64,000 nt of DNA, from assembly GCF_000153725.1 (NCBI RefSeq), contig NZ_DS022276.1, positions 2,857,884-2,921,883 of the forward strand, given 5' to 3'. Origin of the DNA: Salipiger bermudensis HTCC2601. GTDB lineage: Bacteria; Pseudomonadota; Alphaproteobacteria; Rhodobacterales; Rhodobacteraceae. Under the pieces are notes generated by a model. That model had not been told where the DNA came from. It was given only the letters and a program-made list of their open reading frames with translations, and searched no databases. Shown here one piece after another: positions 1 through 64,000 of this stretch (position 1 is the stretch's first letter; the number at the start of each line of letters is the position of its first letter). Position numbers and translations under genes: made by a program.

Positions 1-28
1 GCCCCCGCCGCTCGGCGATCCTCCCCGC

Positions 29-1228
29 TCAGGTCGCGCGCAGCGCGTCGTAGACGGCGGTTTCGAACGCGAGATAGCCGGGGAAGGAGATCGGATCGCC
101 AAAGGGCAGGATCTGGGTCGCCCAATAGCCGCCGATGCCGTTGTGCCGGTCGATCCAGTAGAAGCTGTTGGCGAGCCCCGCCCAGCCGATGGCCCCGGCC
201 GGGCGGCCGGTCGGGGCCTCCTCGGTGTTGACCATAAACGTGTATGACCAGTCCTTGCCGAGGCCCGGGAAGAACTCGGCGTCATTCGACAGGGACGGGA
301 TGACGCCGGGCAGCATCGTCACCTTCTGCGGCGGCACCAGCGCGCCCTTGACGGCCCAGTCCACGGTCTCCGGCTTCAGCACCCGCCCGTTCGGGCCGTC
401 GCCGTCGTTCAGCCACATGCGGATGAACTTCATGTATTCCGGCACGGTGCCGTAGAGACCATGCCCGCCCATGTCGATCTCCGGGTTGTCGGGCAGGGCG
501 AAGCCGTCCATCGGGTCGAGCGCCATGCCGTCGCCACGGGCGTGGATGGTCGCGCTCCGGTCCTTCATCGCGTCGCTGCGGGTAAAGGCGATCTCGTTCA
601 TGTCCAGCGGATCGAAGACCCGCTCGCGCATGACCTCGCCAAGGCGCTTTCCCCGGATGCCCTCGACCACTTGGCCGACCCAGTCGATATTTGTGCCGTA
701 TTCCCACTTTTCGCCCGGATCGAAGAGCAGAGGCGTCTCCAGCGCCGCGCGCGTCCCGGTGACCACCGAGGGCTGACCGTGCTCTTCGGCCATGCACTTG
801 TACATCTCGTTGAAGAAGTCGTAGCCGAAACCCGCGGTGTGCAGCATCAGCTGCCGCGTGGTGATCTCGGTCTTCGGTGCGCGCAGGCGCGGCTGCCCTC
901 CGGCATCGAAGCCTTCGAGCACCTGCGCCTCGCCCAGCCAGGGCGCGTAGTCGCTGGCCGGCGCATCGAGGTCCAGAAGACCGTCCTCGACGCATTGCAG
1001 GGCGCAGGTGCCCGCGATGGCCTTGGTGGTCGAGAAGATGGCAAAGACGGTGTCCTCGGTCATCGGGTGGTCACCGAGGCGGCGGTCTCCGGCGGCACCG
1101 GAATAGATGTCACGCTCACGGTCGGTCACCATGGCGACGACGCCCGGAACGCGGGTCGATCCCTCGGTCACCTTGGTCAGAACCGCGTCCAGCGCGGATG
1201 CGAGATCTTCGGTATGGATGTCCTTCAT
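29..1228 (-). CDS. Serine hydrolase / esterase of the class C beta-lactamase fold
   Basis: Encodes 399 residues with no obvious signal peptide, so probably a cytoplasmic esterase. The SxxK nucleophile motif is Ser66-Thr-Thr-Lys69, and Tyr177 in WEYGTN is the candidate general base; this pattern is typical of EstB-like esterases rather than true beta-lactamases. An upstream in-frame TTG at 1324 would add 32 residues, but the ATG at 1228 is preceded by GGGAGG at 5 bases, so I chose it. It lies downstream of an AraC regulator on the same strand and near a flavin monooxygenase and an alcohol dehydrogenase. Ester cleavage after a Baeyer-Villiger oxidation is a reasonable but unproven role. Confidence 0.85.
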
Positions 1229-1334
1229 CTTGTCCTCCCATTGAACATGCGAGAACCAGGATGCCTGCTCGCCAGGGCGGCCGCTGTCATCGAACGGCAG
1301 CGCCTGTTCGCGTTCGGAAGCCAAATTGCGCGCG

Positions 1335-2273
1335 TCAGCCGCTCTTGCGCCTGCGGGTCTGGGAGGGCGTCTCGCCGAAGCGCGCGCGGTATCGGCCCGC
1401 CAGCGCGCCGAAATTGCTGAAGCCCCAGGCGCTGGCGATCGCTGTCACGGTCATCTCCTCGGGCAGGGTTTCGAGGTCCTGCCGGAAGCCCTCCAGCCGC
1501 CGCGCCGCGAGAAAGCCACGCGGGGACAGGCCGCGAAACTTGCGGAACCCTCCCGAGAGCGTGCGTGCGGTGACCCCGACGCGTGCTGCCACATCGCCGA
1601 TCGACGGCGCCTCGCGCGCCTCGGCGGTCAGGATCTCTTCCGCCCGTCGGACATATCCCGGAGCGGCACAGCGTGCGCCGGTCTCCAGCGACAGGCCCGC
1701 CGCGCCGGCCCATTGGCGCAGAAGCTCGACGCAGAGGATTTCCTCGATATGGCGCGCCATCGCCGTCTCGTGCGAGCCGCCATCGGCACGCACCAGCGTC
1801 CGCGCCGCGTAATCAAGCAGTGACAGCCAGGCCGATCCCGGCCCGCCGAACTTGACCCGGCGGGTCCAGAGATCGTCATCGGGGACGAAGCCGTACCAGC
1901 GCTCGGCGGTGTCTGCCATGACCTGATGCGGGATGGTGAGGTTCAGCTGCATGTGGTCCGGGTCGCCCTCGAGCCAGTAATCGGTGCGTGAGCAGTCCAC
2001 CACGAAGCTCTCCCCAGCTCCGGTGGGGACCGAGCCGCCGTCGGTCTGGTGGTCGAGCGCGCCCTTGAGCGTGTTCAGCACCAGGATGTTCCCGGCCTCA
2101 GGGTCGAAGCGGTCAAGATGAATGCCCGTGCCGTAGGAAAAGCGGGTCATGGTCACCCGCCCGGCTCTTGCCGAGATCATCGTGGCATCCGGGTGTGCGT
2201 GCCTAACAAGGGGCCTGACCTGATAGGGCATGTAGACCGTCTGACAGAAAGCCTCGACCTCGTCCCAATCCAT
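1335..2273 (-). CDS. AraC family transcriptional regulator
   Basis: The C-terminal hundred residues hold two helix-turn-helix units typical of AraC/XylS proteins ([19 protein letters not shown] and later [20 protein letters not shown]), and the N-terminal part resembles the AraC-binding-like sensor domain. The start is uncertain. The frame stays open to 2567, but the sequence above about residue 60 of that longer frame looks non-coding (arginine/alanine-rich, with a TTA codon). ATG at 2273 gives 312 residues but has no clear ribosome binding site; GTG codons further upstream are alternatives. It lies 106 bases upstream of the esterase on the same strand, so it may be cotranscribed with it. 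Confidence 0.8.
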
Positions 2274-2744
2274 CGAGCGCGTCGCGCCGCCATGATGGAT
2301 CCGTCGGCCTTCGGCATCCCGCACGAGGGCATCTTCCAACAAAATCCCGCTCCTCCTCGCGATTTCGATGAGCGCCGAAGGTAACACAGTTTCGAGCTGG
2401 ATCGATCTACTTTGGCGGCGGCTGGGCGGGTTGCGGCGGCAACCTGCGCAAGTCCACCGGCCTGCAAGCCCCGTGGTCGCGCAGCGACAGGCGGCCCGTT
2501 CGGCGCCCGCCAACGCTGATGCGGACGCCATGGCGCGCCGTCTTCGACCGAAGACGCCGGATGCCAAGCATCGTGAGCGAGGAGGAAATGCCCGCGCGTG
2601 CCGGCACGTCCCGACCCGTCAGCCGAATGGACGCGTTGCGGCAAGCCGGCTCGCCCTAGTCGGCGGAGTGTCGCGGATATCGACCAAAGTTCATCCGGCG
2701 TTTGCGTTGGCCCGTGGTAGGGTCGGTGTCGAGGAGGGGCACGC
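2274..2744. other. Divergent intergenic region between AraC-type and AcoR-type regulator genes
   Basis: About 470 bases with no recognisable protein. Frames here give arginine- and alanine-rich translations typical of shadow reading. It must hold the promoters of the AcoR-type gene and probably the AraC-type gene, and may include a short true N-terminal extension of the latter. No convincing -35/-10 pair or palindrome was found. Confidence 0.5.
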
Positions 2745-4484
2745 ATGATCGGGAGCAAGCATATCGAAGAGATCGCGCAGGTCCTGGATGGTCTTGCCAC
2801 CGGGCGTGACAGCTATGTGGATGCGTCCTGGCGGCGCTGTGTCGAACTCTACGGGATGGATCCCGAGCGCAGCGAGCCCGCCCATATTGTCACCGAAGCC
2901 GAGTTCCGCGCCCATCGTGATCAGGCTGACTGGATGATCGGCGCAGCCCGCGCGAGCCTGCAGAGCCTCTTTCGGCAGGTTGCGGGGCAGAATTACGTGC
3001 TGCTGCTGACCGATGCCAAGGGCGTCTGCGTCGACTTCTTCGGTGACAGCCTCTTCGCGGACGAGCTGCGCGGGGCGGGGCTTTATCTCGGCTCGAACTG
3101 GTCCGAGGATCTTGCCGGAACCTGCGGCGTGGGAGCTTGCATCGTGACCGGCGAGCCGGTCACGGTCCATCAGGACGACCATTTCGGAAATGCCCACACC
3201 GCGCTCTCCTGCACCTCTGCGCCGATCTACGACAGCCTCGGCCAGCTGGCCGCGGTGCTCGACATCTCTTTGCTGCGCTCGCCCTCGCCGAAAAGCAGCC
3301 AGAACCTTGCCATGTCGCTGGTGACTGCGGCGGCGCGGCGGGTCGAGATGGCCAACCTGATGGCCGCGAGCCGTCGCGAATGGGTTTTGAGGTTTTCCTC
3401 CAGCCCGGAGTTCCTTGATGTGGACCCCGAGTGCGCGGTTGCTCTTGACGGCTCGGGCCGGGTGATCGGGGCAACCCATGCCGCGACACGGATGCTCTCG
3501 CGTGGGGGGCAGTTGATCGGAGAAAAGATCGACGGTCTGCTCGGGATCAGCGTCGACGATCTTCCCGACCTGATGCGTGATCGCCCGACCGAAGAGCGTG
3601 TCGTGGCGCTTGGCGATGGCGGTGCGGTCTTCGGTCACGCGATCGCGCCACAGGCTCCGCGCCGGCCACCGGGGACGACGGTCTCCCGCAGCTCCGGCGG
3701 CGTCCTGACCGGGCTCGCGGGCAGTGATCCCGGCATGGACCGCCTCTTGTCGCGGGTGGAACGGCTCGCGCCGACAGAGGTTCCGCTGGTGCTCTGCGGA
3801 GAGAGCGGCAGCGGCAAGACAAAGCTCGCCCGCGCCGTTCACATGGCCTCAGGGCGGGGCGGATTCGTTACACTGGACTGCGCTGGGATGCAGGCCGACG
3901 AGATGGCCTCGGTGATCGAGGTGCAGCCCCGACCTGCGACGCTGCTGCTTCGGCGCATCGAGGACCTTTCCGAGACAGCCGCGCTTGCGCTGCCCGGGCT
4001 TCTGGATGCGCATTCCGACCTGCGACCGATCGCAACCAGCGGCCTCTCGCCAAGTGCTCTTCTTTCGCACGAGATCCTGCCGTGCGCGCTCTATCACCGA
4101 CTTGCCGGGGCTGTCTTCGAGCTGCCGCCGTTGCGCGAGCGGCAAGATCTTGGCTGGCTGATCGAGCGGCTGCTGTGGCGGCGGTCCGGCGGCGAGATGC
4201 GTCTCACGCCGTCGGCCCGCGCGGAACTGATGGCCCGCGACTGGCCGGGTAATCTGCGCGAGCTGGGCAATGTTCTCGACGTGGCCTGTGCCTTGGCCGA
4301 AGGCTGCGTGATCGACCTGCCGGATCTGCCCGAGCCGCCGCGGCCCTGCGCCGAGGAGCAGAGCCTCGAGGCGGTGCTCGACGCCTGCAATTGGAACATG
4401 GCCCGCGCCGCACGGCGGCTCGGGGTGAACCGCTCGACGGTTCTGCGCCGGATCCGCAAGGAAGGGTTGCGCGCGCCGAACTGA
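2745..4484 (+). CDS. AcoR-type transcriptional activator with degenerate AAA+ domain
   Basis: Encodes 579 residues laid out like acetoin-catabolism regulator AcoR: an N-terminal sensory GAF-like region (about 75-190), a central AAA+ region (about 325-510) and a C-terminal Fis-type helix-turn-helix (MARAARRLGVNRSTVLRRI). A Walker A motif GESGSGKT is present near residue 352. The rest of the sigma-54 activator signature is eroded: the segment that should carry GAFTGA is missing, the Walker B region reads TLLLRRIEDL instead of TLFLDEIGDM, and the arginine-finger region reads LPCALYHRLAG. It therefore probably cannot remodel sigma-54 polymerase and may act as a plain DNA-binding regulator. It precedes the monooxygenase and dehydrogenase genes, its likely targets. 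Confidence 0.85.
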   Translation: MIGSKHIEEIAQVLDGLATGRDSYVDASWRRCVELYGMDPERSEPAHIVTEAEFRAHRDQADWMIGAARASLQSLFRQVAGQNYVLLLTDAKGVCVDFFGDSLFADELRGAGLYLGSNWSEDLAGTCGVGACIVTGEPVTVHQDDHFGNAHTALSCTSAPIYDSLGQLAAVLDISLLRSPSPKSSQNLAMSLVTAAARRVEMANLMAASRREWVLRFSSSPEFLDVDPECAVALDGSGRVIGATHAATRMLSRGGQLIGEKIDGLLGISVDDLPDLMRDRPTEERVVALGDGGAVFGHAIAPQAPRRPPGTTVSRSSGGVLTGLAGSDPGMDRLLSRVERLAPTEVPLVLCGESGSGKTKLARAVHMASGRGGFVTLDCAGMQADEMASVIEVQPRPATLLLRRIEDLSETAALALPGLLDAHSDLRPIATSGLSPSALLSHEILPCALYHRLAGAVFELPPLRERQDLGWLIERLLWRRSGGEMRLTPSARAELMARDWPGNLRELGNVLDVACALAEGCVIDLPDLPEPPRPCAEEQSLEAVLDACNWNMARAARRLGVNRSTVLRRIRKEGLRAPN

Positions 4485-4497
4485 CGCGTTGCGCGGC

Positions 4498-4511
4498 GTT
4501 GCGTTTGCAAC
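4498..4511. promoter_or_regulatory. Inverted repeat upstream of the monooxygenase operon, candidate operator
   Basis: A perfect palindrome with 5-base arms, GTTGC-GTTT-GCAAC, sits 13 bases after the regulator stop and 113 bases before the monooxygenase ATG. Related half-sites (GCGTTGCG on one side, TGCCGCAATC on the other) surround it. Its position suits a binding site for the AcoR-type protein. This is inference; the arms are short. Confidence 0.35.
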
Positions 4512-4624
4512 ATGCTGCGATGCCGCAATCTGAGAGGCAGCCAAAATTGTCGGATTCGCGTGGCCCGAGGGCGGCAGGGCTCGCCACACTCTCCTCATCA
4601 CATTGCCTATGAGGAGGATACGCA

Positions 4625-6424
4625 ATGCTCGACTCGACCGTCACCGCCGAAGTGCAGGACATGCTCGACAGCCTGAACGCCGCCCTGGAGGAGGGCGACG
4701 CGCAGGCTGCCAGTGCACTCTTTGCCACCGACAGCTACTGGCGCGACCTGATCGCCGTCACCTGGAACCTGAAGACCGTGGAGGGGCCCGCCGGCGTGCA
4801 GGACATGCTCGCGGCCCAGCTCAAGCACACCAAGCCGCGCAGCTTTGCCATTCAGAAGGGAGAGCTCCCTGGAGAGGATGGCGGCGTCATCACCGCGTGG
4901 ATCACCTTCGAGACCGCCGTCGGGCGGGGCTGGGGGCTGATGCGCCTGAAGGACGGCCGCATCTGGACGTTGCTGACAGCGCTGCAGGAGCTGAAGGGGT
5001 TCGAGGAAAACCGCGGCAAGCGCCGCCCGATGGGGGCCGAGCACGGTGCCGCGAAGAACCGCAAGTCGTGGAAGGAAAAGCGCGAGGCGGAGGCGTCCGA
5101 GCTCGGCTATACCGAGCAGCCCTATACCGTCATCATCGGCGGCGGGCAGGGCGGTATCGCGCTTGGCGCGCGGCTGCGGCAGCTCGGCGTGCCGACCATC
5201 GTGCTCGACAAGCATGACCGTCCGGGCGACCAGTGGCGGTCGCGGTACAAGTCGCTCTGCCTGCACGATCCGATCTGGTACGATCACCTGCCGTATATCA
5301 AGTTTCCCGACAACTGGCCGGTCTTCACGCCCAAGGACAAGGTCGGCGACTGGCTCGAGATGTACACCAAGGTCATGGAGATCAACTACTGGACCCGGTC
5401 CGAGGTGCAGAAGGCGGCCTATGACGAGGCCACCGACACATGGGAGGTCAAGGTCAATCGCGACGGCGAGGAGGTGACGCTGCGCCCGACCCAGCTGGTT
5501 CTGGCGACCGGCATGTCGGGCAAGGCCAACATCCCCTCCTTCCCGGGCATGGAGAGCTTCAAGGGCACGATCCAGCATTCCTCGCAGCACGAGGGGCCGG
5601 ACGCGTGGACCGGCAAGAAGGTGGTGGTCGTCGGCTCGAACAACTCGGCGCACGACATCTGCGCTGCGCTCTGGGAGGCCGATGCCGACGTGACGATGGT
5701 GCAGCGCAGCTCGACCCATATCGTGCGCTCGGACACGCTCATGGAGATCGGCCTCGGCGCGCTCTACTCGGAGGACGCGGTGGCCAGCGGCATGACGACC
5801 GAGAAAGCGGACATGGTCTTTGCCTCGCTGCCCTACCGGATCATGCACGAGTTCCAGATCCCGCTCTACGACCAGATGAAGGAACGCGACGCCGAGTTCT
5901 ATGCCGGGCTTGAGAAGGCCGGGTTCGATCTCGACTGGGGCGATGACGGCTCGGGCCTGTTCATGAAGTACCTGCGCCGCGGTTCGGGATATTACATCGA
6001 CGTAGGCGCCAGCCAGCTTATCATCGATGGCGAGGTGAAGCTGGTGAAGGGGCAGGTGGAACGCTTCGACGAGACCGGTGTGGTGCTGGCCGATGGGACG
6101 CATCTCGAGGCCGACCTCGTGGTGATGGCCACGGGCTACGGCAGCATGAACGGCTGGGCCGCGGATCTCATCAATCAGGAGGTGGCGGACAAGGTCGGCA
6201 AGGTCTGGGGCCTTGGCTCCGACACCACCAAGGATCCCGGCCCCTGGGAGGGCGAACAGCGCAACATGTGGAAGCCGACCCAGCAGGAGAACCTGTGGTT
6301 TCACGGCGGCAACCTGCACCAGTCGCGGCACTACTCTCTGTATCTCGCGTTGCAACTGAAGGCCCGGATGGAGGGCATCGACACCCCCGTCTACGGCCTG
6401 CAGGAGGTGCATCACCTGTCGTGA
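4625..6424 (+). CDS. Flavin-dependent monooxygenase (CzcO/BVMO-like) with NTF2-like N-terminal domain
   Basis: Encodes 599 residues. Residues 1 to about 130 resemble a SnoaL/NTF2-like domain. The rest is a flavoprotein of the FMO / Baeyer-Villiger class: FAD-binding GGGQGG near residue 172, a second Rossmann motif VVVVGSNNSAHD near 335 for NADPH, and ATGYGSMNG near 501. Expected chemistry is NADPH- and O2-dependent oxygenation of a small substrate such as a ketone; the substrate cannot be read from sequence. The ATG has a strong AGGAGG at 7 bases. It is followed 87 bases later by a zinc dehydrogenase, likely in one operon, and preceded by an AcoR-type activator gene. Confidence 0.87.
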   Translation: MLDSTVTAEVQDMLDSLNAALEEGDAQAASALFATDSYWRDLIAVTWNLKTVEGPAGVQDMLAAQLKHTKPRSFAIQKGELPGEDGGVITAWITFETAVGRGWGLMRLKDGRIWTLLTALQELKGFEENRGKRRPMGAEHGAAKNRKSWKEKREAEASELGYTEQPYTVIIGGGQGGIALGARLRQLGVPTIVLDKHDRPGDQWRSRYKSLCLHDPIWYDHLPYIKFPDNWPVFTPKDKVGDWLEMYTKVMEINYWTRSEVQKAAYDEATDTWEVKVNRDGEEVTLRPTQLVLATGMSGKANIPSFPGMESFKGTIQHSSQHEGPDAWTGKKVVVVGSNNSAHDICAALWEADADVTMVQRSSTHIVRSDTLMEIGLGALYSEDAVASGMTTEKADMVFASLPYRIMHEFQIPLYDQMKERDAEFYAGLEKAGFDLDWGDDGSGLFMKYLRRGSGYYIDVGASQLIIDGEVKLVKGQVERFDETGVVLADGTHLEADLVVMATGYGSMNGWAADLINQEVADKVGKVWGLGSDTTKDPGPWEGEQRNMWKPTQQENLWFHGGNLHQSRHYSLYLALQLKARMEGIDTPVYGLQEVHHLS

Positions 6425-6511
6425 TGCCCTCTCCGGCGCGCCGCGATGGCGCGTCGCGCGCCCGGCCAGTCCTCCCGCCGGGCGCATCCTTTCTGACATC
6501 GGAGAAAAAAC

Positions 6512-7564
6512 ATGAAAGCAGCACGTTGGCATGGCGTGAAGGATATCCGCGTCGAAGATATCGCAGACCCGCAGCCCGGTAAGGGCGAGGTGAAAGTCAA
6601 GGTTGCCTGGACCGGAATCTGCGGCAGCGACCTGCACGAGTATCTGGCCGGGCCGATCTTTGTGCCGGTGGACGAAGACCACCCCCTGAGCCACGACAAG
6701 GCGCCGATCACCATGGGGCACGAATATTGCGGTACGGTCGCCGAGCTGGGCGACGGCGTCACCGACCTCGCGATCGGCGACCGCGTCGCGATCGAGCCGA
6801 TCTTTGCCTGCGGGGCGTGCCCGGCCTGCCTCGAGGGCAAGTACAACCTTTGCGACAGCCTTGGCTTTGTCGGCCTGTCCGGCGGACATGGTGGTTTCGC
6901 CGCGCACAGCGTCGTGCCCGCGCGCATGGTCCACAAGATGCCTGAAGGACTGTCGATGGAACAAGGCGCGCTCGTAGAGCCTGCGGCCGTCGCACTGCAC
7001 GCTGTGCGCCTGTCCAGGATCAAGGCCGGTGACAAGGCCGCCGTCTTTGGCGCGGGCCCGATCGGGCTTCTGGTGGTGGAGTCGCTGCGCGTGGCCGGCG
7101 CCTCTGAAATCCACGTCGTCGAACCGTCGCACGTTCGGCGACAAAAGGCGCTGGATCTCGGCGCGACATCGGTGATCGATCCGACGGCGACCGACGCCGT
7201 GGCTGACATCCGCGCCGCCACGGGTGGGGTGCATGTCGCCTTCGAAGTGACCGGTGTGCCTCAGGTCCTGCCGCAGTGCATCGACGCGACCCGCCACGAA
7301 GGGCAGGTTCTGGTCGTTTCAATCTGGGAACAGGAGGCCTCCTTCCAGCCCAACACGGTCGTGCTCAAGGAGCGACAGGTGCAGGGCACCATCGCCTATC
7401 GCAACGTCTATCCGGCGGTGATGGCGCTGATGACCCAAGGATATTTCAGCGCCGATCAGCTGGTCACGAAGCGCATCGCTTTGGAGGATATCGTCACCGA
7501 AGGTTTCGAGGCACTGGTCGCGGAGAAATCTCATGTGAAGATCCTCGTCGAGGCACCCGGCTGA
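6512..7564 (+). CDS. Zinc-dependent medium-chain dehydrogenase, 2,3-butanediol dehydrogenase-like
   Basis: Encodes 350 residues, the normal length of the family. Catalytic zinc ligands are Cys37 (GICGSDLHEY) and His70-Glu71 (GHEYCG). The structural zinc is held by Cys100, 103, 106 and 114. The NAD(P)-binding motif GAGPIG follows. The sequence after Cys37, with EYLAGPIFVP and an extended acidic loop, resembles 2,3-butanediol dehydrogenases, so it probably interconverts a secondary alcohol or diol and a ketone. GGAG lies 8 bases before the ATG. With the upstream monooxygenase this suggests alcohol to ketone to ester processing. Confidence 0.88.
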   Translation: MKAARWHGVKDIRVEDIADPQPGKGEVKVKVAWTGICGSDLHEYLAGPIFVPVDEDHPLSHDKAPITMGHEYCGTVAELGDGVTDLAIGDRVAIEPIFACGACPACLEGKYNLCDSLGFVGLSGGHGGFAAHSVVPARMVHKMPEGLSMEQGALVEPAAVALHAVRLSRIKAGDKAAVFGAGPIGLLVVESLRVAGASEIHVVEPSHVRRQKALDLGATSVIDPTATDAVADIRAATGGVHVAFEVTGVPQVLPQCIDATRHEGQVLVVSIWEQEASFQPNTVVLKERQVQGTIAYRNVYPAVMALMTQGYFSADQLVTKRIALEDIVTEGFEALVAEKSHVKILVEAPG

Positions 7565-7582
7565 CGCCCCACCAGAGAGAAA

Positions 7583-7614
7583 GCCGGCCGCCCGGAAAAC
7601 GAAGGGCGGCCGGC
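7583..7614. terminator. Bidirectional stem-loop between convergent genes
   Basis: An 11-bp perfect stem (GCCGGCCGCCC / GGGCGGCCGGC) with a 10-base loop, just after the dehydrogenase stop. It lacks a long T-tract. It is well placed to end the dehydrogenase transcript and could also serve the convergent efflux operon. Confidence 0.65.
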
Positions 7615-7818
7615 GTCCCGCAAATCGCGACAGGCTGGTCACAGGCCTGCGCCGACATGCCGCGAACATTCTGGTTCATGTGCACGCCCGATCACACTTC
7701 CGAATTGCAGGTGTGAGCCCGGTCCGGCAGGATCACGTGTCGCCTTTCCCGACAGTGCCGTTTCTTGTGTGGATGGCCGCGCATGGCGGCCATCCCCGCG
7801 GACGACCGGACGTGCTGG

Positions 7819-9180
7819 TCAGCCGCCGGAGGTTGGTGGAAGGGACCAGCCCTTGCCCGCAGCGACCTGCAGTCTTGCCCAACTTGCCGCGAGATCCCGC
7901 ACGCTGGATGCCAGCGTCAGGCGGGCGGCGGCGAGAGAGCGTTGGACCTCGAGATAGTCGAGCAGGGTTGTCGTTCCTCCTTCGTAAGTCGTGCGCGACA
8001 GCGCCACGGCCCGCTCGAACGAAGCCACGCTGCGCCGGTAGCCGGCGACCGCGCGGCGGTCGCGCAGGACGTCGCTCTGCGCCGCCTGCACCTCCTCGAC
8101 TGCGCCCAGGACGGCGCCGCGCCACCCGAGTTCCGCTTGCTGCGCCTGCGCCACGGCGGCGTCGCGATTGGCGCGCAGCACGCCTTGGTTCAGCACCGGG
8201 ATCGACAGTTGTGGCCCGTAGCTCCAGCTGTTCACGCCTTCGAAAGTGGAGACCGTTCCGCCAAGCCGCAGAGACGGGTAAAGCTGCGCCTCGCTGACCC
8301 CGATGCGGGCCGTTGCGGCGGCAAGCTCGGCCTCGGCCGCGCGCAGGTCGGGGCGGTTGCGCAGCAGATCCGCCGGAACTCCCGCCGAGGCGCTGCTGCC
8401 GGGACGGGGCTGGGCGGCGCCGCGTTGCAGGCGGGCCTCGAGACCCTGCGCGGGCTGCGCCAGAAGCGTCGCGATGGCATAGGTCGCGGCGTAGTAGCCC
8501 TGTTCGAGACCGGGCAGCGTGGCCTGCGCCTCGTCGAGCGCCGCTTGCGCCTGTGCCTCGTCCAGCGCGGTGGCCGCGCCCGCCTCGCGCTGGCTCTGGA
8601 CGAGGCTGAGCGTATCGCGCCGGGTTGCCACGGTCTCGCGACTGATCGCGAGTGCGTTCTGGTAGTAGCGCAGGTCGATGTAATTGCTGACAAGCGCCGA
8701 AAGCAGCGCCAGCCGCGCGGTGCCGACGCCCAGCTCTGCCGCTTGCAGGTCGGCGAGCGCCGCCTCGCGGGACCGCCGCTCGCCGCCGAAGAGATCGAGC
8801 ATCAAAGCCGGGGCGAAGATCGCGCCGGAGGTGTTGGTGGTGCCGGAGATCTCCTCGCCGCCGGCGCGGATGGTGTCCGCCGTCAGGCCGCCGCTGACCT
8901 GCGCCGGCAGGCCGGTCGCGCGGGCGGCGGCCTGCGCCTCGGCCACGCGGCTCAGCGCGGTCCGGATGTCGAGGTTCTGGCGCAGGCCGGCCTGCACGAG
9001 TTCACTCAACAGCGCATCGTCATACGAGCGCCACCAGGATTGCAGTGCGGCATCGCCCACCGGCTGCGCATCGCCTTCGGCAAAGGTGGCCGCAAGCGGC
9101 TGGATCGGGGGTTCATGATCGGGGCCGACGGTGCAGGCGCAGAGCGCCAGCACGGCCGGAAGGAGGGCGTAACGTATCAT
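7819..9180 (-). CDS. RND efflux outer-membrane factor (OprM/NodT-type lipoprotein)
   Basis: Encodes 453 residues. The N-terminus is a lipoprotein signal with lipobox LCAC. The body shows the TolC/OprM alternation of long helices and short strand segments, with two repeated halves. It forms the outer-membrane channel of the tripartite pump encoded with the two upstream genes, and is last in the operon, 33 bases after the pump gene. Confidence 0.92.
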   Translation of the reverse strand: MIRYALLPAVLALCACTVGPDHEPPIQPLAATFAEGDAQPVGDAALQSWWRSYDDALLSELVQAGLRQNLDIRTALSRVAEAQAAARATGLPAQVSGGLTADTIRAGGEEISGTTNTSGAIFAPALMLDLFGGERRSREAALADLQAAELGVGTARLALLSALVSNYIDLRYYQNALAISRETVATRRDTLSLVQSQREAGAATALDEAQAQAALDEAQATLPGLEQGYYAATYAIATLLAQPAQGLEARLQRGAAQPRPGSSASAGVPADLLRNRPDLRAAEAELAAATARIGVSEAQLYPSLRLGGTVSTFEGVNSWSYGPQLSIPVLNQGVLRANRDAAVAQAQQAELGWRGAVLGAVEEVQAAQSDVLRDRRAVAGYRRSVASFERAVALSRTTYEGGTTTLLDYLEVQRSLAAARLTLASSVRDLAASWARLQVAAGKGWSLPPTSGG

Positions 9181-9213
9181 GGTCTGTCTTTCAGAAAAGG
9201 ACGGGCAGGGCGG

Positions 9214-12200
9214 TCAGTCCTGCGCAGGCGTGCCGAGGCGCTTGTGGGTGCCGGTGAGCTTCATCACGAAGACGAAGAACACCGGCGCGAAGATCACCCC
9301 CAGAACGGTGGCCGAGATCATCCCGCCCACCACGTTGATGCCGATGGCGTTCTGGCTGGCCGCCGAGGGGCCGGTGGCGATGGCCATCGGGATCACCCCC
9401 ATGGTGAAGGCCAGCGAGGTCATCAGGATCGGGCGGAAGCGCAGGCGGCAGGCCTCGACCGTGGCGTCGATGAGGCCCTTGCCTTCGGTGATGAGATCCT
9501 TGGCGACCTCGACGATCAGGATGGCGTTCTTGGCCGACAGCCCGACGATGGTGATGAGGCCCACGGTGAAGAACACGTCGTTCGACAGCCCCGTCAGCGT
9601 CACCGCCGCCACCGCCCCGATGGCGCCCATCGGCACGATCAGCATCACCGCCAGCGGGATCGACCAGCTTCCGTAGAGCCCCGCGAGGCAGAGGAAGACG
9701 AAGAGCACCGACAGCCCGATCAGGATCGGCGCCTGACTGCCGCTCTCGATCTCCTGCAAGGATTGCCCGGTCCACTGGTAGCCGAAGCCCGCAGGCAGCT
9801 CTGCCGCGATGCGCTGCATCTCGGCCAGCGCCTCGCCCGAGGAATAGCCCGGCGCGGCCTCGCCGTTGATGCGGATCGACGGGTAGCCGTTGTAGCCGAC
9901 GATCTGCGACGGGCCGAAGCCCCACTCGGCGCTGGCAAAGGACGACAGCGGCACCATCCCGCCCTGCACGTTGCGGACGTTGAGCTTCAGCACCTCCTCG
10001 ATACTGCTGCGCGCCTCTGCCTCGGCCTGCACAATGACGCTTTGCATCTTGCCGTCGTTGGGGAAGTCGTTGACGTATCCCGACCCGAGCGCGACCGAGA
10101 TGGTGCGGTTGATCTCGCCGAAGGTGACGCCGAAGGCATTGGCCTTCTCGCGGTCCACGTCGAGACGCAGCTGCGGCCCCGGTTGCAGCCCTTCGATGTA
10201 CATCTGCCCGAGGATCGGACTTTCGGCACCCGCGCCCATGATCTGGCCGGCTGCCTGTTGCAGCGCGGCGTTGCCGAGGTTGGCGCGGTCCTGGAGCCGG
10301 AAGCTGAAGCCCGAGCCGGTCCCGAGGCCCTGAATGGGGGGCGGCGAGATGGCGAAGGCAAAGCTGTCGCGGATCGAGAACAGCATCCCCGACAGTTTCC
10401 CGGCAAGCGAGGCCGCGCCCAACTCGGGGCTTTCACGCTCGGCCCAGTCCTCCAGCGTCACGAAGCTGACGGCAGAGTTCGGCCCCTGGCCCGAGAAGGA
10501 AAAGCCCTGGATCGTCACCACGTCGGCCACGCCCTCGGTGCCCATCGCGAAGGCCTCGGCCTGCTTGGTCACTTCGCGCATGCGGAACGAGGTCGCCTCG
10601 GGCGGCGATTGCATCGACGCGATGAGATAGCCTTGATCCTCCTGCGGCAGGAAGGCGGCGGGGATCTGCACGTAGACGTAACCAAGCCCCGCCACCAGCG
10701 CGGCATAGATCACCATCATCCGCCCCGAACGGCGCACGAGGCCCCGCACGCCCCCGGCATAGCCTTTGGAGGCGCGGTCGAAGTTGCGGTTGAACCAGCC
10801 CGCCGGGCCCTTGCGGGCATGGCCTTGGCCCTTGGGGATCGGCTTGAGGAAGGTCGCGCAGAGCGCCGGTGTCAGCGACAGCGCGAGGAAGGCCGAGAAG
10901 AAGATCGACACCACCATGGTGAGCGAGAACTGCTGGTAGATGATGCCCACCGAGCCGGGGAAGAAGGCCAGCGGAATGAACACCGCCATCAGCGCCAGCG
11001 TGATGCCGACGATGGCACCCGAGATCTGGCCCATCGCCTTCTTCGACGCCTCGCGGGGCGAGAGCCCTTCCTCGGACATGATGCGCTCGACGTTTTCCAC
11101 CACCACGATGGCGTCATCGACGAGGATGCCGATGGCGAGGATCATCGCGAACATGGTCAGCACGTTGATCGAAAAGCCCGCCGCCAGCATCACCGCCAGC
11201 GTGCCCGCCAGCGCGATCGGCACCACCAGCATCGGGATCAGCGTGTAGCGCAGGTTCTGCAGGAAGATCAGCATCACCACGAAGACCAGCGCCACCGCCT
11301 CGAGCAGCGTGTGCACCACCTTCTCGATGGAGGCCGACACGAAAGGCGTGGTGTCATAGGGAATGGACGCCTCGACGCCTTCGGGGAAACCCGCCGACAG
11401 CTCGTCGAGCAGGGTCCGCACGCCTTCGGCGGTGTCGAGCGCGTTGCCGGTGGGCGAGAGCTGAATGCCGATCTGCGCGGCTTCCTCGCCGTTGAGATAG
11501 GCCTTGAAGGAATAGAACTCGGCGTCCATCTCGATGCGCGCCACGTCAGACAGGTGCACGATGGAGCCGTCCTCGCCCGCGCGCAGCACGATCTGGCCGA
11601 ACTCCGCAGGGGTGCGCAGCTGGCCGGTGACCAGAAGCGTCGCCTGTGTCTGCTGGCCCTCGGGCGCGGGGTCGACGCCGACGGAGCCCGCCGAGACCTG
11701 CGCGTTCTGTTCCGAAATGGCGGCGGTGATGTCGGTGACCGACAGATCGAGCCCGACAAGCTTGGCCGGGTCGATCCAGACCCGCATCGCCCGTTCGGCC
11801 GAGAACAGCTGCGCCTTGCCGACACCCTCGACCCGGCGGATTTCGTTCAGCACGAAGCGGGTGGCGTAATCGGCGAGACCGACGGAATCGTAGCCCGACC
11901 CCGGAGCGCCCGCGAGCGAGACGAACATCAGGTAGCTGCTGCCCGCCTCCTCGACCAGAAGCCCCTCCTGCTGCACCTGCGGCGGCAGCGAGGATTCCAC
12001 CCGGCGCAGGCGGTTCTGCGTTTCCACCACGGCCTGCGACACGCTGCTGCCGGAGGCGAAGGTGACGGTGATGGTCACCGCGCCCGTCGCCTCGGAGGTC
12101 GACTCGAAGTAAAGCAGGTTCGGAATGCCGTTCAGCTCTTCCTCGATGGGGCGGGTGACCTGTTGATAGAGGTCCTCGGGCGAGGCCCCGGCGAAACGGG

Positions 12201-12339
12201 TGGAGATGGTGACCTGCGGCGGGGCGACATCGGGATATTGCGCCACCGGCAGCGACGGCAGCGACAGCGCCCCCGCCAGCGTGATGAAGATCGCGATGAC
12301 CCAGGCAAGCACCGGGTTGTCGATGAAGAAACGTGCCAT
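9214..12339 (-). CDS. RND multidrug efflux permease (HAE1 / AcrB-like)
   Basis: Encodes 1041 residues, the standard size. It begins MARFFIDNPVLAWVIAIF, the usual start of inner-membrane HAE1 pumps, so I placed the start at 12339 although the frame extends further upstream. The proton-relay residues are present: Asp-Asp in GILVDDAIVVVENV and the Lys in GLSAKNAILIVE. It exports hydrophobic or amphiphilic compounds using the proton gradient. It sits 10 bases after the adaptor gene and 33 before the outer-membrane factor, so all three form one operon. No local regulator gene (TetR-type) is present. Confidence 0.95.
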   Translation of the reverse strand: MARFFIDNPVLAWVIAIFITLAGALSLPSLPVAQYPDVAPPQVTISTRFAGASPEDLYQQVTRPIEEELNGIPNLLYFESTSEATGAVTITVTFASGSSVSQAVVETQNRLRRVESSLPPQVQQEGLLVEEAGSSYLMFVSLAGAPGSGYDSVGLADYATRFVLNEIRRVEGVGKAQLFSAERAMRVWIDPAKLVGLDLSVTDITAAISEQNAQVSAGSVGVDPAPEGQQTQATLLVTGQLRTPAEFGQIVLRAGEDGSIVHLSDVARIEMDAEFYSFKAYLNGEEAAQIGIQLSPTGNALDTAEGVRTLLDELSAGFPEGVEASIPYDTTPFVSASIEKVVHTLLEAVALVFVVMLIFLQNLRYTLIPMLVVPIALAGTLAVMLAAGFSINVLTMFAMILAIGILVDDAIVVVENVERIMSEEGLSPREASKKAMGQISGAIVGITLALMAVFIPLAFFPGSVGIIYQQFSLTMVVSIFFSAFLALSLTPALCATFLKPIPKGQGHARKGPAGWFNRNFDRASKGYAGGVRGLVRRSGRMMVIYAALVAGLGYVYVQIPAAFLPQEDQGYLIASMQSPPEATSFRMREVTKQAEAFAMGTEGVADVVTIQGFSFSGQGPNSAVSFVTLEDWAERESPELGAASLAGKLSGMLFSIRDSFAFAISPPPIQGLGTGSGFSFRLQDRANLGNAALQQAAGQIMGAGAESPILGQMYIEGLQPGPQLRLDVDREKANAFGVTFGEINRTISVALGSGYVNDFPNDGKMQSVIVQAEAEARSSIEEVLKLNVRNVQGGMVPLSSFASAEWGFGPSQIVGYNGYPSIRINGEAAPGYSSGEALAEMQRIAAELPAGFGYQWTGQSLQEIESGSQAPILIGLSVLFVFLCLAGLYGSWSIPLAVMLIVPMGAIGAVAAVTLTGLSNDVFFTVGLITIVGLSAKNAILIVEVAKDLITEGKGLIDATVEACRLRFRPILMTSLAFTMGVIPMAIATGPSAASQNAIGINVVGGMISATVLGVIFAPVFFVFVMKLTGTHKRLGTPAQD

Positions 12340-12349
12340 GGATCGGGCC

Positions 12350-13555
12350 TCAGTTCGCGGCTGCGGGCTGCAGCGCGTCGATGGCGCGGCTGCAGGTGTC
12401 GGTGGGCGCATCCTCCGCGCCCGCGGGATCGGTCCAGCAGACCGGGGTGACCGGCGCCCCGGGGCCAATCTTCTGGAACCCGTCGACGATCACCATGTCG
12501 CCGGGGGCAAGACCCTCTTCGATGGTGAGGCTGTTGTCGTCGCTGCGCCCTTCCGAGACGGGGCGGGGCGCGACAGTTCCGTCTTCGGCGACCAGCATCA
12601 GCTGCGCCTGACCCGAGGCGTCGCGCCGCAGCGCCTGCGCCGGGACGACCAGCGCCGCCTCGCGCACCGCCTGTGCCACGCGCACGCGCACATACATGCC
12701 GGGCAGCAATGTGCCGTCGGGGTTGGGCACCTCGGCGCGCAGCGTCACCTGCCCGCTGGAGCGCTCGACCGACGCCTCGGAGAACAGCAGCTTGCCGGGG
12801 TGCGGGTAGAGCGAGCCGTCGTCGAGATAGAGTTGCACCTCCGCGGCACCGGGGGCCAGCTCGGTGATCTCGCCCGCTTCCATCGCGCGGCGCAGGCGCA
12901 GCAGTTCCGACACCGGCTGCTGCATGTCGGCATAGACCGTATCGAGCGCCTGGATCGTGGTCATCACCTCGCCCTGTGCGCTCACCAGCGCGCCCTCGGT
13001 GGTCAGCGCCCGGCCGGTGCGCCCGGCAATGGGCGCGCGCACCTCTGCGTATCCGAGATTGATCTCGGCGGCACGCAGCTGCGCCTGTGCTTCGGCCAGC
13101 GCGGCATTGGCCTGAAGCACGGCGGTCTGCGCGGTATCGAGATCCGCTTGGCTCGCGACATTGCGAGACCGCAGGGAACTCAGGCGCGTTTCGGTCTGGC
13201 GGGCGTCGGCAACTCCTGCCTCGGCCCGTGCGACGGTGGCGCGGGCGGCGTCGACGGCGACCTCGTAGGGCTGGCGGTCCAGCTCGTAGAGCACGTCGCC
13301 CGCCTCGACGGTGCTTCCTTGCGTGAAGACGCGGGCCTCGACGATGCCGCCGATGCGGGGGCGGACCTCGGCGACGCGGGTGGGGCTGATGCGGCCCGGC
13401 AGCTCGGAGGCCACCTCGACGCGCTGCGGTTCGGCGACGATGACACCGACCGAGGGCGGCGGATAGCCCTGCGCCCCGGCAGGAGCAGGAGCAAGCGCCA
13501 GAACGGCAAGCAAGGGAAGGGCGGCACGGCGCGCGGGCCGAGGGATCGGGTACAT
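12350..13555 (-). CDS. RND efflux periplasmic adaptor (membrane fusion protein)
   Basis: Encodes 401 residues with a cleavable signal ending ALAPAPAGAQ and no lipobox cysteine. Biotinyl-lipoyl-like, alpha-hairpin and beta-barrel segments follow in AcrA order (GGIVEARVFTQGSTVEAGDVLYELD; later VRAPIAGRTGRALTTEGALV). It links the inner pump to the outer channel. First gene of the three-gene efflux operon. Confidence 0.93.
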   Translation of the reverse strand: MYPIPRPARRAALPLLAVLALAPAPAGAQGYPPPSVGVIVAEPQRVEVASELPGRISPTRVAEVRPRIGGIVEARVFTQGSTVEAGDVLYELDRQPYEVAVDAARATVARAEAGVADARQTETRLSSLRSRNVASQADLDTAQTAVLQANAALAEAQAQLRAAEINLGYAEVRAPIAGRTGRALTTEGALVSAQGEVMTTIQALDTVYADMQQPVSELLRLRRAMEAGEITELAPGAAEVQLYLDDGSLYPHPGKLLFSEASVERSSGQVTLRAEVPNPDGTLLPGMYVRVRVAQAVREAALVVPAQALRRDASGQAQLMLVAEDGTVAPRPVSEGRSDDNSLTIEEGLAPGDMVIVDGFQKIGPGAPVTPVCWTDPAGAEDAPTDTCSRAIDALQPAAAN

Positions 13556-13585
13556 ATCGGAACTCCGGGGAAAGGGCCGCCGGTC

Positions 13586-13607
13586 GGCCCTCCGCGGTCG
13601 GAGGGCC
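13586..13607 (-). terminator. Stem-loop between the DoxX-like gene and the efflux operon
   Basis: A perfect 9-bp stem (GGCCCTCCG / CGGAGGGCC) with a CGGT tetraloop, lying after the DoxX-like stop and upstream of the adaptor start. It lacks a clean T-tract, so termination may be partial or factor-assisted. Confidence 0.5.
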
Positions 13608-13659
13608 GGTGCGCTGTCACCGCAGGCGGGTCAGGTCTTGGGCAGAAAGGTGAGGGGCG

Positions 13660-14031
13660 TCAGCCGCCGGGGCGGAAGCCTTTCGGGCGGCGTACCGGGC
13701 GCCACAGCGCGGCGGTCAGCAGCGCGACGGACATCACGATGAGCGGGGGCACCGCGTGCCCGTATTCACCGTGCAGCAGCACTGTCAGCGCTGCCGCCGC
13801 CATGACGGACGCACCCAGGAGGCTGCCGACGAAGCGGGTGCGCGGCAGCAGGATCAAGAGCGCCGCGAGCCATTCGAGAAGGCCGGTGAGGCGGTTGAAG
13901 CCGCTCGGGTAGCCCCAGCGGTCGTAATCGGCGAGGATCTCGGGCGAGGCGAACATGTTGAGCGTGCCGCCGAGCAGGAAGAAAGCTGCAAGCAGCCAGG
14001 CCGGGATGGCGCGCCAGGGGAGGGATTTCAT
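13660..14031 (-). CDS. DoxX-like small integral membrane protein
   Basis: Encodes 123 residues with about four hydrophobic segments, including WLLAAFFLLGGTLNMF at the N-terminus, as in DoxX-like proteins. The ATG at 14031 has GAAGGAG at 8 bases; the longer frame upstream overlaps sodB and is not credible. It lies 62 bases downstream of sodB on the same strand with a hairpin between. DoxX proteins are sometimes linked to redox homeostasis, but the function here is unknown. Confidence 0.8.
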   Translation of the reverse strand: MKSLPWRAIPAWLLAAFFLLGGTLNMFASPEILADYDRWGYPSGFNRLTGLLEWLAALLILLPRTRFVGSLLGASVMAAAALTVLLHGEYGHAVPPLIVMSVALLTAALWRPVRRPKGFRPGG

Positions 14032-14058
14032 CGGTAGGCTCCTTCTACGCGGCGGGTT

Positions 14059-14085
14059 GGCCGGCCCCATGCGTCGGGGCCGGCC
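14059..14085 (-). terminator. Terminator stem-loop after sodB
   Basis: A perfect 10-bp GC stem (GGCCGGCCCC / GGGGCCGGCC) with a 7-base loop, just after the sodB stop. No long T-tract, so it may be a partial terminator or an mRNA-stabilising structure before the DoxX-like gene. Confidence 0.6.
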
Positions 14086-14093
14086 GCTTGGCG

Positions 14094-14696
14094 TCAGGCC
14101 AGGTTGGCTTCGGCGAACTCGTAGCTCGCGAGATTGTCGAGGAAGTTGGTCACGTAATCCGGACGGCGGTTGCGGAAATCGACGTAGTAGCTGTGCTCCC
14201 ACACGTCGAGACCGAGCAGAGCGGTGCCCTCGCCGGTGGCCAGCGGGTTGACGCCATTGGCGGTCTTGGTGACGCCGAGGCTGCCGTCGGCCTTCTGGAT
14301 CAGCCAGGCCCAACCCGAGCCGAACTGCGTGGTCGCGGCGGTCTTGAACGCGGCCTTGAAGTCGTCGACCGAGCCGAAGCTGTCGATCAGCTTTGCCTCG
14401 AGCGTGCCGGGGATGCCACCGCCATTGGGCGACAGGGCGTTCCAGAAGTGGATGTGGTTCCAGTGCTGACCGGCCTGGTTGAACACGCCCGCGAGCGCAT
14501 CGTCAGCGTAGCTCAGCGTGACGATCTCCTCGAGGGTCTTGCCCTGAAGGGCGGCGTTGCCGTCGACGAAACCGTTGAGCGCGGTGACATAGGCCTGGTG
14601 GTGCTTGTCATGGTGGAGCTCAAGGGTTTCCTGGCTCATGCCACGCTCGGCAAGGGCGGAATGGGGGTAGTTCAGGGCGGGAAGTTCGAAGGTCAT
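14094..14696 (-). CDS. sodB: Superoxide dismutase, Fe type
   Basis: Encodes 200 residues beginning MTFELPALNYPHSAL, very close to known FeSODs. Metal ligands are His28, His81 (WNHIHFW), Asp164 and His168 (DVWEHSYYVD). It dismutates superoxide in the cytoplasm. It is divergent from a regulator with cysteine ligands for an Fe-S cluster, with 89 bases between, which suggests control by iron or oxidative status. Confidence 0.96.
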   Translation of the reverse strand: MTFELPALNYPHSALAERGMSQETLELHHDKHHQAYVTALNGFVDGNAALQGKTLEEIVTLSYADDALAGVFNQAGQHWNHIHFWNALSPNGGGIPGTLEAKLIDSFGSVDDFKAAFKTAATTQFGSGWAWLIQKADGSLGVTKTANGVNPLATGEGTALLGLDVWEHSYYVDFRNRRPDYVTNFLDNLASYEFAEANLA

Positions 14697-14785
14697 CTGT
14701 GGTCTCCTGTCGAGCCAGCGCTTGCGCGCCGGGACCCGTTTGGTTATTTAAGCAAGCAACAGCTTTGAAAAACATTGGAGCGAAT

Positions 14786-15448
14786 ATGTCAGGCGATGAC
14801 TTGGAAAAAGGGGCGTGGTCCCCGCGCGCCCCTTCCGAGCGGCTGCTGATGACGCTCAAGATGCATGGCGCCCAGACGTCGGCTGACGTCGGGCGGCGAC
14901 AGGGCATCACTGGTGAGGCCGCACGCCAGCAGCTTGGCAAGCTGCAGGAGGATGGGCTGGTGCGCGAAGAGCGGCGCAGCGCCGGGCGCGGGCGACCCGC
15001 GGTCTACTGGCACCTGACCGACAAGGCGCAGGCGCGGTTTCCCGACACCCATGCCGCGCTGACCGTGGACATCCTGCGAAGCATCTCCGAGGTGCTGGGC
15101 CCGGAAGCGCTGGACCGGATCATCGCCGAGCGCGAGGGGGTGACGCTCGAGAAGTACCGCACCGCCATGTCCGGCTGCAGCGACACCCGCGACCGGCTCG
15201 AGAAGCTTGCCGAGATGCGCAGCGCCGAGGGCTACATGGCGCAGGTCGAAGTGGACGACGATGGCACGCTGCGGCTGGTCGAGAACCATTGCCCGATCTG
15301 CGCAGCGGCGAGTTTCTGCCAGGGCTTCTGCCGCGCCGAGAAGGCCGTGTTCCAGAACGTGCTCGGCCCGAACGTCCGGATTGAACGGGATGAGCATATC
15401 GTCGGTGGCGGACGGCGCTGCACCTACCTTGTACGCGAAGGCGCGTAA
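14786..15448 (+). CDS. SufR-like winged-helix regulator with C-terminal Fe-S cysteines
   Basis: Encodes 220 residues. An N-terminal helix-turn-helix (TSADVGRRQGITGEAARQQL) is followed by a C-terminal domain with Cys169, Cys172, Cys178 and Cys182, the ligand pattern of SufR-type cluster-sensing regulators. I chose ATG 14786, which has GGAG at 6 bases; the frame is open from 14699 but that stretch is the sodB promoter. Known relatives repress Fe-S assembly genes and lose DNA binding when the cluster is damaged. Its divergence from sodB suggests sodB is a target. Confidence 0.82.
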   Translation: MSGDDLEKGAWSPRAPSERLLMTLKMHGAQTSADVGRRQGITGEAARQQLGKLQEDGLVREERRSAGRGRPAVYWHLTDKAQARFPDTHAALTVDILRSISEVLGPEALDRIIAEREGVTLEKYRTAMSGCSDTRDRLEKLAEMRSAEGYMAQVEVDDDGTLRLVENHCPICAAASFCQGFCRAEKAVFQNVLGPNVRIERDEHIVGGGRRCTYLVREGA

Positions 15449-15804
15449 GGCCGTCGGGTCCAGGCCGACAGACCCGGGATCACCGTGACACCGGAGGGGC
15501 TGCGCAGGACAGTCGGACACACGTCGTATCCTCCCTGACAGCTTGCGCCGCGTGGATCGATTCTGCCCCGAGGCTCGGCAGGCGCAGCGTCTGGAAACAC
15601 CGGGCTCTTGTTGGCCTTGGTGACGGCAACGGTGACGACACCCAAGCCAACAGGGCGTCCGTTCAGGGCGGCGCCGTTGCAGAGCCGCAGCCCTGGGCGT
15701 GAGCGCCGCTTGCCTCGCCGAGGTCAGGTCACCCGGACGATCTCGGCGGTGCCGGGGGTCTTGAAACGGATCTCCCCCGGTCTGCGGTTGCCTTCGCGTC
15801 GCGG
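15449..15804. other. Non-coding or degraded sequence between the SufR-like regulator and the oxidoreductase
   Basis: About 355 bases with no intact gene. On the minus strand, in the same frame as the oxidoreductase and after its TAG, the translation reads as plausible protein: about 26 codons ending EIRFKTPGTAEIVRVT, a TGA, then a further open stretch containing LCNGAALNGRPVGLGVVTV. This could be the remnant of a broken gene; I do not recognise the family. Confidence 0.35.
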
Positions 15805-16770
15805 CTAGCGGTCTGAGCCCCGCAGCATTTCTTCGACCAGCCGCTGCACGTCGAGCGCCTCGCGCGGGGTGGCGAGCGGGTGCGGTCGGCCCGCGACGCA
15901 GAGCGCAAGCGCATCGAGCTGCGCGCGGAGCGCCACCGCGCGCGGATCGGCGGGGGTAGGGGAGACCGGCTCGAAGGGTCCCCCGCGCGACACCGACTCG
16001 TCCGAGAAGTTCGACACGCGATGGCTGGCCAGGCTGCCCTTCACGGTGAACTCCTGCCGGTCGGGCTGCGCGCCGCCGACACTGGCGAGAATCGACACCG
16101 GCACACCGCCCACGGTCTCGAGCCGCGCCAGCAGCGCGGTTTCGCAAAGCGCCGTGTCGGCGGGATAGGAGGGCTGCGCCCAGACCACCGAGAGCGGCCC
16201 GAGGATGCGCTGGGTGAAGAACAGGAAATGCGACAGCACCTCGCGGGTCATGCCACCCTCGGCGCGGAAGCGCAGCCAGTCCGCCGCCTGTTGCCATGCC
16301 CGCGGCCAGGCGGCGTAGGTTACCACCATGTCGACGCCCGCCATCTCGCCCATCGCGCCCGAGGAGGCTGCGTCCGAGATGTTGGCGAGCGCCTCGCCTG
16401 CGGCTTGCGTGAAGTTCACCGCCGCCGGCACGCCGCTGGCCTCGAGCGCCGCCACCAGCGCCTCGCTCTCGCCGAGGTCGACCCCGAGCGGCTTTTCGAG
16501 GAACACTGCCTTGCCCGCAGGGGCGGCGGCGAGGGCGTAGGCCTTGCGCGGCACCGGCGGGCAGGCGAGGTAGACCAGATCGGCCGCGGCCATCGCCGCT
16601 TCGGCAGAGGCGGCAAGCGGCACGCCGGGGGCAAGCATTTGTGCCTCGGCACAGGCCTCGGGGGCCGGATCCCACATCGCCACGGGGGCAAACTCTTCAT
16701 GCGGGAGCATGTGCTCCAGCATCCGCCGCCCCATGATCCCCAGCCCGATGATCGCCGTCTTCACCGCCAT
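15805..16770 (-). CDS. Gfo/Idh/MocA-type NAD(P)-dependent oxidoreductase
   Basis: Encodes 321 residues beginning MAVKTAIIGLGIMGRRML, a Rossmann dinucleotide-binding motif, with the family motif EKPLGVD near residue 93 (the Lys acts in catalysis). These enzymes oxidise or reduce sugars, inositols or related polyols; the substrate here is unknown. The frame extends upstream to 17010 but only the ATG at 16770 starts the Rossmann fold. It is divergent from the amide operon. It ends with TAG, and the same frame stays open beyond the stop. Confidence 0.83.
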   Translation of the reverse strand: MAVKTAIIGLGIMGRRMLEHMLPHEEFAPVAMWDPAPEACAEAQMLAPGVPLAASAEAAMAAADLVYLACPPVPRKAYALAAAPAGKAVFLEKPLGVDLGESEALVAALEASGVPAAVNFTQAAGEALANISDAASSGAMGEMAGVDMVVTYAAWPRAWQQAADWLRFRAEGGMTREVLSHFLFFTQRILGPLSVVWAQPSYPADTALCETALLARLETVGGVPVSILASVGGAQPDRQEFTVKGSLASHRVSNFSDESVSRGGPFEPVSPTPADPRAVALRAQLDALALCVAGRPHPLATPREALDVQRLVEEMLRGSDR

Positions 16771-16994
16771 GTCCGTTCCCGTTCCTGCAGCTTTCGTTGG
16801 GGGTCGTTGTAGCGGCCACCCGGGAGGGAGCGCCATCACAAAGCCCCTGCATGTCCCGTTTTGACCGAGAGGCCGGGGCCGGCGATGCCCTTTCCGGGAG
16901 GTGTGGCAGCGGTCGCACCGCGCGGGGCTGCCTGTTTTCTGTGCGTCCGGGGCCGGAGTGGTCCCCGCGAGCGCCGCATTTCCGGCCGGCCAAG

Positions 16995-17024
16995 TTGACA
17001 CAGCGTCCACGGCGCGCCGATAGT
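16995..17024 (+). promoter_or_regulatory. Sigma-70 promoter of the amide operon
   Basis: A perfect -35 TTGACA (16995-17000) is followed after 18 bases by GATAGT (17019-17024), a 4-of-6 match to -10. The predicted start is near 17031, about 90 bases upstream of the amiC start and immediately before a terminator. Upstream sequence 16771-16994 shows no gene and no other clear signal. Confidence 0.65.
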
Positions 17025-17039
17025 GACATCAACATAGCT

Positions 17040-17104
17040 GGCAAAAGCGCCTCGCGATCCTGCGGTCCGTCTCTCGAGACGGCTGGGATCAGCGGGGCTT
17101 TTTT
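17040..17104 (+). promoter_or_regulatory. Leader terminator before amiC, likely AmiR antitermination target
   Basis: A long stem pairs GCCTCGCGATCC (17049-17060) with GGATCAGCGGGGC (17086-17098), with one bulged A and one T-G pair. It encloses a second hairpin CCGTCT-CTCG-AGACGG, and is followed by six T (17099-17104) and then CGTTTTT. This is an intrinsic terminator inside the amiC leader, between promoter and first gene. Because the operon encodes an ANTAR protein, antitermination here is the natural reading. A small hairpin GGC-AAAAGC-GCC with a six-base loop (17040-17051) shares GCC with the terminator arm, but it lacks the usual G at loop position 4, so the ANTAR site is not clearly identified. 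Confidence 0.7.
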
Positions 17105-17121
17105 CGTTTTTGGAGGGCGTC

Positions 17122-18222
17122 TTGACGCGCGAAATCGACCTCGGAATCCTGTTCTCCCGGTCCGGAACCTACAGCCTGATCAGCGAGGCCAAGCGGACCG
17201 GCGCGCTGAAGGCGGTGGCGCAGGTCAACGCCGATCCCGCGCTTGATATCGTGTTCAACCCGGTGGAGCGCGACCCGCAGGGCAATATCGACGCCTATGC
17301 GCCGCTCTGCGAAGAGATCCTGCGCGACAGCGGGGCGCGGCACGTGATCGGCTGCACCACCTCGTGGAGCCGCAAGGAGGTGATCCCGGCGCTCGAGCGC
17401 ATGGACGGGGCGCTCTGGTACCCGGCGCCCTACGAGGGGTTCGAGGCGTCCGACCGCATCGTCTATGCCCATGCCTGCCCGAACCAACACCTGCTGCCGC
17501 TGCTCGACTATGCCTTCGCGCAGTTCGGGCGGCGCAGCTACCTGACCGGCTCGAACTACATCTGGGGCTGGGAGATAAACCGGCTGGCGCGCGAGATCGG
17601 CAGCCGCACCGGAGGCGAGGTGCTGGGCGAGCGCTACCTGCCGCTGGGCACCACCGAGGTGGCGCGCATTGTCGACGAGATCGCCGCGCTGAAGCCGGAT
17701 TTCGTGCTCAACCAGCTGATCGGGAAATCGCAATATGCCTTCCTCGACGCCATCGCCGAACTGCGCCGAAGCGATCCGTTCTTTGCCGAGGGCCATTGCC
17801 CGGTGCTGTCGTGCAACCTTACCGAATGCGAGCTCGGTGCCATCGGGCCATCGGCCGAGGGGGTGATCTCGGCGGGGCCGTGGTTCCGCGGTCTGCACCC
17901 GGCGCTGCCGGGCAATGGCGGCCGCGAGGATTTCGGCTCGTCGCTCGAGGCGGCGGCCCATGCCTCTGTGATGACGCTGGCGCAACTGCTCAACGGCGCG
18001 CCCGGTGCCGAGGCGCTGTCGCTCTCCGAGCTTCTGGCGCAGCGCCGCGCGGCCGAGCTCGGGATCAGCCCGCGCACCCACCACACCCGCCTGCCGGTGG
18101 CCATCGCGCAGGTCAGGGCAGGGGCTTTCGTGCCGCTGCGCACCGGGGCGCCGGTCGAGGCCGATCCCTATCTCACCCGCGAGCGCGACCCCGCGCCGGT
18201 GCCGCTTCGGGTGGTGAAATGA
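17122..18222 (+). CDS. amiC: AmiC-like amide sensor (periplasmic-binding-protein fold, cytoplasmic)
   Basis: Encodes 366 residues resembling the type 1 solute-binding fold of AmiC and amide/urea-type receptors, but with no signal peptide, so it acts in the cytoplasm. Known AmiC binds small amides and releases the antiterminator AmiR. I chose TTG 17122 because GGAGG lies 5 bases upstream; TTG 17110 is an alternative but precedes that ribosome binding site. It overlaps amiR by ATGA (18219-18222), implying translational coupling. Motifs near the start include LGILFSRSGTYSLIS, usual for this group. Confidence 0.85.
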   Translation: MTREIDLGILFSRSGTYSLISEAKRTGALKAVAQVNADPALDIVFNPVERDPQGNIDAYAPLCEEILRDSGARHVIGCTTSWSRKEVIPALERMDGALWYPAPYEGFEASDRIVYAHACPNQHLLPLLDYAFAQFGRRSYLTGSNYIWGWEINRLAREIGSRTGGEVLGERYLPLGTTEVARIVDEIAALKPDFVLNQLIGKSQYAFLDAIAELRRSDPFFAEGHCPVLSCNLTECELGAIGPSAEGVISAGPWFRGLHPALPGNGGREDFGSSLEAAAHASVMTLAQLLNGAPGAEALSLSELLAQRRAAELGISPRTHHTRLPVAIAQVRAGAFVPLRTGAPVEADPYLTRERDPAPVPLRVVK

Positions 18223-18821
18223 GACGCCGTCTGCGCATCCCGGATCTGGGCGGCGCGCGTGCCGCGATCCTGCATCGCCCGCATGCCACGGTCACCGCGC
18301 TGGTGCGCCAGCTTCAGGCCATCGGGCTCGAGGTGGATTGCCACTGGCCCGACCTGCCGGCGTCGGCCCGGGCGGCGGATTATCTCTTCATCGATGTCGA
18401 CACCGCCTATGATGACCAGTTCCCGTGGGAGCCGGGCGAGGCACCGCTGCCGACCATCGCGCTGGTGGGTTCCGAGGCGCCGGGCCGCATCGAGTGGCTG
18501 ATGAATTTCGGCGCCGATGCTCAGATCCTCAAACCGGTGGGCGATGGCGGGGTCTACTCGGCCCTGCTGATCGCGCGGGCCACCTTCGACGCGCGCGTCG
18601 AACTGGCCGACGAGATCGACGCCCTCAAGCGCCGGCTCGGCCAGCGCCAGACGGTGGTGCAGGCGGTGGCGGTGCTCGCCGCGCGCGGCAAAACCGAGAA
18701 CGAGGCCTACGAGCAGCTGCGCGGCATGGCGATGGCGTGGCGCGTGAGTTTCGAGGACGCCGCCGACCGCATCGTCGCCGCTGCCAAACCCACGCATCAG
18801 GACGAGAGCGACCATGGCTGA
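18219..18821 (+). CDS. amiR: AmiR-like ANTAR-domain transcription antiterminator
   Basis: Encodes 200 residues. The N-terminal half resembles a degenerate response-regulator receiver without a clear phosphoacceptor signature. The C-terminal 65 residues match the ANTAR RNA-binding pattern, with LKRRLGQRQTVVQAVAVLAA and then TENEAYEQLRGMAMAW. In known systems AmiR binds leader RNA and prevents termination when AmiC binds amide. Its start overlaps amiC, and its end overlaps the permease gene by 8 bases. The RNA target is probably the terminator at 17040-17104. Confidence 0.85.
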   Translation: MRRRLRIPDLGGARAAILHRPHATVTALVRQLQAIGLEVDCHWPDLPASARAADYLFIDVDTAYDDQFPWEPGEAPLPTIALVGSEAPGRIEWLMNFGADAQILKPVGDGGVYSALLIARATFDARVELADEIDALKRRLGQRQTVVQAVAVLAARGKTENEAYEQLRGMAMAWRVSFEDAADRIVAAAKPTHQDESDHG

Positions 18822-19703
18822 CATCGCCCCCATCGAGTCCCGCCCGGCAGCGCCGGCGGGCGCGCTGCGCCGCCTGATGCGCCGCAAGCTGGCACTGTTC
18901 GGCCTCGCCATCATCGCGCTGGTGGTCGGCGGCGCGGTCTTCGCGCCATGGATCGCCCCGTTCGAGCCCGACGAGCAGCTCTTCGAGGGGCTGTCCCTCT
19001 ACGGCGAGCCGATGCCGCCCGGCGGGCCGTTCCTGATGGGCACCGACCTCTTGGGGCGCGACCTGTTCACCCGGATGCTCTATGGCGCTCAGACCTCGCT
19101 GGTGATCGGCGTGGTGGCCAATGGGGTGGCGCTGGTGATCGGCACGCTTGTGGGGGTGCTCGCAGGGTTCGTGCGCGGCTGGTTCGGCGCTGCGCTGATG
19201 CGCTTCACCGACCTGATGATGGCCTTCCCGGCGCTGTTGCTGGCGATCTGCCTTGCGGCCTTGTTCCAGCCCTCGCTGTGGATTGTCGCGATGGTGATCG
19301 CGCTGGTCAACTGGGTGCAGACTGCGCGCGTGGTCTATACCGAGACCACCAGCCTTGCCGAGCGCGAGTTCATCGCCGCCGAGAAGACGCTCGGCGCCTC
19401 GCAGTCGCGCATCCTGTTCCGTCACATCCTGCCGCACCTGATCCCGACACTGATCGTCTGGGGCACGCTCGGAATCTCGGTGACGGTGCTGCTCGAGGCG
19501 ACGCTGAGCTTCCTCGGTGTGGGCGTGCAGCCGCCGACGCCCTCTTGGGGCAACATCATCTTCGAGAACCAGACCTATTTCCAGGCCGCGCCCTGGCTGG
19601 TCTTCATCCCCGGCGCGGCGATCCTGCTGCTGGCGCTGGCCTTCAACCTCGTGGGCGACGCGCTGCGCGACGTGCTCGACCCGACCCAGAGGGGGAACGA
19701 CTG

Positions 19704-19704
<1 letters not shown>
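18814..19704 (+). CDS. ABC transporter permease, DppC/OppC type
   Basis: Encodes 296 residues with the N-terminal OppC-like segment (LRRLMRRKLALFGLAIIALVV), a long periplasmic loop with GTDLLGRDLFTRMLYGAQTSL, and the EAA-type cytoplasmic loop (EFIAAEKTLGASQSRILFRHILP). It forms the channel with the neighbouring DppB-type permease. Inside an amide operon it probably imports amides or short peptide-like compounds. Its stop shares an A with the next ATG (TGATG). Confidence 0.9.
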
Positions 19705-20623
<919 letters not shown>

Positions 20624-20640
20624 CCCCGTTTCCAAACGGT

Positions 20641-20658
20641 CCCGGCATCGTTGCCGGG
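20641..20658 (+). other. Small intercistronic hairpin before the solute-binding-protein gene
   Basis: CCCGGC-ATCGTT-GCCGGG in the 128-base gap between permease and solute-binding-protein genes. Such structures often set unequal transcript levels for binding proteins. No T-tract. Confidence 0.35.
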
Positions 20659-20751
20659 GCTCAACGCCACCACCCACGGACGACACACGACCCAAGACCA
20701 GAGCCACCACTCACGGACCCGGCCACACCATCCAACAGGGAGTAATAAAAA

Positions 20752-22371
20752 ATGAAAGCACTTCTCACCTCCACCGCGATCCTGCTCGCTTCAGCGATCC
20801 CGGCGCTTGCGCAGGGCTATACCCCCGATCCCGACGCCACGCCCGGCGGCATGATCACCGTCACCTACAAGGATGACGTCGCCACGCTCGACCCGGCGAT
20901 CGGCTATGACTGGCAGAACTGGTCGATGATCAAGTCGCTGTTCGACGGTCTGATGGATTACGTGCCCGGCACCACCGAGCTGCGCCCCGGTCTTGCCGAG
21001 AGCTACGAGGTCAGCGAGGACGGCACCGTCTTCACCTTCACGCTGCGCGAGGGCGTCTCCTTCCACAACGGACGCGAGATGACCGCCGAGGACGTGAAGT
21101 ATTCGCTCGACCGCGTCACCACCCCCGAGACCCAGTCGCCGGGTGCGGGCTTCTTCGCCTCCATTGCCGGCTTTGATGAAATCTCCGCGGGCGAGGCCGA
21201 CACGCTTTCGGGGGTCGAGGTGGTCGATCCGCTGACTGTCAAAATCACCCTGTCGCGCCCCGACGCCACCTTCCTGCACGTGATGGCGCTGAACTTCGCC
21301 TCCATCGTGCCCAAGGAAGCGGTCGATGAGTACGGCACCGATTTCGGCAAGCACCCGGTCGGCACCGGCGCCTTCAAGCTCGGCGAGTGGACCATTGGCC
21401 AGCGCCTCGTGTTCGAGAAGAACGCCGAGTACTGGCGTGACGGCGTGCCCTATCTCGACGGCGTGACCTTCGAGGTCGGGCAGGAACCGATCGTGGCGCT
21501 GCTGCGTCTGCAGCAGGGCGAGGTCGACGTGCCCGGTGACGGCATCCCGCCGGCGAAGTTCCAGGAGGTCATGGGGGATCCGGATCAGGCGGCCCGCGTC
21601 GTCGAGGGCGGCCAACTGCACACCGGCTACATCACGCTGAACGTGGGCATCGAGCCGCTCGATCAGCTGCCGGTGCGCGAGGCGATCAACATGGCGATCA
21701 ACAAGGAGCGCATCACCCAGATCATCAACGGCCGCGCCGTGCCGGCGACCCAGCCGCTGCCGCCGTCGATGCCGGGCTACACCGGCGGCTACGAGGGCTT
21801 TGCCTTTGACGCCGAGGCCGCCAAGGCCAAGCTCGCCGAGGCCGGTCTGGGCGACGGGTTCTCGACCGAGCTCTTCGTGATGAACACGGATCCCAACCCG
21901 CGCATCGCGCAGGCCATCCAGCAGGACCTCAAGGCGATCGGCGTCGATGTCGAGATCCGCTCCCTCGCGCAGGCCAACGTGATCGAGGCCGGTGGCGCCG
22001 GCGAGGCGCCGATGATCTGGTCGGGCGGCATGGCATGGATCGCCGACTTCCCGGATCCGTCGAACTTCTACGGCCCGATCCTCGGCTGCGCCGGCGCGGG
22101 CGAGGGCGGCTGGAACTGGTCCAAGTTCTGCGACGAGAGCATCGACGCGATGGCGACCGAGGCCGACAGCTTCACCGACCCCTCGGCGCCGGAGCGGCTC
22201 GAGATGTGGTCGGACGTCTACATGAAGGTGATGGAAGAGGCGCCGTGGGTGCCGGTGTTCAACGAGCAGCGCTACACCATGAAGTCCGAGCGCATGGGCG
22301 GTGACGACGCGCTCTATGTCGACCCGGTCTCGATCCCGGTGAACTACGATTACGTCTACGTGACCGAGTGA
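20752..22371 (+). CDS. ABC transporter substrate-binding protein, family 5
   Basis: Encodes 539 residues with a signal peptide (MKALLTSTAILLASAIPALA, cleaved before Q). The body is the dipeptide/oligopeptide/nickel receptor fold, with YKDDVATLDPAIGYDWQNW near the N-terminus and DGTVFTFTLREGVSFHNGR. It captures the substrate in the periplasm. Operon context (AmiC, AmiR, acetamidase) suggests an amide or peptide-amide ligand. GGGAG precedes the ATG. Confidence 0.92.
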   Translation: MKALLTSTAILLASAIPALAQGYTPDPDATPGGMITVTYKDDVATLDPAIGYDWQNWSMIKSLFDGLMDYVPGTTELRPGLAESYEVSEDGTVFTFTLREGVSFHNGREMTAEDVKYSLDRVTTPETQSPGAGFFASIAGFDEISAGEADTLSGVEVVDPLTVKITLSRPDATFLHVMALNFASIVPKEAVDEYGTDFGKHPVGTGAFKLGEWTIGQRLVFEKNAEYWRDGVPYLDGVTFEVGQEPIVALLRLQQGEVDVPGDGIPPAKFQEVMGDPDQAARVVEGGQLHTGYITLNVGIEPLDQLPVREAINMAINKERITQIINGRAVPATQPLPPSMPGYTGGYEGFAFDAEAAKAKLAEAGLGDGFSTELFVMNTDPNPRIAQAIQQDLKAIGVDVEIRSLAQANVIEAGGAGEAPMIWSGGMAWIADFPDPSNFYGPILGCAGAGEGGWNWSKFCDESIDAMATEADSFTDPSAPERLEMWSDVYMKVMEEAPWVPVFNEQRYTMKSERMGGDDALYVDPVSIPVNYDYVYVTE

Positions 22372-22375
22372 TCCC

Positions 22376-23331
22376 ATGTGCAAGCACTGCGACTACACGA
22401 TCCACGGCGCGCAGCACCATTTCGGCTGGGACAATTCCATTGTCCCGGCCCTGACGGTGGCACCGGGATCGACAATCCTCTTCAATTGCATGGATTCTTC
22501 GGCGGGCCAGCTTGGCCCGTCGAGCACCGTCGCCGATGTCGAGGCGCTGGATTTTGGCAAGATCAACCCGGTCTCGGGGCCGGTCTATATCGACGGCGCC
22601 GAGCCGGGCGACGCGCTCAAGATCACCATCGAGGGCTTTAGTCCGCAGAAGCGTGACGGCACCGCATGGGGCTGGACCGCCAACATCCCGGGCTTCGGCC
22701 TGCTGGCGGACCAGTTCACCGACCCGGCGCTCACCATCTGGACCTTCGACGCCGACACCATGGCGCCGGCGCTCTGGGGCGAGCAGGGCCGCGTGCCGCT
22801 GAAGCCGTTCACCGGCACCATCGGCGTCGCGCAGGCCGAGCCGGGGCTGCACTCGATCGTGCCGCCGCGGCGCACGGGCGGCAATCTCGACGTGCGCGAC
22901 ATTGCCACCGGGACCGAGCTCTACCTGCCGGTCGAGGTGGCCGGCGCGCTGTTCTCGGTGGGCGACACCCATGCGGCGCAGGGCGATGGCGAGGTCTGCG
23001 GCACTGCCATCGAAAGCCCGATGGACGTGACGCTGACCCTCGATCTGGTGAAGGGCGCCAATCTGAAGATGCCGCGCTTCACCACGCCGGGGCCGGTGAC
23101 CCGGCATCTCGATGCCAAGGGCTATGAGGTCACCACCGGGGTCGGACCCGACTTGATGAGCGGCGCCCGCGATGCGGTGGCCGGCATGGTCGACCTGCTC
23201 TCGGCGCGCTACGGCATGGCGCCGGTCGATGCCTACATGCTGGTCTCGACCTGCGGCGATCTGCGGATCTCCGAGATCGTCGACATGCCGAACTGGGTGG
23301 TGTCGTTCTACTTCCCTCGCGCGGTCTTCGA

Positions 23332-23335
<4 letters not shown>
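22376..23335 (+). CDS. Acetamidase/formamidase family amidohydrolase
   Basis: Encodes 319 residues of the FmdA/AmdA family, which hydrolyses short-chain amides to the acid and ammonia. Family features include the N-terminal HHFGWDNSIVPALTVAPGS region, PGDAL with ITIEGF, and the conserved VGDTHAAQGDGEVCGTAIE block. It starts 4 bases after the binding-protein stop and overlaps the ATPase gene by ATGA, so it is an integral part of the transporter operon. It releases nitrogen from the imported amide. Confidence 0.9.
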
Positions 23336-25127
<1,792 letters not shown>

Positions 25128-25131
<4 letters not shown>

Positions 25132-26501
25132 AGCGTGAGCCCCAGCGCCTGCATCCGGTCGATCTGCGCCGGATCGCCCGCCTCGAGCCCGAAGCCCACG
25201 CGCTGCAACGTCTTCGGCACGATCACCACGCCACCGGTTTCGGGCGAAACGAGGCCGGGCAGGATGCGCCGGCCAGCCTCGAGATGGTGTTTGGCCACGG
25301 TGTTGAAGGCCCGGGTGCCATCGCGCGCCGCGGCCACCTCGGCCTCGTCGCGCACCGCCATCAGGTTGCCCTTGATGAGCTGCACCAGCACCGTCTGCAG
25401 TGCCCTCTGGGGATCGAGGTCGAGCCCGTCGACGATCTCGCCGATGGGATGCGCGCCTTCCGCGGCGAGCTCTGCCACACGCGCCTCGATCTCGGGCGTG
25501 GCCACGGGTGTGTCTTTGACCGGCAGGTCGGCGAGCAGGCCGAAGCCCGCCTCGCGGCTCCAGCCCAGAACCCTGAGCGCGCGCAGCTCGGCGATCATCT
25601 CCGAGGTGGTGAGCCGCAACGCGCCGCGGTGAAACAGGTCGGCGCGAAAGGTGCGGTTGTACGAGAGATCGCGCGCGGTCTGGCCCCAGCCCTGCTCGCC
25701 GCCGCGCCGGATCAGGTCGAGCCGGGCCCCGTCGAGGAACAGCGCGTCGAACTGTTCGTGCAGCTCGCAGGGGCAGGCGAAGCCGAGCTTTGCGGGCTCG
25801 AGCGCCTCGGCCAGGTCGGTAAACCAGACCGCGCTGCCATGCGCCGCGCCCAACTCGTGGGCGAGGAAGGCGTCGGACTGTTTCGAGAGCCGCTGCCAGA
25901 GCGCATCGAGGGCCGGGTTCTGGGCATAGGAAAGCCATGCCGCGACGGCCTCGCGTGCAGCTGCGTATCGCGTGTCGCCCGCGCCCGCAGGCGCCTCGCG
26001 GAAGATCTGCCGGATCGGTGCGGCAGCGGCCCAGCCGGCGGCGCAGTTGTAGCCGTTGTAGACCAGCGCGCCGGGCGCCAGCCAGCCGCCCAGAAGCGCG
26101 ACGATGTCGCCGCGGGTCTCGGCGTCGACCCAGCTCCAGACGCCGTGCATGGCGGCATAGTCGAACCGGGCCTCGGGGCGCTGGGCCGCGAGATCGGCAA
26201 AGCCCGCCTCCTCGACGCGGATGTTGGTGAGGCCGATCTCGGCGATCAACGCGCGGGCACGGACCACGTGTTCGGGCATGAAATCGATCCCGAGGAATTC
26301 GGCCTCGGGATAGCAGGCGGCCAGCGCGATCAGCGTATGCGCCGAGCCGCAGCCAAGCTCGAGAAAGCGGAAGCGCCGGGTCGAAGGGCCCGAGATGCGC
26401 GCGGTGAGCAACGCCGGACGCCAGCGGAAGGGCGAGATCTCGGGCTGCATGGTATCGAAATAGGCGCTATCGACGGGATAGCCCCGGGACCAGTCGGACA
26501 T
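25128..26501 (-). CDS. SAM-dependent methyltransferase with methyltransferase-regulatory domain
   Basis: Encodes 457 residues. A class I methyltransferase domain lies first (FLELGCGSAHT near residues 47-56), followed by the predicted regulatory domain found in a family of alphaproteobacterial proteins of unknown target. I chose ATG 26501, starting MSDWSRGYPVDSAYFDTMQP; the frame is open to 26603, but that extension is arginine/proline-rich. The substrate is unknown. It converges on the amide operon with overlapping stop codons. Confidence 0.82.
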
Positions 26502-26690
26502 GACAATAATCTCTCTCTCAAACGCGGGCATCCTGCCAGAGGCCGGGGGCTCGCGGAAGGGCCGTTCGAGAGATCGCGGCGTTTGGCCCGGGCGAGGGGC
26601 CAATGCGGCGCGCGCAGGCGCCTGACCGAGCTGTCGTTTGTCCGAAGAGATGCGCCGCCCGGCGCGGGCGAGCGGGCGGCGCGGGAGGTG

Positions 26691-27464
26691 TCAGCCCTCG
26701 GAGCGGATCTGGTCCACCAGCTGGCGCATGCCGTCGAGCGGCACGTAGCCGCGCAGCATCTGGTCGCCGAAGACGAAGCTCGGCGTGCCGTTGATCTGAA
26801 GCCGCGTCGCCAGTTCGCGGGTCTCCTGGATGCGGCGCGTCACTTCCTCGTCCGACATCCGCGCGATGATCGCCTCGGCATCGAGCCCCAGCGTATCGGC
26901 CAGACGGCGCAGCACCGGTTCGGAGGGCTCGCCCTCGAGGGTGATCAGCGCGTCATGCACCGCCTTGTAGGCCTCGTCGCCGGCCTCCATCAGCGTCGCG
27001 ATGGCGAAGCGCGAGGAGGTGACCGAGGCCTCGCCGAGGATCGGGAATTCCTTCATGATGAAGCGGATGTTGCCATCGCTCGAAATCAGCTCCTCGACTT
27101 CCGGAAAGGCACGGCGGCAATAACCGCAGCGGTAGTCCGAGAATTCGACGATGGTGATGTCGCCGTCGGGGTTGCCGCCGACATAGGAATAGCCGTCGCG
27201 GAACAGCGCGTCGGCATTGTCGGACACGATCTGCTGATCGGCCACCGCCTGCTGCTCGGCCTGACGGTTCTCGAGCGCGTTGACCGCCTCCATGATGACC
27301 TGCGGGTTCTCGAGGAGGTACTCGCGCACCTGTGTGCCGAAGGCCTCGCGCTGCTCGGGTGTCATGGCGGAGAAGTCGAAGTCCTGCGCTGTCGCCGGCA
27401 GCGCGGCGGCGAGACCGGCGGCGAGGGTCAGCGCGGCGGCGGGGCGGGTCAGTCGGGTCAGCAT
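26691..27464 (-). CDS. Periplasmic DsbA-family thiol oxidoreductase
   Basis: Encodes 257 residues with a signal peptide (AAGLAAALPATAQ) and a thioredoxin fold carrying Cys113-Gly-Tyr-Cys116 (YRCGYCRRAF). An N-terminal helical segment of about 70 residues before the fold resembles the oligomerisation stalk of ScsC/Com1-type proteins. It probably forms or isomerises disulfides in exported proteins. ATG 27464 has AGGAGC at 6 bases. It lies 54 bases after the M48 protease gene, probably in the same transcript. Confidence 0.88.
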   Translation of the reverse strand: MLTRLTRPAAALTLAAGLAAALPATAQDFDFSAMTPEQREAFGTQVREYLLENPQVIMEAVNALENRQAEQQAVADQQIVSDNADALFRDGYSYVGGNPDGDITIVEFSDYRCGYCRRAFPEVEELISSDGNIRFIMKEFPILGEASVTSSRFAIATLMEAGDEAYKAVHDALITLEGEPSEPVLRRLADTLGLDAEAIIARMSDEEVTRRIQETRELATRLQINGTPSFVFGDQMLRGYVPLDGMRQLVDQIRSEG

Positions 27465-27518
27465 GGCAGCTCCTGTCTTTGTTCGTTGAGAGACCTGTAT
27501 CGGTCGCATCGTCCGGTG

Positions 27519-28859
27519 TCAGCGTTTCTTTTCGGCGCGGGCGGCGGCATCGGCCACGTCCTGCGCCCGGCGATAGGGGGCGGAGCCGCGCGGCAGAAGC
27601 CCCAGCGCGCGATTGGCGTGGATCCCGGCATCGTGCAGGCGGCCCTGAAGCGCGTAGCGCTGTGCCGTGGCCTCCGACGCCATGCCGGTGTTGCCGGTCT
27701 TGGCGTAGGCCACCGCGAGGTCACGCAGCACCCGGTTGTCGCGCCAGTCGCGGTCTCGGGCCTCTTCCAGCGTGCGCAGCGCGGCGCCGTATTGCCCGGC
27801 GGCAAGCTGTGCCCGACCGAGCCCGGCGAGAATCTGGGCGTTGCGCGGGGCGAGCTGACGGGCCTGTCCGTAGACCTGCACAGCCGGCCCGGCCTGCCGG
27901 CTCTCGAGCAGGATCTCGCCCTTGAGGTCGCGCAGGAACGGATCGTTGGGGCGCAGCGCGATGGCGCCGTCGATGGCGCGCAGGGCGCGCCTCAGGTCGG
28001 ATTGCCGGTGCTGCGCCACGGCCTCGGCCATCAGCGCGATGTCCTTGCTCGGCAGGCGCTCGAGCCGGCGCAGCGTCCAGCTGGGCGCGCGCAGGAAGGC
28101 GGCGAGCTTGGCGCGGGCGCGGGCGAACCAGTAGACGGTTGAAGGATCGGCGGCGGCCCCCTGTCCCGGCGAGGCGGCGACCAGCCCCTGCAGTGCGCGC
28201 AGGCGGTCGCGGGTGAGCGGGTGGGTCTGCACGTAAGGGTCCTGCCGCGGCGCCGAGAGCAGCTCCTGCCCGCGGAAGATCTCCTGCACCTCGACGGCGC
28301 CGCGCGGGTCGAGCCCGGCATTCACCATGCTGCGGATCGAACTGATGTCCGCGGCGCTTTCCTCGGCGCGGGTGTGGGCCATGAACTTGTTCATTGCCGA
28401 GGCCGACGAACCCATCATGATCGCGGCGGCGGCATCTCCGCTGCCGGTGCTGACCCCGGTGGCGGCAGCCAGCGCCATGCCGAGCAGCGTGGCGGTGCGG
28501 GCGTTGCGCATGTTGCCGAGCCGGCGGGCGATGTGGCCGTTGGTGATATGCGCCGCCTCGTGCGCGATCACCGCTTGCAGCTGCGCCGGGGTGTCGAGCT
28601 TCAGGATCAGCCCGGAATGGATGTAGATGGTGCTGTTGTCGACGATGAAGGCGTTGAGGCTGTCATCCCTGACCATCACCACCTTGACCTGAGACGGGCT
28701 GAGCCCGGCGCCGCGCAGCACTGGCGCCGCGACCATCGCCAGAGCGTGCTCGATATCGGCATCGCGTAGCAGGGTGACGGCGCGCGCGGGCAGGGCAGCC
28801 ACGAGCAGGGTGGCCACGAGCAGCAGCGCGGCAAACGGTCGTGCAACGGCGGCGGACAT
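27519..28859 (-). CDS. Periplasmic M48 metalloprotease with TPR repeats (BepA-like)
   Basis: Encodes 446 residues: an N-terminal signal peptide (ending ALPARA), an M48 peptidase domain with zinc motif His100-Glu101-Ala-Ala-His104 and a downstream EESAADISSIRSM helix that supplies the third ligand, and a C-terminal half of tetratricopeptide-like helices. BepA-type proteins handle outer-membrane protein and LPS-assembly quality control. Its pairing with a DsbA-like protein fits envelope protein folding. Confidence 0.9.
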   Translation of the reverse strand: MSAAVARPFAALLLVATLLVAALPARAVTLLRDADIEHALAMVAAPVLRGAGLSPSQVKVVMVRDDSLNAFIVDNSTIYIHSGLILKLDTPAQLQAVIAHEAAHITNGHIARRLGNMRNARTATLLGMALAAATGVSTGSGDAAAAIMMGSSASAMNKFMAHTRAEESAADISSIRSMVNAGLDPRGAVEVQEIFRGQELLSAPRQDPYVQTHPLTRDRLRALQGLVAASPGQGAAADPSTVYWFARARAKLAAFLRAPSWTLRRLERLPSKDIALMAEAVAQHRQSDLRRALRAIDGAIALRPNDPFLRDLKGEILLESRQAGPAVQVYGQARQLAPRNAQILAGLGRAQLAAGQYGAALRTLEEARDRDWRDNRVLRDLAVAYAKTGNTGMASEATAQRYALQGRLHDAGIHANRALGLLPRGSAPYRRAQDVADAAARAEKKR

Positions 28860-28915
28860 TGACCCTCCCCGGTATCCTCAATACTCCCAATCCCGAGCCA
28901 CCATGGGAGAGCAGG

Positions 28916-30061
28916 ATGCGAAACTCAAGCCGCGGCGCGGTCGATCCCTTCATCGTGATGGATGTGATGGAGGCGGCGCGCGCCGCCGAGGAAGCCGGAC
29001 GCCACATCATTCACATGGAGGTGGGCCAGCCCTCGTCTCCGGCGCCCGCCCATGCCCGCGCGGTGCTGGCCGAGACCATGACATCCGATCCCCTGGGCTA
29101 TACCGTGGCGCTCGGCCTGCCAGCGCTGCGCCAGCGCATCGCGCGGCTCTATGGCGAGTGGTACAACGTCGATCTCGACCCGGCCCGCGTGGTGGTCACG
29201 CCGGGCTCGTCCGGGGGCTTCATCCTCGCCTTCACCGCGATGTTCGACGCCGGAGACCGGGTGGCGCTGGGGATGCCGGGCTACCCGTCCTACCGGCAGA
29301 TCCTCAAGGCGCTCGATCTGGTGCCCGTGGAGGTGCCCGCCAAGCCCGAGAACGGCTACCAGCTGGTGCCCGGGGATCTGATGGGCGTCGACTATCAGGG
29401 GCTGATGATGGCCTCGCCGGCGAACCCCACCGGGACGATGCTCGACCGTGCCGAGCTTGGGGCGATGATCGAGACATGCCAGGCGCAGGGCGCGGCGTTC
29501 CTGTCGGACGAGATCTATCACGGCATCGAGTATGACAAGCGCGCGGTGACCGCGCTCGAGCTGTCGGACGATGTCTGCGTGATCAACTCGTTCTCGAAGT
29601 ATTTCTCGATGACCGGCTGGCGCGTCGGCTGGCTGGTGCTGCCCGAGCGCTCGGTGCGGCAGGTCGAGCGGCTGGCGCAGAACCTGTTCATTTGCCCGTC
29701 GCACGCGGCGCAGGTGGCGGCGCTGGCGGCGATGGATTGCGGAGAAGAGCTGCAGGAGAACCTCGCGGTCTATGCACGCAACCGGGAGTTGATGCTCGAG
29801 GGGCTGCCCAAGGCCGGCTTCGACCGTATCGCGCCTCCGGACGGGGCCTTCTACGTCTATGCCGATGTCAGCCACCTGACCGAGGACAGCCGCGCCTTCG
29901 CGGCCGAGATCCTCGACAAGGCGGGGGTGGCGGTGACGCCGGGGCTGGATTTCGATCCCGAGCGCGGCCACGGCACGCTGCGGTTTTCCTATGCCCGCAG
30001 CACGGCGGATATCGAGGAGGGGCTGTCGCGGCTTCAGGATTTCATGAAGACGCGTGGGTAA
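28916..30061 (+). CDS. PLP-dependent class I/II aminotransferase
   Basis: Encodes 381 residues of the aspartate-aminotransferase fold. The PLP lysine is Lys228 in NSFSKYFSMTGWRVGW. The motif ASPANPTGTMLD (substrate and PLP contacts) and the C-terminal arginine region GTLRFSYARS are present. The amino donor is not predictable. I chose ATG 28916 with GGGAG upstream; a frame open from 28841 overlaps the divergent protease gene. It stands alone between the protease and cell-wall amidase genes. Confidence 0.87.
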   Translation: MRNSSRGAVDPFIVMDVMEAARAAEEAGRHIIHMEVGQPSSPAPAHARAVLAETMTSDPLGYTVALGLPALRQRIARLYGEWYNVDLDPARVVVTPGSSGGFILAFTAMFDAGDRVALGMPGYPSYRQILKALDLVPVEVPAKPENGYQLVPGDLMGVDYQGLMMASPANPTGTMLDRAELGAMIETCQAQGAAFLSDEIYHGIEYDKRAVTALELSDDVCVINSFSKYFSMTGWRVGWLVLPERSVRQVERLAQNLFICPSHAAQVAALAAMDCGEELQENLAVYARNRELMLEGLPKAGFDRIAPPDGAFYVYADVSHLTEDSRAFAAEILDKAGVAVTPGLDFDPERGHGTLRFSYARSTADIEEGLSRLQDFMKTRG

Positions 30062-30065
30062 GCCG

Positions 30066-30119
30066 AAGATTTTTAGGACTAAAAATCTTGGGCTGAAGAA
30101 TTTTCGCACGAAAATTCTT
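30066..30119. repeat. Two tandem AT-rich palindromes
   Basis: Palindrome 1 is AAGATTTTTA-GGAC-TAAAAATCTT (30066-30089). Palindrome 2 is AAGAATTTTC-GCAC-GAAAATTCTT (30096-30119). Both have perfect 10-bp arms and 4-base spacers, and both are flanked by similar GC-rich bases. They lie directly after the aminotransferase stop. They may act as a terminator or as a dispersed palindromic element; similar AT islands occur between genes in related genomes, from memory. Confidence 0.8.
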
Positions 30120-30189
30120 GGCCGTCGCGCGGGCTGCAAATCCGGCTGGGGCGTGCTAGCGTGATGCAAAACAACATGATCGATGGCGG

Positions 30190-31392
30190 ATGAGCAGGAT
30201 CTTCCTTCTTCTGGCGGCGCTCTTTCTGGGCTCCGCCGCAGCGGCACAGGACCTTGGCGGGCGCGCTCTGTTCGAGCGCGGCGCGCTTGAGGACCGGCGT
30301 GGCGGCACCGAGTTGACCCTCGGCCTGAGCCAGGGGGTGCCGTGGCGCGCCTTCACCCTGACAGATCCGGCCCGACTGGTGGTGGATTTCCGCGAGGTCG
30401 ACTGGCAAGGGGCGGATCCCGCGGCCATGGGCCGGTCCGACACGGTCGAGGCGCTGCGCGTCGGGCGCATCCGATCGGGCTGGTCGCGACTGGTGGCCGA
30501 GCTCGCCGAGCCGATGGTGATCGGGCGGGCAGGGATGCGCGTCACCGAGACCACCGGCGAGGCGCGGCTGTCGCTGCGCCTCGAGCCCGCCAGCCCCGAG
30601 GAGATGGCCGCCGCCTCCGGCGCGCCGCGTGACCCGCGTTGGGATCTGCCCGAGCCCCGCGCCACTGCCGCGCCGCCGCGCGATCCCTCGGCGCCGCTGC
30701 GCATCATGCTCGATCCCGGGCATGGCGGCATCGATCCGGGCGCGCAGCGCGACGGCCACAGCGAAGCCGACCTGATGCTCACCTTCGCCCGCGAACTGCG
30801 CGACGTGCTGCGCCGTGCCGGCTACGTGGTCGAGATGACCCGCGAGGAAGATGTCTTCGTCTCGCTCGAGGCGCGCGTGGCGCTGGCGCATCAGGCGGGC
30901 GCGGACCTGTTCGTGTCCTTGCACGCGGACGCCATCGAGGAGGGCATCGCCCACGGCGCCACCGTCTACACCCTGTCGGACGACGCCTCGGACGCGGCCT
31001 CGGCGGCGCTGGCCGAGCGCCATGACCGCGACGACATCCTCGCCGGGCTCGATCTCTCGGGGGCCGATGATCGGGTCGCCGACGTGCTGCTCGACCTCGC
31101 CCGGCTTGACAATTCCCCGCGCAGCACGGCGCTGGCGAAGCATCTCGTCGACCGCATCCGCAACGCCGTGGGCACGGTTCACAAGCGGCCGCTGCGCCAT
31201 GCGGGCTTCTCTGTGCTCAAGGCGGCCGACATTCCCTCGGTGCTGGTCGAGGTCGGGTTCCTGTCCACGGCCAAGGATCTCGACAACCTGCAGGACACGT
31301 TCTGGCGCGCCGGCATGGCGGCGGGCATCCGCGACGGCATCGCGGCCTGGGCGCTCGAGGATGCGGCGCTGGCACGGTTGCGCAGGCAATAG
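30190..31392 (+). CDS. N-acetylmuramoyl-L-alanine amidase (AMIN plus Amidase_3)
   Basis: Encodes 400 residues with a signal peptide (LLLAALFLGSAAAAQ), an N-terminal AMIN-type targeting domain to about residue 140, and a zinc amidase domain beginning IMLDPGHGGIDPGAQ (His178 as ligand), then SLHADAIEEG with a further ligand His. It cleaves the amide between MurNAc and the stem peptide, acting in daughter-cell separation. It lies about 100 bases upstream of PBP1A on the same strand. Confidence 0.93.
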   Translation: MSRIFLLLAALFLGSAAAAQDLGGRALFERGALEDRRGGTELTLGLSQGVPWRAFTLTDPARLVVDFREVDWQGADPAAMGRSDTVEALRVGRIRSGWSRLVAELAEPMVIGRAGMRVTETTGEARLSLRLEPASPEEMAAASGAPRDPRWDLPEPRATAAPPRDPSAPLRIMLDPGHGGIDPGAQRDGHSEADLMLTFARELRDVLRRAGYVVEMTREEDVFVSLEARVALAHQAGADLFVSLHADAIEEGIAHGATVYTLSDDASDAASAALAERHDRDDILAGLDLSGADDRVADVLLDLARLDNSPRSTALAKHLVDRIRNAVGTVHKRPLRHAGFSVLKAADIPSVLVEVGFLSTAKDLDNLQDTFWRAGMAAGIRDGIAAWALEDAALARLRRQ

Positions 31393-31440
31393 ACGCGGCC
31401 TGACCGGTGGCAGTGCCCTGCCGTCACGCCCCCGTGTGTT

Positions 31441-31467
31441 TTGACCGCGGGCCATGCAGGGTATAAG
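31441..31467 (+). promoter_or_regulatory. Possible sigma-70 promoter of mrcA
   Basis: TTGACC (31441-31446) and TATAAG (31462-31467), with a short 15-base spacer, 30 bases upstream of the PBP1A start. The elements are good but the spacing is short, so this is tentative. Confidence 0.4.
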
Positions 31468-31496
31468 GACACGGCAATCTTCAGAGGCGGCCCTCA

Positions 31497-34034
31497 GTGA
31501 CTCGGTTCATTCTTTCCTTTTTCGGCGGCATCTTCAGCATCATCACGCTGGGGATCATGATGTTCGCGCTCACGGTGGGCGCGGTGATCTGGATCTATGG
31601 CCAGGACCTGCCCAGCCACGAGAGCCTGGCGCAGTACACCCCGCCGACGATCAGCCGGATCTACAGCCAGGAAGGCCGGATCATCGACGAGTTCGCGCAG
31701 GAGCGGCGGCTGTTCACCCCTGCGGACCAGATCCCCGACCTGGTGAAAGAAGCGTTCATCTCGGCCGAGGACAAGAACTTCTACACCCACCAGGGCTATG
31801 ATCCGCGCGGCATTGCCGCGGCGGTGGTCGATGCGGTGAAATCCCGCGGCCGCGACGTGCGCGGTGCCTCGACCATCACCCAGCAGGTGATGAAGAACTT
31901 CCTTCTCGACGGCGACCGTCGCGCCGAGCGCAAGATCAAGGAGATCATCCTTGCCACCCGCGTCGAGCAGGCGCTGAGCAAGGAAAAGATCCTCGAGCTC
32001 TATCTCAACGAGATCTTTCTCGGCCAGAACTCCTACGGCGTGACCGCTGCGGCCCAGACCTATTTCAACAAGACCCTGTCAGAGCTCGAACCGCACGAGG
32101 CGGCGTTCCTCGCGTCGATGCCGAAGGCGCCGTCGGACTATCACCCGGTGCGCAACAAGGAGCGGCTACTGCAGCGCCGCGACTACGTCCTGCGCGAGAT
32201 GCATGACAACGGCTACCTCTCGGACGAGGTCTACGAGCAGGAGCGCGCGCAGCCACTGCGTTCGGTGCAGAACGGCGATTTCGAGCCCTACCAGCGCTCG
32301 CTGCCGCCGCGCGATTATTTCACCGACGAGATCCGCCGTCAGCTGACCCGCGACTTCGGCGAGGGCGAGTTCTTCTCGGGCGGTTTCAGCGTGCGCGCCA
32401 CGCTCGATCCCGAGATGCAGACCAAGGCGGCGGAATCGCTGCGCATCTCGCTCGAGAACTATGACCGCAGCCTCGGCCGCTGGCGCGGCACCGGCAAGAC
32501 CATTCCCGAGGAACAGCTGGGCTCGGAAGAGGCCTGGCGCGAGGCGCTGTCCAACACCTCTGTGGCGCGCGACATCGACCTCGAGAGCGAGTGGCTCCCG
32601 GCGGTGGTGCTCGAGGTCGGTGACAGCGCCATGCGCCTCGGCATCGAGGGCGTGGCGACCGATGACGCCCGCGGCACGTCGGTCCCGCGCGACGACATCT
32701 CGTGGGTCCGTGGCAGCTTCCGCGACAATTTCGAGCGCGGCGACGTGGTGCATGTGCGCGAGATGACCGCCGACAATGACGGCAGCTTCATCCGCTGGAC
32801 GCTGCGGCAGGTGCCGCGGGTACAGGGCGCCTTCATGGCGATGGACGTGCACACCGGCCGGGTGATCGCCATGCAGGGCGGCTTCTCGTACCAGGATTCG
32901 GTGTTCAACCGCGCCACTCAGGCGCAGCGTCAGCCGGGCTCGTCCTTCAAGCCCTTCGTCTACGCCTCGGCGCTCGACTCGGGCTATGCGCCCTCGACCA
33001 TCGTGATCGACGCACCGATCGAGATCGACACGCCGCAGGGCGTGTGGCGTCCGAAGAACTCGTCCAACACCTATTACGGTCCGACCCCGCTGCGCACCGG
33101 CATCGAGCAGTCGCGGAACCTGATGACCATCCGTCTCGCGCAGGAGATCGGCATGGACACGGTGGGCCGCTATGCCGAGAAGTTCGGCGTCTATGATCAC
33201 CTGGGCCGCTTCCTGTCGAACGCGCTCGGTGCCGACGAGACCACGCTCTACAAGATGATCTCGGCCTATGCGATGTTCGCCAATGGTGGCGAGCGCGTCG
33301 AGCCGACGCTGGTCGACCGGGTGCAGGACCGCTACGGTCGCACGATCTACAACCATGAAAGCGCCAAGGGCAACGAGCGGGTCTGCATCGACTGCGCCGA
33401 GGACAGCCTGCCGCCAGGGGTGAGCCCCACGATCCGCAACAACCGCGAGCGCATCATGGATGCGGTCACCGCCTATCAGCTGACCTCGATGATGCAGGGC
33501 GTGGTCGAGCGCGGCACCGCCGCGCGGGTGGTCGATCTGGGTGTGCCCACCGCCGGCAAGACCGGCACCACCAACGACGCGAAGGACGTGTGGTTCATCG
33601 GCTTCACCTCGAACATCGTGGCGGGCTGCTACATCGGCTACGACAACCCCAGCCCGATGGGGCGTGGTGCCTACGGGGCCTCGATGTGTGGCCCGGTGTT
33701 CCAGCGCTTCATGACCGAGGCAGTGCAGAAATACGGTGGCGGTGCCTTCGACGTGCCCGAGGCTTGCGAGTTCATCAATATCGACCGTTTCTCGGGCGCT
33801 CGTCTCGGGCCGGATGCGTCGGGCCCCAACGTGGTGGCCGAGTGCTTCCGCCGTGGTCAGGAGCCGATGTTCGGGATCCAGCTCGATGGCGGCTGGGCGA
33901 TGTCTGGCAATTTCGACCTGATCCAGCCCGATGGCAGCACCCGTGCGCGCGAAGTCACCACCTCGACCGGGCGCAAGGCGACCGTCGGACCGAAGGCGAG
34001 CTTCGGCACGCTGTCCTCGGGCGGGCTTTACTGA
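31497..34034 (+). CDS. mrcA: Penicillin-binding protein 1A, bifunctional transglycosylase/transpeptidase
   Basis: Encodes 845 residues from a GTG start. One N-terminal membrane anchor precedes a GT51 domain with catalytic Glu91 in ISAEDKNFYTHQGYD and GASTITQQVMKN. An OB-like insert follows, then the transpeptidase domain with Ser482-Ser-Phe-Lys485, SRN in GIEQSRNLM, and KTGT at Lys688. It polymerises and cross-links peptidoglycan at the periplasmic face of the inner membrane. Confidence 0.95.
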   Translation: MTRFILSFFGGIFSIITLGIMMFALTVGAVIWIYGQDLPSHESLAQYTPPTISRIYSQEGRIIDEFAQERRLFTPADQIPDLVKEAFISAEDKNFYTHQGYDPRGIAAAVVDAVKSRGRDVRGASTITQQVMKNFLLDGDRRAERKIKEIILATRVEQALSKEKILELYLNEIFLGQNSYGVTAAAQTYFNKTLSELEPHEAAFLASMPKAPSDYHPVRNKERLLQRRDYVLREMHDNGYLSDEVYEQERAQPLRSVQNGDFEPYQRSLPPRDYFTDEIRRQLTRDFGEGEFFSGGFSVRATLDPEMQTKAAESLRISLENYDRSLGRWRGTGKTIPEEQLGSEEAWREALSNTSVARDIDLESEWLPAVVLEVGDSAMRLGIEGVATDDARGTSVPRDDISWVRGSFRDNFERGDVVHVREMTADNDGSFIRWTLRQVPRVQGAFMAMDVHTGRVIAMQGGFSYQDSVFNRATQAQRQPGSSFKPFVYASALDSGYAPSTIVIDAPIEIDTPQGVWRPKNSSNTYYGPTPLRTGIEQSRNLMTIRLAQEIGMDTVGRYAEKFGVYDHLGRFLSNALGADETTLYKMISAYAMFANGGERVEPTLVDRVQDRYGRTIYNHESAKGNERVCIDCAEDSLPPGVSPTIRNNRERIMDAVTAYQLTSMMQGVVERGTAARVVDLGVPTAGKTGTTNDAKDVWFIGFTSNIVAGCYIGYDNPSPMGRGAYGASMCGPVFQRFMTEAVQKYGGGAFDVPEACEFINIDRFSGARLGPDASGPNVVAECFRRGQEPMFGIQLDGGWAMSGNFDLIQPDGSTRAREVTTSTGRKATVGPKASFGTLSSGGLY

Positions 34035-34050
34035 GCGCAAGGCGCGGTTT

Positions 34051-34070
34051 CCGCCCGCCTGCGCGGGCGG
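34051..34070 (+). terminator. Stem-loop after mrcA
   Basis: CCGCCCGC-CTGC-GCGGGCGG, an 8-bp perfect stem, 16 bases after the mrcA stop. No T-tract follows; instead a dispersed GC-rich repeat begins. Confidence 0.5.
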
Positions 34071-34078
34071 ACAGGCTT

Positions 34079-34144
34079 GGGGGGCGCTGCCCCCCACGCG
34101 CGCCGGGCGCGCGTTCCCCCCGAGGTATTTTCGAACCAGAGAAG
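34079..34144 (+). repeat. GC-rich intergenic repeat with ATTTTCG..CCAGA tail, copy 1
   Basis: Begins with a hairpin-forming GGGGGGCGCTGCCCCCC, then a GC-rich middle, then TTCCCCCCGAGGTATTTTCG and ACCAGAGAAG. The same order occurs at 56034-56095. It follows a gene end in both places, consistent with a dispersed intergenic element common in Rhodobacteraceae (family knowledge from memory). Confidence 0.75.
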
Positions 34145-34232
34145 GGTCGGGCGCCGGGACAGGCGGCGGGCGCGTTCGCGGGTTGGCCGAGTGGCTTGAT
34201 GGGGTGGATCAGAGCCGGACTTGGGACGTGAA

Positions 34233-34259
34233 AAGCCCCGCCGGCGCGCGACGGGGCTT
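34233..34259. terminator. Intrinsic terminator for the ABC transporter operon
   Basis: AAGCCCCG / CGGGGCTT stem with an 11-base loop. On the minus strand it is followed by TTTTC, matching the end of the minus-strand operon that stops at 34288; on the plus strand GGTCTTTT follows, so it may work both ways. Confidence 0.7.
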
Positions 34260-34287
34260 GGTCTTTTCTGGACGGAGGGGGCGGGCC

Positions 34288-35250
34288 TCAGGGCAGGTCG
34301 ACCGCCTCGGGCGCCGCTTTCTCGAGCGGGGCGGGGGCGAAATGCGTCAGCATCTCGGCCCGGTCGACGGCCTCGCCCCTCACCACGCCTTTCGACAGCA
34401 CCCAGTCGGCTTCGGCCACCAGCAGATCGGCGAGCGCGGTGTCGAGCTTGAGGCCGACATCGACATCCTGCCACATGGTGGCGAGCGCCTCGGGGCTCAT
34501 CGCGCCCTGCATCGAGGCGCTGACCGCCTCCATTGCCGCCGCCGGATCGGCCTTCACATCGGCATCCGCCTTGGCCAGCGCGGCCATGAAGGCCTCGAGC
34601 GTTGCGGACCGGTCGCCGGTCATCTCGGGCGAGGCGGCGAGAATGTAATGCACCTCGTAGCCGGGCACCCGCAGTTCGGCATAGTCCTCGCCGAGCGTGT
34701 TGGCGGCGGCGCCGTAGAAGGTCGGGAAGGGCACGATGGCATCGAGATCGCCGCGCGCCAGCGCCGGGACCAGATCCGGCGGTGCCGCGCCGATCACCTC
34801 GGCCTCGACACCGGCTTCGGCGAGGATCTCGTCGAGGTAGAAATTGACGTTGGTGCCGATGGTGGTGCCGATCTTCTTGCCGGCGAGCTCGGCTGGCGAG
34901 GTGACAGCGCCCGAGGCGGTGTTCACGATCACCCGGGAGCCGGTGAAGCGCGCGAGATCGCCGATCACGGCGAACTCCTGCCCGGTCAGGGCGCCGACCG
35001 CGGCCGGGAATTCCGCCATGAAGGTGACGTCGACCTGACCGCCGATCATCGCCTCGAAGCCTTCGCGGCCGGTGCGGAAGGCGACGAACTCGATGTCGAG
35101 CCCCGCCTCTTCGAAATAGCCGTTCTGGATCGCCACATCGACCTGAGGCGTCTGCGGGTTCGGGGTCCAGGCGAAGGTCAGCTCCTCGGCGCTGGCCGCA
35201 AGCGGAGCGAGCAGCGCGGCGGCCAGTGCCAGTGTGGAAAGGTGGGTCAC
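34288..35250 (-). CDS. ABC transporter substrate-binding protein, nitrate/sulfonate/taurine type
   Basis: Encodes 320 residues with a signal peptide (LAAALLAPLAASA) and the NMT1/TauA-like fold: LTFAWTPNPQTPQVDVAIQNGYFEEAGLDIE, then GGQVDVTFMAEFPA. It binds the transported solute in the periplasm. It ends an operon with the arylsulfotransferase-like protein, permease and ATPase, so an organosulfur ligand is plausible. Confidence 0.88.
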   Translation of the reverse strand: MTHLSTLALAAALLAPLAASAEELTFAWTPNPQTPQVDVAIQNGYFEEAGLDIEFVAFRTGREGFEAMIGGQVDVTFMAEFPAAVGALTGQEFAVIGDLARFTGSRVIVNTASGAVTSPAELAGKKIGTTIGTNVNFYLDEILAEAGVEAEVIGAAPPDLVPALARGDLDAIVPFPTFYGAAANTLGEDYAELRVPGYEVHYILAASPEMTGDRSATLEAFMAALAKADADVKADPAAAMEAVSASMQGAMSPEALATMWQDVDVGLKLDTALADLLVAEADWVLSKGVVRGEAVDRAEMLTHFAPAPLEKAAPEAVDLP

Positions 35251-35262
35251 GGTAAATCTCCC

Positions 35263-36081
35263 TTAGAGGCTGTCTGCGAGGTCTGTCTTGGGGTGAAGGA
35301 GGTCGAGGATCTCGTCCCGGATCTCCAGAAGGTCGCTTCCCGAGCGGCTGAAGGCGCGCGGGCGCTGCTGGGTCAGGTGGTAGTGGCGGATCAGCCGCCC
35401 CGGCGCCTGGCTCATGACCTGCACGTGGTCCGAGAGCAGAAGCGCCTCGTCCACGTCGTGGGTCACGAAGAGCACGGTGGCGCGGTGCTTGCGCCAGATA
35501 TTGAGCAGAAGCTCGTGCATCACCAATCTGGTCTGCGCGTCGAGCGCGCCGAAGGGCTCGTCCATCAGCAACACCTTGGGCCCGACCGCGAAGGTGCGCG
35601 CGATGGCGACCCTCTGCTTCATGCCGCCCGAGAGCTGCTGCGGGTACTTGTCGGCATGGGCCTCGAGCCCGACCTCGGCGAGGGCGGCGCGGGCGCGGTC
35701 GATCTCTTCGCCCTGGGGCAGGCCGAACTGCTTGAGCCCGTAGCGCACGTTGTTGAGCGCGGTGAACCAAGGGAACAGCGCGTATTGCTGGAAGATCACG
35801 CCAACCTCGGGGGAAGGGCCCGCGATCGGCTTGCCGTCGAGGCGCAGGCTGCCCTCGGAGGGTTTCACGAAGCCTGCGATGGCGTTCATCAGCGTGGACT
35901 TGCCGCAGCCCGAAGGCCCGATCAGCGCGGTGAATGTGCCCGGCTCGAGCACGTGGGAGGTGCGCGCGAGCGCCGTCACCGGCCCCTGCCGCCCCTTGAA
36001 GCGGATCACCACGTCGTCGATCTCGACGCGGCCCTTCTGAGTGTCGGTCTTGTGAGTGTCGGTCATGAGATCTTCAGCCAT
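35263..36081 (-). CDS. ABC transporter ATPase, SsuB/TauB type
   Basis: Encodes 272 residues with Walker A GPSGCGKS, Q-loop FQQYALFPWF, signature LSGGMKQR and Walker B VLLMDEPFGALD, all standard for aliphatic sulfonate/taurine/nitrate importers. The ATG at 36081 shares its A with the permease stop (TGATG), which fixes this start; an inner ATG at 36066 is possible. Confidence 0.92.
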   Translation of the reverse strand: MAEDLMTDTHKTDTQKGRVEIDDVVIRFKGRQGPVTALARTSHVLEPGTFTALIGPSGCGKSTLMNAIAGFVKPSEGSLRLDGKPIAGPSPEVGVIFQQYALFPWFTALNNVRYGLKQFGLPQGEEIDRARAALAEVGLEAHADKYPQQLSGGMKQRVAIARTFAVGPKVLLMDEPFGALDAQTRLVMHELLLNIWRKHRATVLFVTHDVDEALLLSDHVQVMSQAPGRLIRHYHLTQQRPRAFSRSGSDLLEIRDEILDLLHPKTDLADSL

Positions 36082-36914
36082 CAGCCCTGCTCCCAGTGCA
36101 CGAGTTTCTTGCCGATGGCGTGGACGATGAGGTCCGCCACCGCGCCGAGGACGCCGAGGATGATCAGCAGCGAGAACATCCGGTCGGTGCGCACGTATTG
36201 CCGTGCTTCCTGAAGCCGGAAGCCGATGCCTGACGAGGCGCCGGACAGTTCGGCCGCCACGAGGCTCAGGAAGGCCAGCGCCACGCCGAGCCGGATGCCG
36301 GCGAAGATGTGCGGCGCGGCGGCGGGCAGCACCACGGTGAGGAATTCGCGCATCCTCGACGCCCCCAGCGAGCGCGAGGCGCGCAGGTAGGTTTCGGGGA
36401 CGTATTCCATGCCGTGATGGGTGTTGAACCAGACCGTGAGGAACACGGTGTAGCTGACCACGAAGTATTTCGAGCCCTCTCCGATGCCGAACCAGACGAT
36501 GGCCACCGGGACCAGCGCGATGGCTGGGATCGGGCGCAGCAGGTTGAGGAACGGGTTGAGCAGGGTCCGCACCAGTGCCACGCGGCCGGTGAGCAGACCC
36601 AGTGCCACGCCGAGCGTGGCACCGATGCCGAAGCCCACGCCGGCCCGGCCCAGCGATTTCGCGAGGTCTGTCTGCAGCGTGCCGTTCTGCCACATCTCGA
36701 CCGTGGCGGACCAGACCGACCACGGCGCGGGAAAGATCGCCTCCTTGACCATGCCCGAGGCGCCCACCAGCGCCCAGATGCCGAGGATGAAGGCAAAGGA
36801 GATCAGCGGCAGCCCGGCCTTCGCGCCCCATTTCGCGCCTTGCGACAGGAAGGGGGCGATCCTTGGCGATGTGCGTGCTTTGGTCGGGTCTTCGCTCATG
36901 TCGGTCACAGCCAT
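36081..36914 (-). CDS. ABC transporter permease, SsuC/TauC type
   Basis: Encodes 277 residues with about six membrane segments and the EAA loop (LRASRSLGASRMREFLTVVLPAA) of sulfonate/nitrate-type importers. I chose ATG 36914, which overlaps the end of the upstream gene (stop at 36905), suggesting translational coupling; ATG 36899 is an alternative. It pairs with the ATPase and binding protein downstream. Confidence 0.9.
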   Translation of the reverse strand: MAVTDMSEDPTKARTSPRIAPFLSQGAKWGAKAGLPLISFAFILGIWALVGASGMVKEAIFPAPWSVWSATVEMWQNGTLQTDLAKSLGRAGVGFGIGATLGVALGLLTGRVALVRTLLNPFLNLLRPIPAIALVPVAIVWFGIGEGSKYFVVSYTVFLTVWFNTHHGMEYVPETYLRASRSLGASRMREFLTVVLPAAAPHIFAGIRLGVALAFLSLVAAELSGASSGIGFRLQEARQYVRTDRMFSLLIILGVLGAVADLIVHAIGKKLVHWEQG

Positions 36915-38044
36915 GTCACCTGCTCCGCGCTGTAGCGATGCGCCCGGAAGCAGCCGTTGTGAGAACCCTTGATGAACTGGTTCACTGGGGCAGGGTACTC
37001 GGCGAAGTCGGGGATCACGAATTCCCAGACGGTCTCGCCTGCCGGCGTCACCTCGAAGAGCCGGCCAAAGGCGCTCTCGCAGATCAGGGTGTTGCCGTTG
37101 GGCAGCCGCTCGGCGCTGCCCATGAAGGGCGAGAAGAAGCTCGGCGCGTTGGGGTCGGTGTAGCTCCATGTGACCTGCATGGTCGCGGGATCGAACTCCA
37201 GCGCACGCGAGAACGGGTTCGAGGAGCCCATGCGCAGGTTGCCGTTGTCGAAGACCAGCACCGTGCCGCCCTCCATCATGATCGGCGTGTGCTGCTGGGC
37301 GACGAGGTCGGCGCCCGCGTGCCAGACGATGCGGCCGCTCGCCTTTTCGACCGCGATCACGCCCGAGGTGGTGCGCAGGCTCATCAGGATCAGCCCGCTC
37401 TCGGTCTCGGACACACCGTTGATCATCGGCCAGTGGCGGCGGTCGAAGATCGGGTGAACCGGCAGGTCGGCGGGGTCGATGTGGTCCCAGATGCACCATT
37501 CCCAGACCACCTCGCCCTTGCGGTTCACCTGCCGCACGATGTCGGACTGGAAAATGCCGTCAGCGCCGTCCTTGCGCGGGTCGCCGCCGCAGATGCGCTT
37601 GGCAAGGTGCGCCGGGAGCTCGGCGGCCACGGTGTAGAGCAAGTCGCCGTTGGGCAGCCACTGGGCGTCGTGGTGGTGGTAGATGTCTTCATGGCGCCAG
37701 ACGATCTCGCCCTCGGGCGTCGCCTCGTAGAAATCGCCGCCATGCCAGAGATCCCATGCCGGGTAGAGCGCGGCCGAGGTGGCATGGCTGCCGTTGTAGC
37801 CGAGATTGCCATTGGGCAGCAGCACCGCGTCGCGGCCCGGGCGCACCGGCATTTGCCACTGATGCGCGATGCGGCCTTCGAGATCCACCATGTCGACCAC
37901 GCCGCCGCCGGTCTGGCGGGCATAGAGCGTGTAGCCGCCGAAGCTCTTTTCCCGGTCGAGCGCGGTCAGCCCGAGCCGGCGCCGCTCCAGCGTCACGGCG
38001 CTGGCCTGTTCGGGGTCGAAAGTGCCTTTGGTCGTATCGAGCAT
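36905..38044 (-). CDS. Arylsulfotransferase (ASST)-like protein
   Basis: Encodes 379 residues resembling arylsulfotransferase-family beta-propellers: repeated blade motifs such as HDAQWLPNGDLLYTVAAE, EGGTVLVFDNGNLRMGSS and SAERLPNGNTLICESAFGRLFE. Unlike periplasmic ASSTs, it has no signal peptide. ATG 38044 is preferred because GGAG lies 7 bases upstream; ATG 38056 has no such site. Known relatives transfer sulfate between phenols. The linked taurine-type transporter suggests organosulfur metabolism, but the substrate is unknown. Two LacI-type palindromes lie just upstream. Confidence 0.78.
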   Translation of the reverse strand: MLDTTKGTFDPEQASAVTLERRRLGLTALDREKSFGGYTLYARQTGGGVVDMVDLEGRIAHQWQMPVRPGRDAVLLPNGNLGYNGSHATSAALYPAWDLWHGGDFYEATPEGEIVWRHEDIYHHHDAQWLPNGDLLYTVAAELPAHLAKRICGGDPRKDGADGIFQSDIVRQVNRKGEVVWEWCIWDHIDPADLPVHPIFDRRHWPMINGVSETESGLILMSLRTTSGVIAVEKASGRIVWHAGADLVAQQHTPIMMEGGTVLVFDNGNLRMGSSNPFSRALEFDPATMQVTWSYTDPNAPSFFSPFMGSAERLPNGNTLICESAFGRLFEVTPAGETVWEFVIPDFAEYPAPVNQFIKGSHNGCFRAHRYSAEQVTWL

Positions 38045-38062
38045 TGCCGTCTCCATGTGTTG

Positions 38063-38116
38063 TAAAACGTTTTAATGCACTATTGCCTTGCGCTGGGTGT
38101 TGTTAAAACGTTTTAA
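38063..38116. promoter_or_regulatory. Paired LacI-family operators
   Basis: Two palindromes share the core TAAAACGTTTTA: one at 38063-38074 and a 14-bp perfect TTAAAACGTTTTAA at 38103-38116. The second extends imperfectly to GTTGTTAAAACGTTTTAA plus TAAC. Their centres are 41 bases apart, close to four helical turns, in the divergent region between the ASST operon and the LacI gene. The central CG with symmetric arms is typical of LacI/GalR operators. Confidence 0.85.
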
Positions 38117-38201
38117 TAACTCAAAAGGCGCGATTTCTTGATGACGCCGACCGAACAGGCGGAAACAAGCGTCTAGCGACGAAAAAACAGGCGGAGTTTG
38201 A

Positions 38202-39230
38202 ATGGCGATGGGCGCAGACGGTCCCCGCAAACGGGCAACCATCAAGGACGTGGCGCAGGCGGCCGGGGTGTCTCCGGGCACGGTCTCCAACGCGCTCAGC
38301 GGGAAGCGGCGGGTCGATTCGGCGACGCAGGCGCGGATCACGGCGGCGATCGAGCGGCTGGGTTACGTGCCCAACCTCGCGGCACGGGGCATGCGGACCG
38401 GGCGGGCGGGCACCATCGCGATCTTCTCCTCGATGCCGACCGCCGTCGCCGCAGGCGCAGCCCGGCTCGGCTTCCTGATGGAGATCGCCGCCTCCGCCGC
38501 GATTGCCGCGCTCGAGAGCAACACCGCCCTGTTGCTGGTGCCGCCGATCGAGGATCCGGTTCGCGCGCTCTCCACCATCGCCTTCGATGGCGCGATCCTC
38601 GTGGAGCCCGAGACCGAGGATCCCTACCTGTCGCTGCTGGCGGCGCGCGGCGTGCCGACCATGGTCATCGGCCCTGCCACCGAGGACCAGCCCCTTGCGG
38701 TGCGGATCGACTACCGCCGGATGGCCGAAACGCTGTTCGACCACCTGCACGATGTCGGCGCCCGGGATATCCTGCTGGTCGTCGGCCAGAGCGGACGGGC
38801 CTCGAACATTGCCTTTCGCGAGGTCTTCAGCCAGCGCAGCACGGCGCACGGTCTGCCGGGGCAGGAAATCGTCCTGCCGGAGGCCGAGGCGGAGCGCGGC
38901 GCGCAGGCGGCGCTGCGCGCGCACGTGGCCGAGTTCGGTGCCCCGGACGCGGTGCTCGTGCCCATCGACGCCATGGCCACCGGTGTCATGGCCGCACTGA
39001 GGGAGCTCGGGTTAAGGGTGCCGGGCGATGTGTGCGTCGCGACCCGCTACGACGGCATCCGGGCGCGCAGCGAGAGCCCGGCGCTGACCTCGCTCGACCT
39101 GCATCTCGATCAGGTTGCCGAGCTTGCGGCCCGGGGCCTTGTCGGCGCGCTGGATACCGGCGCCGGCGCGATGGTCGTCGATGCACCCGAGCCGGACCTG
39201 CTGGTGCGGGGCTCGACGGTTTTGTCCTGA
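38202..39230 (+). CDS. LacI family transcriptional regulator
   Basis: Encodes 342 residues with an N-terminal LacI helix-turn-helix and hinge (ATIKDVAQAAGVSPGTVSNAL, then RLGYVPNLAARGMRT) and a C-terminal periplasmic-binding-like effector domain. GGAG lies 6 bases before the ATG. It is divergent from the ASST/ABC operon, with two palindromes between, so it likely represses that operon and itself until an effector binds. Confidence 0.92.
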   Translation: MAMGADGPRKRATIKDVAQAAGVSPGTVSNALSGKRRVDSATQARITAAIERLGYVPNLAARGMRTGRAGTIAIFSSMPTAVAAGAARLGFLMEIAASAAIAALESNTALLLVPPIEDPVRALSTIAFDGAILVEPETEDPYLSLLAARGVPTMVIGPATEDQPLAVRIDYRRMAETLFDHLHDVGARDILLVVGQSGRASNIAFREVFSQRSTAHGLPGQEIVLPEAEAERGAQAALRAHVAEFGAPDAVLVPIDAMATGVMAALRELGLRVPGDVCVATRYDGIRARSESPALTSLDLHLDQVAELAARGLVGALDTGAGAMVVDAPEPDLLVRGSTVLS

Positions 39231-39350
39231 CGCCCCTTGCCCGGGGGGCTTGGCAGGCCTTGCCCGCAAACGAGGGGAGGCGGGCGCTTGAAGGGGAGGC
39301 GGCGCTGGTTTATGTCCCCCTGACCACAGTTTTCCCGAAAAGAGACCGCC

Positions 39351-40472
39351 ATGCGTGCCGAGACCCAGAAGACCGTCGAAAAGATCGAGAAGTCGCTCGA
39401 CCTGCTTGGCCAGCGGCTCGACTGGGAGACCGCGCCGCACCGGCTCGAGGAATTCAACGCCCGCGTCGAGGATCCCAACCTCTGGGACGATCCGCAGGCG
39501 GCACAGAAGCTGATGCGCGACCGCCAGTTCCTCGTCGATGCGATGGAGACCTATACCTCGATCAAGCAGGAGCTGTCGGACAATGTCGAGCTGATCGAGC
39601 TTGGCGAGATGGAAGAGGATGACGAGGTCGTCTCCGAGGCCGAGGGCGCGCTCAAGGCACTGGCAGAGAAGGCCGGCCAGAAAGAGCTCGAGGCGCTGCT
39701 CGACGGCGAGGCCGATGGCAACGACACCTTCCTCGAGATCAATGCCGGCGCGGGCGGCACCGAGGCCTGCGACTGGGCCGCGATGCTGCAGCGGATGTAC
39801 GTGCGCTGGGCCGAGAAGCGCGGCTACGAGGTCGAGCTGCAATCGGAGGAAGCGGGCGCCGAGGCGGGCATCAAGTCGGTGGCCTACAAGATTTCCGGCA
39901 CCAACGCCTATGGCTGGCTGAAATCCGAGAGCGGCGTGCACCGGCTGGTGCGGATCTCGCCCTTCGGCAAGGGCACGCGCGAAACCTCTTTCGCGTCGGT
40001 CTGGGTCTACCCTGTGGTCGACGACAACATCGAGATCGACGTGAACCCGTCGGATATCCGGGTCGACACCTACCGCTCCTCGGGCGCCGGTGGTCAGCAC
40101 GTGAACACCACCGACTCGGCGGTTCGGATCACCCACATGCCCACCGGCATCGTGGTGACCAGCTCGGAGAAGTCGCAGCACCAGAACCGCGACATCGCCA
40201 TGAAGGCGCTGAAATCGCGGCTCTACCAGATGGAGCTTGACCGCCGTAACGCCGAGATCAACGCCCAGCACGAGGCCAAGGGCGATGCCGGCTGGGGCAA
40301 CCAGATCCGCTCCTACGTGCTGCAGCCCTACCAGATGGTGAAGGACCTGCGCACCAGCCACGAGACCTCGGACACCCAAGGCGTGCTCGACGGCGATCTC
40401 GATCCGTTCATGGCGGCCACGCTGGCCCAAAAGGCGGCGGGCAAGAGCCGCGCCGACGCGCAGGCCGACTAA
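39351..40472 (+). CDS. prfB: Peptide chain release factor 2
   Basis: Encodes 373 residues. The stop-codon recognition tripeptide Ser203-Pro-Phe205 (RISPFGKG) marks RF2, and Gly247-Gly-Gln249 ([16 protein letters not shown]) is the peptidyl-tRNA hydrolysis motif. It ends translation at UGA and UAA. The gene is one uninterrupted frame, so it lacks the programmed +1 frameshift that autoregulates prfB in many bacteria. Confidence 0.97.
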
Positions 40473-40553
40473 GGACGGATCGCGCCCCGCCCGGGCGCTT
40501 GCCGCGGTGTCGAGCGCCCGCTACTCTTGCCGGAAAACGGCCAGGGCAGGGCG

Positions 40554-42131
40554 ATGGGCAACACGATCATGACAGCGACCGCGGGGGCGGCCGGGGCAGG
40601 GCGCCGCGGTCTGTGGCTGATGGCAGGCCTTGTGGCTCTGGCGCTGCTTTCCGGCTGCGCAGCGCCATGGCGTGCGGACTATCCAAGGCAGCACAGCGTG
40701 GCATTCGCCCAGAGCGCGGACACCCGGCTCGCGCGGCAGGTGCGGGCGCTTGGCGATCCGGGCGATGGACGCTCCGGCGTGGCGCTGGTGAGCGACGGCC
40801 CCACTGCGCTGTCGCTGCGGCTGGGACTGACAGGGCGTGCCGAGCGCAGCATCGACGCGCAGTATTACCTCCTGCATGACGATCCCTCCGGTCATCTCTT
40901 CGTCGGCCAGCTGATGCGCGCGGCGGATCGCGGCGTGCGCGTGCGGCTGCTGCTCGATGACATGGATGCGGCAGCCTATGACGACATCCTGACCGCGCTG
41001 GCTCGGCATCCCAACGTGCAGATCCGCCTGTTCAACCCGTTCCCGCGCGGGCTTGCGCGGCCGGTGGTGACCGCGCTTGAGTTCCTGCGGGTGAACCGGC
41101 GCATGCACAACAAGTCGATGACCTTCGACAATGTCGTCACGCTGGTCGGCGGGCGCAATATCGGGGATGAGTACTTCGCCGCCAAGGACGAGAGCAACTA
41201 CAATGATCTCGACCTGCTGGCGGCGGGGCCGGTGGCCGCCGAGGTCTCGCGGCAGTTCGATGCCTACTGGAACAGCGACAAGGCGGTGCCGGTGGCGGCG
41301 GTCTCGGACGACGGGATGTCGCTCGCGGCGGCGCGCGAGCGGCTCGAGCGCCGCATGCGGGCGGCGCTGCATACGCCCTACGGCGAGGCGCTTGAAGCAG
41401 GGCGGGAGGCGTTCCTTCCCGGGGCGGAGACCCGGCTCGACTGGGTTCCGGCGCGGGTGATCGCGGATCCGGTGGAGAAATCGAGCCGACGGGCGCGCAG
41501 CAGCGACACGGTTACCGGGCAGATCCTGCCCTATATCACCGGCGCGCAGGAGGAGCTCTTCGTGTCCTCGGCCTATTTCGTGCCGCTCCGGCAGGGAGTC
41601 GACCTGCTTGGCGGCCTTGCGGATCGCGGGGTCGAGGTGACGGTGCTGACCAACTCGATGGACTCGACCGACGTGCTCTCGGTCTATGGACATTACGCGC
41701 TCTGGCGCAATGCGCTGCTGCGCCGCGACGTGGCGCTCTGGGAGCTTCGCGCCGACAGCGCGCGGCCCGACCGGGATCGGCTCGGACTGGGGGCGTCCCA
41801 GTCCTCTCTGCATACCAAGGCCTTCGCCATCGACCGGCGCCATCTGTTCGTGGGCTCGTTCAACTGGGATCCGCGCTCGGTCTGGATCAACACCGAGATG
41901 GGCATCCTGATCGACAGTCCCGCGCTGGCAACCGAAGCGACAGTGCTGTTCCGCAAGACACTTGTGGAAAACGCCTATCGTGTCACGCTGAACGACGAGG
42001 GCGACCTGCTCTGGGAGGAGCGGCGCGATGCCAGGACGCTGGTGCTGCACCGTGGCGAGCCCATCGACTCGCACTGGCGGGCGTTCATGAGCCGGGTTTA
42101 CGCGCTCTTGCCGATCGGCGGGCAGCTCTGA
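40554..42131 (+). CDS. Phospholipase D family lipoprotein (cardiolipin synthase-like)
   Basis: Encodes 525 residues with a lipoprotein signal ([14 protein letters not shown]) and two HKD catalytic motifs, [16 protein letters not shown] and [18 protein letters not shown], each followed by a Gly/Ser-rich turn. Two HKD motifs in one chain are typical of cardiolipin synthases of the ClsC/YmdC type and related phosphatidyltransferases. The start is uncertain: ATG 40554 is weakly supported by AGGGCAGGG, and GTG/ATG neighbours at 40527 and 40569 are possible. Confidence 0.85.
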
Positions 42132-42270
42132 GCGTTTCTGGCACCGAAACTGCGGGCCTGTCCTCGCGCCCCGGTGGCACGTCTTCCGCGCGCAAAGATC
42201 TTGCGCGAGGCCACGGGTTCCGGGTTACACTCGGCTTCGGAGGAGAGGTCGTGCCAGAGGGAGGTTCGCG

Positions 42271-43077
42271 ATGCCTGAGACGCCGCAGCATGGGGTGCCG
42301 CCGCTGGGAGAGGTCAGCTTCGCCACGCTGAAGGAAGCGCTGCGGCGCGGGGGCCTCGACATGATGCGTGCGCCGGGCTTTGCGCTGGTCTTCGCAGGCT
42401 TCTACGTGCTGGCCGGCCTGGCGATGAGCTGGATCACCTGGGCCACCGGGCAGAGCTACTGGCTGGTGCTGGCGGCGATCGGCTTCCCGCTGCTGGGGCC
42501 CTTCGCGGCGGTCGGGTTCTACGACGTGAGCCGCCGGCTCGAGCGCGGCCTGCCGATGGACTGGATGCAGATCTTCAGCGTCATCCTGCGCCAGTCGAAG
42601 CGTCAGCTGCCGTCGATCTGCGCGGTGATCGTGATCGTCTTCCTGTTCTGGTTCTTTCTCGCGCACATGATCTTTGCGCTGTTCCTCGGGCTTTCGGTGA
42701 TGACCAACGTCTCATCGAGCTTCGACGTCTATCTGAGCATGGAAGGGCTGACGATGCTGGGTGTGGGGTCTGTGGTCGGGGCGGGCTTTGCGGCGCTGCT
42801 CTACATGATCACCGTGCTGGCGCTGCCGCTGCTGCTCGACCGCGAGGTGGATTTCGTCACCGCGATGATCACCTCGTTCCAGTACGTGCAGGCCCACCCT
42901 GTGGTGATGTTCGCATGGGCGGCGTTCATCGCCGTGGCGACCTTCCTGGCGATGCTGCCGGCGTTTCTTGGCCTCTTCCTCGTGCTGCCGCTGCTCGGCC
43001 ATGCCACCTGGCACCTCTATGACCTGATCAAGTCGGGCGCAGCCCCGGAGACGACCGGCGGCGCCGTGGCGGCCTGA
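42271..43077 (+). CDS. DUF2189 family integral membrane protein
   Basis: Encodes 268 residues with about six hydrophobic segments. The features match the alphaproteobacterial DUF2189 family: an early [20 protein letters not shown] segment, [19 protein letters not shown], and [17 protein letters not shown]. Function is unknown. GAGG precedes the ATG. It stands alone between the phospholipase gene and a convergent regulator. Confidence 0.83.
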
Positions 43078-43095
43078 CGCGGACCCGCGTCGGCC

Positions 43096-43893
43096 TCAGA
43101 CGAAGGGTTCGCCGATCCGCAGCTGCTTGCGGTGGAAGGTGGGAAGCTTGTCCTCGGTGACGTAGCCTGCGGTGCGGGCCGTCGCGAGCACCTGGTGCAT
43201 GTCATGGCCGAGATACTCATAGACCAGCCGCGCGGCGCGGCGCGTGGTCGGGCTCTCGGGCGTGGTGCGCAGCGTGTAGCCGACCCAGTAGATCTTGGCG
43301 AGCGCCGGAATCCGCGCGAGGTAGTTGAACGAGCTGGTCACCGAGTCCCGCCGGCTCACGAGAATTGCCAGCCCTTCGGCCTGAGGCATGACCAATCCGC
43401 GGAATTCGCGGGTCGGCGCATCGGTTGACATGCCATGCATTTCCATCGCCGCTTTCGGTTCGAAACCGCGCAGGAAGGCGAAGTTGTCACGCCGCGAGAT
43501 CTGCACCAGTCCCACGATGAAACTGTCGGGATCTGTAAAAGAGGCGCGGGAAAAACGGTAGAACCCCGACGGGAAATCGGCCTCGTCGATCGGAATGACG
43601 ACGCCGCCGCCCACGAAGTCCGAGATATAGGGGTGATGTAGCAGCCCTTTCGGGTCTCCGCCGAGTTCATCGACCGGTTCGAGCAGAATTCGGGCATCAA
43701 CGCCGAAGAATTTGCAGATCCGGTGAAGAACATCTGGACGCGGGAAACTCTCCCCGGCAAGATACCGGTTAAATTGAGTGCGGTTGATGCCCAGGTCGCG
43801 GCATAGTTGCGAGACGGACGCCGCAGTTTGCCCAAGTTGACGCAGATTCGCGCCAAAGACGCTTCGTAATTCGGCCGGACTCCGCTGGTTCAT
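43096..43893 (-). CDS. XRE-type helix-turn-helix regulator with unknown C-terminal domain
   Basis: Encodes 265 residues. The first 65 residues form a Cro/C1-type helix-turn-helix (SQLCRDLGINRTQFNRYLAGE). The remaining 200 residues are a conserved-looking domain that I cannot name. ATG 43893 is chosen over the longer frame to 43932; neither has a strong ribosome binding site. It is divergent from a small acidic protein gene, with 253 AT-richer bases between. Confidence 0.78.
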   Translation of the reverse strand: MNQRSPAELRSVFGANLRQLGQTAASVSQLCRDLGINRTQFNRYLAGESFPRPDVLHRICKFFGVDARILLEPVDELGGDPKGLLHHPYISDFVGGGVVIPIDEADFPSGFYRFSRASFTDPDSFIVGLVQISRRDNFAFLRGFEPKAAMEMHGMSTDAPTREFRGLVMPQAEGLAILVSRRDSVTSSFNYLARIPALAKIYWVGYTLRTTPESPTTRRAARLVYEYLGHDMHQVLATARTAGYVTEDKLPTFHRKQLRIGEPFV

Positions 43894-43997
43894 GTGTCTA
43901 TCTGTCTCGAGTTGTATCCGGATCGCCGCCAAGGGCCAGGAGATTGTGGCTAAACCTTGTCGTCAAATGGGCGAAAACACACACAAAATTCCCGATT

Positions 43998-44013
43998 GAC
44001 GCCAAGTAGCGTC
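43998..44013. promoter_or_regulatory. Inverted repeat in the divergent regulator / small-protein region
   Basis: GACGC-CAAGTA-GCGTC (43998-44013) with a further GTGACGC at 44018-44024. The region 43894-44146 is distinctly AT-richer than its surroundings and holds no gene. It is a candidate operator for the XRE regulator. Confidence 0.35.
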
Positions 44014-44146
44014 TAAGGTGACGCTGCTTCGCATCAAGCTTTATCGAATTTGCCACAAATTGCAACCCGGAGACACGTTTCGCGGAATGTGATGTGACAG
44101 GGAAATGCTCCACCTTGTTTCACATCGAATTGTTGGGAACGTGAAA

Positions 44147-44518
44147 ATGTCGCAGACGATGTACGGGGTTGTCCTCTGGGCGGACCACAAAGATCAGAAA
44201 GCTGTCATTTGGTGCGAGGATCACGGAGATCTCGCCCTCTATCACGACGCCGAGGCGAGCGTGCATGACGGAGTGTCGCTCGACGAAGGCGATCTCATCG
44301 AATTCGATCTCAAGCAGGAAGAGAACCTGCGCCTGGCTCAAAATCCCCGACGGCTGGCGCAGAATCACTATCCCGGTCTCGCTCAGGCACTGCGTCACGC
44401 CGATGCATCCCGAAACACCGGCCCGACGGTGCCAAATGAGACCGGGAACGTGATCCCTTTCCGGGGTCGCACTCCCGCTTATCCGACCGGACCGCTCCGC
44501 GCGATCCACGCAAGCTGA
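44147..44518 (+). CDS. Small acidic protein, unknown function
   Basis: Encodes 123 residues. The N-terminal half (YGVVLWADHKDQKAVIWCED, then LDEGDLIEFDL) has the spacing of a small beta-barrel reminiscent of cold-shock/OB folds (a weak resemblance), and the C-terminal half looks disordered. ATG 44147 has GGGAA at 9 bases. A clear terminator follows. I do not recognise a family. Confidence 0.7.
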   Translation: MSQTMYGVVLWADHKDQKAVIWCEDHGDLALYHDAEASVHDGVSLDEGDLIEFDLKQEENLRLAQNPRRLAQNHYPGLAQALRHADASRNTGPTVPNETGNVIPFRGRTPAYPTGPLRAIHAS

Positions 44519-44556
44519 TTTCCCGGCTTCCACTCACACCCACACTCACGCTGAAG

Positions 44557-44581
44557 CGCCCGGCCCCCGAAAGGCCGGGCG
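44557..44581 (+). terminator. Terminator after the small acidic protein gene
   Basis: CGCCCGGCC / GGCCGGGCG, a 9-bp perfect stem with a 7-base loop, followed by TTTCT, 38 bases after the stop codon. Confidence 0.8.
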
Positions 44582-44619
44582 TTTCTACTTGGGCGCGTCG
44601 GGCATGGCCGCAAAGAAAA

Positions 44620-44654
44620 GGCCCGGGACGCGCGTGCAGGCAGCGTCCCGGGCC
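44620..44654 (-). terminator. Intrinsic terminator of the ilv operon
   Basis: A 12-bp perfect stem (GGCCCGGGACGC / GCGTCCCGGGCC) with an 11-base loop, followed on the minus strand by TTTTCTTTG. It ends the ilvI-acyltransferase-ilvH transcript 25 bases after the ilvH stop. Confidence 0.88.
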
Positions 44655-44679
44655 GTGACTGGCGTGCGGAGACGTGCGG

Positions 44680-45243
44680 TCAGTCAGTGCCGCGCGACAG
44701 CGCCGCGACACCGGTACGCGCCACCTGCACAAGGCCCAGCGGGCGCATCAGGTCGGCGAAGGCGTCGATCTTGTCGGGCGCGCCGGTGAGCTGGAAGATG
44801 AAGCTCTCCAGCGTCGAGTCGACCACCTGCGCGCGGAAGATATCAGCCAGGCGCAGCGCCTCGACCCGCTTGTCGCCGCTGCCATTGACCTTCATCAGCG
44901 CCAGCTCGCGCTCGACCGAGCTGCCCTCGGCTGTCAGGTCGTGCACGTCGCGCACCGAGACGATGCGCCCGAGCTGGGCCTTGATCTGCTCGATCACCTG
45001 CGGCGTGCCGGTGGTGACGATGGTGATGCGCGACAGGTGACCTTCGTGATCGACCTCGGCCACGGTCAGGCTGTCGATGTTGTAGCCCCGCCCCGAGAAC
45101 AGGCCGATGACGCGGGCCAGCACGCCCGGCTCGTTCTCGACCAGCACGGTGATGGTGTGCGCCTCCTGCACGTCCGAGAAGGTCGGGCGCAGGTTGTAGG
45201 CCGAATGCTTGGACGAGCCTTTCTTGATCTGTAGCGCGGACAT
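44680..45243 (-). CDS. ilvH: Acetolactate synthase small (regulatory) subunit
   Basis: Encodes 187 residues with an N-terminal ACT domain (ITVLVENEPGVLARVIGLFSG, GYNIDSLTVAEV) and the C-terminal regulatory half. It confers valine feedback control on the catalytic subunit. ATG 45243 has AAAGGA at 7 bases. It lies last in the operon, 16 bases after the acyltransferase gene. Confidence 0.95.
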   Translation of the reverse strand: MSALQIKKGSSKHSAYNLRPTFSDVQEAHTITVLVENEPGVLARVIGLFSGRGYNIDSLTVAEVDHEGHLSRITIVTTGTPQVIEQIKAQLGRIVSVRDVHDLTAEGSSVERELALMKVNGSGDKRVEALRLADIFRAQVVDSTLESFIFQLTGAPDKIDAFADLMRPLGLVQVARTGVAALSRGTD

Positions 45244-45259
45244 GGTCGTTCCTTTCTGG

Positions 45260-46288
45260 TCAGAACCCGGCAAGGCGCGGGTCGGCGAATTTGCGCAGCA
45301 GCGCGTTCAACAGGATCGGTCCCGCCAAGCCGATGGCGGTGCCGGAGACAAGGTGCAGCGTGGCGTCATCGCTGACGCGCTGCAGCGCCACACGGGTGGC
45401 GGCGGAAAAGATCGTGTGCGCGAGGAAGATCGGCATCGAGAGCCCGCCCAGCCAGGCCAGCAGCCGTCCCGGCGCACTCTTCGCCGGAACCAGCCCCGCC
45501 AGGGCCGCGCACAGGCACAGGCTCAGGGCAATGGAGGCCGCCAGGTAGGGGCCAAGCCGCTCGGGCAGGTCCGGCACCGTCAGGCCGGCCATCTCGATTG
45601 CGGCGAAGAGCGCGACCGCGGCGAGGCCGGCGGCAAGGCCGATCCGCGGCAGCGGCAGGCGCGCCAGCCAGATCCCCAGCACGAACACCGCGGCGTGGAT
45701 CGCGGCGGGGCTGAACAGCACGCCAAAATCGATACCCGAGAACAGCACCAGCGCCAGCACCGCGAGCAACAGGCCGAACCACGTCGCGGTGGGCAGCGGC
45801 GTCCGGGGCAGGGCGCAGACCGGCAGGGCGAGCGCGTGCAGGATGAACAGCGCCCAGAGGAACCACAGGTGGTTCTGCGGCGGCAGCGGCAGCACCATCA
45901 GAGCCTCGAGACCGACCGGCGAATTGGCGGCGGCTCCGGCAGCGATCTTGAAGCCGGCAAAGACATAGGTCCACAGAACCAGCGGCCAGAGCAGCCGCAG
46001 CACCCGGCTCTTGAGTGCCTCTCCCAGCCTCCGTCGCCGCGCCCAGCCCTCGAACGTGTAGCCCGAGAGCAGGAAGAACAGCGGCATGTGGAAGGTGTAG
46101 ATCAGCTGCTCGACGGTCGCGATGGTGCCGGGATCGGACAGGATGCCCGATCCCGCGAGCCCCAGCCAGCAATGGCCGACCACCACGAGCACGATGCCCA
46201 CACCCTTGGCCTGGTCGAGCCAGGCCACCCGCGTTGCGGTGGGGGTGATGGGCGCATCGCTGCGCGTTGCGGTCGCGACCGGGCTCAC
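45260..46288 (-). CDS. Acyltransferase 3 family membrane protein
   Basis: Encodes 342 residues with about ten hydrophobic segments. The N-terminal region WLDQAKGVGIVLVVVGHCWL with the catalytic-type His, then FHMPLFFLLSGY, is typical of acyltransferase-3 proteins that acylate sugars, peptidoglycan or exported lipids. It sits between ilvI and ilvH with short gaps (27 and 16 bases), so it is cotranscribed with branched-chain amino acid synthesis genes, which is unusual. Acceptor and donor are unknown. Confidence 0.87.
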   Translation of the reverse strand: MSPVATATRSDAPITPTATRVAWLDQAKGVGIVLVVVGHCWLGLAGSGILSDPGTIATVEQLIYTFHMPLFFLLSGYTFEGWARRRRLGEALKSRVLRLLWPLVLWTYVFAGFKIAAGAAANSPVGLEALMVLPLPPQNHLWFLWALFILHALALPVCALPRTPLPTATWFGLLLAVLALVLFSGIDFGVLFSPAAIHAAVFVLGIWLARLPLPRIGLAAGLAAVALFAAIEMAGLTVPDLPERLGPYLAASIALSLCLCAALAGLVPAKSAPGRLLAWLGGLSMPIFLAHTIFSAATRVALQRVSDDATLHLVSGTAIGLAGPILLNALLRKFADPRLAGF

Positions 46289-46315
46289 CTTGGCCTCCCT
46301 CCGGCCGTGCGGTCC

Positions 46316-48070
46316 TCAGACCAGCACGGCGCCCTTGCCGGCGATGGCGTTGGTGGCCTGAGCGTCGCCCAGCAGCATCTTGTTGTGCGGCTCGCCCGAC
46401 GGGATCATCGGGAAGCAGTTCTCGTGCTTCTCGACGAGGCAGTCGAAGATCACCGGGCCGTCGTGGTTCAGCATCTCCATGATCGCGTCGTCGAGATCGG
46501 CGGGATCCTTGCAGATGATGCCCTTGGCACCGAATGCCTCGGCGAGCTTGACGAAATCGGGCAGGGCCTCGGACCAGCTCGAGGAATAGCGCTCGCCATG
46601 CAGCAGCTGTTGCCACTGGCGCACCATGCCCAGGCGCTCGTTGTTGAGGATGAACTGCTTAACCGGCAGACGGTACTGCACCGCGGTGCCCATCTCCTGC
46701 ATGTTCATCAGCCACGAGGCCTCGCCCGCGACGTTGATCACCAGCGCCTCCGGGTGCGCGACCTGCACGCCCACCGAGGACGGGAAGCCGTAGCCCATGG
46801 TGCCGAGGCCGCCGGAGGTCATCCAGCGGTTGGGATCCTCGAAGCCGAGGTACTGCGCGGCCCACATCTGGTGCTGGCCGACCTCGGTGGTGATGTAGCG
46901 ATCCCGGCCCTTGGTCAGCGCCTCGAGGCGCTCGAGCGCGTATTGCGGTTTGATCGTCGTCTCGGAGGTCTTGTAGGTCAGGCACTTGACCTGCTTCCAC
47001 TCCTCGATCTGGCGCCACCACTTGGCCAGCGCCTCGCGGTTGACCTTGCGGCCGCGGGCCTTCCACACCTTGAGCATGTCCTCGAGCACGTGGCCCACAT
47101 CTCCGACGATCGGCAGGTCGGTCTTGATGACCTTGTTGATCGAGGACGGGTCGATGTCGATATGCGCCTTCTTCGACTTCGGCGAGAACGCGTCGAGCCG
47201 GCCGGTGATGCGGTCGTCGAAGCGGGCGCCGATGTTGATCATCAGGTCACAGCCATGCATCGCGAGGTTGGCCTCGTAGAGGCCGTGCATCCCCAGCATA
47301 CCGAGCCAGTTCTTGCCCGAGGCCGGGTAGGCGCCCAGGCCCATCAGGGTCGAGGTGATCGGAATGCCGGTGGCCTCGACCAGTTCGCGCAGGAGCTGGC
47401 TCGCCGCCGGACCGGAATTGATCACGCCGCCGCCGGTGTAGAACACCGGGCGTTCCGCCGTCTCGATGGCCTCGACCAGCGCGGTGATGGTCTCCATGTC
47501 GCCCTTGACCTGCGGCTGGTAGTGGCCGACCGGCGCCTTGGGCTTCGGCGTGTACTCGCTGCTGGCGAACTGCACGTCCTTGGGGATGTCGATCAGCACC
47601 GGGCCCGGGCGGCCCGAGGCCGAGACGTGGAACGCCTGATGGATCACCGAGGACAGGTCCTTGGTGTCCTTCACCAGCCAGTTGTGCTTGGTGCAGGGGC
47701 GGGTGATGCCGACGGTGTCGGCCTCCTGGAAGGCATCGGAGCCGATCATGAAGGTCGGCACCTGGCCCGAGAGCACCACGATCGGGATCGAGTCCATCAG
47801 CGCGTCGGTGAGACCGGTGACCGCGTTGGTCGCGCCGGGGCCCGAGGTGACAAGCGCAACACCCACCTTGCCGGTCGAGCGGGCATAGCCTTCGGCGGCG
47901 TGCACCGCGGCCTGCTCGTGGCGGACAAGGATGTGCTGGATGTCGTTCTGCTGAAAGATCTCGTCATAAATCGGTAGAACGGCGCCGCCGGGATAGCCGA
48001 ATACCGTGTCCACACCCTGATCCTTGAGGGCCTGAACCACCATTTTCGCTCCGGTCATCTGACGTGTCAT
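46316..48070 (-). CDS. ilvI: Acetolactate synthase large (catalytic) subunit
   Basis: Encodes 584 residues of the thiamine-diphosphate enzyme family. FGYPGGAVLPIYDE carries the catalytic Glu; the central FAD-associated domain and the C-terminal TPP-binding region (TSGGLGTMGYGFPSSVG, then QFILNNERLGMV) follow. It condenses pyruvate to acetolactate (valine, leucine) or with 2-ketobutyrate to acetohydroxybutyrate (isoleucine). A leader attenuator lies immediately upstream. Confidence 0.96.
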   Translation of the reverse strand: MTRQMTGAKMVVQALKDQGVDTVFGYPGGAVLPIYDEIFQQNDIQHILVRHEQAAVHAAEGYARSTGKVGVALVTSGPGATNAVTGLTDALMDSIPIVVLSGQVPTFMIGSDAFQEADTVGITRPCTKHNWLVKDTKDLSSVIHQAFHVSASGRPGPVLIDIPKDVQFASSEYTPKPKAPVGHYQPQVKGDMETITALVEAIETAERPVFYTGGGVINSGPAASQLLRELVEATGIPITSTLMGLGAYPASGKNWLGMLGMHGLYEANLAMHGCDLMINIGARFDDRITGRLDAFSPKSKKAHIDIDPSSINKVIKTDLPIVGDVGHVLEDMLKVWKARGRKVNREALAKWWRQIEEWKQVKCLTYKTSETTIKPQYALERLEALTKGRDRYITTEVGQHQMWAAQYLGFEDPNRWMTSGGLGTMGYGFPSSVGVQVAHPEALVINVAGEASWLMNMQEMGTAVQYRLPVKQFILNNERLGMVRQWQQLLHGERYSSSWSEALPDFVKLAEAFGAKGIICKDPADLDDAIMEMLNHDGPVIFDCLVEKHENCFPMIPSGEPHNKMLLGDAQATNAIAGKGAVLV

Positions 48071-48111
48071 CGCGTGTCTCCGTTTACGACGTCATTCATT
48101 GTCTTGCGCAT

Positions 48112-48180
48112 AAAAAAGCCCCCGAGGATTTCGGGGGCGCATGGGGGACCATTATGGTTCCGAGTTACCGGCCCATGCGC
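48112..48180 (-). promoter_or_regulatory. Transcription attenuator of the ilvI operon
   Basis: Minus-strand leader RNA. A terminator hairpin GCCCCCGA-AATCC-TCGGGGGC (48118-48138) is followed by six T (48112-48117), 41 bases before ilvI. Upstream, GCGCATGGG and CCCATGCGC (48172-48180 and 48137-48145) form a perfect 9-bp stem whose 3' arm shares two bases with the terminator arm. The 5' arm overlaps the last codons of the leader peptide. A ribosome stalled on the Leu/Val/Ile codons would leave the long hairpin free to form; one reaching the stop would mask it and allow termination. Confidence 0.85.
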
Positions 48181-48212
48181 CATTTTCCTACGATAAGTAC
48201 CAGACGATCCAC
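48165..48212 (-). CDS. ilv leader peptide (MDRLVLIVGKWRMGR)
   Basis: Fifteen codons from GTG to TAA, preceded by AAGGAG at 8 bases (48221-48226). It contains Leu-Val-Leu-Ile-Val encoded CTG GTA CTT ATC GTA, including codons (CTT, GTA) uncommon in this GC-rich sequence. All three branched-chain amino acids are sensed, matching the operon product. Its stop lies within the attenuator structure. Confidence 0.85.
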   Translation of the reverse strand: MDRLVLIVGKWRMGR

Positions 48213-48240
48213 GGCGTGGACTCCTTCATTGCGCCGCGGG

Positions 48241-48269
48241 ACCTTAGGAGGATGGGGAGGGGGCGTCAA
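48241..48269 (-). promoter_or_regulatory. Sigma-70 promoter of the ilv operon
   Basis: On the minus strand, TTGACG (48264-48269), a 17-base spacer and TAAGGT (48241-48246). Predicted start near 48234, about 22 bases before the leader-peptide GTG. Confidence 0.65.
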
Positions 48270-48300
48270 CCTCGCAAACCGGCAAAAAGCGCGCGTTGCG

Positions 48301-48849
48301 TGAGATTATTTTTCCGGAAGTTGCTTTGAGGGGGTGATTTGGGACATTTTCAGAAAGAAATTCGACCCAATGCGAAATGGGGCAGGAGGGCTCACCCTTT
48401 TCGCGGGTCCGAGAGCGGGGGCTGATCCGTTCCGGGGAATGGCTGCGACCATGCGCCGAGCGAGAGGGATTCTCTCTGCTCGGAAGCTCAGCACGTCGCC
48501 TGCGCGGAACACGGCCGCAGGCCGCGGCGTCATCGTCTGCCCGACCCGAGGGGCTGGCGATCGGGCCGGATCTGGCGCAGAGGTTCGGGGTCGTTCGGAC
48601 TTGGCTGGTCTGGATCAAGAGGATCGGGCGGCAGATCGTCCGCGCGGGACGGCGATGTCGCGTCAGGCGTTCCCATCAGCGAGAGGGCAGCAACCGCAAG
48701 GCAGCCTTCCGGAGATCGGCACCGGTCCCTCTGCCGCAAGCGCGACCCCCTGACGCGGTCACGGATCCGCGCGGCTTCGTGAGTTGCGTGAAACATGATA
48801 TCCCGGCACACTGAACCAAACAGTTCAATAATGCCGAAGGGAGAGTGAC
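48301..48849. other. Intergenic region between the ilv promoter and a small membrane protein gene
   Basis: About 550 bases without a recognisable gene. It is AT-richer at 48301-48370, and the rest is GC-rich. Open frames on both strands give Arg/Ser/Pro-rich translations that look like shadow reading. No hairpin with a T-tract and no clear RNA gene was found. Confidence 0.45.
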
Positions 48850-49065
48850 ATGGCTTTTTACTGTGCGAACCGCCTGAACTCGGGTCGTGATTTCACGATG
48901 TTCCGTGCCGGCATTCTGATGGCGCTGCTGGCGCTCGTGCATCTCATGGGCAGTCTGCAGATCGACGAGGGCGAGGTGGCGCGTGACGCGCAGGCTCACC
49001 CGCACGTGATCCCGGCCATTGCCGCATCGGAAACGGCAGACGCCGAGGCTGGTCCGCTGATCTGA
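48850..49065 (+). CDS. Small protein with one predicted membrane segment
   Basis: Encodes 71 residues with a hydrophobic stretch FRAGILMALLALVHLMGSL (about 17-35) and a short acidic tail. GGGAG lies 8 bases before the ATG. No family recognised. It converges on the response regulator gene. It could be a secreted or membrane small protein, or a chance frame. Confidence 0.5.
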   Translation: MAFYCANRLNSGRDFTMFRAGILMALLALVHLMGSLQIDEGEVARDAQAHPHVIPAIAASETADAEAGPLI

Positions 49066-49117
49066 CGCAGGATCAAGCGCCGGACCGGTCCTCGCGTGGC
49101 CGGTCGTCACCTATTTC

Positions 49118-49762
49118 TCAGACATTCACCCCGGTGCCCTGCAGCACGCCATGCTCGAGCGCGTAGCGCGTGAGCCCGGCGGTGGAGCTGATCCCCAGCT
49201 TGCGCTTGATGTTCTTGCGGTGCGTCTCGACGGTGCGCACAGAAATATCCAGTGCCAGCGCCACCTCCTTGTTCGACTTGCCCTGCGCCAGCTGCAGCAG
49301 CACCGTCTGCTCGCGGTTGGTGAGCTGCTCGCGCCCGCCCGACATCACCGGGCGCAACGCGCCCTCGGCGCCGGTGCAGAGATAGCGCTCACCGGACATC
49401 ACCGCATCGATGGCGCGCTTGATCTCGTCGGTGGGCACGTCCTTGAGGACGTAGCCCATCGCCCCGTGGCCGAGCGCGTTCGAGATGTACTCCGGCGTGT
49501 CATGCATCGACAGCACGAGGATGCGGGTCTCTGGGCGCTGCTCGAGGATCATCTCGGTGGCCGAGAGACCGTTCAGACCCGGCATGTTGAGATCCATCAG
49601 GATCACGTCGGGGGCCAGCGCCTCGAGCCGGTCGATCACCTCTTGTCCGCCTGACAGCGTGGCCGCAACCTCGATGTCGTCGTAGCTCTCGAGGATGGCC
49701 TCGATGCCTTCGGCCACGAGCGGATGATCGTCGACGATGACAACACGGGTGGGACGGGTCAT
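49118..49762 (-). CDS. NarL/LuxR-type response regulator
   Basis: Encodes 214 residues: a receiver domain with acidic pocket VDD and phosphoacceptor Asp57 (DVILMDLNMPG), then a C-terminal LuxR helix-turn-helix (TNREQTVLLQLAQGKSNKEVA, RTVETHRKNI). Its ATG overlaps the kinase stop by four bases, so the two are translated together. Its likely targets include the divergent TRAP transporter operon. Confidence 0.93.
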   Translation of the reverse strand: MTRPTRVVIVDDHPLVAEGIEAILESYDDIEVAATLSGGQEVIDRLEALAPDVILMDLNMPGLNGLSATEMILEQRPETRILVLSMHDTPEYISNALGHGAMGYVLKDVPTDEIKRAIDAVMSGERYLCTGAEGALRPVMSGGREQLTNREQTVLLQLAQGKSNKEVALALDISVRTVETHRKNIKRKLGISSTAGLTRYALEHGVLQGTGVNV

Positions 49763-51180
49763 GCACGTGCCCTCGGCGGATTGGCGGCCCCCTCTTCGGG
49801 GGGCAGCAGGTGGGACAGGGGGATTTGGGCTTCGATAACCGTGCCCGAGCGCGAGGACAAGACGCGCAGGCTGCCGCCGAGCTGATCCATGCGCTCCTGC
49901 ATGTTGCGCAGCCCGATTCCCGGGCGTCCGGTGCCTTCCTCGGGGGCAATACCGCAGCCGTTGTCGGAAACCCGCAGCGTGGCGCCACGGCGATGGCCAC
50001 GCAGGTCCATCTCGACCCGGGTGGCCCCGGAATGGCGCTCGATATTGGTCAGCGCCTCCTGCGCAATGCGGTAGAGCGCAATGCGGCCCTCCTGGTCGAT
50101 GCGGTTGCGGAACACCACGGTCTCGAAGCGGGTGTCGATGCCGGTGCGGGCGTGGAAATCCTCGGTCAGCGCCTTGAGCGCCGGGCCAAGCCCGAGATCG
50201 TCGAGCATTCCCGGCCGCAGATCGCGGCTGATCCGGCGCACCTCCTGAATGGCGCCCGAGAGGTTCTCCTGCCCGCGCTCCAGCGCCTGCTCGGCGCGGG
50301 CGTCTCCGGTGGCGAGCCGGCGCCGCGCGATGTCGAGCGCGTATTTCACCCCCACGAGGATCTGGCTGATGCCGTCGTGCAGTTCGCGCGCCACCCGGCC
50401 GCGCTCTTCTTCCTGTGCGTCGAAGACCCGCTGGGTCAGCTCCTTGAGCTTGGCATCCGCCAGCCGCCGCTCGCGCAGGTTCATCATCAGCCCGGACAGG
50501 AACACGGTGAGCAGGGCGATGAGCGTGATCGCCCCGATATAGAGGAAGGTGCGTTGCACCCGCGCCTCGACCCCGGCGCGCGCAAGCGCCACCTCCTCGA
50601 CGATGTCGTCGATCCAGACGCCCGTGCCCACCGCCCATTGCCAGTCCTGGAAGCCCAGCACGAAGGTGATCATCCGCGCCTCCTCGCCGGTCGAGGGCTT
50701 GGGCCAGAGATAGGTGTGATAGCCCGAGCCCTGCCGGGCGATCTCGATCAGCCGGTCCGTGATCGGGGTCCCCTCGCTGTCGGTCAGGCCCGACCAGTCC
50801 TTGCCGATCATCGAGGTGCGGCGCGGCGAGACCAGGTTGGTGCCGTCGTAATCGTAGACGAAGAACGAGCCGTCCTCGCCGTAGATCATCGCCGCGAGGA
50901 TCTGGGCCACGCGGGTCTTGGCCTGCTCGTCATCGGGGGCCGCGACGCCGTAGATGAAGTAGAAGCCGTTTCGCGCCTGGGTGACGTAGTTGCGCAGCTC
51001 TTGCTTCTTGGTCTCGATAAGCGTGGTCTCGAGCGCCCGGATCTCGCGCTCGGCCACGGCGCGCGACTGCCACGCCACCACCGCCGCGATCGCCGCGGCG
51101 GCGAGGATCAGCGGCACGGAGGCGAGCAGGAACAGTTTCTGTCCGTAGCTTGGGCGCAGGCGGTCGAGAATCGAGGGCAT
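49759..51180 (-). CDS. Cache-domain sensor histidine kinase (HisKA_3)
   Basis: Encodes 473 residues: transmembrane segment 1 (about 16-36), a periplasmic Cache-type sensor (about 45-205, with NGFYFIYGVA and FFVYDYDGTNLV), transmembrane segment 2 (about 212-232), a HisKA_3 dimerisation domain with His268 (RVARELHDGISQIL) and a HATPase domain (VSDNGCGIAP, GIGLRNMQERM). It probably senses an extracytoplasmic carboxylate. It is divergent from a TRAP transporter, the usual partner for such sensors. Confidence 0.93.
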   Translation of the reverse strand: MPSILDRLRPSYGQKLFLLASVPLILAAAAIAAVVAWQSRAVAEREIRALETTLIETKKQELRNYVTQARNGFYFIYGVAAPDDEQAKTRVAQILAAMIYGEDGSFFVYDYDGTNLVSPRRTSMIGKDWSGLTDSEGTPITDRLIEIARQGSGYHTYLWPKPSTGEEARMITFVLGFQDWQWAVGTGVWIDDIVEEVALARAGVEARVQRTFLYIGAITLIALLTVFLSGLMMNLRERRLADAKLKELTQRVFDAQEEERGRVARELHDGISQILVGVKYALDIARRRLATGDARAEQALERGQENLSGAIQEVRRISRDLRPGMLDDLGLGPALKALTEDFHARTGIDTRFETVVFRNRIDQEGRIALYRIAQEALTNIERHSGATRVEMDLRGHRRGATLRVSDNGCGIAPEEGTGRPGIGLRNMQERMDQLGGSLRVLSSRSGTVIEAQIPLSHLLPPEEGAANPPRARA

Positions 51181-51244
51181 GGCTTTCGATAGTCGGTGAT
51201 TCGGGTCTGATCAAACCACGAAACCGCAGGCTTCCCCAACGGCA

Positions 51245-51261
51245 GCAGGTTTCAAACCTGC
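51245..51261. promoter_or_regulatory. Palindrome between the kinase and TRAP genes, candidate operator
   Basis: GCAGGTTT-C-AAACCTGC, perfect 8-bp arms around one base, in the 231-base divergent region. It is well placed as a binding site for the adjacent response regulator. CGTTTT follows, but no plus-strand gene lies upstream, so a terminator role is less likely. Confidence 0.45.
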
Positions 51262-51411
51262 CGTTTTGCAGAGCTTTCGCGCAAGATTGCTGCCGGTCTC
51301 CGTAGCAATGGGTATTTTCGCGCGGGATTTCACGAACTAGTGTGGCCGGACTTAAACGATCCGCGCGTGCCGGAGGAGCGGTGTGCGCAACAATACCATG
51401 GGAGGATATTC

Positions 51412-52497
51412 ATGGATCGTCGTTCCTTTCTGAGGGCCACCACTGCCGGTGGCGCTGCCGCTGCCGCGTCTGCACTTGCCGCCCCGGCCTATGCGCAGGG
51501 CAAGCGCACCCTCACCCTCGTGACCACCTGGGGCCGTGGCCTCGCCGGCGTTCACGACAGCGCACAGTACTGCGCAGACCAGATCACTGCCGCCACCGAT
51601 GGCGAGCTGACCGTCGAGCTGAAGGCCGCCGGTGAGCTCGTGGGCGCCTTCGAGGTGTTCGACGCGGTCTCCGCCGGTCAGGCCGACATGTACCACGGCG
51701 TCGACTACTACTTCCTCGGCCAGCACCCGGCTCTGAGCTTCTTCAGCCAGGTGCCGTTCGGCATGAACTTCATGGAATACGCCAACTGGTTCTACCACGA
51801 TGGCGGCCGCGAGCTCTGCGACGAGCTCTACTCGATCTTCGGCCTCAAGGCGTTCCCCGCCGGCAACACCGGCCCGCAGTCGGGTGGCTGGTTCTCCAAG
51901 GAGATCGGCTCGCCGGAAGACTTCCAGGGCCTCAAGTTCCGCATGCCGGGTCAGGGTGGCCAGGTGCTTGGCAAGCTCGGCGCCTCGGTGCAGAACCTGC
52001 CCGGCGCGGAAGTGTACCAGGCGCTGTCCTCCGGCGCGATCGACGGCACCGAGTGGATCGGTCCCTGGGCCGACGAGAAGGCCGGCTTCCAGGAGATCAC
52101 CAAGATCTACTACACCGCTGGCTTCCACGAGCCGGGCCCGAACCTGAACCTGACGATGAACCTCGAGGTTTTCGAGAGCCTGACCCCGGGTCAGCAGAAG
52201 ATCGTCGAGCAGGTCTCTCGCGCGTCCAACCTCTGGAGCATGTCGCTGTTCATGGCCAACAACTCGGCCGCGCTGCAGCGGCTGCAGTCCGGTGGCGTCA
52301 CCCTGATGGAATTCCCCGACAGCGTCTGGGATGCCTTCGGCGCCGCCGCCAAGGAGGTCATGGAAGAGCCGATGGGCGACGAACTCTACAAGCAGACCTA
52401 CGACAGCTACATGGCGTCGCTGCAGAGCTCGGCCAACTGGGGCAGCCGCTCCGAGGGCGCGTTCTCGGCCCAGCGTAACCGCGTCATGGGTCTCTGA
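51412..52497 (+). CDS. dctP: TRAP transporter solute-binding protein (TakP-like)
   Basis: Encodes 361 residues beginning with a twin-arginine signal (MDRRSFLRATTAGG, cleavage after AYA). The mature protein follows the TakP pattern: TTWGRGLAGVHDSAQYCADQ, AAGELVGAFEVFDAVSAGQA, PAGNTGPQSGGWFSKEI and AIDGTEWIGPWADE. TakP receptors bind 2-oxo acids with a cation. ATG 51412 has GGGAGG at 7 bases; the longer frame from 51340 is rejected. Confidence 0.92.
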   Translation: MDRRSFLRATTAGGAAAAASALAAPAYAQGKRTLTLVTTWGRGLAGVHDSAQYCADQITAATDGELTVELKAAGELVGAFEVFDAVSAGQADMYHGVDYYFLGQHPALSFFSQVPFGMNFMEYANWFYHDGGRELCDELYSIFGLKAFPAGNTGPQSGGWFSKEIGSPEDFQGLKFRMPGQGGQVLGKLGASVQNLPGAEVYQALSSGAIDGTEWIGPWADEKAGFQEITKIYYTAGFHEPGPNLNLTMNLEVFESLTPGQQKIVEQVSRASNLWSMSLFMANNSAALQRLQSGGVTLMEFPDSVWDAFGAAAKEVMEEPMGDELYKQTYDSYMASLQSSANWGSRSEGAFSAQRNRVMGL

Positions 52498-52517
52498 GAC
52501 GACTCTAGAGCATGATC

Positions 52518-52544
52518 GACGCTCCCGCCGCGCGCGGGGGCGTC
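52518..52544 (+). other. Stem-loop between dctP and dctQ
   Basis: GACGCTCCCGC / GCGGGGGCGTC, an 11-bp stem (one T-G pair) with a 5-base loop, followed by ATCGCTTTTC, 20 bases after the dctP stop. It may be a partial terminator or 3' stabiliser giving the binding protein more transcript than the membrane subunits. Confidence 0.6.
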
Positions 52545-52652
52545 ATCGCTTTTCAACAAAGCACCTGCGCCGCAGCGCTCCCCGGGACGGAGACGCGGCC
52601 CGCAGGACCGGACACACCGCAAAAGACACCGCAAAAGACAGGGGCACAGGTC

Positions 52653-53582
52653 ATGGAAGAGGCGGCCACAGGCGGAGCGTTCAGTGCAATTCTGAGCGGC
52701 TTGGCCTGGTTTTTCGGCAATATAGCCATGTCCTTCTACAATCTCGGCTACGCGCTGACGCATCCGTCGAGCTGGCTGGACTGGTCGGACAAGGAAGCGA
52801 TCATGCGGTTCGTCTACTACGGCGGATCGACCGAGTTCTTCTTCATCGTTCTCACCACTTTCCTGGTGCTCACCGGCATCGGCATGTGGCGCCACAACTT
52901 CATGTGGGCGCTGGTGCGCGGCTGCGAGGCCTTCGGCAACTCCGTGGGCCGCATCGCCGCATGGGCGGGCCTGATCATGGTGCTGCAGCAGGTGGTGATC
53001 ATCTTCGTGCAGCGCATCTTCGCGCGGCCCGACATCTCGTTCGGCTTCGGCCTGCCGGTGACCTTCGATGTCAGCTGGTGGTCGGAAGAGCTCAAGCTCT
53101 ACAACGCCATCGTGGTGACGCTGTGCCTGGCCTATACCTTCATCCAGGGCGGGCACGTGCGCGTCGACCTGATCTACGCGCCGGTGAAGTACCGCACCAA
53201 GAAGGTCATCGACATGTTCGGAAGCCTGTTCTTCATGATGCCGATGGCGACGCTGATGTGGCTCTACTCGTGGTTCTTCCTGTGGCGCCACCTGATCGTT
53301 CCCAACCCCTCGGCCTCCGAGACCCTTGAACGTCTCGTGATGAAGGCCCGGGCGCTGCGCTGGAACGTCGAGACCATCGCCTTCAGCCCGAACGGCTTCT
53401 CGGCCTATTTCCTCTTCAAGATCCTCATCGTCGCCATGTGCGCCTTCATCTTCCTGCAGGCCGCGACGTTCTTCTGGCGCTCCTACCTCGAGTGGAAGGA
53501 AGGCCCGGAGAGCGAGGGCAAGTACCACGATCACGACCGGGTCGAGCAGGGCGAAGAAGCCTACGACCACGCCGAATTCTGA
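52653..53582 (+). CDS. dctQ: TRAP transporter small permease subunit
   Basis: Encodes 309 residues with four or more membrane segments, longer than the usual 160-220 of DctQ. The conserved pattern near QGGHVRVDLIYAPVKYRTKKVIDMFG is typical. ATG 52653 is chosen; the open frame upstream crosses the intercistronic hairpin. A His/Glu-rich C-terminal tail is present. It partners with DctM 14 bases downstream. Confidence 0.88.
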   Translation: MEEAATGGAFSAILSGLAWFFGNIAMSFYNLGYALTHPSSWLDWSDKEAIMRFVYYGGSTEFFFIVLTTFLVLTGIGMWRHNFMWALVRGCEAFGNSVGRIAAWAGLIMVLQQVVIIFVQRIFARPDISFGFGLPVTFDVSWWSEELKLYNAIVVTLCLAYTFIQGGHVRVDLIYAPVKYRTKKVIDMFGSLFFMMPMATLMWLYSWFFLWRHLIVPNPSASETLERLVMKARALRWNVETIAFSPNGFSAYFLFKILIVAMCAFIFLQAATFFWRSYLEWKEGPESEGKYHDHDRVEQGEEAYDHAEF

Positions 53583-53596
53583 GAAGGACCACGTAA

Positions 53597-55951
53597 ATGC
53601 TATTCGGACTCGATGGCGTCGAGATCGGCCTGATCATCGTCTTTCTCACGCTCTTCTCCGCGATCCTCTCGGGCTTCCCGGTGGCCTTTGCCATCGGCGG
53701 CGCGGGGGTGATCTCGTTCTTCATCATCGCGGCGCTCGACAGCGCCGGCCTGCTCGTGCACCAGGCCATCGACAGCGGCTCCGATGCCTACCGGGCACTG
53801 GTCGCGACCGGCGTGCGCGAGGACTCGATCTCGATCTTCCGCTACCCGGACCTGCCACGCTACGCGATGCCGGTTTTCGAGCGGGGCTGGGAGGTCGCGC
53901 TCGACCGCAACGTGTCGTTCATCGTCAACCGCATCAACGAGCGCGTCATCGCCGGCGCCAGCATCGAGACGCTGCTGGCGGTGCTGATGTTCGTGATGAT
54001 GGGCATCGTGCTCGAGCGGTCCAAGATCGCCGACGACCTGCTCAAGACCATGGCGCGGGTGTTCGGCCCGCTGCCTGGCGGCCTTGCGGTGTCGATCGTG
54101 GTTGTGGGTGCCTTCCTTGCCGCCTCCACCGGCATCGTCGGCGCCACCGTGGTCACCATGGGCCTGCTGGCCCTGCCGACCATGCTGCGCAACAACTACT
54201 CGCCCGAGCTTGCCACCGGCGTCATCGCCGCGTCGGGCACGCTGGGCCAGATCATCCCGCCATCCATCGTGATCGTGCTTCTGGGCACGCTGGCGGGCGA
54301 TCTCTACTCCACCGCGCAGGAGGCCCGGGCGCAGTCCATGGGCTGCACCGACGCGCTGACCTATCTCGGTGAGCCTGCTGTGGTCTCGGTCGGGACGCTG
54401 TTCCAGGCGGCGCTGCTGCCGGGCATCCTGCTCGCCGGTCTCTACGCGCTCTATGCCTTCGGCTTCGCGATGCTGAACCCGTCCAAGGCGCCGCCGGTGC
54501 ATGGCTCGGGCGGCATGGGCGAGCCGGTGACCCGCGGCGAGGCCTTCACCTGGTATCTCGGTGTGCCGCTGCTGCTGATCGTGGCGACCATCGGCTTCAG
54601 CCAGATCAACGTGGTGGGCAGCCAGTCGACCGTGGTGTCGAGCTTCTCCGAAGCCGGCCAGGCCGCCAGCCTGCGCACCAATGTCGGTGAGCAGTGCCAG
54701 GCGGCGATGATCGAGCTGCACGGCCAGAGCGCCTGGGACCAGGCCGTTGCCGAGCAGGCCGAGATCGAGGCCGCGGGCGGCGTCGACACCGGCCACCGCC
54801 TCTCGGAAGAGGAGCGGGCCGCCGCAACCGCGGCCAAGATCGCGGGTGCCGCGCCCATCGGCACCGGCATCGCGATCCTGACGGTGCTGCTCGGCATCAC
54901 CCTGGCCTGGGGCCGGGCGGTGTCGCCCAGCTCCGAGCCGCTGCCGCTGCAGATCGGCGCCGCCGGTCTGGCGCTGGGGCTGGTGATGGACGCGCTGTTC
55001 ATCACGCCCACGACCTCTTCGGGGGCGACGGTGGTTCTGATGGCTGTGCCGTGGCTGCTGGCGCTCTACGGCTGCAAGCACGCGGCGCAGCGCCTGTCGC
55101 AGAACGAGCTGATCCGCGTGGTGTTCCCGCCGCTGGTGCTGATCGTGGCGGTGCTGGGCTCGATCCTCGGCGGCATCACCAACCCGACGCCCGCCGCGGC
55201 GCTGGGGGCGGCCGGTGCCATCATGCTCGCGGCCTATCGCAAGCTGCGCGAGGATGACCGCTCGCCGAAGATCATCCTGTGGTCGACCTTCGCGGTGATC
55301 ATCATGATCCTCGTCGGCACCAACTTCGACCTGCGGGTCAATGCCGAGGAGGTCAGCGCCGAGAGCTGGATTGCCTTCATCGTGGCGCAGGCGGCGTATC
55401 TCTACGCGCTGTTCGGCCTGTTCTTCGCCTGCTGGGTGCTGTTCAAGGCCGGGGTCTTGGGACCGGCGGTGCGCGAGACGGCGAAGGTCACATCGATGGT
55501 GTTCACCATCCTCGTGGCCTCGCAGCTGCTGAACCTCGTGGTGATCTCCTTCGGGGGCGAGCATTACATCCAGCAGTTCCTTCAGAGCTTCGACAACGAG
55601 CACAAGGTGTTCCTCGTGGTGATGCTGGTGCTCTTCGTGCTGGGCTTCGTGCTGGACTTCCTCGAGATCATCTACATCGTGGTGCCGATCGTGGGGCCGG
55701 TGATCTATGGCGGCTCGTTCGATCCGAAATGGGTGACCATCATGATCGCGGTGAACCTGCAGACCTCGTTCCTCACGCCGCCCTTCGGCTTCGCGCTGTT
55801 CTACCTGCGCGGCGTGGCACCTGCGAGCGTGACCACCGGCCACATCTACCGCGGCGTGCTGCCCTTCGTGGCGATCCAGGTGGCGGGGCTGGCACTGCTG
55901 TGGTTCCTGCCGGGCATCGTGACGATCGTTCCGGACCTGATCCCGAACTGA
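53597..55951 (+). CDS. dctM: TRAP transporter large permease subunit, oversized
   Basis: Encodes 784 residues, against about 430 for ordinary DctM. The core DctM motifs are present: [22 protein letters not shown] with [24 protein letters not shown], and near the end [19 protein letters not shown] and [17 protein letters not shown]. Extra sequence lies after the first membrane segments (about residues 52-115) and in the middle (about 340-600), the latter combining a soluble acidic stretch with additional hydrophobic helices. It carries the transport path, driven by the sodium gradient. AAGGA precedes the ATG. Confidence 0.9.
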
Positions 55952-55976
55952 TCAAGTCAGCTCCGGCAAAAGAAAA

Positions 55977-56000
55977 AGAGCGGGCCCTCGGGTCCGCTCT
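55977..56000 (+). terminator. Terminator after dctM
   Basis: AGAGCGGGCCC / GGGTCCGCTCT, an 11-bp stem with one G-T pair and a tight loop, followed by TCTCGTTT, 25 bases after the stop. Confidence 0.75.
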
Positions 56001-56033
56001 TCTCGTTTGGATCACTTCTGTCCTGGGCCGGCA

Positions 56034-56095
56034 GGGGGGCGCTGCACCCCGTCGCGTTCCGCGCCTCCCCCCGGGATATTTTCGGCCAGAAGAAG
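56034..56095 (+). repeat. GC-rich intergenic repeat, copy 2
   Basis: GGGGGGCGCTGCACCCC, a GC-rich middle, then CCCCCCGGGATATTTTCGG and CCAGAAGAAG. Same architecture as 34079-34144. Confidence 0.78.
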
Positions 56096-56122
56096 CAGGG
56101 ACGTCGTCAAGAGCCGGCAGGT

Positions 56123-56153
56123 CTTCTTCTGGCGACAAATATCCCCGCCGGAG
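56123..56153 (-). repeat. Partial inverted copy of the intergenic repeat tail
   Basis: CTTCTTCTGG, CGACAAATATCCCCGCCGG and AG: the reverse complement of the repeat tail, facing copy 2 across 27 bases. The pair lies between convergent genes and could form a large cruciform or hairpin. Confidence 0.7.
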
Positions 56154-56158
56154 GCAGG

Positions 56159-56188
56159 CCGGACGGCGCGGCCGGGTGCGCCGTCCGG
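56159..56188 (-). terminator. Stem-loop after edd
   Basis: CCGGACGGCGC / GCGCCGTCCGG, an 11-bp perfect stem with an 8-base loop, ending 15 bases beyond the edd stop. No clean T-tract. Confidence 0.65.
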
Positions 56189-56203
56189 TCGGGGCGGAGC
56201 GGT

Positions 56204-58009
56204 TCAGACCACCACGGCGGCGCCGTTCGAGGCGAGGCCGACATTCTGGCGGAAGGCCTCGAAGAGCTCGCGTCCGACGCCGTGGCCATTGCCTTCAAGA
56301 TCGGCCATCACCGGCTCGCGGGCCTCGAAATCCTGCGCCAGGCAGGTGATCTCGCCCGCCACCGCGTCGACCCGCACAAGGTCGCCGTCGCGCAGTCGCG
56401 CCAGCGGGCCGCCCTTTGCAGCCTCGGGCGAGATGTGGATCGCGGACGGCACCTTGCCAGAGGCGCCGGACATGCGGCCGTCGGTGACGAGCGCCACCTT
56501 GAGTCCCCGATCCTGCAGCACCGCCAGCGTGGGCGTGAGCCCGTGCAGTTCGGGCATGCCGTTGGCCGAGGGACCCTGGAAGCGCACTACCACGATGGTG
56601 TCCTCGGTGAACTCGCCGGCCTTGAACGCGGTCTTCACCGACTCCTGGTCGTGGAAGATCCGCGCCTTGGCCTCGATCACGTGCCGGGAGGCATCGACGG
56701 CGGAGGTCTTCATCATGCCGTGGCCGAGATTGCCGGTGAGCTGCTTGAGCCCGCCGGTCTTCTGGAACGCGTCCAAGGCCGGGCGCAGGATCTTGTCGTT
56801 CTGGGTCTCGCGCGGGGCGTCCTCGTAGACCACCGCGCCGTCCTTCAGCTTGGGCTCTTGGGTGTAGCGCGACAGCCCGTCGCCGGCGACGGTGCAGACA
56901 TCCTCGTGCAGCAGCCCCGCATCGAGCAGCTCGCCGATCAGGTATTGCAGCCCACCCGCGGCGTGGAAATGGTTCACGTCGGCCAGCCCGTTGGGATAGA
57001 CCTTGGCCATCAGTGGCGTGACCGAGGAGATCGCCTCGAAATCCTCGAGCTCGAGCTCGATACCCGCCGCACGCGCCATGGCCGGCAGGTGCAGCACCAG
57101 GTTGGTCGAGCCGCCGGTGGCCATCAGGCCGACCATGCCGTTGACGAAGGCCTTGGCGTCGAGAATGTCACAGACCGGGCGGTAATCGTTGCCGAGCTTG
57201 GTGATCTCGAGCGCGCGGGCGGCGCCGGCCACGGTCAGCGCGTCGCGCAGCGGCGTGTTGGGGTTGATGAAGGAGGCGCCGGGCAGGTGCAGCCCCATGA
57301 ACTCCATCAGCATCTGGTTCGAGTTCGCGGTGCCGTAGAAGGTGCAGGTGCCCGGGCCATGATAGGAGGCCATCTCGGCCTTCATCAGCGCGTCGCGCCC
57401 GACCTCGCCGGTGGCGTATTGCTGGCGCACCTTGGATTTCTCGTCATTCGGCAGGCCCGAGGTCATCGGGCCGGCGGGCAGGAAGATGCCGGGGATGTAG
57501 CCGAAAGTGGCGGCGCCGATCACCAGGCCCGGCACGATCTTGTCGCAGACGCCGAGATAGATCGCCGCGTCATAGGTGTTGTGCGACAGCGACACGCCGG
57601 TCGCCAGCGCGATCACATCGCGCGAGAACAGCGACAGCTCCATGCCGACCTGGCCCTGCGTGACCCCGTCGCACATCGCCGGCACGCCGCCGGCCACCTG
57701 TGCGGTGCCGCCGCCGGCTCGGGCCGCATCGCGGATGATCTGGGGAAAACGCTCGAAAGGCTGATGTGCCGACAGCATGTCGTTGTAGGACGTCACGATG
57801 CCGAGGTTGGGGGCACGGCCCTCGGCCAGCGCGCCCTGGTCCTGGCCCATGGCAGCATAGGCATGGGCCTGGTTGCCGCAGGTCAGATGCGCCCGTCGCG
57901 GGCCCTCGTCGGCGGCGCGGCGCATGCGGTCGAGATAGGTGGCGCGGCGGGTCTCGGACCGGGCCTCGATGGCCTCGGTAACCTTCGCGATCGTGGCGTC
58001 GAGCGGCAT
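56204..58009 (-). CDS. edd: 6-Phosphogluconate dehydratase (Entner-Doudoroff)
   Basis: Encodes 601 residues, the standard length. The IlvD/Edd signatures [19 protein letters not shown] and [20 protein letters not shown] are present with their Fe-S cysteines. It dehydrates 6-phosphogluconate to KDPG. GGGAG lies 9 bases before the ATG. eda, zwf and pgl are not in this window. Confidence 0.95.
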
Positions 58010-58238
58010 GGAAGCTCTCCCTTTGACTGGCCGTCCCGCCCGGATGGCGAGACATCGCTGCTGTCAGCATGTAACGCGGTTAGCGCTATCAGTAAAGCGC
58101 GCTCATGCGGTTGCACGGGCACACGGGGTCGCACGCAGGGAAAACGCCCAGAGTTGTCGCGCTGTTCGCCGATCGCGGGCAGGAGAGCACCGATTTCCGC
58201 GCTTCCCCTTGCCGGGCCGCGCGCGCTATAGGGGCGGC

Positions 58239-59435
58239 ATGAGCTCTGATACCCTGCCAGTCGTCCGTCTGACGCCCAAAGCCAATGCCCGTGCCATCCG
58301 CCGTGGCTTTCCGTGGATCTATGCCAACGAGCTTGTGCTCGACCGGCGCACCAAGGGGCTCGCGCCCGGCACCATCGCGGTGCTTGAGGATGGCGAGCGC
58401 AAGCCGGTTGGGCTGGTCGGCGTCACGCCTGCCTCCAAGATCGCCGGGCGGATGCTCGAGCGCGACACCGAGATCGAGATCGGCCGCGACTGGCTGGTGG
58501 CGAAACTGACCCGCGCGCTGGAACTGCGCGAGCGGCTCTTCGCGACACCCTACTACCGGCTGGTCCATGCCGAGGCCGACGGTCTGCCCGGGGTCATCAT
58601 CGACCGCTTCGGCGACACCTGTGTGGTGCAGCCCAACGCGGCCTGGGCCGAGGCGCTGCTGCCCGAGCTGACCGAGGCACTGGCCGAGGTGACCGGCGTG
58701 GTCAACATCCTCAAGAACGCCGGCTCGCGCGGGCGCCAGCTCGAGGGGCTCGACGATGCCGACGCGGTGCTGCTGGGCGCCGCCCCCGAGGCGCCGCTGC
58801 CGGTGGAGATGAACGGCGCGACCTACATGGCCGATCTCACCGGCGGGCAGAAGACCGGCCTGTTCTACGACCAGCGCCCGAACCATGCCTTCGCCGCGCG
58901 TTTGGCGCAGGGGCAGCGGGTGCTCGACGTGTTCAGTCACGTGGGCGGCTTCGCGCTGGCGGCGCTCGCGGGCGGGGCCACAGAGGCTCTGTCGGTCGAC
59001 GGCTCGGCGCCGGCGCTGGCGCTGGCCGAGGACGGGGCAAGCCGCATGGGCGCGGCGGAGCGCTTCGCCACCCGCCAGGGTGATGCCTTCAACACCCTCA
59101 CCGCGCTTGGCGAGGAGGGCGAACGTTTCGGCCTCGTGATCTGCGACCCGCCGGCCTTTGCCCCCGCCAAGCCGGCCCTCGAGGCCGGGCTGCGCGCTTA
59201 CGAGAAGGTGGCCCGGTTCTCGGCGCCGCTTGTGGAGGAGGGCTGCTATCTCGTGCTTTGCTCCTGCTCGCACGCGGCGGACCTGTCGAGCTTCACCGGC
59301 GCCTGCCTGCGCGGGATCGGCCGGGCCGGGCGGCGCGCACAGCTGATCCACACCGGCTTTGCCGGGCCGGATCATCCCCTGATGCCGCAACTGGCCGAGA
59401 GCGGCTATCTCAAGGCGCTGGTCTTCCGCCTGTGA
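58239..59435 (+). CDS. RlmI-like class I SAM-dependent rRNA methyltransferase
   Basis: Encodes 398 residues: an N-terminal PUA-like domain (NARAIRRGFPWIYANELVLD), a linking domain with LVHAEADGLPGVIIDRFGD, and a methyltransferase domain (VLDVFSHVGGFALAALAGGA, then LVICDPPAF). The pattern matches 23S rRNA m5C methyltransferases of the RlmI/YccW group, though the exact site is not predictable. ATG 58239 is chosen; the frame is open far upstream without support. It overlaps the PIN gene by GTGA. Confidence 0.88.
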   Translation: MSSDTLPVVRLTPKANARAIRRGFPWIYANELVLDRRTKGLAPGTIAVLEDGERKPVGLVGVTPASKIAGRMLERDTEIEIGRDWLVAKLTRALELRERLFATPYYRLVHAEADGLPGVIIDRFGDTCVVQPNAAWAEALLPELTEALAEVTGVVNILKNAGSRGRQLEGLDDADAVLLGAAPEAPLPVEMNGATYMADLTGGQKTGLFYDQRPNHAFAARLAQGQRVLDVFSHVGGFALAALAGGATEALSVDGSAPALALAEDGASRMGAAERFATRQGDAFNTLTALGEEGERFGLVICDPPAFAPAKPALEAGLRAYEKVARFSAPLVEEGCYLVLCSCSHAADLSSFTGACLRGIGRAGRRAQLIHTGFAGPDHPLMPQLAESGYLKALVFRL

Positions 59436-59989
59436 AGGTGCTGCTCGACACCTGCGTCATCTACCCCACGGTGATGCGCGAGGTGCTGCTGGGCGTCGCG
59501 GCGAAAGGCGTGTTCGAGCCGCTGTGGTCGGCGCGCATCCTCGAGGAATGGGCGCTGGCCTCGCGCAAGCTCGGCCGCACGGGCGAGGTGCAGGCGCGGG
59601 GCGAGATCGCGCAGGTGCGCGCGGCCTGGCCGAAAGCCGAAGTGCGCTGGAAGCCGTCGCTCGAGCAGCGCCTCTGGCTGCCCGACGCCAATGACATCCA
59701 CGTGCTGGCCGCCGCGGTGGCGGGCAGCGCCGATGTCATCGTCACCGAGAACGCCAAGGACTTCCCGCGTGGCGTGCTGGCCGAGGAGGGCGTTTCCCGC
59801 GTCGATGCCGACGGCTTCCTGCGCGGTCTCTTCGAAGCGCAGCCGGGGCTCGTGCGCGAGGCCTGCGAGAGCGTACTTGCCGAGGCGCGCCGGCTTTCTG
59901 GCGAGGACTGGACGATGCGGGCGCTGCTCAAGAAGGCGCGCCTGCCGCGGCTTGCCAAGGCGATGGAAAAGGCGGCCGAGGCGGGCTAA
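59432..59989 (+). CDS. PIN-domain protein
   Basis: Encodes 185 residues from a GTG that overlaps the previous stop. It begins KVLLDTCVIYPTVMRE with the first acidic PIN residue (Asp6), and later has PDANDIHVLAAAVAGSADVI and TENAKDFPR carrying further acidic residues of the metal site. PIN proteins are Mg-dependent ribonucleases. There is no antitoxin-like gene beside it, and the coupling to a methyltransferase argues against an ordinary toxin-antitoxin pair. Confidence 0.83.
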   Translation: MKVLLDTCVIYPTVMREVLLGVAAKGVFEPLWSARILEEWALASRKLGRTGEVQARGEIAQVRAAWPKAEVRWKPSLEQRLWLPDANDIHVLAAAVAGSADVIVTENAKDFPRGVLAEEGVSRVDADGFLRGLFEAQPGLVREACESVLAEARRLSGEDWTMRALLKKARLPRLAKAMEKAAEAG

Positions 59990-60080
59990 CGCGGCCCCTG
60001 TGCTTGCCGCGACCGGATGGCGCTGGTAATCGCTGCCCGAATTCCGATATCTTCGCTCGGAAAAGACGGAAGGCAGGCAC

Positions 60081-61160
60081 TTGCAGACACCCCGGCTGGA
60101 AATCCGAAATCTCGTGCGTCGCTTCGAGGGCCGCCGGGTCGTGGACGACGTGTCGCTGACCATCCAGCCCGGCCACGTCACCTGCCTGCTCGGCCCCTCG
60201 GGCTGCGGCAAGTCGACGACGCTGCGGATGATCGCCGGCGTCGACATGCAGGACGAGGGCGAGATCCATGTCGACGGCACCCTGATCTGCGACACCGTCT
60301 TCCGCATCCCGCCGGAGCGGCGGCAGATCGGGCTGATGTTTCAGGATTTCGCGCTGTTCCCGCATCTTTCGGTGGGCGACAACGTGGCCTTCGGGCTCAA
60401 GGGCAGCAAGGCCGAAAAGCGCAAGCGCGCGGGCGAGCTGCTCGAGCGGGTGGGGCTGTCACATTACATCGACGAGTTTCCGCACCAGCTCTCGGGTGGT
60501 GAGCAGCAGCGCGTGGCGCTGGCCCGCGCCCTGGCGCCGCGGCCCAAGATCATGCTGATGGATGAGCCTTTCTCGGGGCTCGACAACCGCCTGCGCGACG
60601 GCATCCGCGACGAGACGCTGGCGCTCCTGAAGGAAGAGGGGGCTTCGGTTCTGCTGGTCACGCACGAGCCGGAAGAGGCGATGCGCATGGCCGACGAGAT
60701 CGCGCTGATGCGCGACGGGCGCATCGTGCAGCGCGGCGCGCCCTACAACATCTACAACAACCCGGCCGACAAGGCTGCGGTTGCGTTCTTCAGCGATATC
60801 AACGTTCTGCGCGGCGAAGTTCAGGGCGCGCTCACGCAGACGCCGTTTGGCCAGTTCCTTGCCCCCGGCGTGCCCGATGGCGGGCAAGTGGATATCGTCT
60901 TCCGCCCGCAGCATGTCAGCATCGACTTCGACCGCAATGGTCGCGGCCCCAACCCGACCGAGCTTGCCGGCACACCGGCACGCGGCGTGGTCGAGCGGGC
61001 CCGCTTCATGGGATCGGAAAGCCTCGTCGAGTTCCGCATGGATTTCAACGACGAGGTGCTGAAGGTCACGGTGCCCAACGTCTTCATCCCCAAGCCCGGC
61101 ACGCCGATGTGGCTCACCGTGCGGCGCAACCGCTGCTTCGTCTTCCCGGTGAAGGGCTAA
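60081..61160 (+). CDS. Iron(III)/polyamine-type ABC transporter ATPase, orphan
   Basis: Encodes 359 residues from a TTG start with GGAAGG upstream. Walker A GPSGCGKS, Q-loop FQDFALFPHL, signature LSGGEQQR and Walker B IMLMDEPFSGLD are followed by a C-terminal TOBE-like domain, an FbpC/AfuC/PotA pattern. No permease or binding protein lies nearby, so it must work with subunits encoded elsewhere. Confidence 0.87.
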   Translation: MQTPRLEIRNLVRRFEGRRVVDDVSLTIQPGHVTCLLGPSGCGKSTTLRMIAGVDMQDEGEIHVDGTLICDTVFRIPPERRQIGLMFQDFALFPHLSVGDNVAFGLKGSKAEKRKRAGELLERVGLSHYIDEFPHQLSGGEQQRVALARALAPRPKIMLMDEPFSGLDNRLRDGIRDETLALLKEEGASVLLVTHEPEEAMRMADEIALMRDGRIVQRGAPYNIYNNPADKAAVAFFSDINVLRGEVQGALTQTPFGQFLAPGVPDGGQVDIVFRPQHVSIDFDRNGRGPNPTELAGTPARGVVERARFMGSESLVEFRMDFNDEVLKVTVPNVFIPKPGTPMWLTVRRNRCFVFPVKG

Positions 61161-61169
61161 GGCAAGGGC

Positions 61170-62072
61170 TCAGGCGAGCCACGCCAGCGAGATCAGCGAC
61201 AGGACAGAGGTCCAGATGATCACCGGCGCGACCGCGTCGGTGCGCACCCCGTGCAGCAGCGCCAGCGCGAAGGCCATGGCGCCCGAGGGCCCGGCGGCGG
61301 TCAGGGTGAAGAGGTCGTTCCAGCGCCCCTCGACGCCGCCGATCCCCAACGCCGCCGCCACCAGCGCCGGGAAGGCCAGCAGCTTGAGCCCCGAGATTGC
61401 CGCCACGACGGGGCTCGGGCGCAGGCTCTGTTGCGACAGGATCACCCCGAGCGCGAAGAGCGTGAGCGGCGCTGCGGCGGCACCGGCGAATTCCGCCGCG
61501 GTGATCAGCGGCGCGGGCAGGGGCAGACCGGAAATGTTCAGCACCGCGCCCGCGGCGATGGCAAGGAGGATCGGATTGGTGGCGATGCGGCGCCCCGCGC
61601 TGCTGAGCCCGGCGGAAGGGTTGGCGATCAGCTCGGCGCCAATGATGAAGATGCCGAAGACCAGAGAGGCATCCCACGCCACCAGTGCGGTCACAGGTAG
61701 CGCCGCCGCCTCGCCATAGATCAGGAACGAGATCGGCCAGATGTAGAGCAGCGAGTTGACGAAGACTACGGCCATCGCCAGCATCCACGCCTCGGCGGCC
61801 TCGCGCCTGAACATGCGGCGGGCGATCAGGAAGGCGATGCCGAAGCCAACCGCCTCGCAAAGCCCGTAGAGCGCCAGCGCGCGGACATCGAACTCGGCAA
61901 TGGGGACGGTGGCGACGAGCGGGAAGATCAGCGCCGGTTGCAGCAGCGTCAGCGACACCCGGTTCACCACCGCCGCCTCGGCGCGCGAGAAGGTGCCGCG
62001 CCAGCCAAGCCCGTAGCCAAGCGCGAGGATGGCAAAGACCGGAAGGATGTCGTGGGTGAGGATCTGAAACAT
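61170..62072 (-). CDS. AEC family (auxin efflux carrier-like) transporter
   Basis: Encodes 300 residues with about ten membrane segments. It starts MFQILTHDILPVFAILALGYGLG, typical of AEC/malonate-type permeases, with the polar NPILLAI motif at mid-chain. Substrates of the family include dicarboxylates. ATG 62072 is chosen; the frame continues upstream through non-coding sequence. Confidence 0.85.
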   Translation of the reverse strand: MFQILTHDILPVFAILALGYGLGWRGTFSRAEAAVVNRVSLTLLQPALIFPLVATVPIAEFDVRALALYGLCEAVGFGIAFLIARRMFRREAAEAWMLAMAVVFVNSLLYIWPISFLIYGEAAALPVTALVAWDASLVFGIFIIGAELIANPSAGLSSAGRRIATNPILLAIAAGAVLNISGLPLPAPLITAAEFAGAAAAPLTLFALGVILSQQSLRPSPVVAAISGLKLLAFPALVAAALGIGGVEGRWNDLFTLTAAGPSGAMAFALALLHGVRTDAVAPVIIWTSVLSLISLAWLA

Positions 62073-62234
62073 GATGCGCCGAAATGGTATACCGCTCCGA
62101 GCCTGACCCGGCGGCAGGCAGGCGTCAAGCTTGGGGAGGAGGCCGGAAAAACCGGGGAAATGGGGGTTGAACCACCCCCGGCGGATATGTTTGCAGCGCG
62201 GGTCATGACCGAGATACCGCCCGAGAGGACGCCG

Positions 62235-62693
62235 ATGACCGATCTGACGATACGACGCAATGTCGAGAATGACCTCGCCCCGCTGGCCCGGCTGCTCGCC
62301 GATCCCGACGCGCTGACGCTGGTGAATCCCAACGCCAAACAGCCCTTCGACCCGGTGGAGTGGCAGGAAAAATGGCTGGGTGAAATGGATGACGAGGATT
62401 TCTACCTTGTCGATGCCGATGGCAGCGAAGTCGGCTTCTTCGCACTCCGCGTGGGCATCGGCCCCGAGGTGCGCCACCTGACCTATGTCTTCGTCGCCGA
62501 GGAAATGCGCGGTGGCACCGGGCACCTGCTGGCCAGCTGGATCGAGCAAGCGGCGCGCGATCTCGGTGCGCTTACCATCACGCTGAAATGCGAGACTGAC
62601 AACGCCCCCGCCATGCGCATCTACGAGGCCGCAGGCTATGAGGTGCTGAGCGAGAAGAACGGCATGGCGACCATGCGCCGCGACCTCGACTGA
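62235..62693 (+). CDS. GNAT family N-acetyltransferase
   Basis: Encodes 152 residues with the GNAT core: YVFVAEEMRGGTGHLLASWI (acetyl-CoA binding) and CETDNAPAMRIYEAAGYEV. ATG 62235 has AGAGGAC upstream; ATG 62205 is an alternative. The substrate is unknown. Confidence 0.83.
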   Translation: MTDLTIRRNVENDLAPLARLLADPDALTLVNPNAKQPFDPVEWQEKWLGEMDDEDFYLVDADGSEVGFFALRVGIGPEVRHLTYVFVAEEMRGGTGHLLASWIEQAARDLGALTITLKCETDNAPAMRIYEAAGYEVLSEKNGMATMRRDLD

Positions 62694-62853
62694 GACGTCG
62701 CGGCGCTGGCGGTGCTCCGATCTCTCCGGGCTGGCGGGCGCGCCCAAGGCGGTGATCGCCGGCACGTCGGGAGATTTCCGCTCCTTCAGGAACGCCACCA
62801 AGGGGGCTGCGTTGGGATGCTGACACCTATGGTATGGCAGATGGAGGCGCCCG

Positions 62854-63462
62854 ATGTGGGACTGGATCACGCAAAACTCGGGCGCGCTCAGCGCCGTTCT
62901 GAACGCCGCGATGCTGGTGGTCTGGATCGCTTACCTGCAGCTGTTCTTCGTCAGCTTCCGGCGCTCGAACCGCACGGTGATCCATATCGGACTGGCCGCC
63001 GCGCGGGACGGGGACGGACGGTGCCTGGTGACCAACATGGGCTCCGACACGGCCTATGTGCTTGCGGTCAAGATCGACCTCGATTTCGGCGAGGAGAGCC
63101 GCTCGGCGCTGGTCACCGACCGGGTCGAGGATGACGACCCGCTTGGCGGTGACTTCCGGGAAAAGACCAACGAAGGTCCGCTGGGCGGCGGCGAGGCGCT
63201 CGACATCGGCTCGCTGCGCCGCATCGTGCAGCGCGCCGCCCATCGTACCGGCGAGGAGCTGTCGCTCGAGCAATGCCGCGCGGTGACGCTCACGGTGATG
63301 GTGGCCTCGCAGCAGGCGCACCGCATGTCGGGCGGCTACAAGCGCTACGAGATCGAACGCGGCGACGACGGGGAGATGCGCTTCCGGCCCTCGGACGTGC
63401 TGACGCGACAGATCCGCCGCCGCAGCCAGCGCCGCGAGCTGCGCGACATGCTCAACGCCTGA
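62854..63462 (+). CDS. Hypothetical protein with one N-terminal membrane segment
   Basis: Encodes 202 residues. A hydrophobic stretch AVLNAAMLVVWIAYLQLFFVS (about 13-33) is followed by a soluble domain with beta character and an Arg-rich C-terminus. GGAGG lies 7 bases before the ATG. No family recognised. Confidence 0.75.
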   Translation: MWDWITQNSGALSAVLNAAMLVVWIAYLQLFFVSFRRSNRTVIHIGLAAARDGDGRCLVTNMGSDTAYVLAVKIDLDFGEESRSALVTDRVEDDDPLGGDFREKTNEGPLGGGEALDIGSLRRIVQRAAHRTGEELSLEQCRAVTLTVMVASQQAHRMSGGYKRYEIERGDDGEMRFRPSDVLTRQIRRRSQRRELRDMLNA

Positions 63463-63468
63463 GCCGCC

Positions 63469-64000
63469 TCAGCGCCCCTGGCGCCGCGCCATGAAGGCGA
63501 GCCTCTCGAAGAGGTGCACGTCCTGTTCGTTCTTCAGAAGCGCGCCATGCAGCTTCGGCAGGGCGTTGGCGCCGTCGCGCTTGAGGTCCTCGGCATCGAG
63601 ATCCTCGGCCAGCAGCAGCTTCAGCCAGTCGAGCACCTCCGAGGTCGACGGCTTCTTCTTCAGTCCCGGCTGTTCGCGCAGCTCATAGAACTGGGTCAGC
63701 GCAGAGGTCAGGAGGGCAGGCTTGATGTCGGGGTGGTGGACCTCGACGATCTTGCGCAGCGTGTCGTGGTCGGGGAACTTGATGTAGTGAAAGAAGCAGC
63801 GGCGCAGGAAGGCGTCGGGCAGTTCCTTCTCGTTGTTCGAGGTGATGATCACGATGGGTCGCTGGCGCGCCTTCACGGTCTCGCCGGTCTCGTAGACGTG
63901 GAACTCCATCTTGTCGAGTTCCTGAAGCAGGTCGTTGGGGAACTCGATATCCGCCTTGTCGACCTCGTCGATCAGCAGCACCACCTTGCCGTCGGCCTCG
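63469..64000 (-). CDS. MoxR-type AAA+ ATPase, partial (5' end beyond the window)
   Basis: The visible C-terminal part of about 176 residues contains the Walker B region VVLLIDEVDKADIEFPNDLL, sensor 1 PIVIITSNNEKELPDAFLRRC and a following lid helix region. This pattern marks MoxR-like chaperone ATPases that often act with VWA-domain proteins. The Walker A part lies off the window edge. Confidence 0.9.
   Translation of the reverse strand, partial: EADGKVVLLIDEVDKADIEFPNDLLQELDKMEFHVYETGETVKARQRPIVIITSNNEKELPDAFLRRCFFHYIKFPDHDTLRKIVEVHHPDIKPALLTSALTQFYELREQPGLKKKPSTSEVLDWLKLLLAEDLDAEDLKRDGANALPKLHGALLKNEQDVHLFERLAFMARRQGR

Follow-up and report, generated by a model that had tools for sequence, protein, structure and literature searches.

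A conserved leader-peptide element, probably a transcription attenuator, precedes ilvI in Rhodobacteraceae and recurs before MFS transporter genes

The element before ilvI in Salipiger bermudensis

What sets the expression of ilvI, the gene for the acetolactate synthase large subunit, in Salipiger bermudensis? In the 64,000-nucleotide stretch of DNA analysed here (the window), ilvI lies on the minus strand behind a segment, 48269-48112, that an initial annotation had read as an attenuator governed by a Leu/Val/Ile leader peptide. The parts it named, from the promoter and AAGGAG through a GTG-initiated 15-codon peptide and a 9-bp stem (stem A) to a terminator with T6, can all be read on that strand (Table 1). 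So can the overlap of stem A with the last codons of the leader, whose R-M-G is encoded by the 5' arm, and the presence of all three branched-chain amino acids in the peptide. A short ORF that is predicted to be translated, and that carries control codons for the end products of the pathway, lies between promoter and ilvI, as in an attenuator, and an intrinsic terminator is present between this ORF and ilvI. Stem A comprises 9 bp, or 10 bp if G48181-C48136 is included, and its helix overlaps that of the terminator at 48138-48137.

Table 1. Features of the ilvI leader and the genes behind it
Feature	Position	Strand	Basis or remark
Putative sigma70-type promoter TTGACG-17-TAAGGT	48241..48269	-	sequence; TTGAC conserved in relatives
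TTGACG hexamer	48269-48264	-	read directly
TAAGGT hexamer	48246-48241	-	read directly; spacer 17 nt
Shine-Dalgarno AAGGAG of the leader ORF	48221..48226	-	8 nt ahead of GTG 48212-48210
Leader ORF GTG..TAA, MDRLVLIVGKWRMGR, 15 codons	48165..48212 including TAA	-	sequence; kept in relatives
Control codons CTG GTA CTT ATC GTA (Leu-Val-Leu-Ile-Val)	48189..48203	-	rare-codon bias across 78 leaders
Stem A, 5' arm GCGCATGGG, encodes leader R-M-G	48172..48180	-	near-invariant
Stem A, 3' arm CCCATGCGC, putative antiterminator	48137..48145	-	final two bases common to terminator
Intrinsic terminator hairpin GCCCCCGA-AATCC-TCGGGGGC	48118..48138	-	sequence; covariation
Terminator U-tract (T6)	48112..48117	-	sequence
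ilvI, acetolactate synthase large subunit, regulated gene	46316..48070	-	PRK09107, 1134.6 bits (cutoff 974)
ilvN/ilvH, acetolactate synthase small subunit	44680..45273	-	PRK11895

The IlvI protein passes both NCBIfam PRK09107 and TIGR00118. Downstream of the element the order of genes is acetolactate synthase large subunit, acyltransferase-like protein and small subunit, and ilvN/ilvH presumably belongs to one transcription unit with ilvI. The intervening Acyl_transf_3 gene (45260-46288, minus strand) is weakly NolL-like, below cut-off; among 80 relatives, some on truncated contigs, only one (L022, 37% identity) has an Acyl_transf_3 match in the ilvI-ilvN region, and ilvN follows closely behind ilvI in 56 of the 74 relatives with an ilvN match. 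An open frame of 922 aa (45209-47977, plus strand), antisense to ilvI and the acyltransferase gene, is most likely a spurious product of GC-rich DNA. A promoter scan by simple consensus did not list the TTGACG/TAAGGT pair, the single-sequence folding energy of the element is unremarkable (z -1.20), and no Rfam family (riboswitch, T-box or other cis-element) reaches its gathering score anywhere in the 64,000 nt.

Judging from the sequence and its relatives, a ribosome-mediated transcription attenuator probably controls ilvI. We infer that the leader is translated, that tRNA charging supplies the signal and that stem A serves as the antiterminator. RNA polymerase would start near 48234, as estimated from the -10 hexamer, and a ribosome would trail it through the 15-codon leader. 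When Leu-, Val- and Ile-tRNAs are charged, the ribosome would reach the stop codon and cover the 5' arm, so that the terminator (48138-48112) could form and ilvI would not be expressed. With these tRNAs in short supply, the ribosome would stall on codons 4-8, its front edge only at the start of the 5' arm, and stem A (48180-48172 with 48145-48137) could form first. Stem A would then keep back two basal bases required for closing the terminator at the U-tract and so allow read-through into ilvI.

Conservation of leader, control codons and hairpins

We compared the window with the 80 best ilvI loci of one collection scan, reading up to 400 nt upstream of each. Their titles place these loci in the Rhodobacterales, two giving only Alphaproteobacteria, and the closest ilvI matches come from Alloyangia pacifica and two Salipiger species (91-94% identical). 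The initial annotation had held that related genomes lacking the peptide or the stems would speak against it; 77 of the 80 relatives have leader and stem ahead of ilvI, or 78 of 81 sequences with the window. The three loci in which no leader was called, one on a truncated contig (L044) and two diverged (L059, L086), all match a covariance model, R1, that was built from 57 of the 78 ilvI leaders, the window's included. Within 400 nt upstream of ilvI, 71 of 81 sequences have on the sense strand a short ORF with 5 or more of 6 Leu/Ile/Val; the antisense strand has one in 1 of 81, and five base shuffles gave 0-2 of 81. An SD-like motif stands ahead of the leader in 76 of 78 (control window, 1 of 78), and TTGAC occurs 25-90 nt ahead of the leader start in all 75 loci with enough sequence (control window, 5 of 75). 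The leader is 15 aa long in 73 of 78; among these 73, residue 4 is L, I or V in 72, and residues 12-15 are R, M, G and R in 72, 72, 72 and 73, respectively.

In the genome that contains the window, R1 finds a single site, the 48112-48269 element (E 2.5e-22). Across the family it matches 127 of 149 genomes (129 matches), leaving 22 without a match, and thus finds the switch in most family genomes searched. We examined 42 of the 129 matches, namely the 30 best plus 12 more that were mainly weak or second matches; of these 42, 38 lay directly before ilvI and four before an MFS gene. These data confirm that the element is real and conserved. By comparison, the branched-chain pathway of the Rhodobacteraceae is very probably set by leader-peptide attenuation. 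One genome (G440) has two R1 matches (C24:54098 and C49:87743), each ahead of an ilvI (L286, L245), and seems to hold two attenuated ilvI copies.

The Leu, Val and Ile codons, whose conservation in related Rhodobacteraceae had been proposed as a check, are conserved in the leaders and biased towards rare synonyms. Set against the ilvI genes of the same loci, the 78 leaders use CTA for 42 of 111 Leu codons (37.8%) versus 55 of 3574 in ilvI (1.5%, p 4e-41), GTA for 114 of 206 Val codons (55.3%) versus 140 of 3416 (4.1%, p 5e-86) and ATT for 42 of 86 Ile codons (48.8%) versus 370 of 2850 (13.0%, p 4e-15). The pattern is weaker in the window than in many relatives because its first Leu codon is the most frequent of all, CTG; four neighbouring genes of the window use CTG for 61.5% of Leu codons and GTA for 0.8% of Val codons. 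The adjacent Gly codon, too, is mostly the rare GGA (40 of 78 leaders, versus 4.7% in ilvI), so part of the codon bias may serve the avoidance of structure. The stop context CGG-TAA/TGA-CGG is conserved in 67 of 78 leaders, CGG being 19.3% of Arg codons in ilvI. Rare codons are known from attenuator leaders, and a CUA to CUG change in the Salmonella leu leader reduced its sensitivity (excerpt of PMC1183508).

Covariation among relatives, the other comparison proposed at the outset, was borne out for the terminator, in which five of eight pairs have changed on both sides and none of 500 shuffles scored as high, but not for stem A, which pairs in 99.0% of 513 cells across 57 aligned leaders with near-invariant sequence and no compensatory changes. 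In a wider alignment of 48 elements, diverged ones and those before MFS genes included, the four basal pairs of stem A are kept in 47-48 of 48, C-to-U changes are retained as wobbles and the upper pairs are often broken. Two of the nine pairs have changed on both sides in this alignment, which was fitted to the structure, and the whole-structure covariation score of 0.112 is not above the 0.115 obtained with partners slid by one column. A distant family (f70) has, in genome G225, a leader MSLLIVPCAPNEGLA before ilvI and then, by eye, a 10-bp stem at the corresponding position whose sequence is quite unlike that of stem A. We take stem A to be a real helix because of its conservation and this replacement in f70, rather than because of strong covariation. 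In two f70 genomes (L217, L115), the leaders before ilvI read MSLLIVPCAPNEGLA and MSKILVPRAPFLGRT, the stems are of other sequence and R1 finds no match.

The attenuator reading of the initial annotation thus gains support from conserved rare control codons and a covarying terminator; what the comparisons show is these two, the conservation of the parts and the retained basal pairs of stem A.

A wider family with a second target

Beyond the family, an exact search for the 9+9 stem gave matches in 10 of 385 class genomes, six of them real (five of the window's family and one Atu_C8 locus); the other four (G137, G011, G402, G344) apparently lie inside longer frames, have neither leader nor terminator and were taken as chance. 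We also collected 105 regions upstream of ilvI from 107 genomes of the class (the window's own and one match without N-terminus left out), of which about 101 were usable, three being shorter than 110 nt and one (L121) being sequence inside ilvI. A leader-plus-terminator detector flagged five: two of the window's family, one plausible (G183) and two unconvincing. It missed the f70 elements in G070 and G225, which were found by eye, and R1 matches neither these nor G183; other orders may hold more such leaders than we counted. In Methylobacterium bullatum, a short ORF MRVILIVTEAPPTGRP and a terminator lie upstream of ilvI (L239:522-630), possibly another branched-chain attenuator of different sequence. 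A Rhizobium leguminosarum plasmid has a second ilvI copy with no such element.

The closest Rfam family is RF02502, Atu_C8 ('Rhizobiales sRNA'), which gives the window 24.5 bits, below its gathering score of 50; in the window's genome the hit listed for this model is another site, at 26.6 bits. In Sinorhizobium meliloti Ak57 the Atu_C8 element (121.1 bits) lies directly before ilvI and ilvN, and the Atu_C8 consensus encodes a leader MKNTMIILVVGPRMGRAV (our translation, in which the start codon takes its A and U from L087). The link to the window element stands because R1 matches the rhizobial elements (E 5e-7 to 9e-4), the Atu_C8 model gives the ilvI leaders of both G287 and G225 a score of 32 bits, and the arms are identical. 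The order of parts is also the same, but in Atu_C8 the terminator is spaced from the stem, the ATG lies near the -10 and no leader SD is apparent by eye. The Rfam Atu_C8 'sRNA' is thus the ilvI leader in Sinorhizobium. S. meliloti ilvIH is already listed as having a cis-regulatory element after Vitreschak 2004 (excerpt of PMC2573895), and what is new for it is the connection to Atu_C8. No report of Atu_C8 as an ilvI leader was found in the open-access literature searched, nor did the Agrobacterium paper searched mention C8 under the terms used.

A second target is seen in the 385 class genomes, 18 of which R1 matched, five of the window's family and 13 others. In 11 of these 13, from ten families, the element lies directly before an MFS gene that shares 49.9-63.6% identity with its Roseobacter counterpart; the remaining two, weak matches (G271, E 8e-4; G311, E 1e-3), have neither ilvI nor this MFS gene and were taken as chance. 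Atu_C8 scored above cut-off in six of 36 genomes of another order, each time before an MFS-like gene, two of these genes being judged from the start of the frame only. A plasmid collection gave 16 records with a similar element; in the six read, it precedes ilvI in Sinorhizobium and Shinella and an MFS gene in R. gallicum, R. etli, R. lusitanum and Phyllobacterium.

The window's leader DNA also has a match on the plasmid pTB1 of Roseobacter denitrificans, ahead of a gene for a 'multidrug efflux MFS transporter'. Homologues of this transporter occur in 31 records, and we read 17 of their upstream regions. The element is present in nine of these (Roseobacter, Phaeobacter, Leisingera, R. gallicum, R. 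etli, R. lusitanum, Rhizobium sp. Kim5, Phyllobacterium and Burkholderia cenocepacia), a TPP riboswitch in two (Agrobacterium tumefaciens pAt2, L228:518-634; a Mesorhizobium plasmid, L236:506-622) and neither in six (Robbsia, Pseudorhodobacter, three Paracoccus and Pseudomonas). The Mesorhizobium MFS frame behind its riboswitch stops early and is unannotated. With ilvI leaders as its sole source, R1 gives E-values of 1e-19 to 1e-12 for the elements of Roseobacter, Phaeobacter, Leisingera and Burkholderia. Within a sample of 289 genomes, 12 have this MFS protein at 44% identity or above and seven of these carry the element; it is absent from six more distant MFS matches, which include one in the window's genome.

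The MFS proteins belong to MFS_1, and the Roseobacter protein passes the TIGR00710 Bcr/CflA cut-off while that of R. etli fails it. A tree of 36 MFS proteins has the element on both main branches, and its labels are clustered much more strongly than shuffled ones, with six label changes versus a shuffled mean of 15.1. The MFS leaders are mostly Val-rich; an excess of CTA and GTA is absent from the small named set, into which two ilvI leaders are mixed. Before ilvI the element occurs in Rhodobacteraceae and Rhizobiaceae, and before MFS genes in ten alphaproteobacterial families other than the Rhodobacteraceae, on plasmids of Roseobacter, Phaeobacter and Leisingera, in rhizobia and in one Burkholderia record. 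Plasmids typed as conjugative carry attenuator and MFS gene in Roseobacter (L224:2922-3033), Phaeobacter (L226:562-676) and Leisingera (L227:565-678), in the order listed, and the switch may therefore travel with its target.

The element is thus associated with MFS genes as well as with ilvI. We tentatively propose one switch family with two regulons, ilvI and a subfamily of Bcr/CflA-type MFS transporters, in which the latter would be nutrient transporters induced when valine is scarce. In the simplest case they would import valine or a related compound, and their sisters behind TPP riboswitches would carry thiamine-related substrates. The regulation is inferred, and the substrate is a guess. 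No report of an MFS association of this attenuator was found in the open-access literature searched. The proposal would link transporters annotated as multidrug efflux to the supply of branched-chain amino acids and offers a testable hint at their real substrates.

Hairpin exclusion, alternatives and known attenuators

The mechanistic question is how two neighbouring hairpins can be mutually exclusive with two bases in common, or none. Stem A and the terminator overlap by two bases in 70 of 78 leaders, by 1 nt in seven and by 3 nt in one. A ribosome reaches about 11-12 nt beyond the start of its A site. The final branched-chain codon ends 8 nt ahead of the 5' arm of stem A in 59 of 78 leaders, so that a ribosome waiting there would end at the arm. 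The initial annotation had suggested folding the leader with its codons masked, and in such folding stem A follows the ribosome: with the A site on codons 4-8 its median probability is 1.00 (above 0.5 in 76-78 of 78), and placing the ribosome at the stop codon lowers this to 0 and leaves the terminator full in all 78 leaders. Mutual exclusion of the stems through the two-base overlap, the point that the initial annotation had itself flagged, fared less evenly, since the overlap is conserved but both hairpins coexist in equilibrium folding. With stem A formed, the two basal pairs of the terminator still have a median probability of 0.81-0.97; shifting the shared bases to stem A costs a median of 1.5 kcal/mol, and the two states lie within 2 kcal/mol in 77 of 78. 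We suggest that these two basal GC pairs count more during termination than at equilibrium, since closing them would melt the RNA-DNA hybrid. Without any ribosome their median probability falls to 0.33. Read-through, not termination, is therefore the prediction for an untranslated leader, in contrast to superattenuation in the trp model.

The rhizobial form sharpens the question. In 12 rhizobial-type relatives that we folded, the hairpins lie about 7 nt apart and share no bases, and the terminator of each of the 12 folds whether or not stem A is present, except in one fully masked state (L223). The exclusion step is thus the weakest part of the model. Consensus folding of sub-stretches, with a three-segment design in mind (1:2, 2:3, 3:4), gave no conserved helix alternative to the 5' arm of the terminator; the sole candidate was a three-pair CGG:CCG at a probability of about 0.33. 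A pseudoknot between CGG and the terminator arm was dropped by reasoning, as it would have too few linking bases and its columns hardly vary. A second ORF from the AUG in the 3' arm, noticed by eye, was set aside, its frame being broken across relatives by loop lengths that are not multiples of three.

It is somewhat unlikely, yet worth weighing, that attenuation is real but that stem A is an RNA element in its own right, disarming the adjacent terminator through pausing, protein binding or a tertiary contact and without base sharing. The spacing of the rhizobial ilvI and MFS elements, which keep arms like GCGCATGGG/CCCATGCGC, would fit such a role, as would a stem A sequence more constant than pairing requires: the Arg-12 codon is CGC in 77 of 78 leaders, though CGT would pair as well, and the 3' arm CATGCGCC (A2 columns 103-111) stays unchanged in several MFS elements whose altered 5' arm breaks pairs. 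Against this account stand the overlap, which is itself conserved, and the basal pairs, which are the best kept of stem A.

That the terminated leader also acts in trans, as an sRNA or a peptide or both, in the manner of S. meliloti rnTrpL/peTrpL, strikes us as improbable, even if it would explain the constant RMGR ending and stem sequence at once. The homologous rhizobial transcript is listed in Rfam as an sRNA, and peTrpL offers a precedent for an attenuator peptide that works in trans (excerpts of PMC10117765 and PMC7298713). However, an altered 5' arm often changes the peptide while keeping the pairing (L055 and the Phaeobacter and Leisingera MFS leaders have C for R, and L085 has V for M), which favours a constraint on RNA over one on peptide; a peptide-level cause of the RMGR ending was set aside on these grounds, the one exception, L032, losing its top pair. 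A plain constitutive intergenic terminator behind a chance ORF, or an unrelated riboswitch or protein-binding leader, would sit well with the lack of an Rfam family at gathering score and with a fold that is not unusually stable, but the conserved Leu/Val/Ile leader with its SD and rare codons, set against the antisense and shuffle controls, makes it scarcely credible. Leader-peptide attenuation of ilvI remains our preferred reading.

Among known systems, the leader of Caulobacter crescentus ilvBN/ilvIH, for which Tarleton et al. 1994 is reportedly the source study, also belongs to an alphaproteobacterial acetolactate synthase operon; we compared it with the window element by description only. 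It has tandem Ile and Val codons, a rho-independent terminator and read-through on tRNA shortage (excerpt of PMC4117421). Vitreschak et al. 2004 predicted leader-peptide attenuators for alphaproteobacterial ilvB/ilvIH, the same type of control ahead of the same genes, with S. meliloti ilvIH included (excerpts of PMC1273637, PMC2573895 and PMC6123439). Leader-peptide control of ilv genes has thus been published for Alphaproteobacteria (PMC4117421, PMC1273637, PMC2573895) and for Gram-negatives generally (PMC6123439), as excerpts of these sources state.

The ilvGMEDA, ilvBN and leu attenuators of Escherichia coli and Salmonella likewise have leaders rich in branched-chain codons, with rare CUA in leu (excerpts of PMC6123439 and PMC1183508). 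The E. coli leaders are 28-32 aa long (excerpt of PMC6123439), versus 15 codons here, and the window element has two hairpins only, with no separate third segment found. S. meliloti rnTrpL/peTrpL, which we liken by description only, is also a short alphaproteobacterial leader with an attenuator whose terminated RNA is found as an sRNA (excerpts of PMC10117765 and PMC7298713), but it senses tryptophan. The attenuator type is therefore already known in Alphaproteobacteria, and the greater novelty lies in the wider family and in its transporter target.
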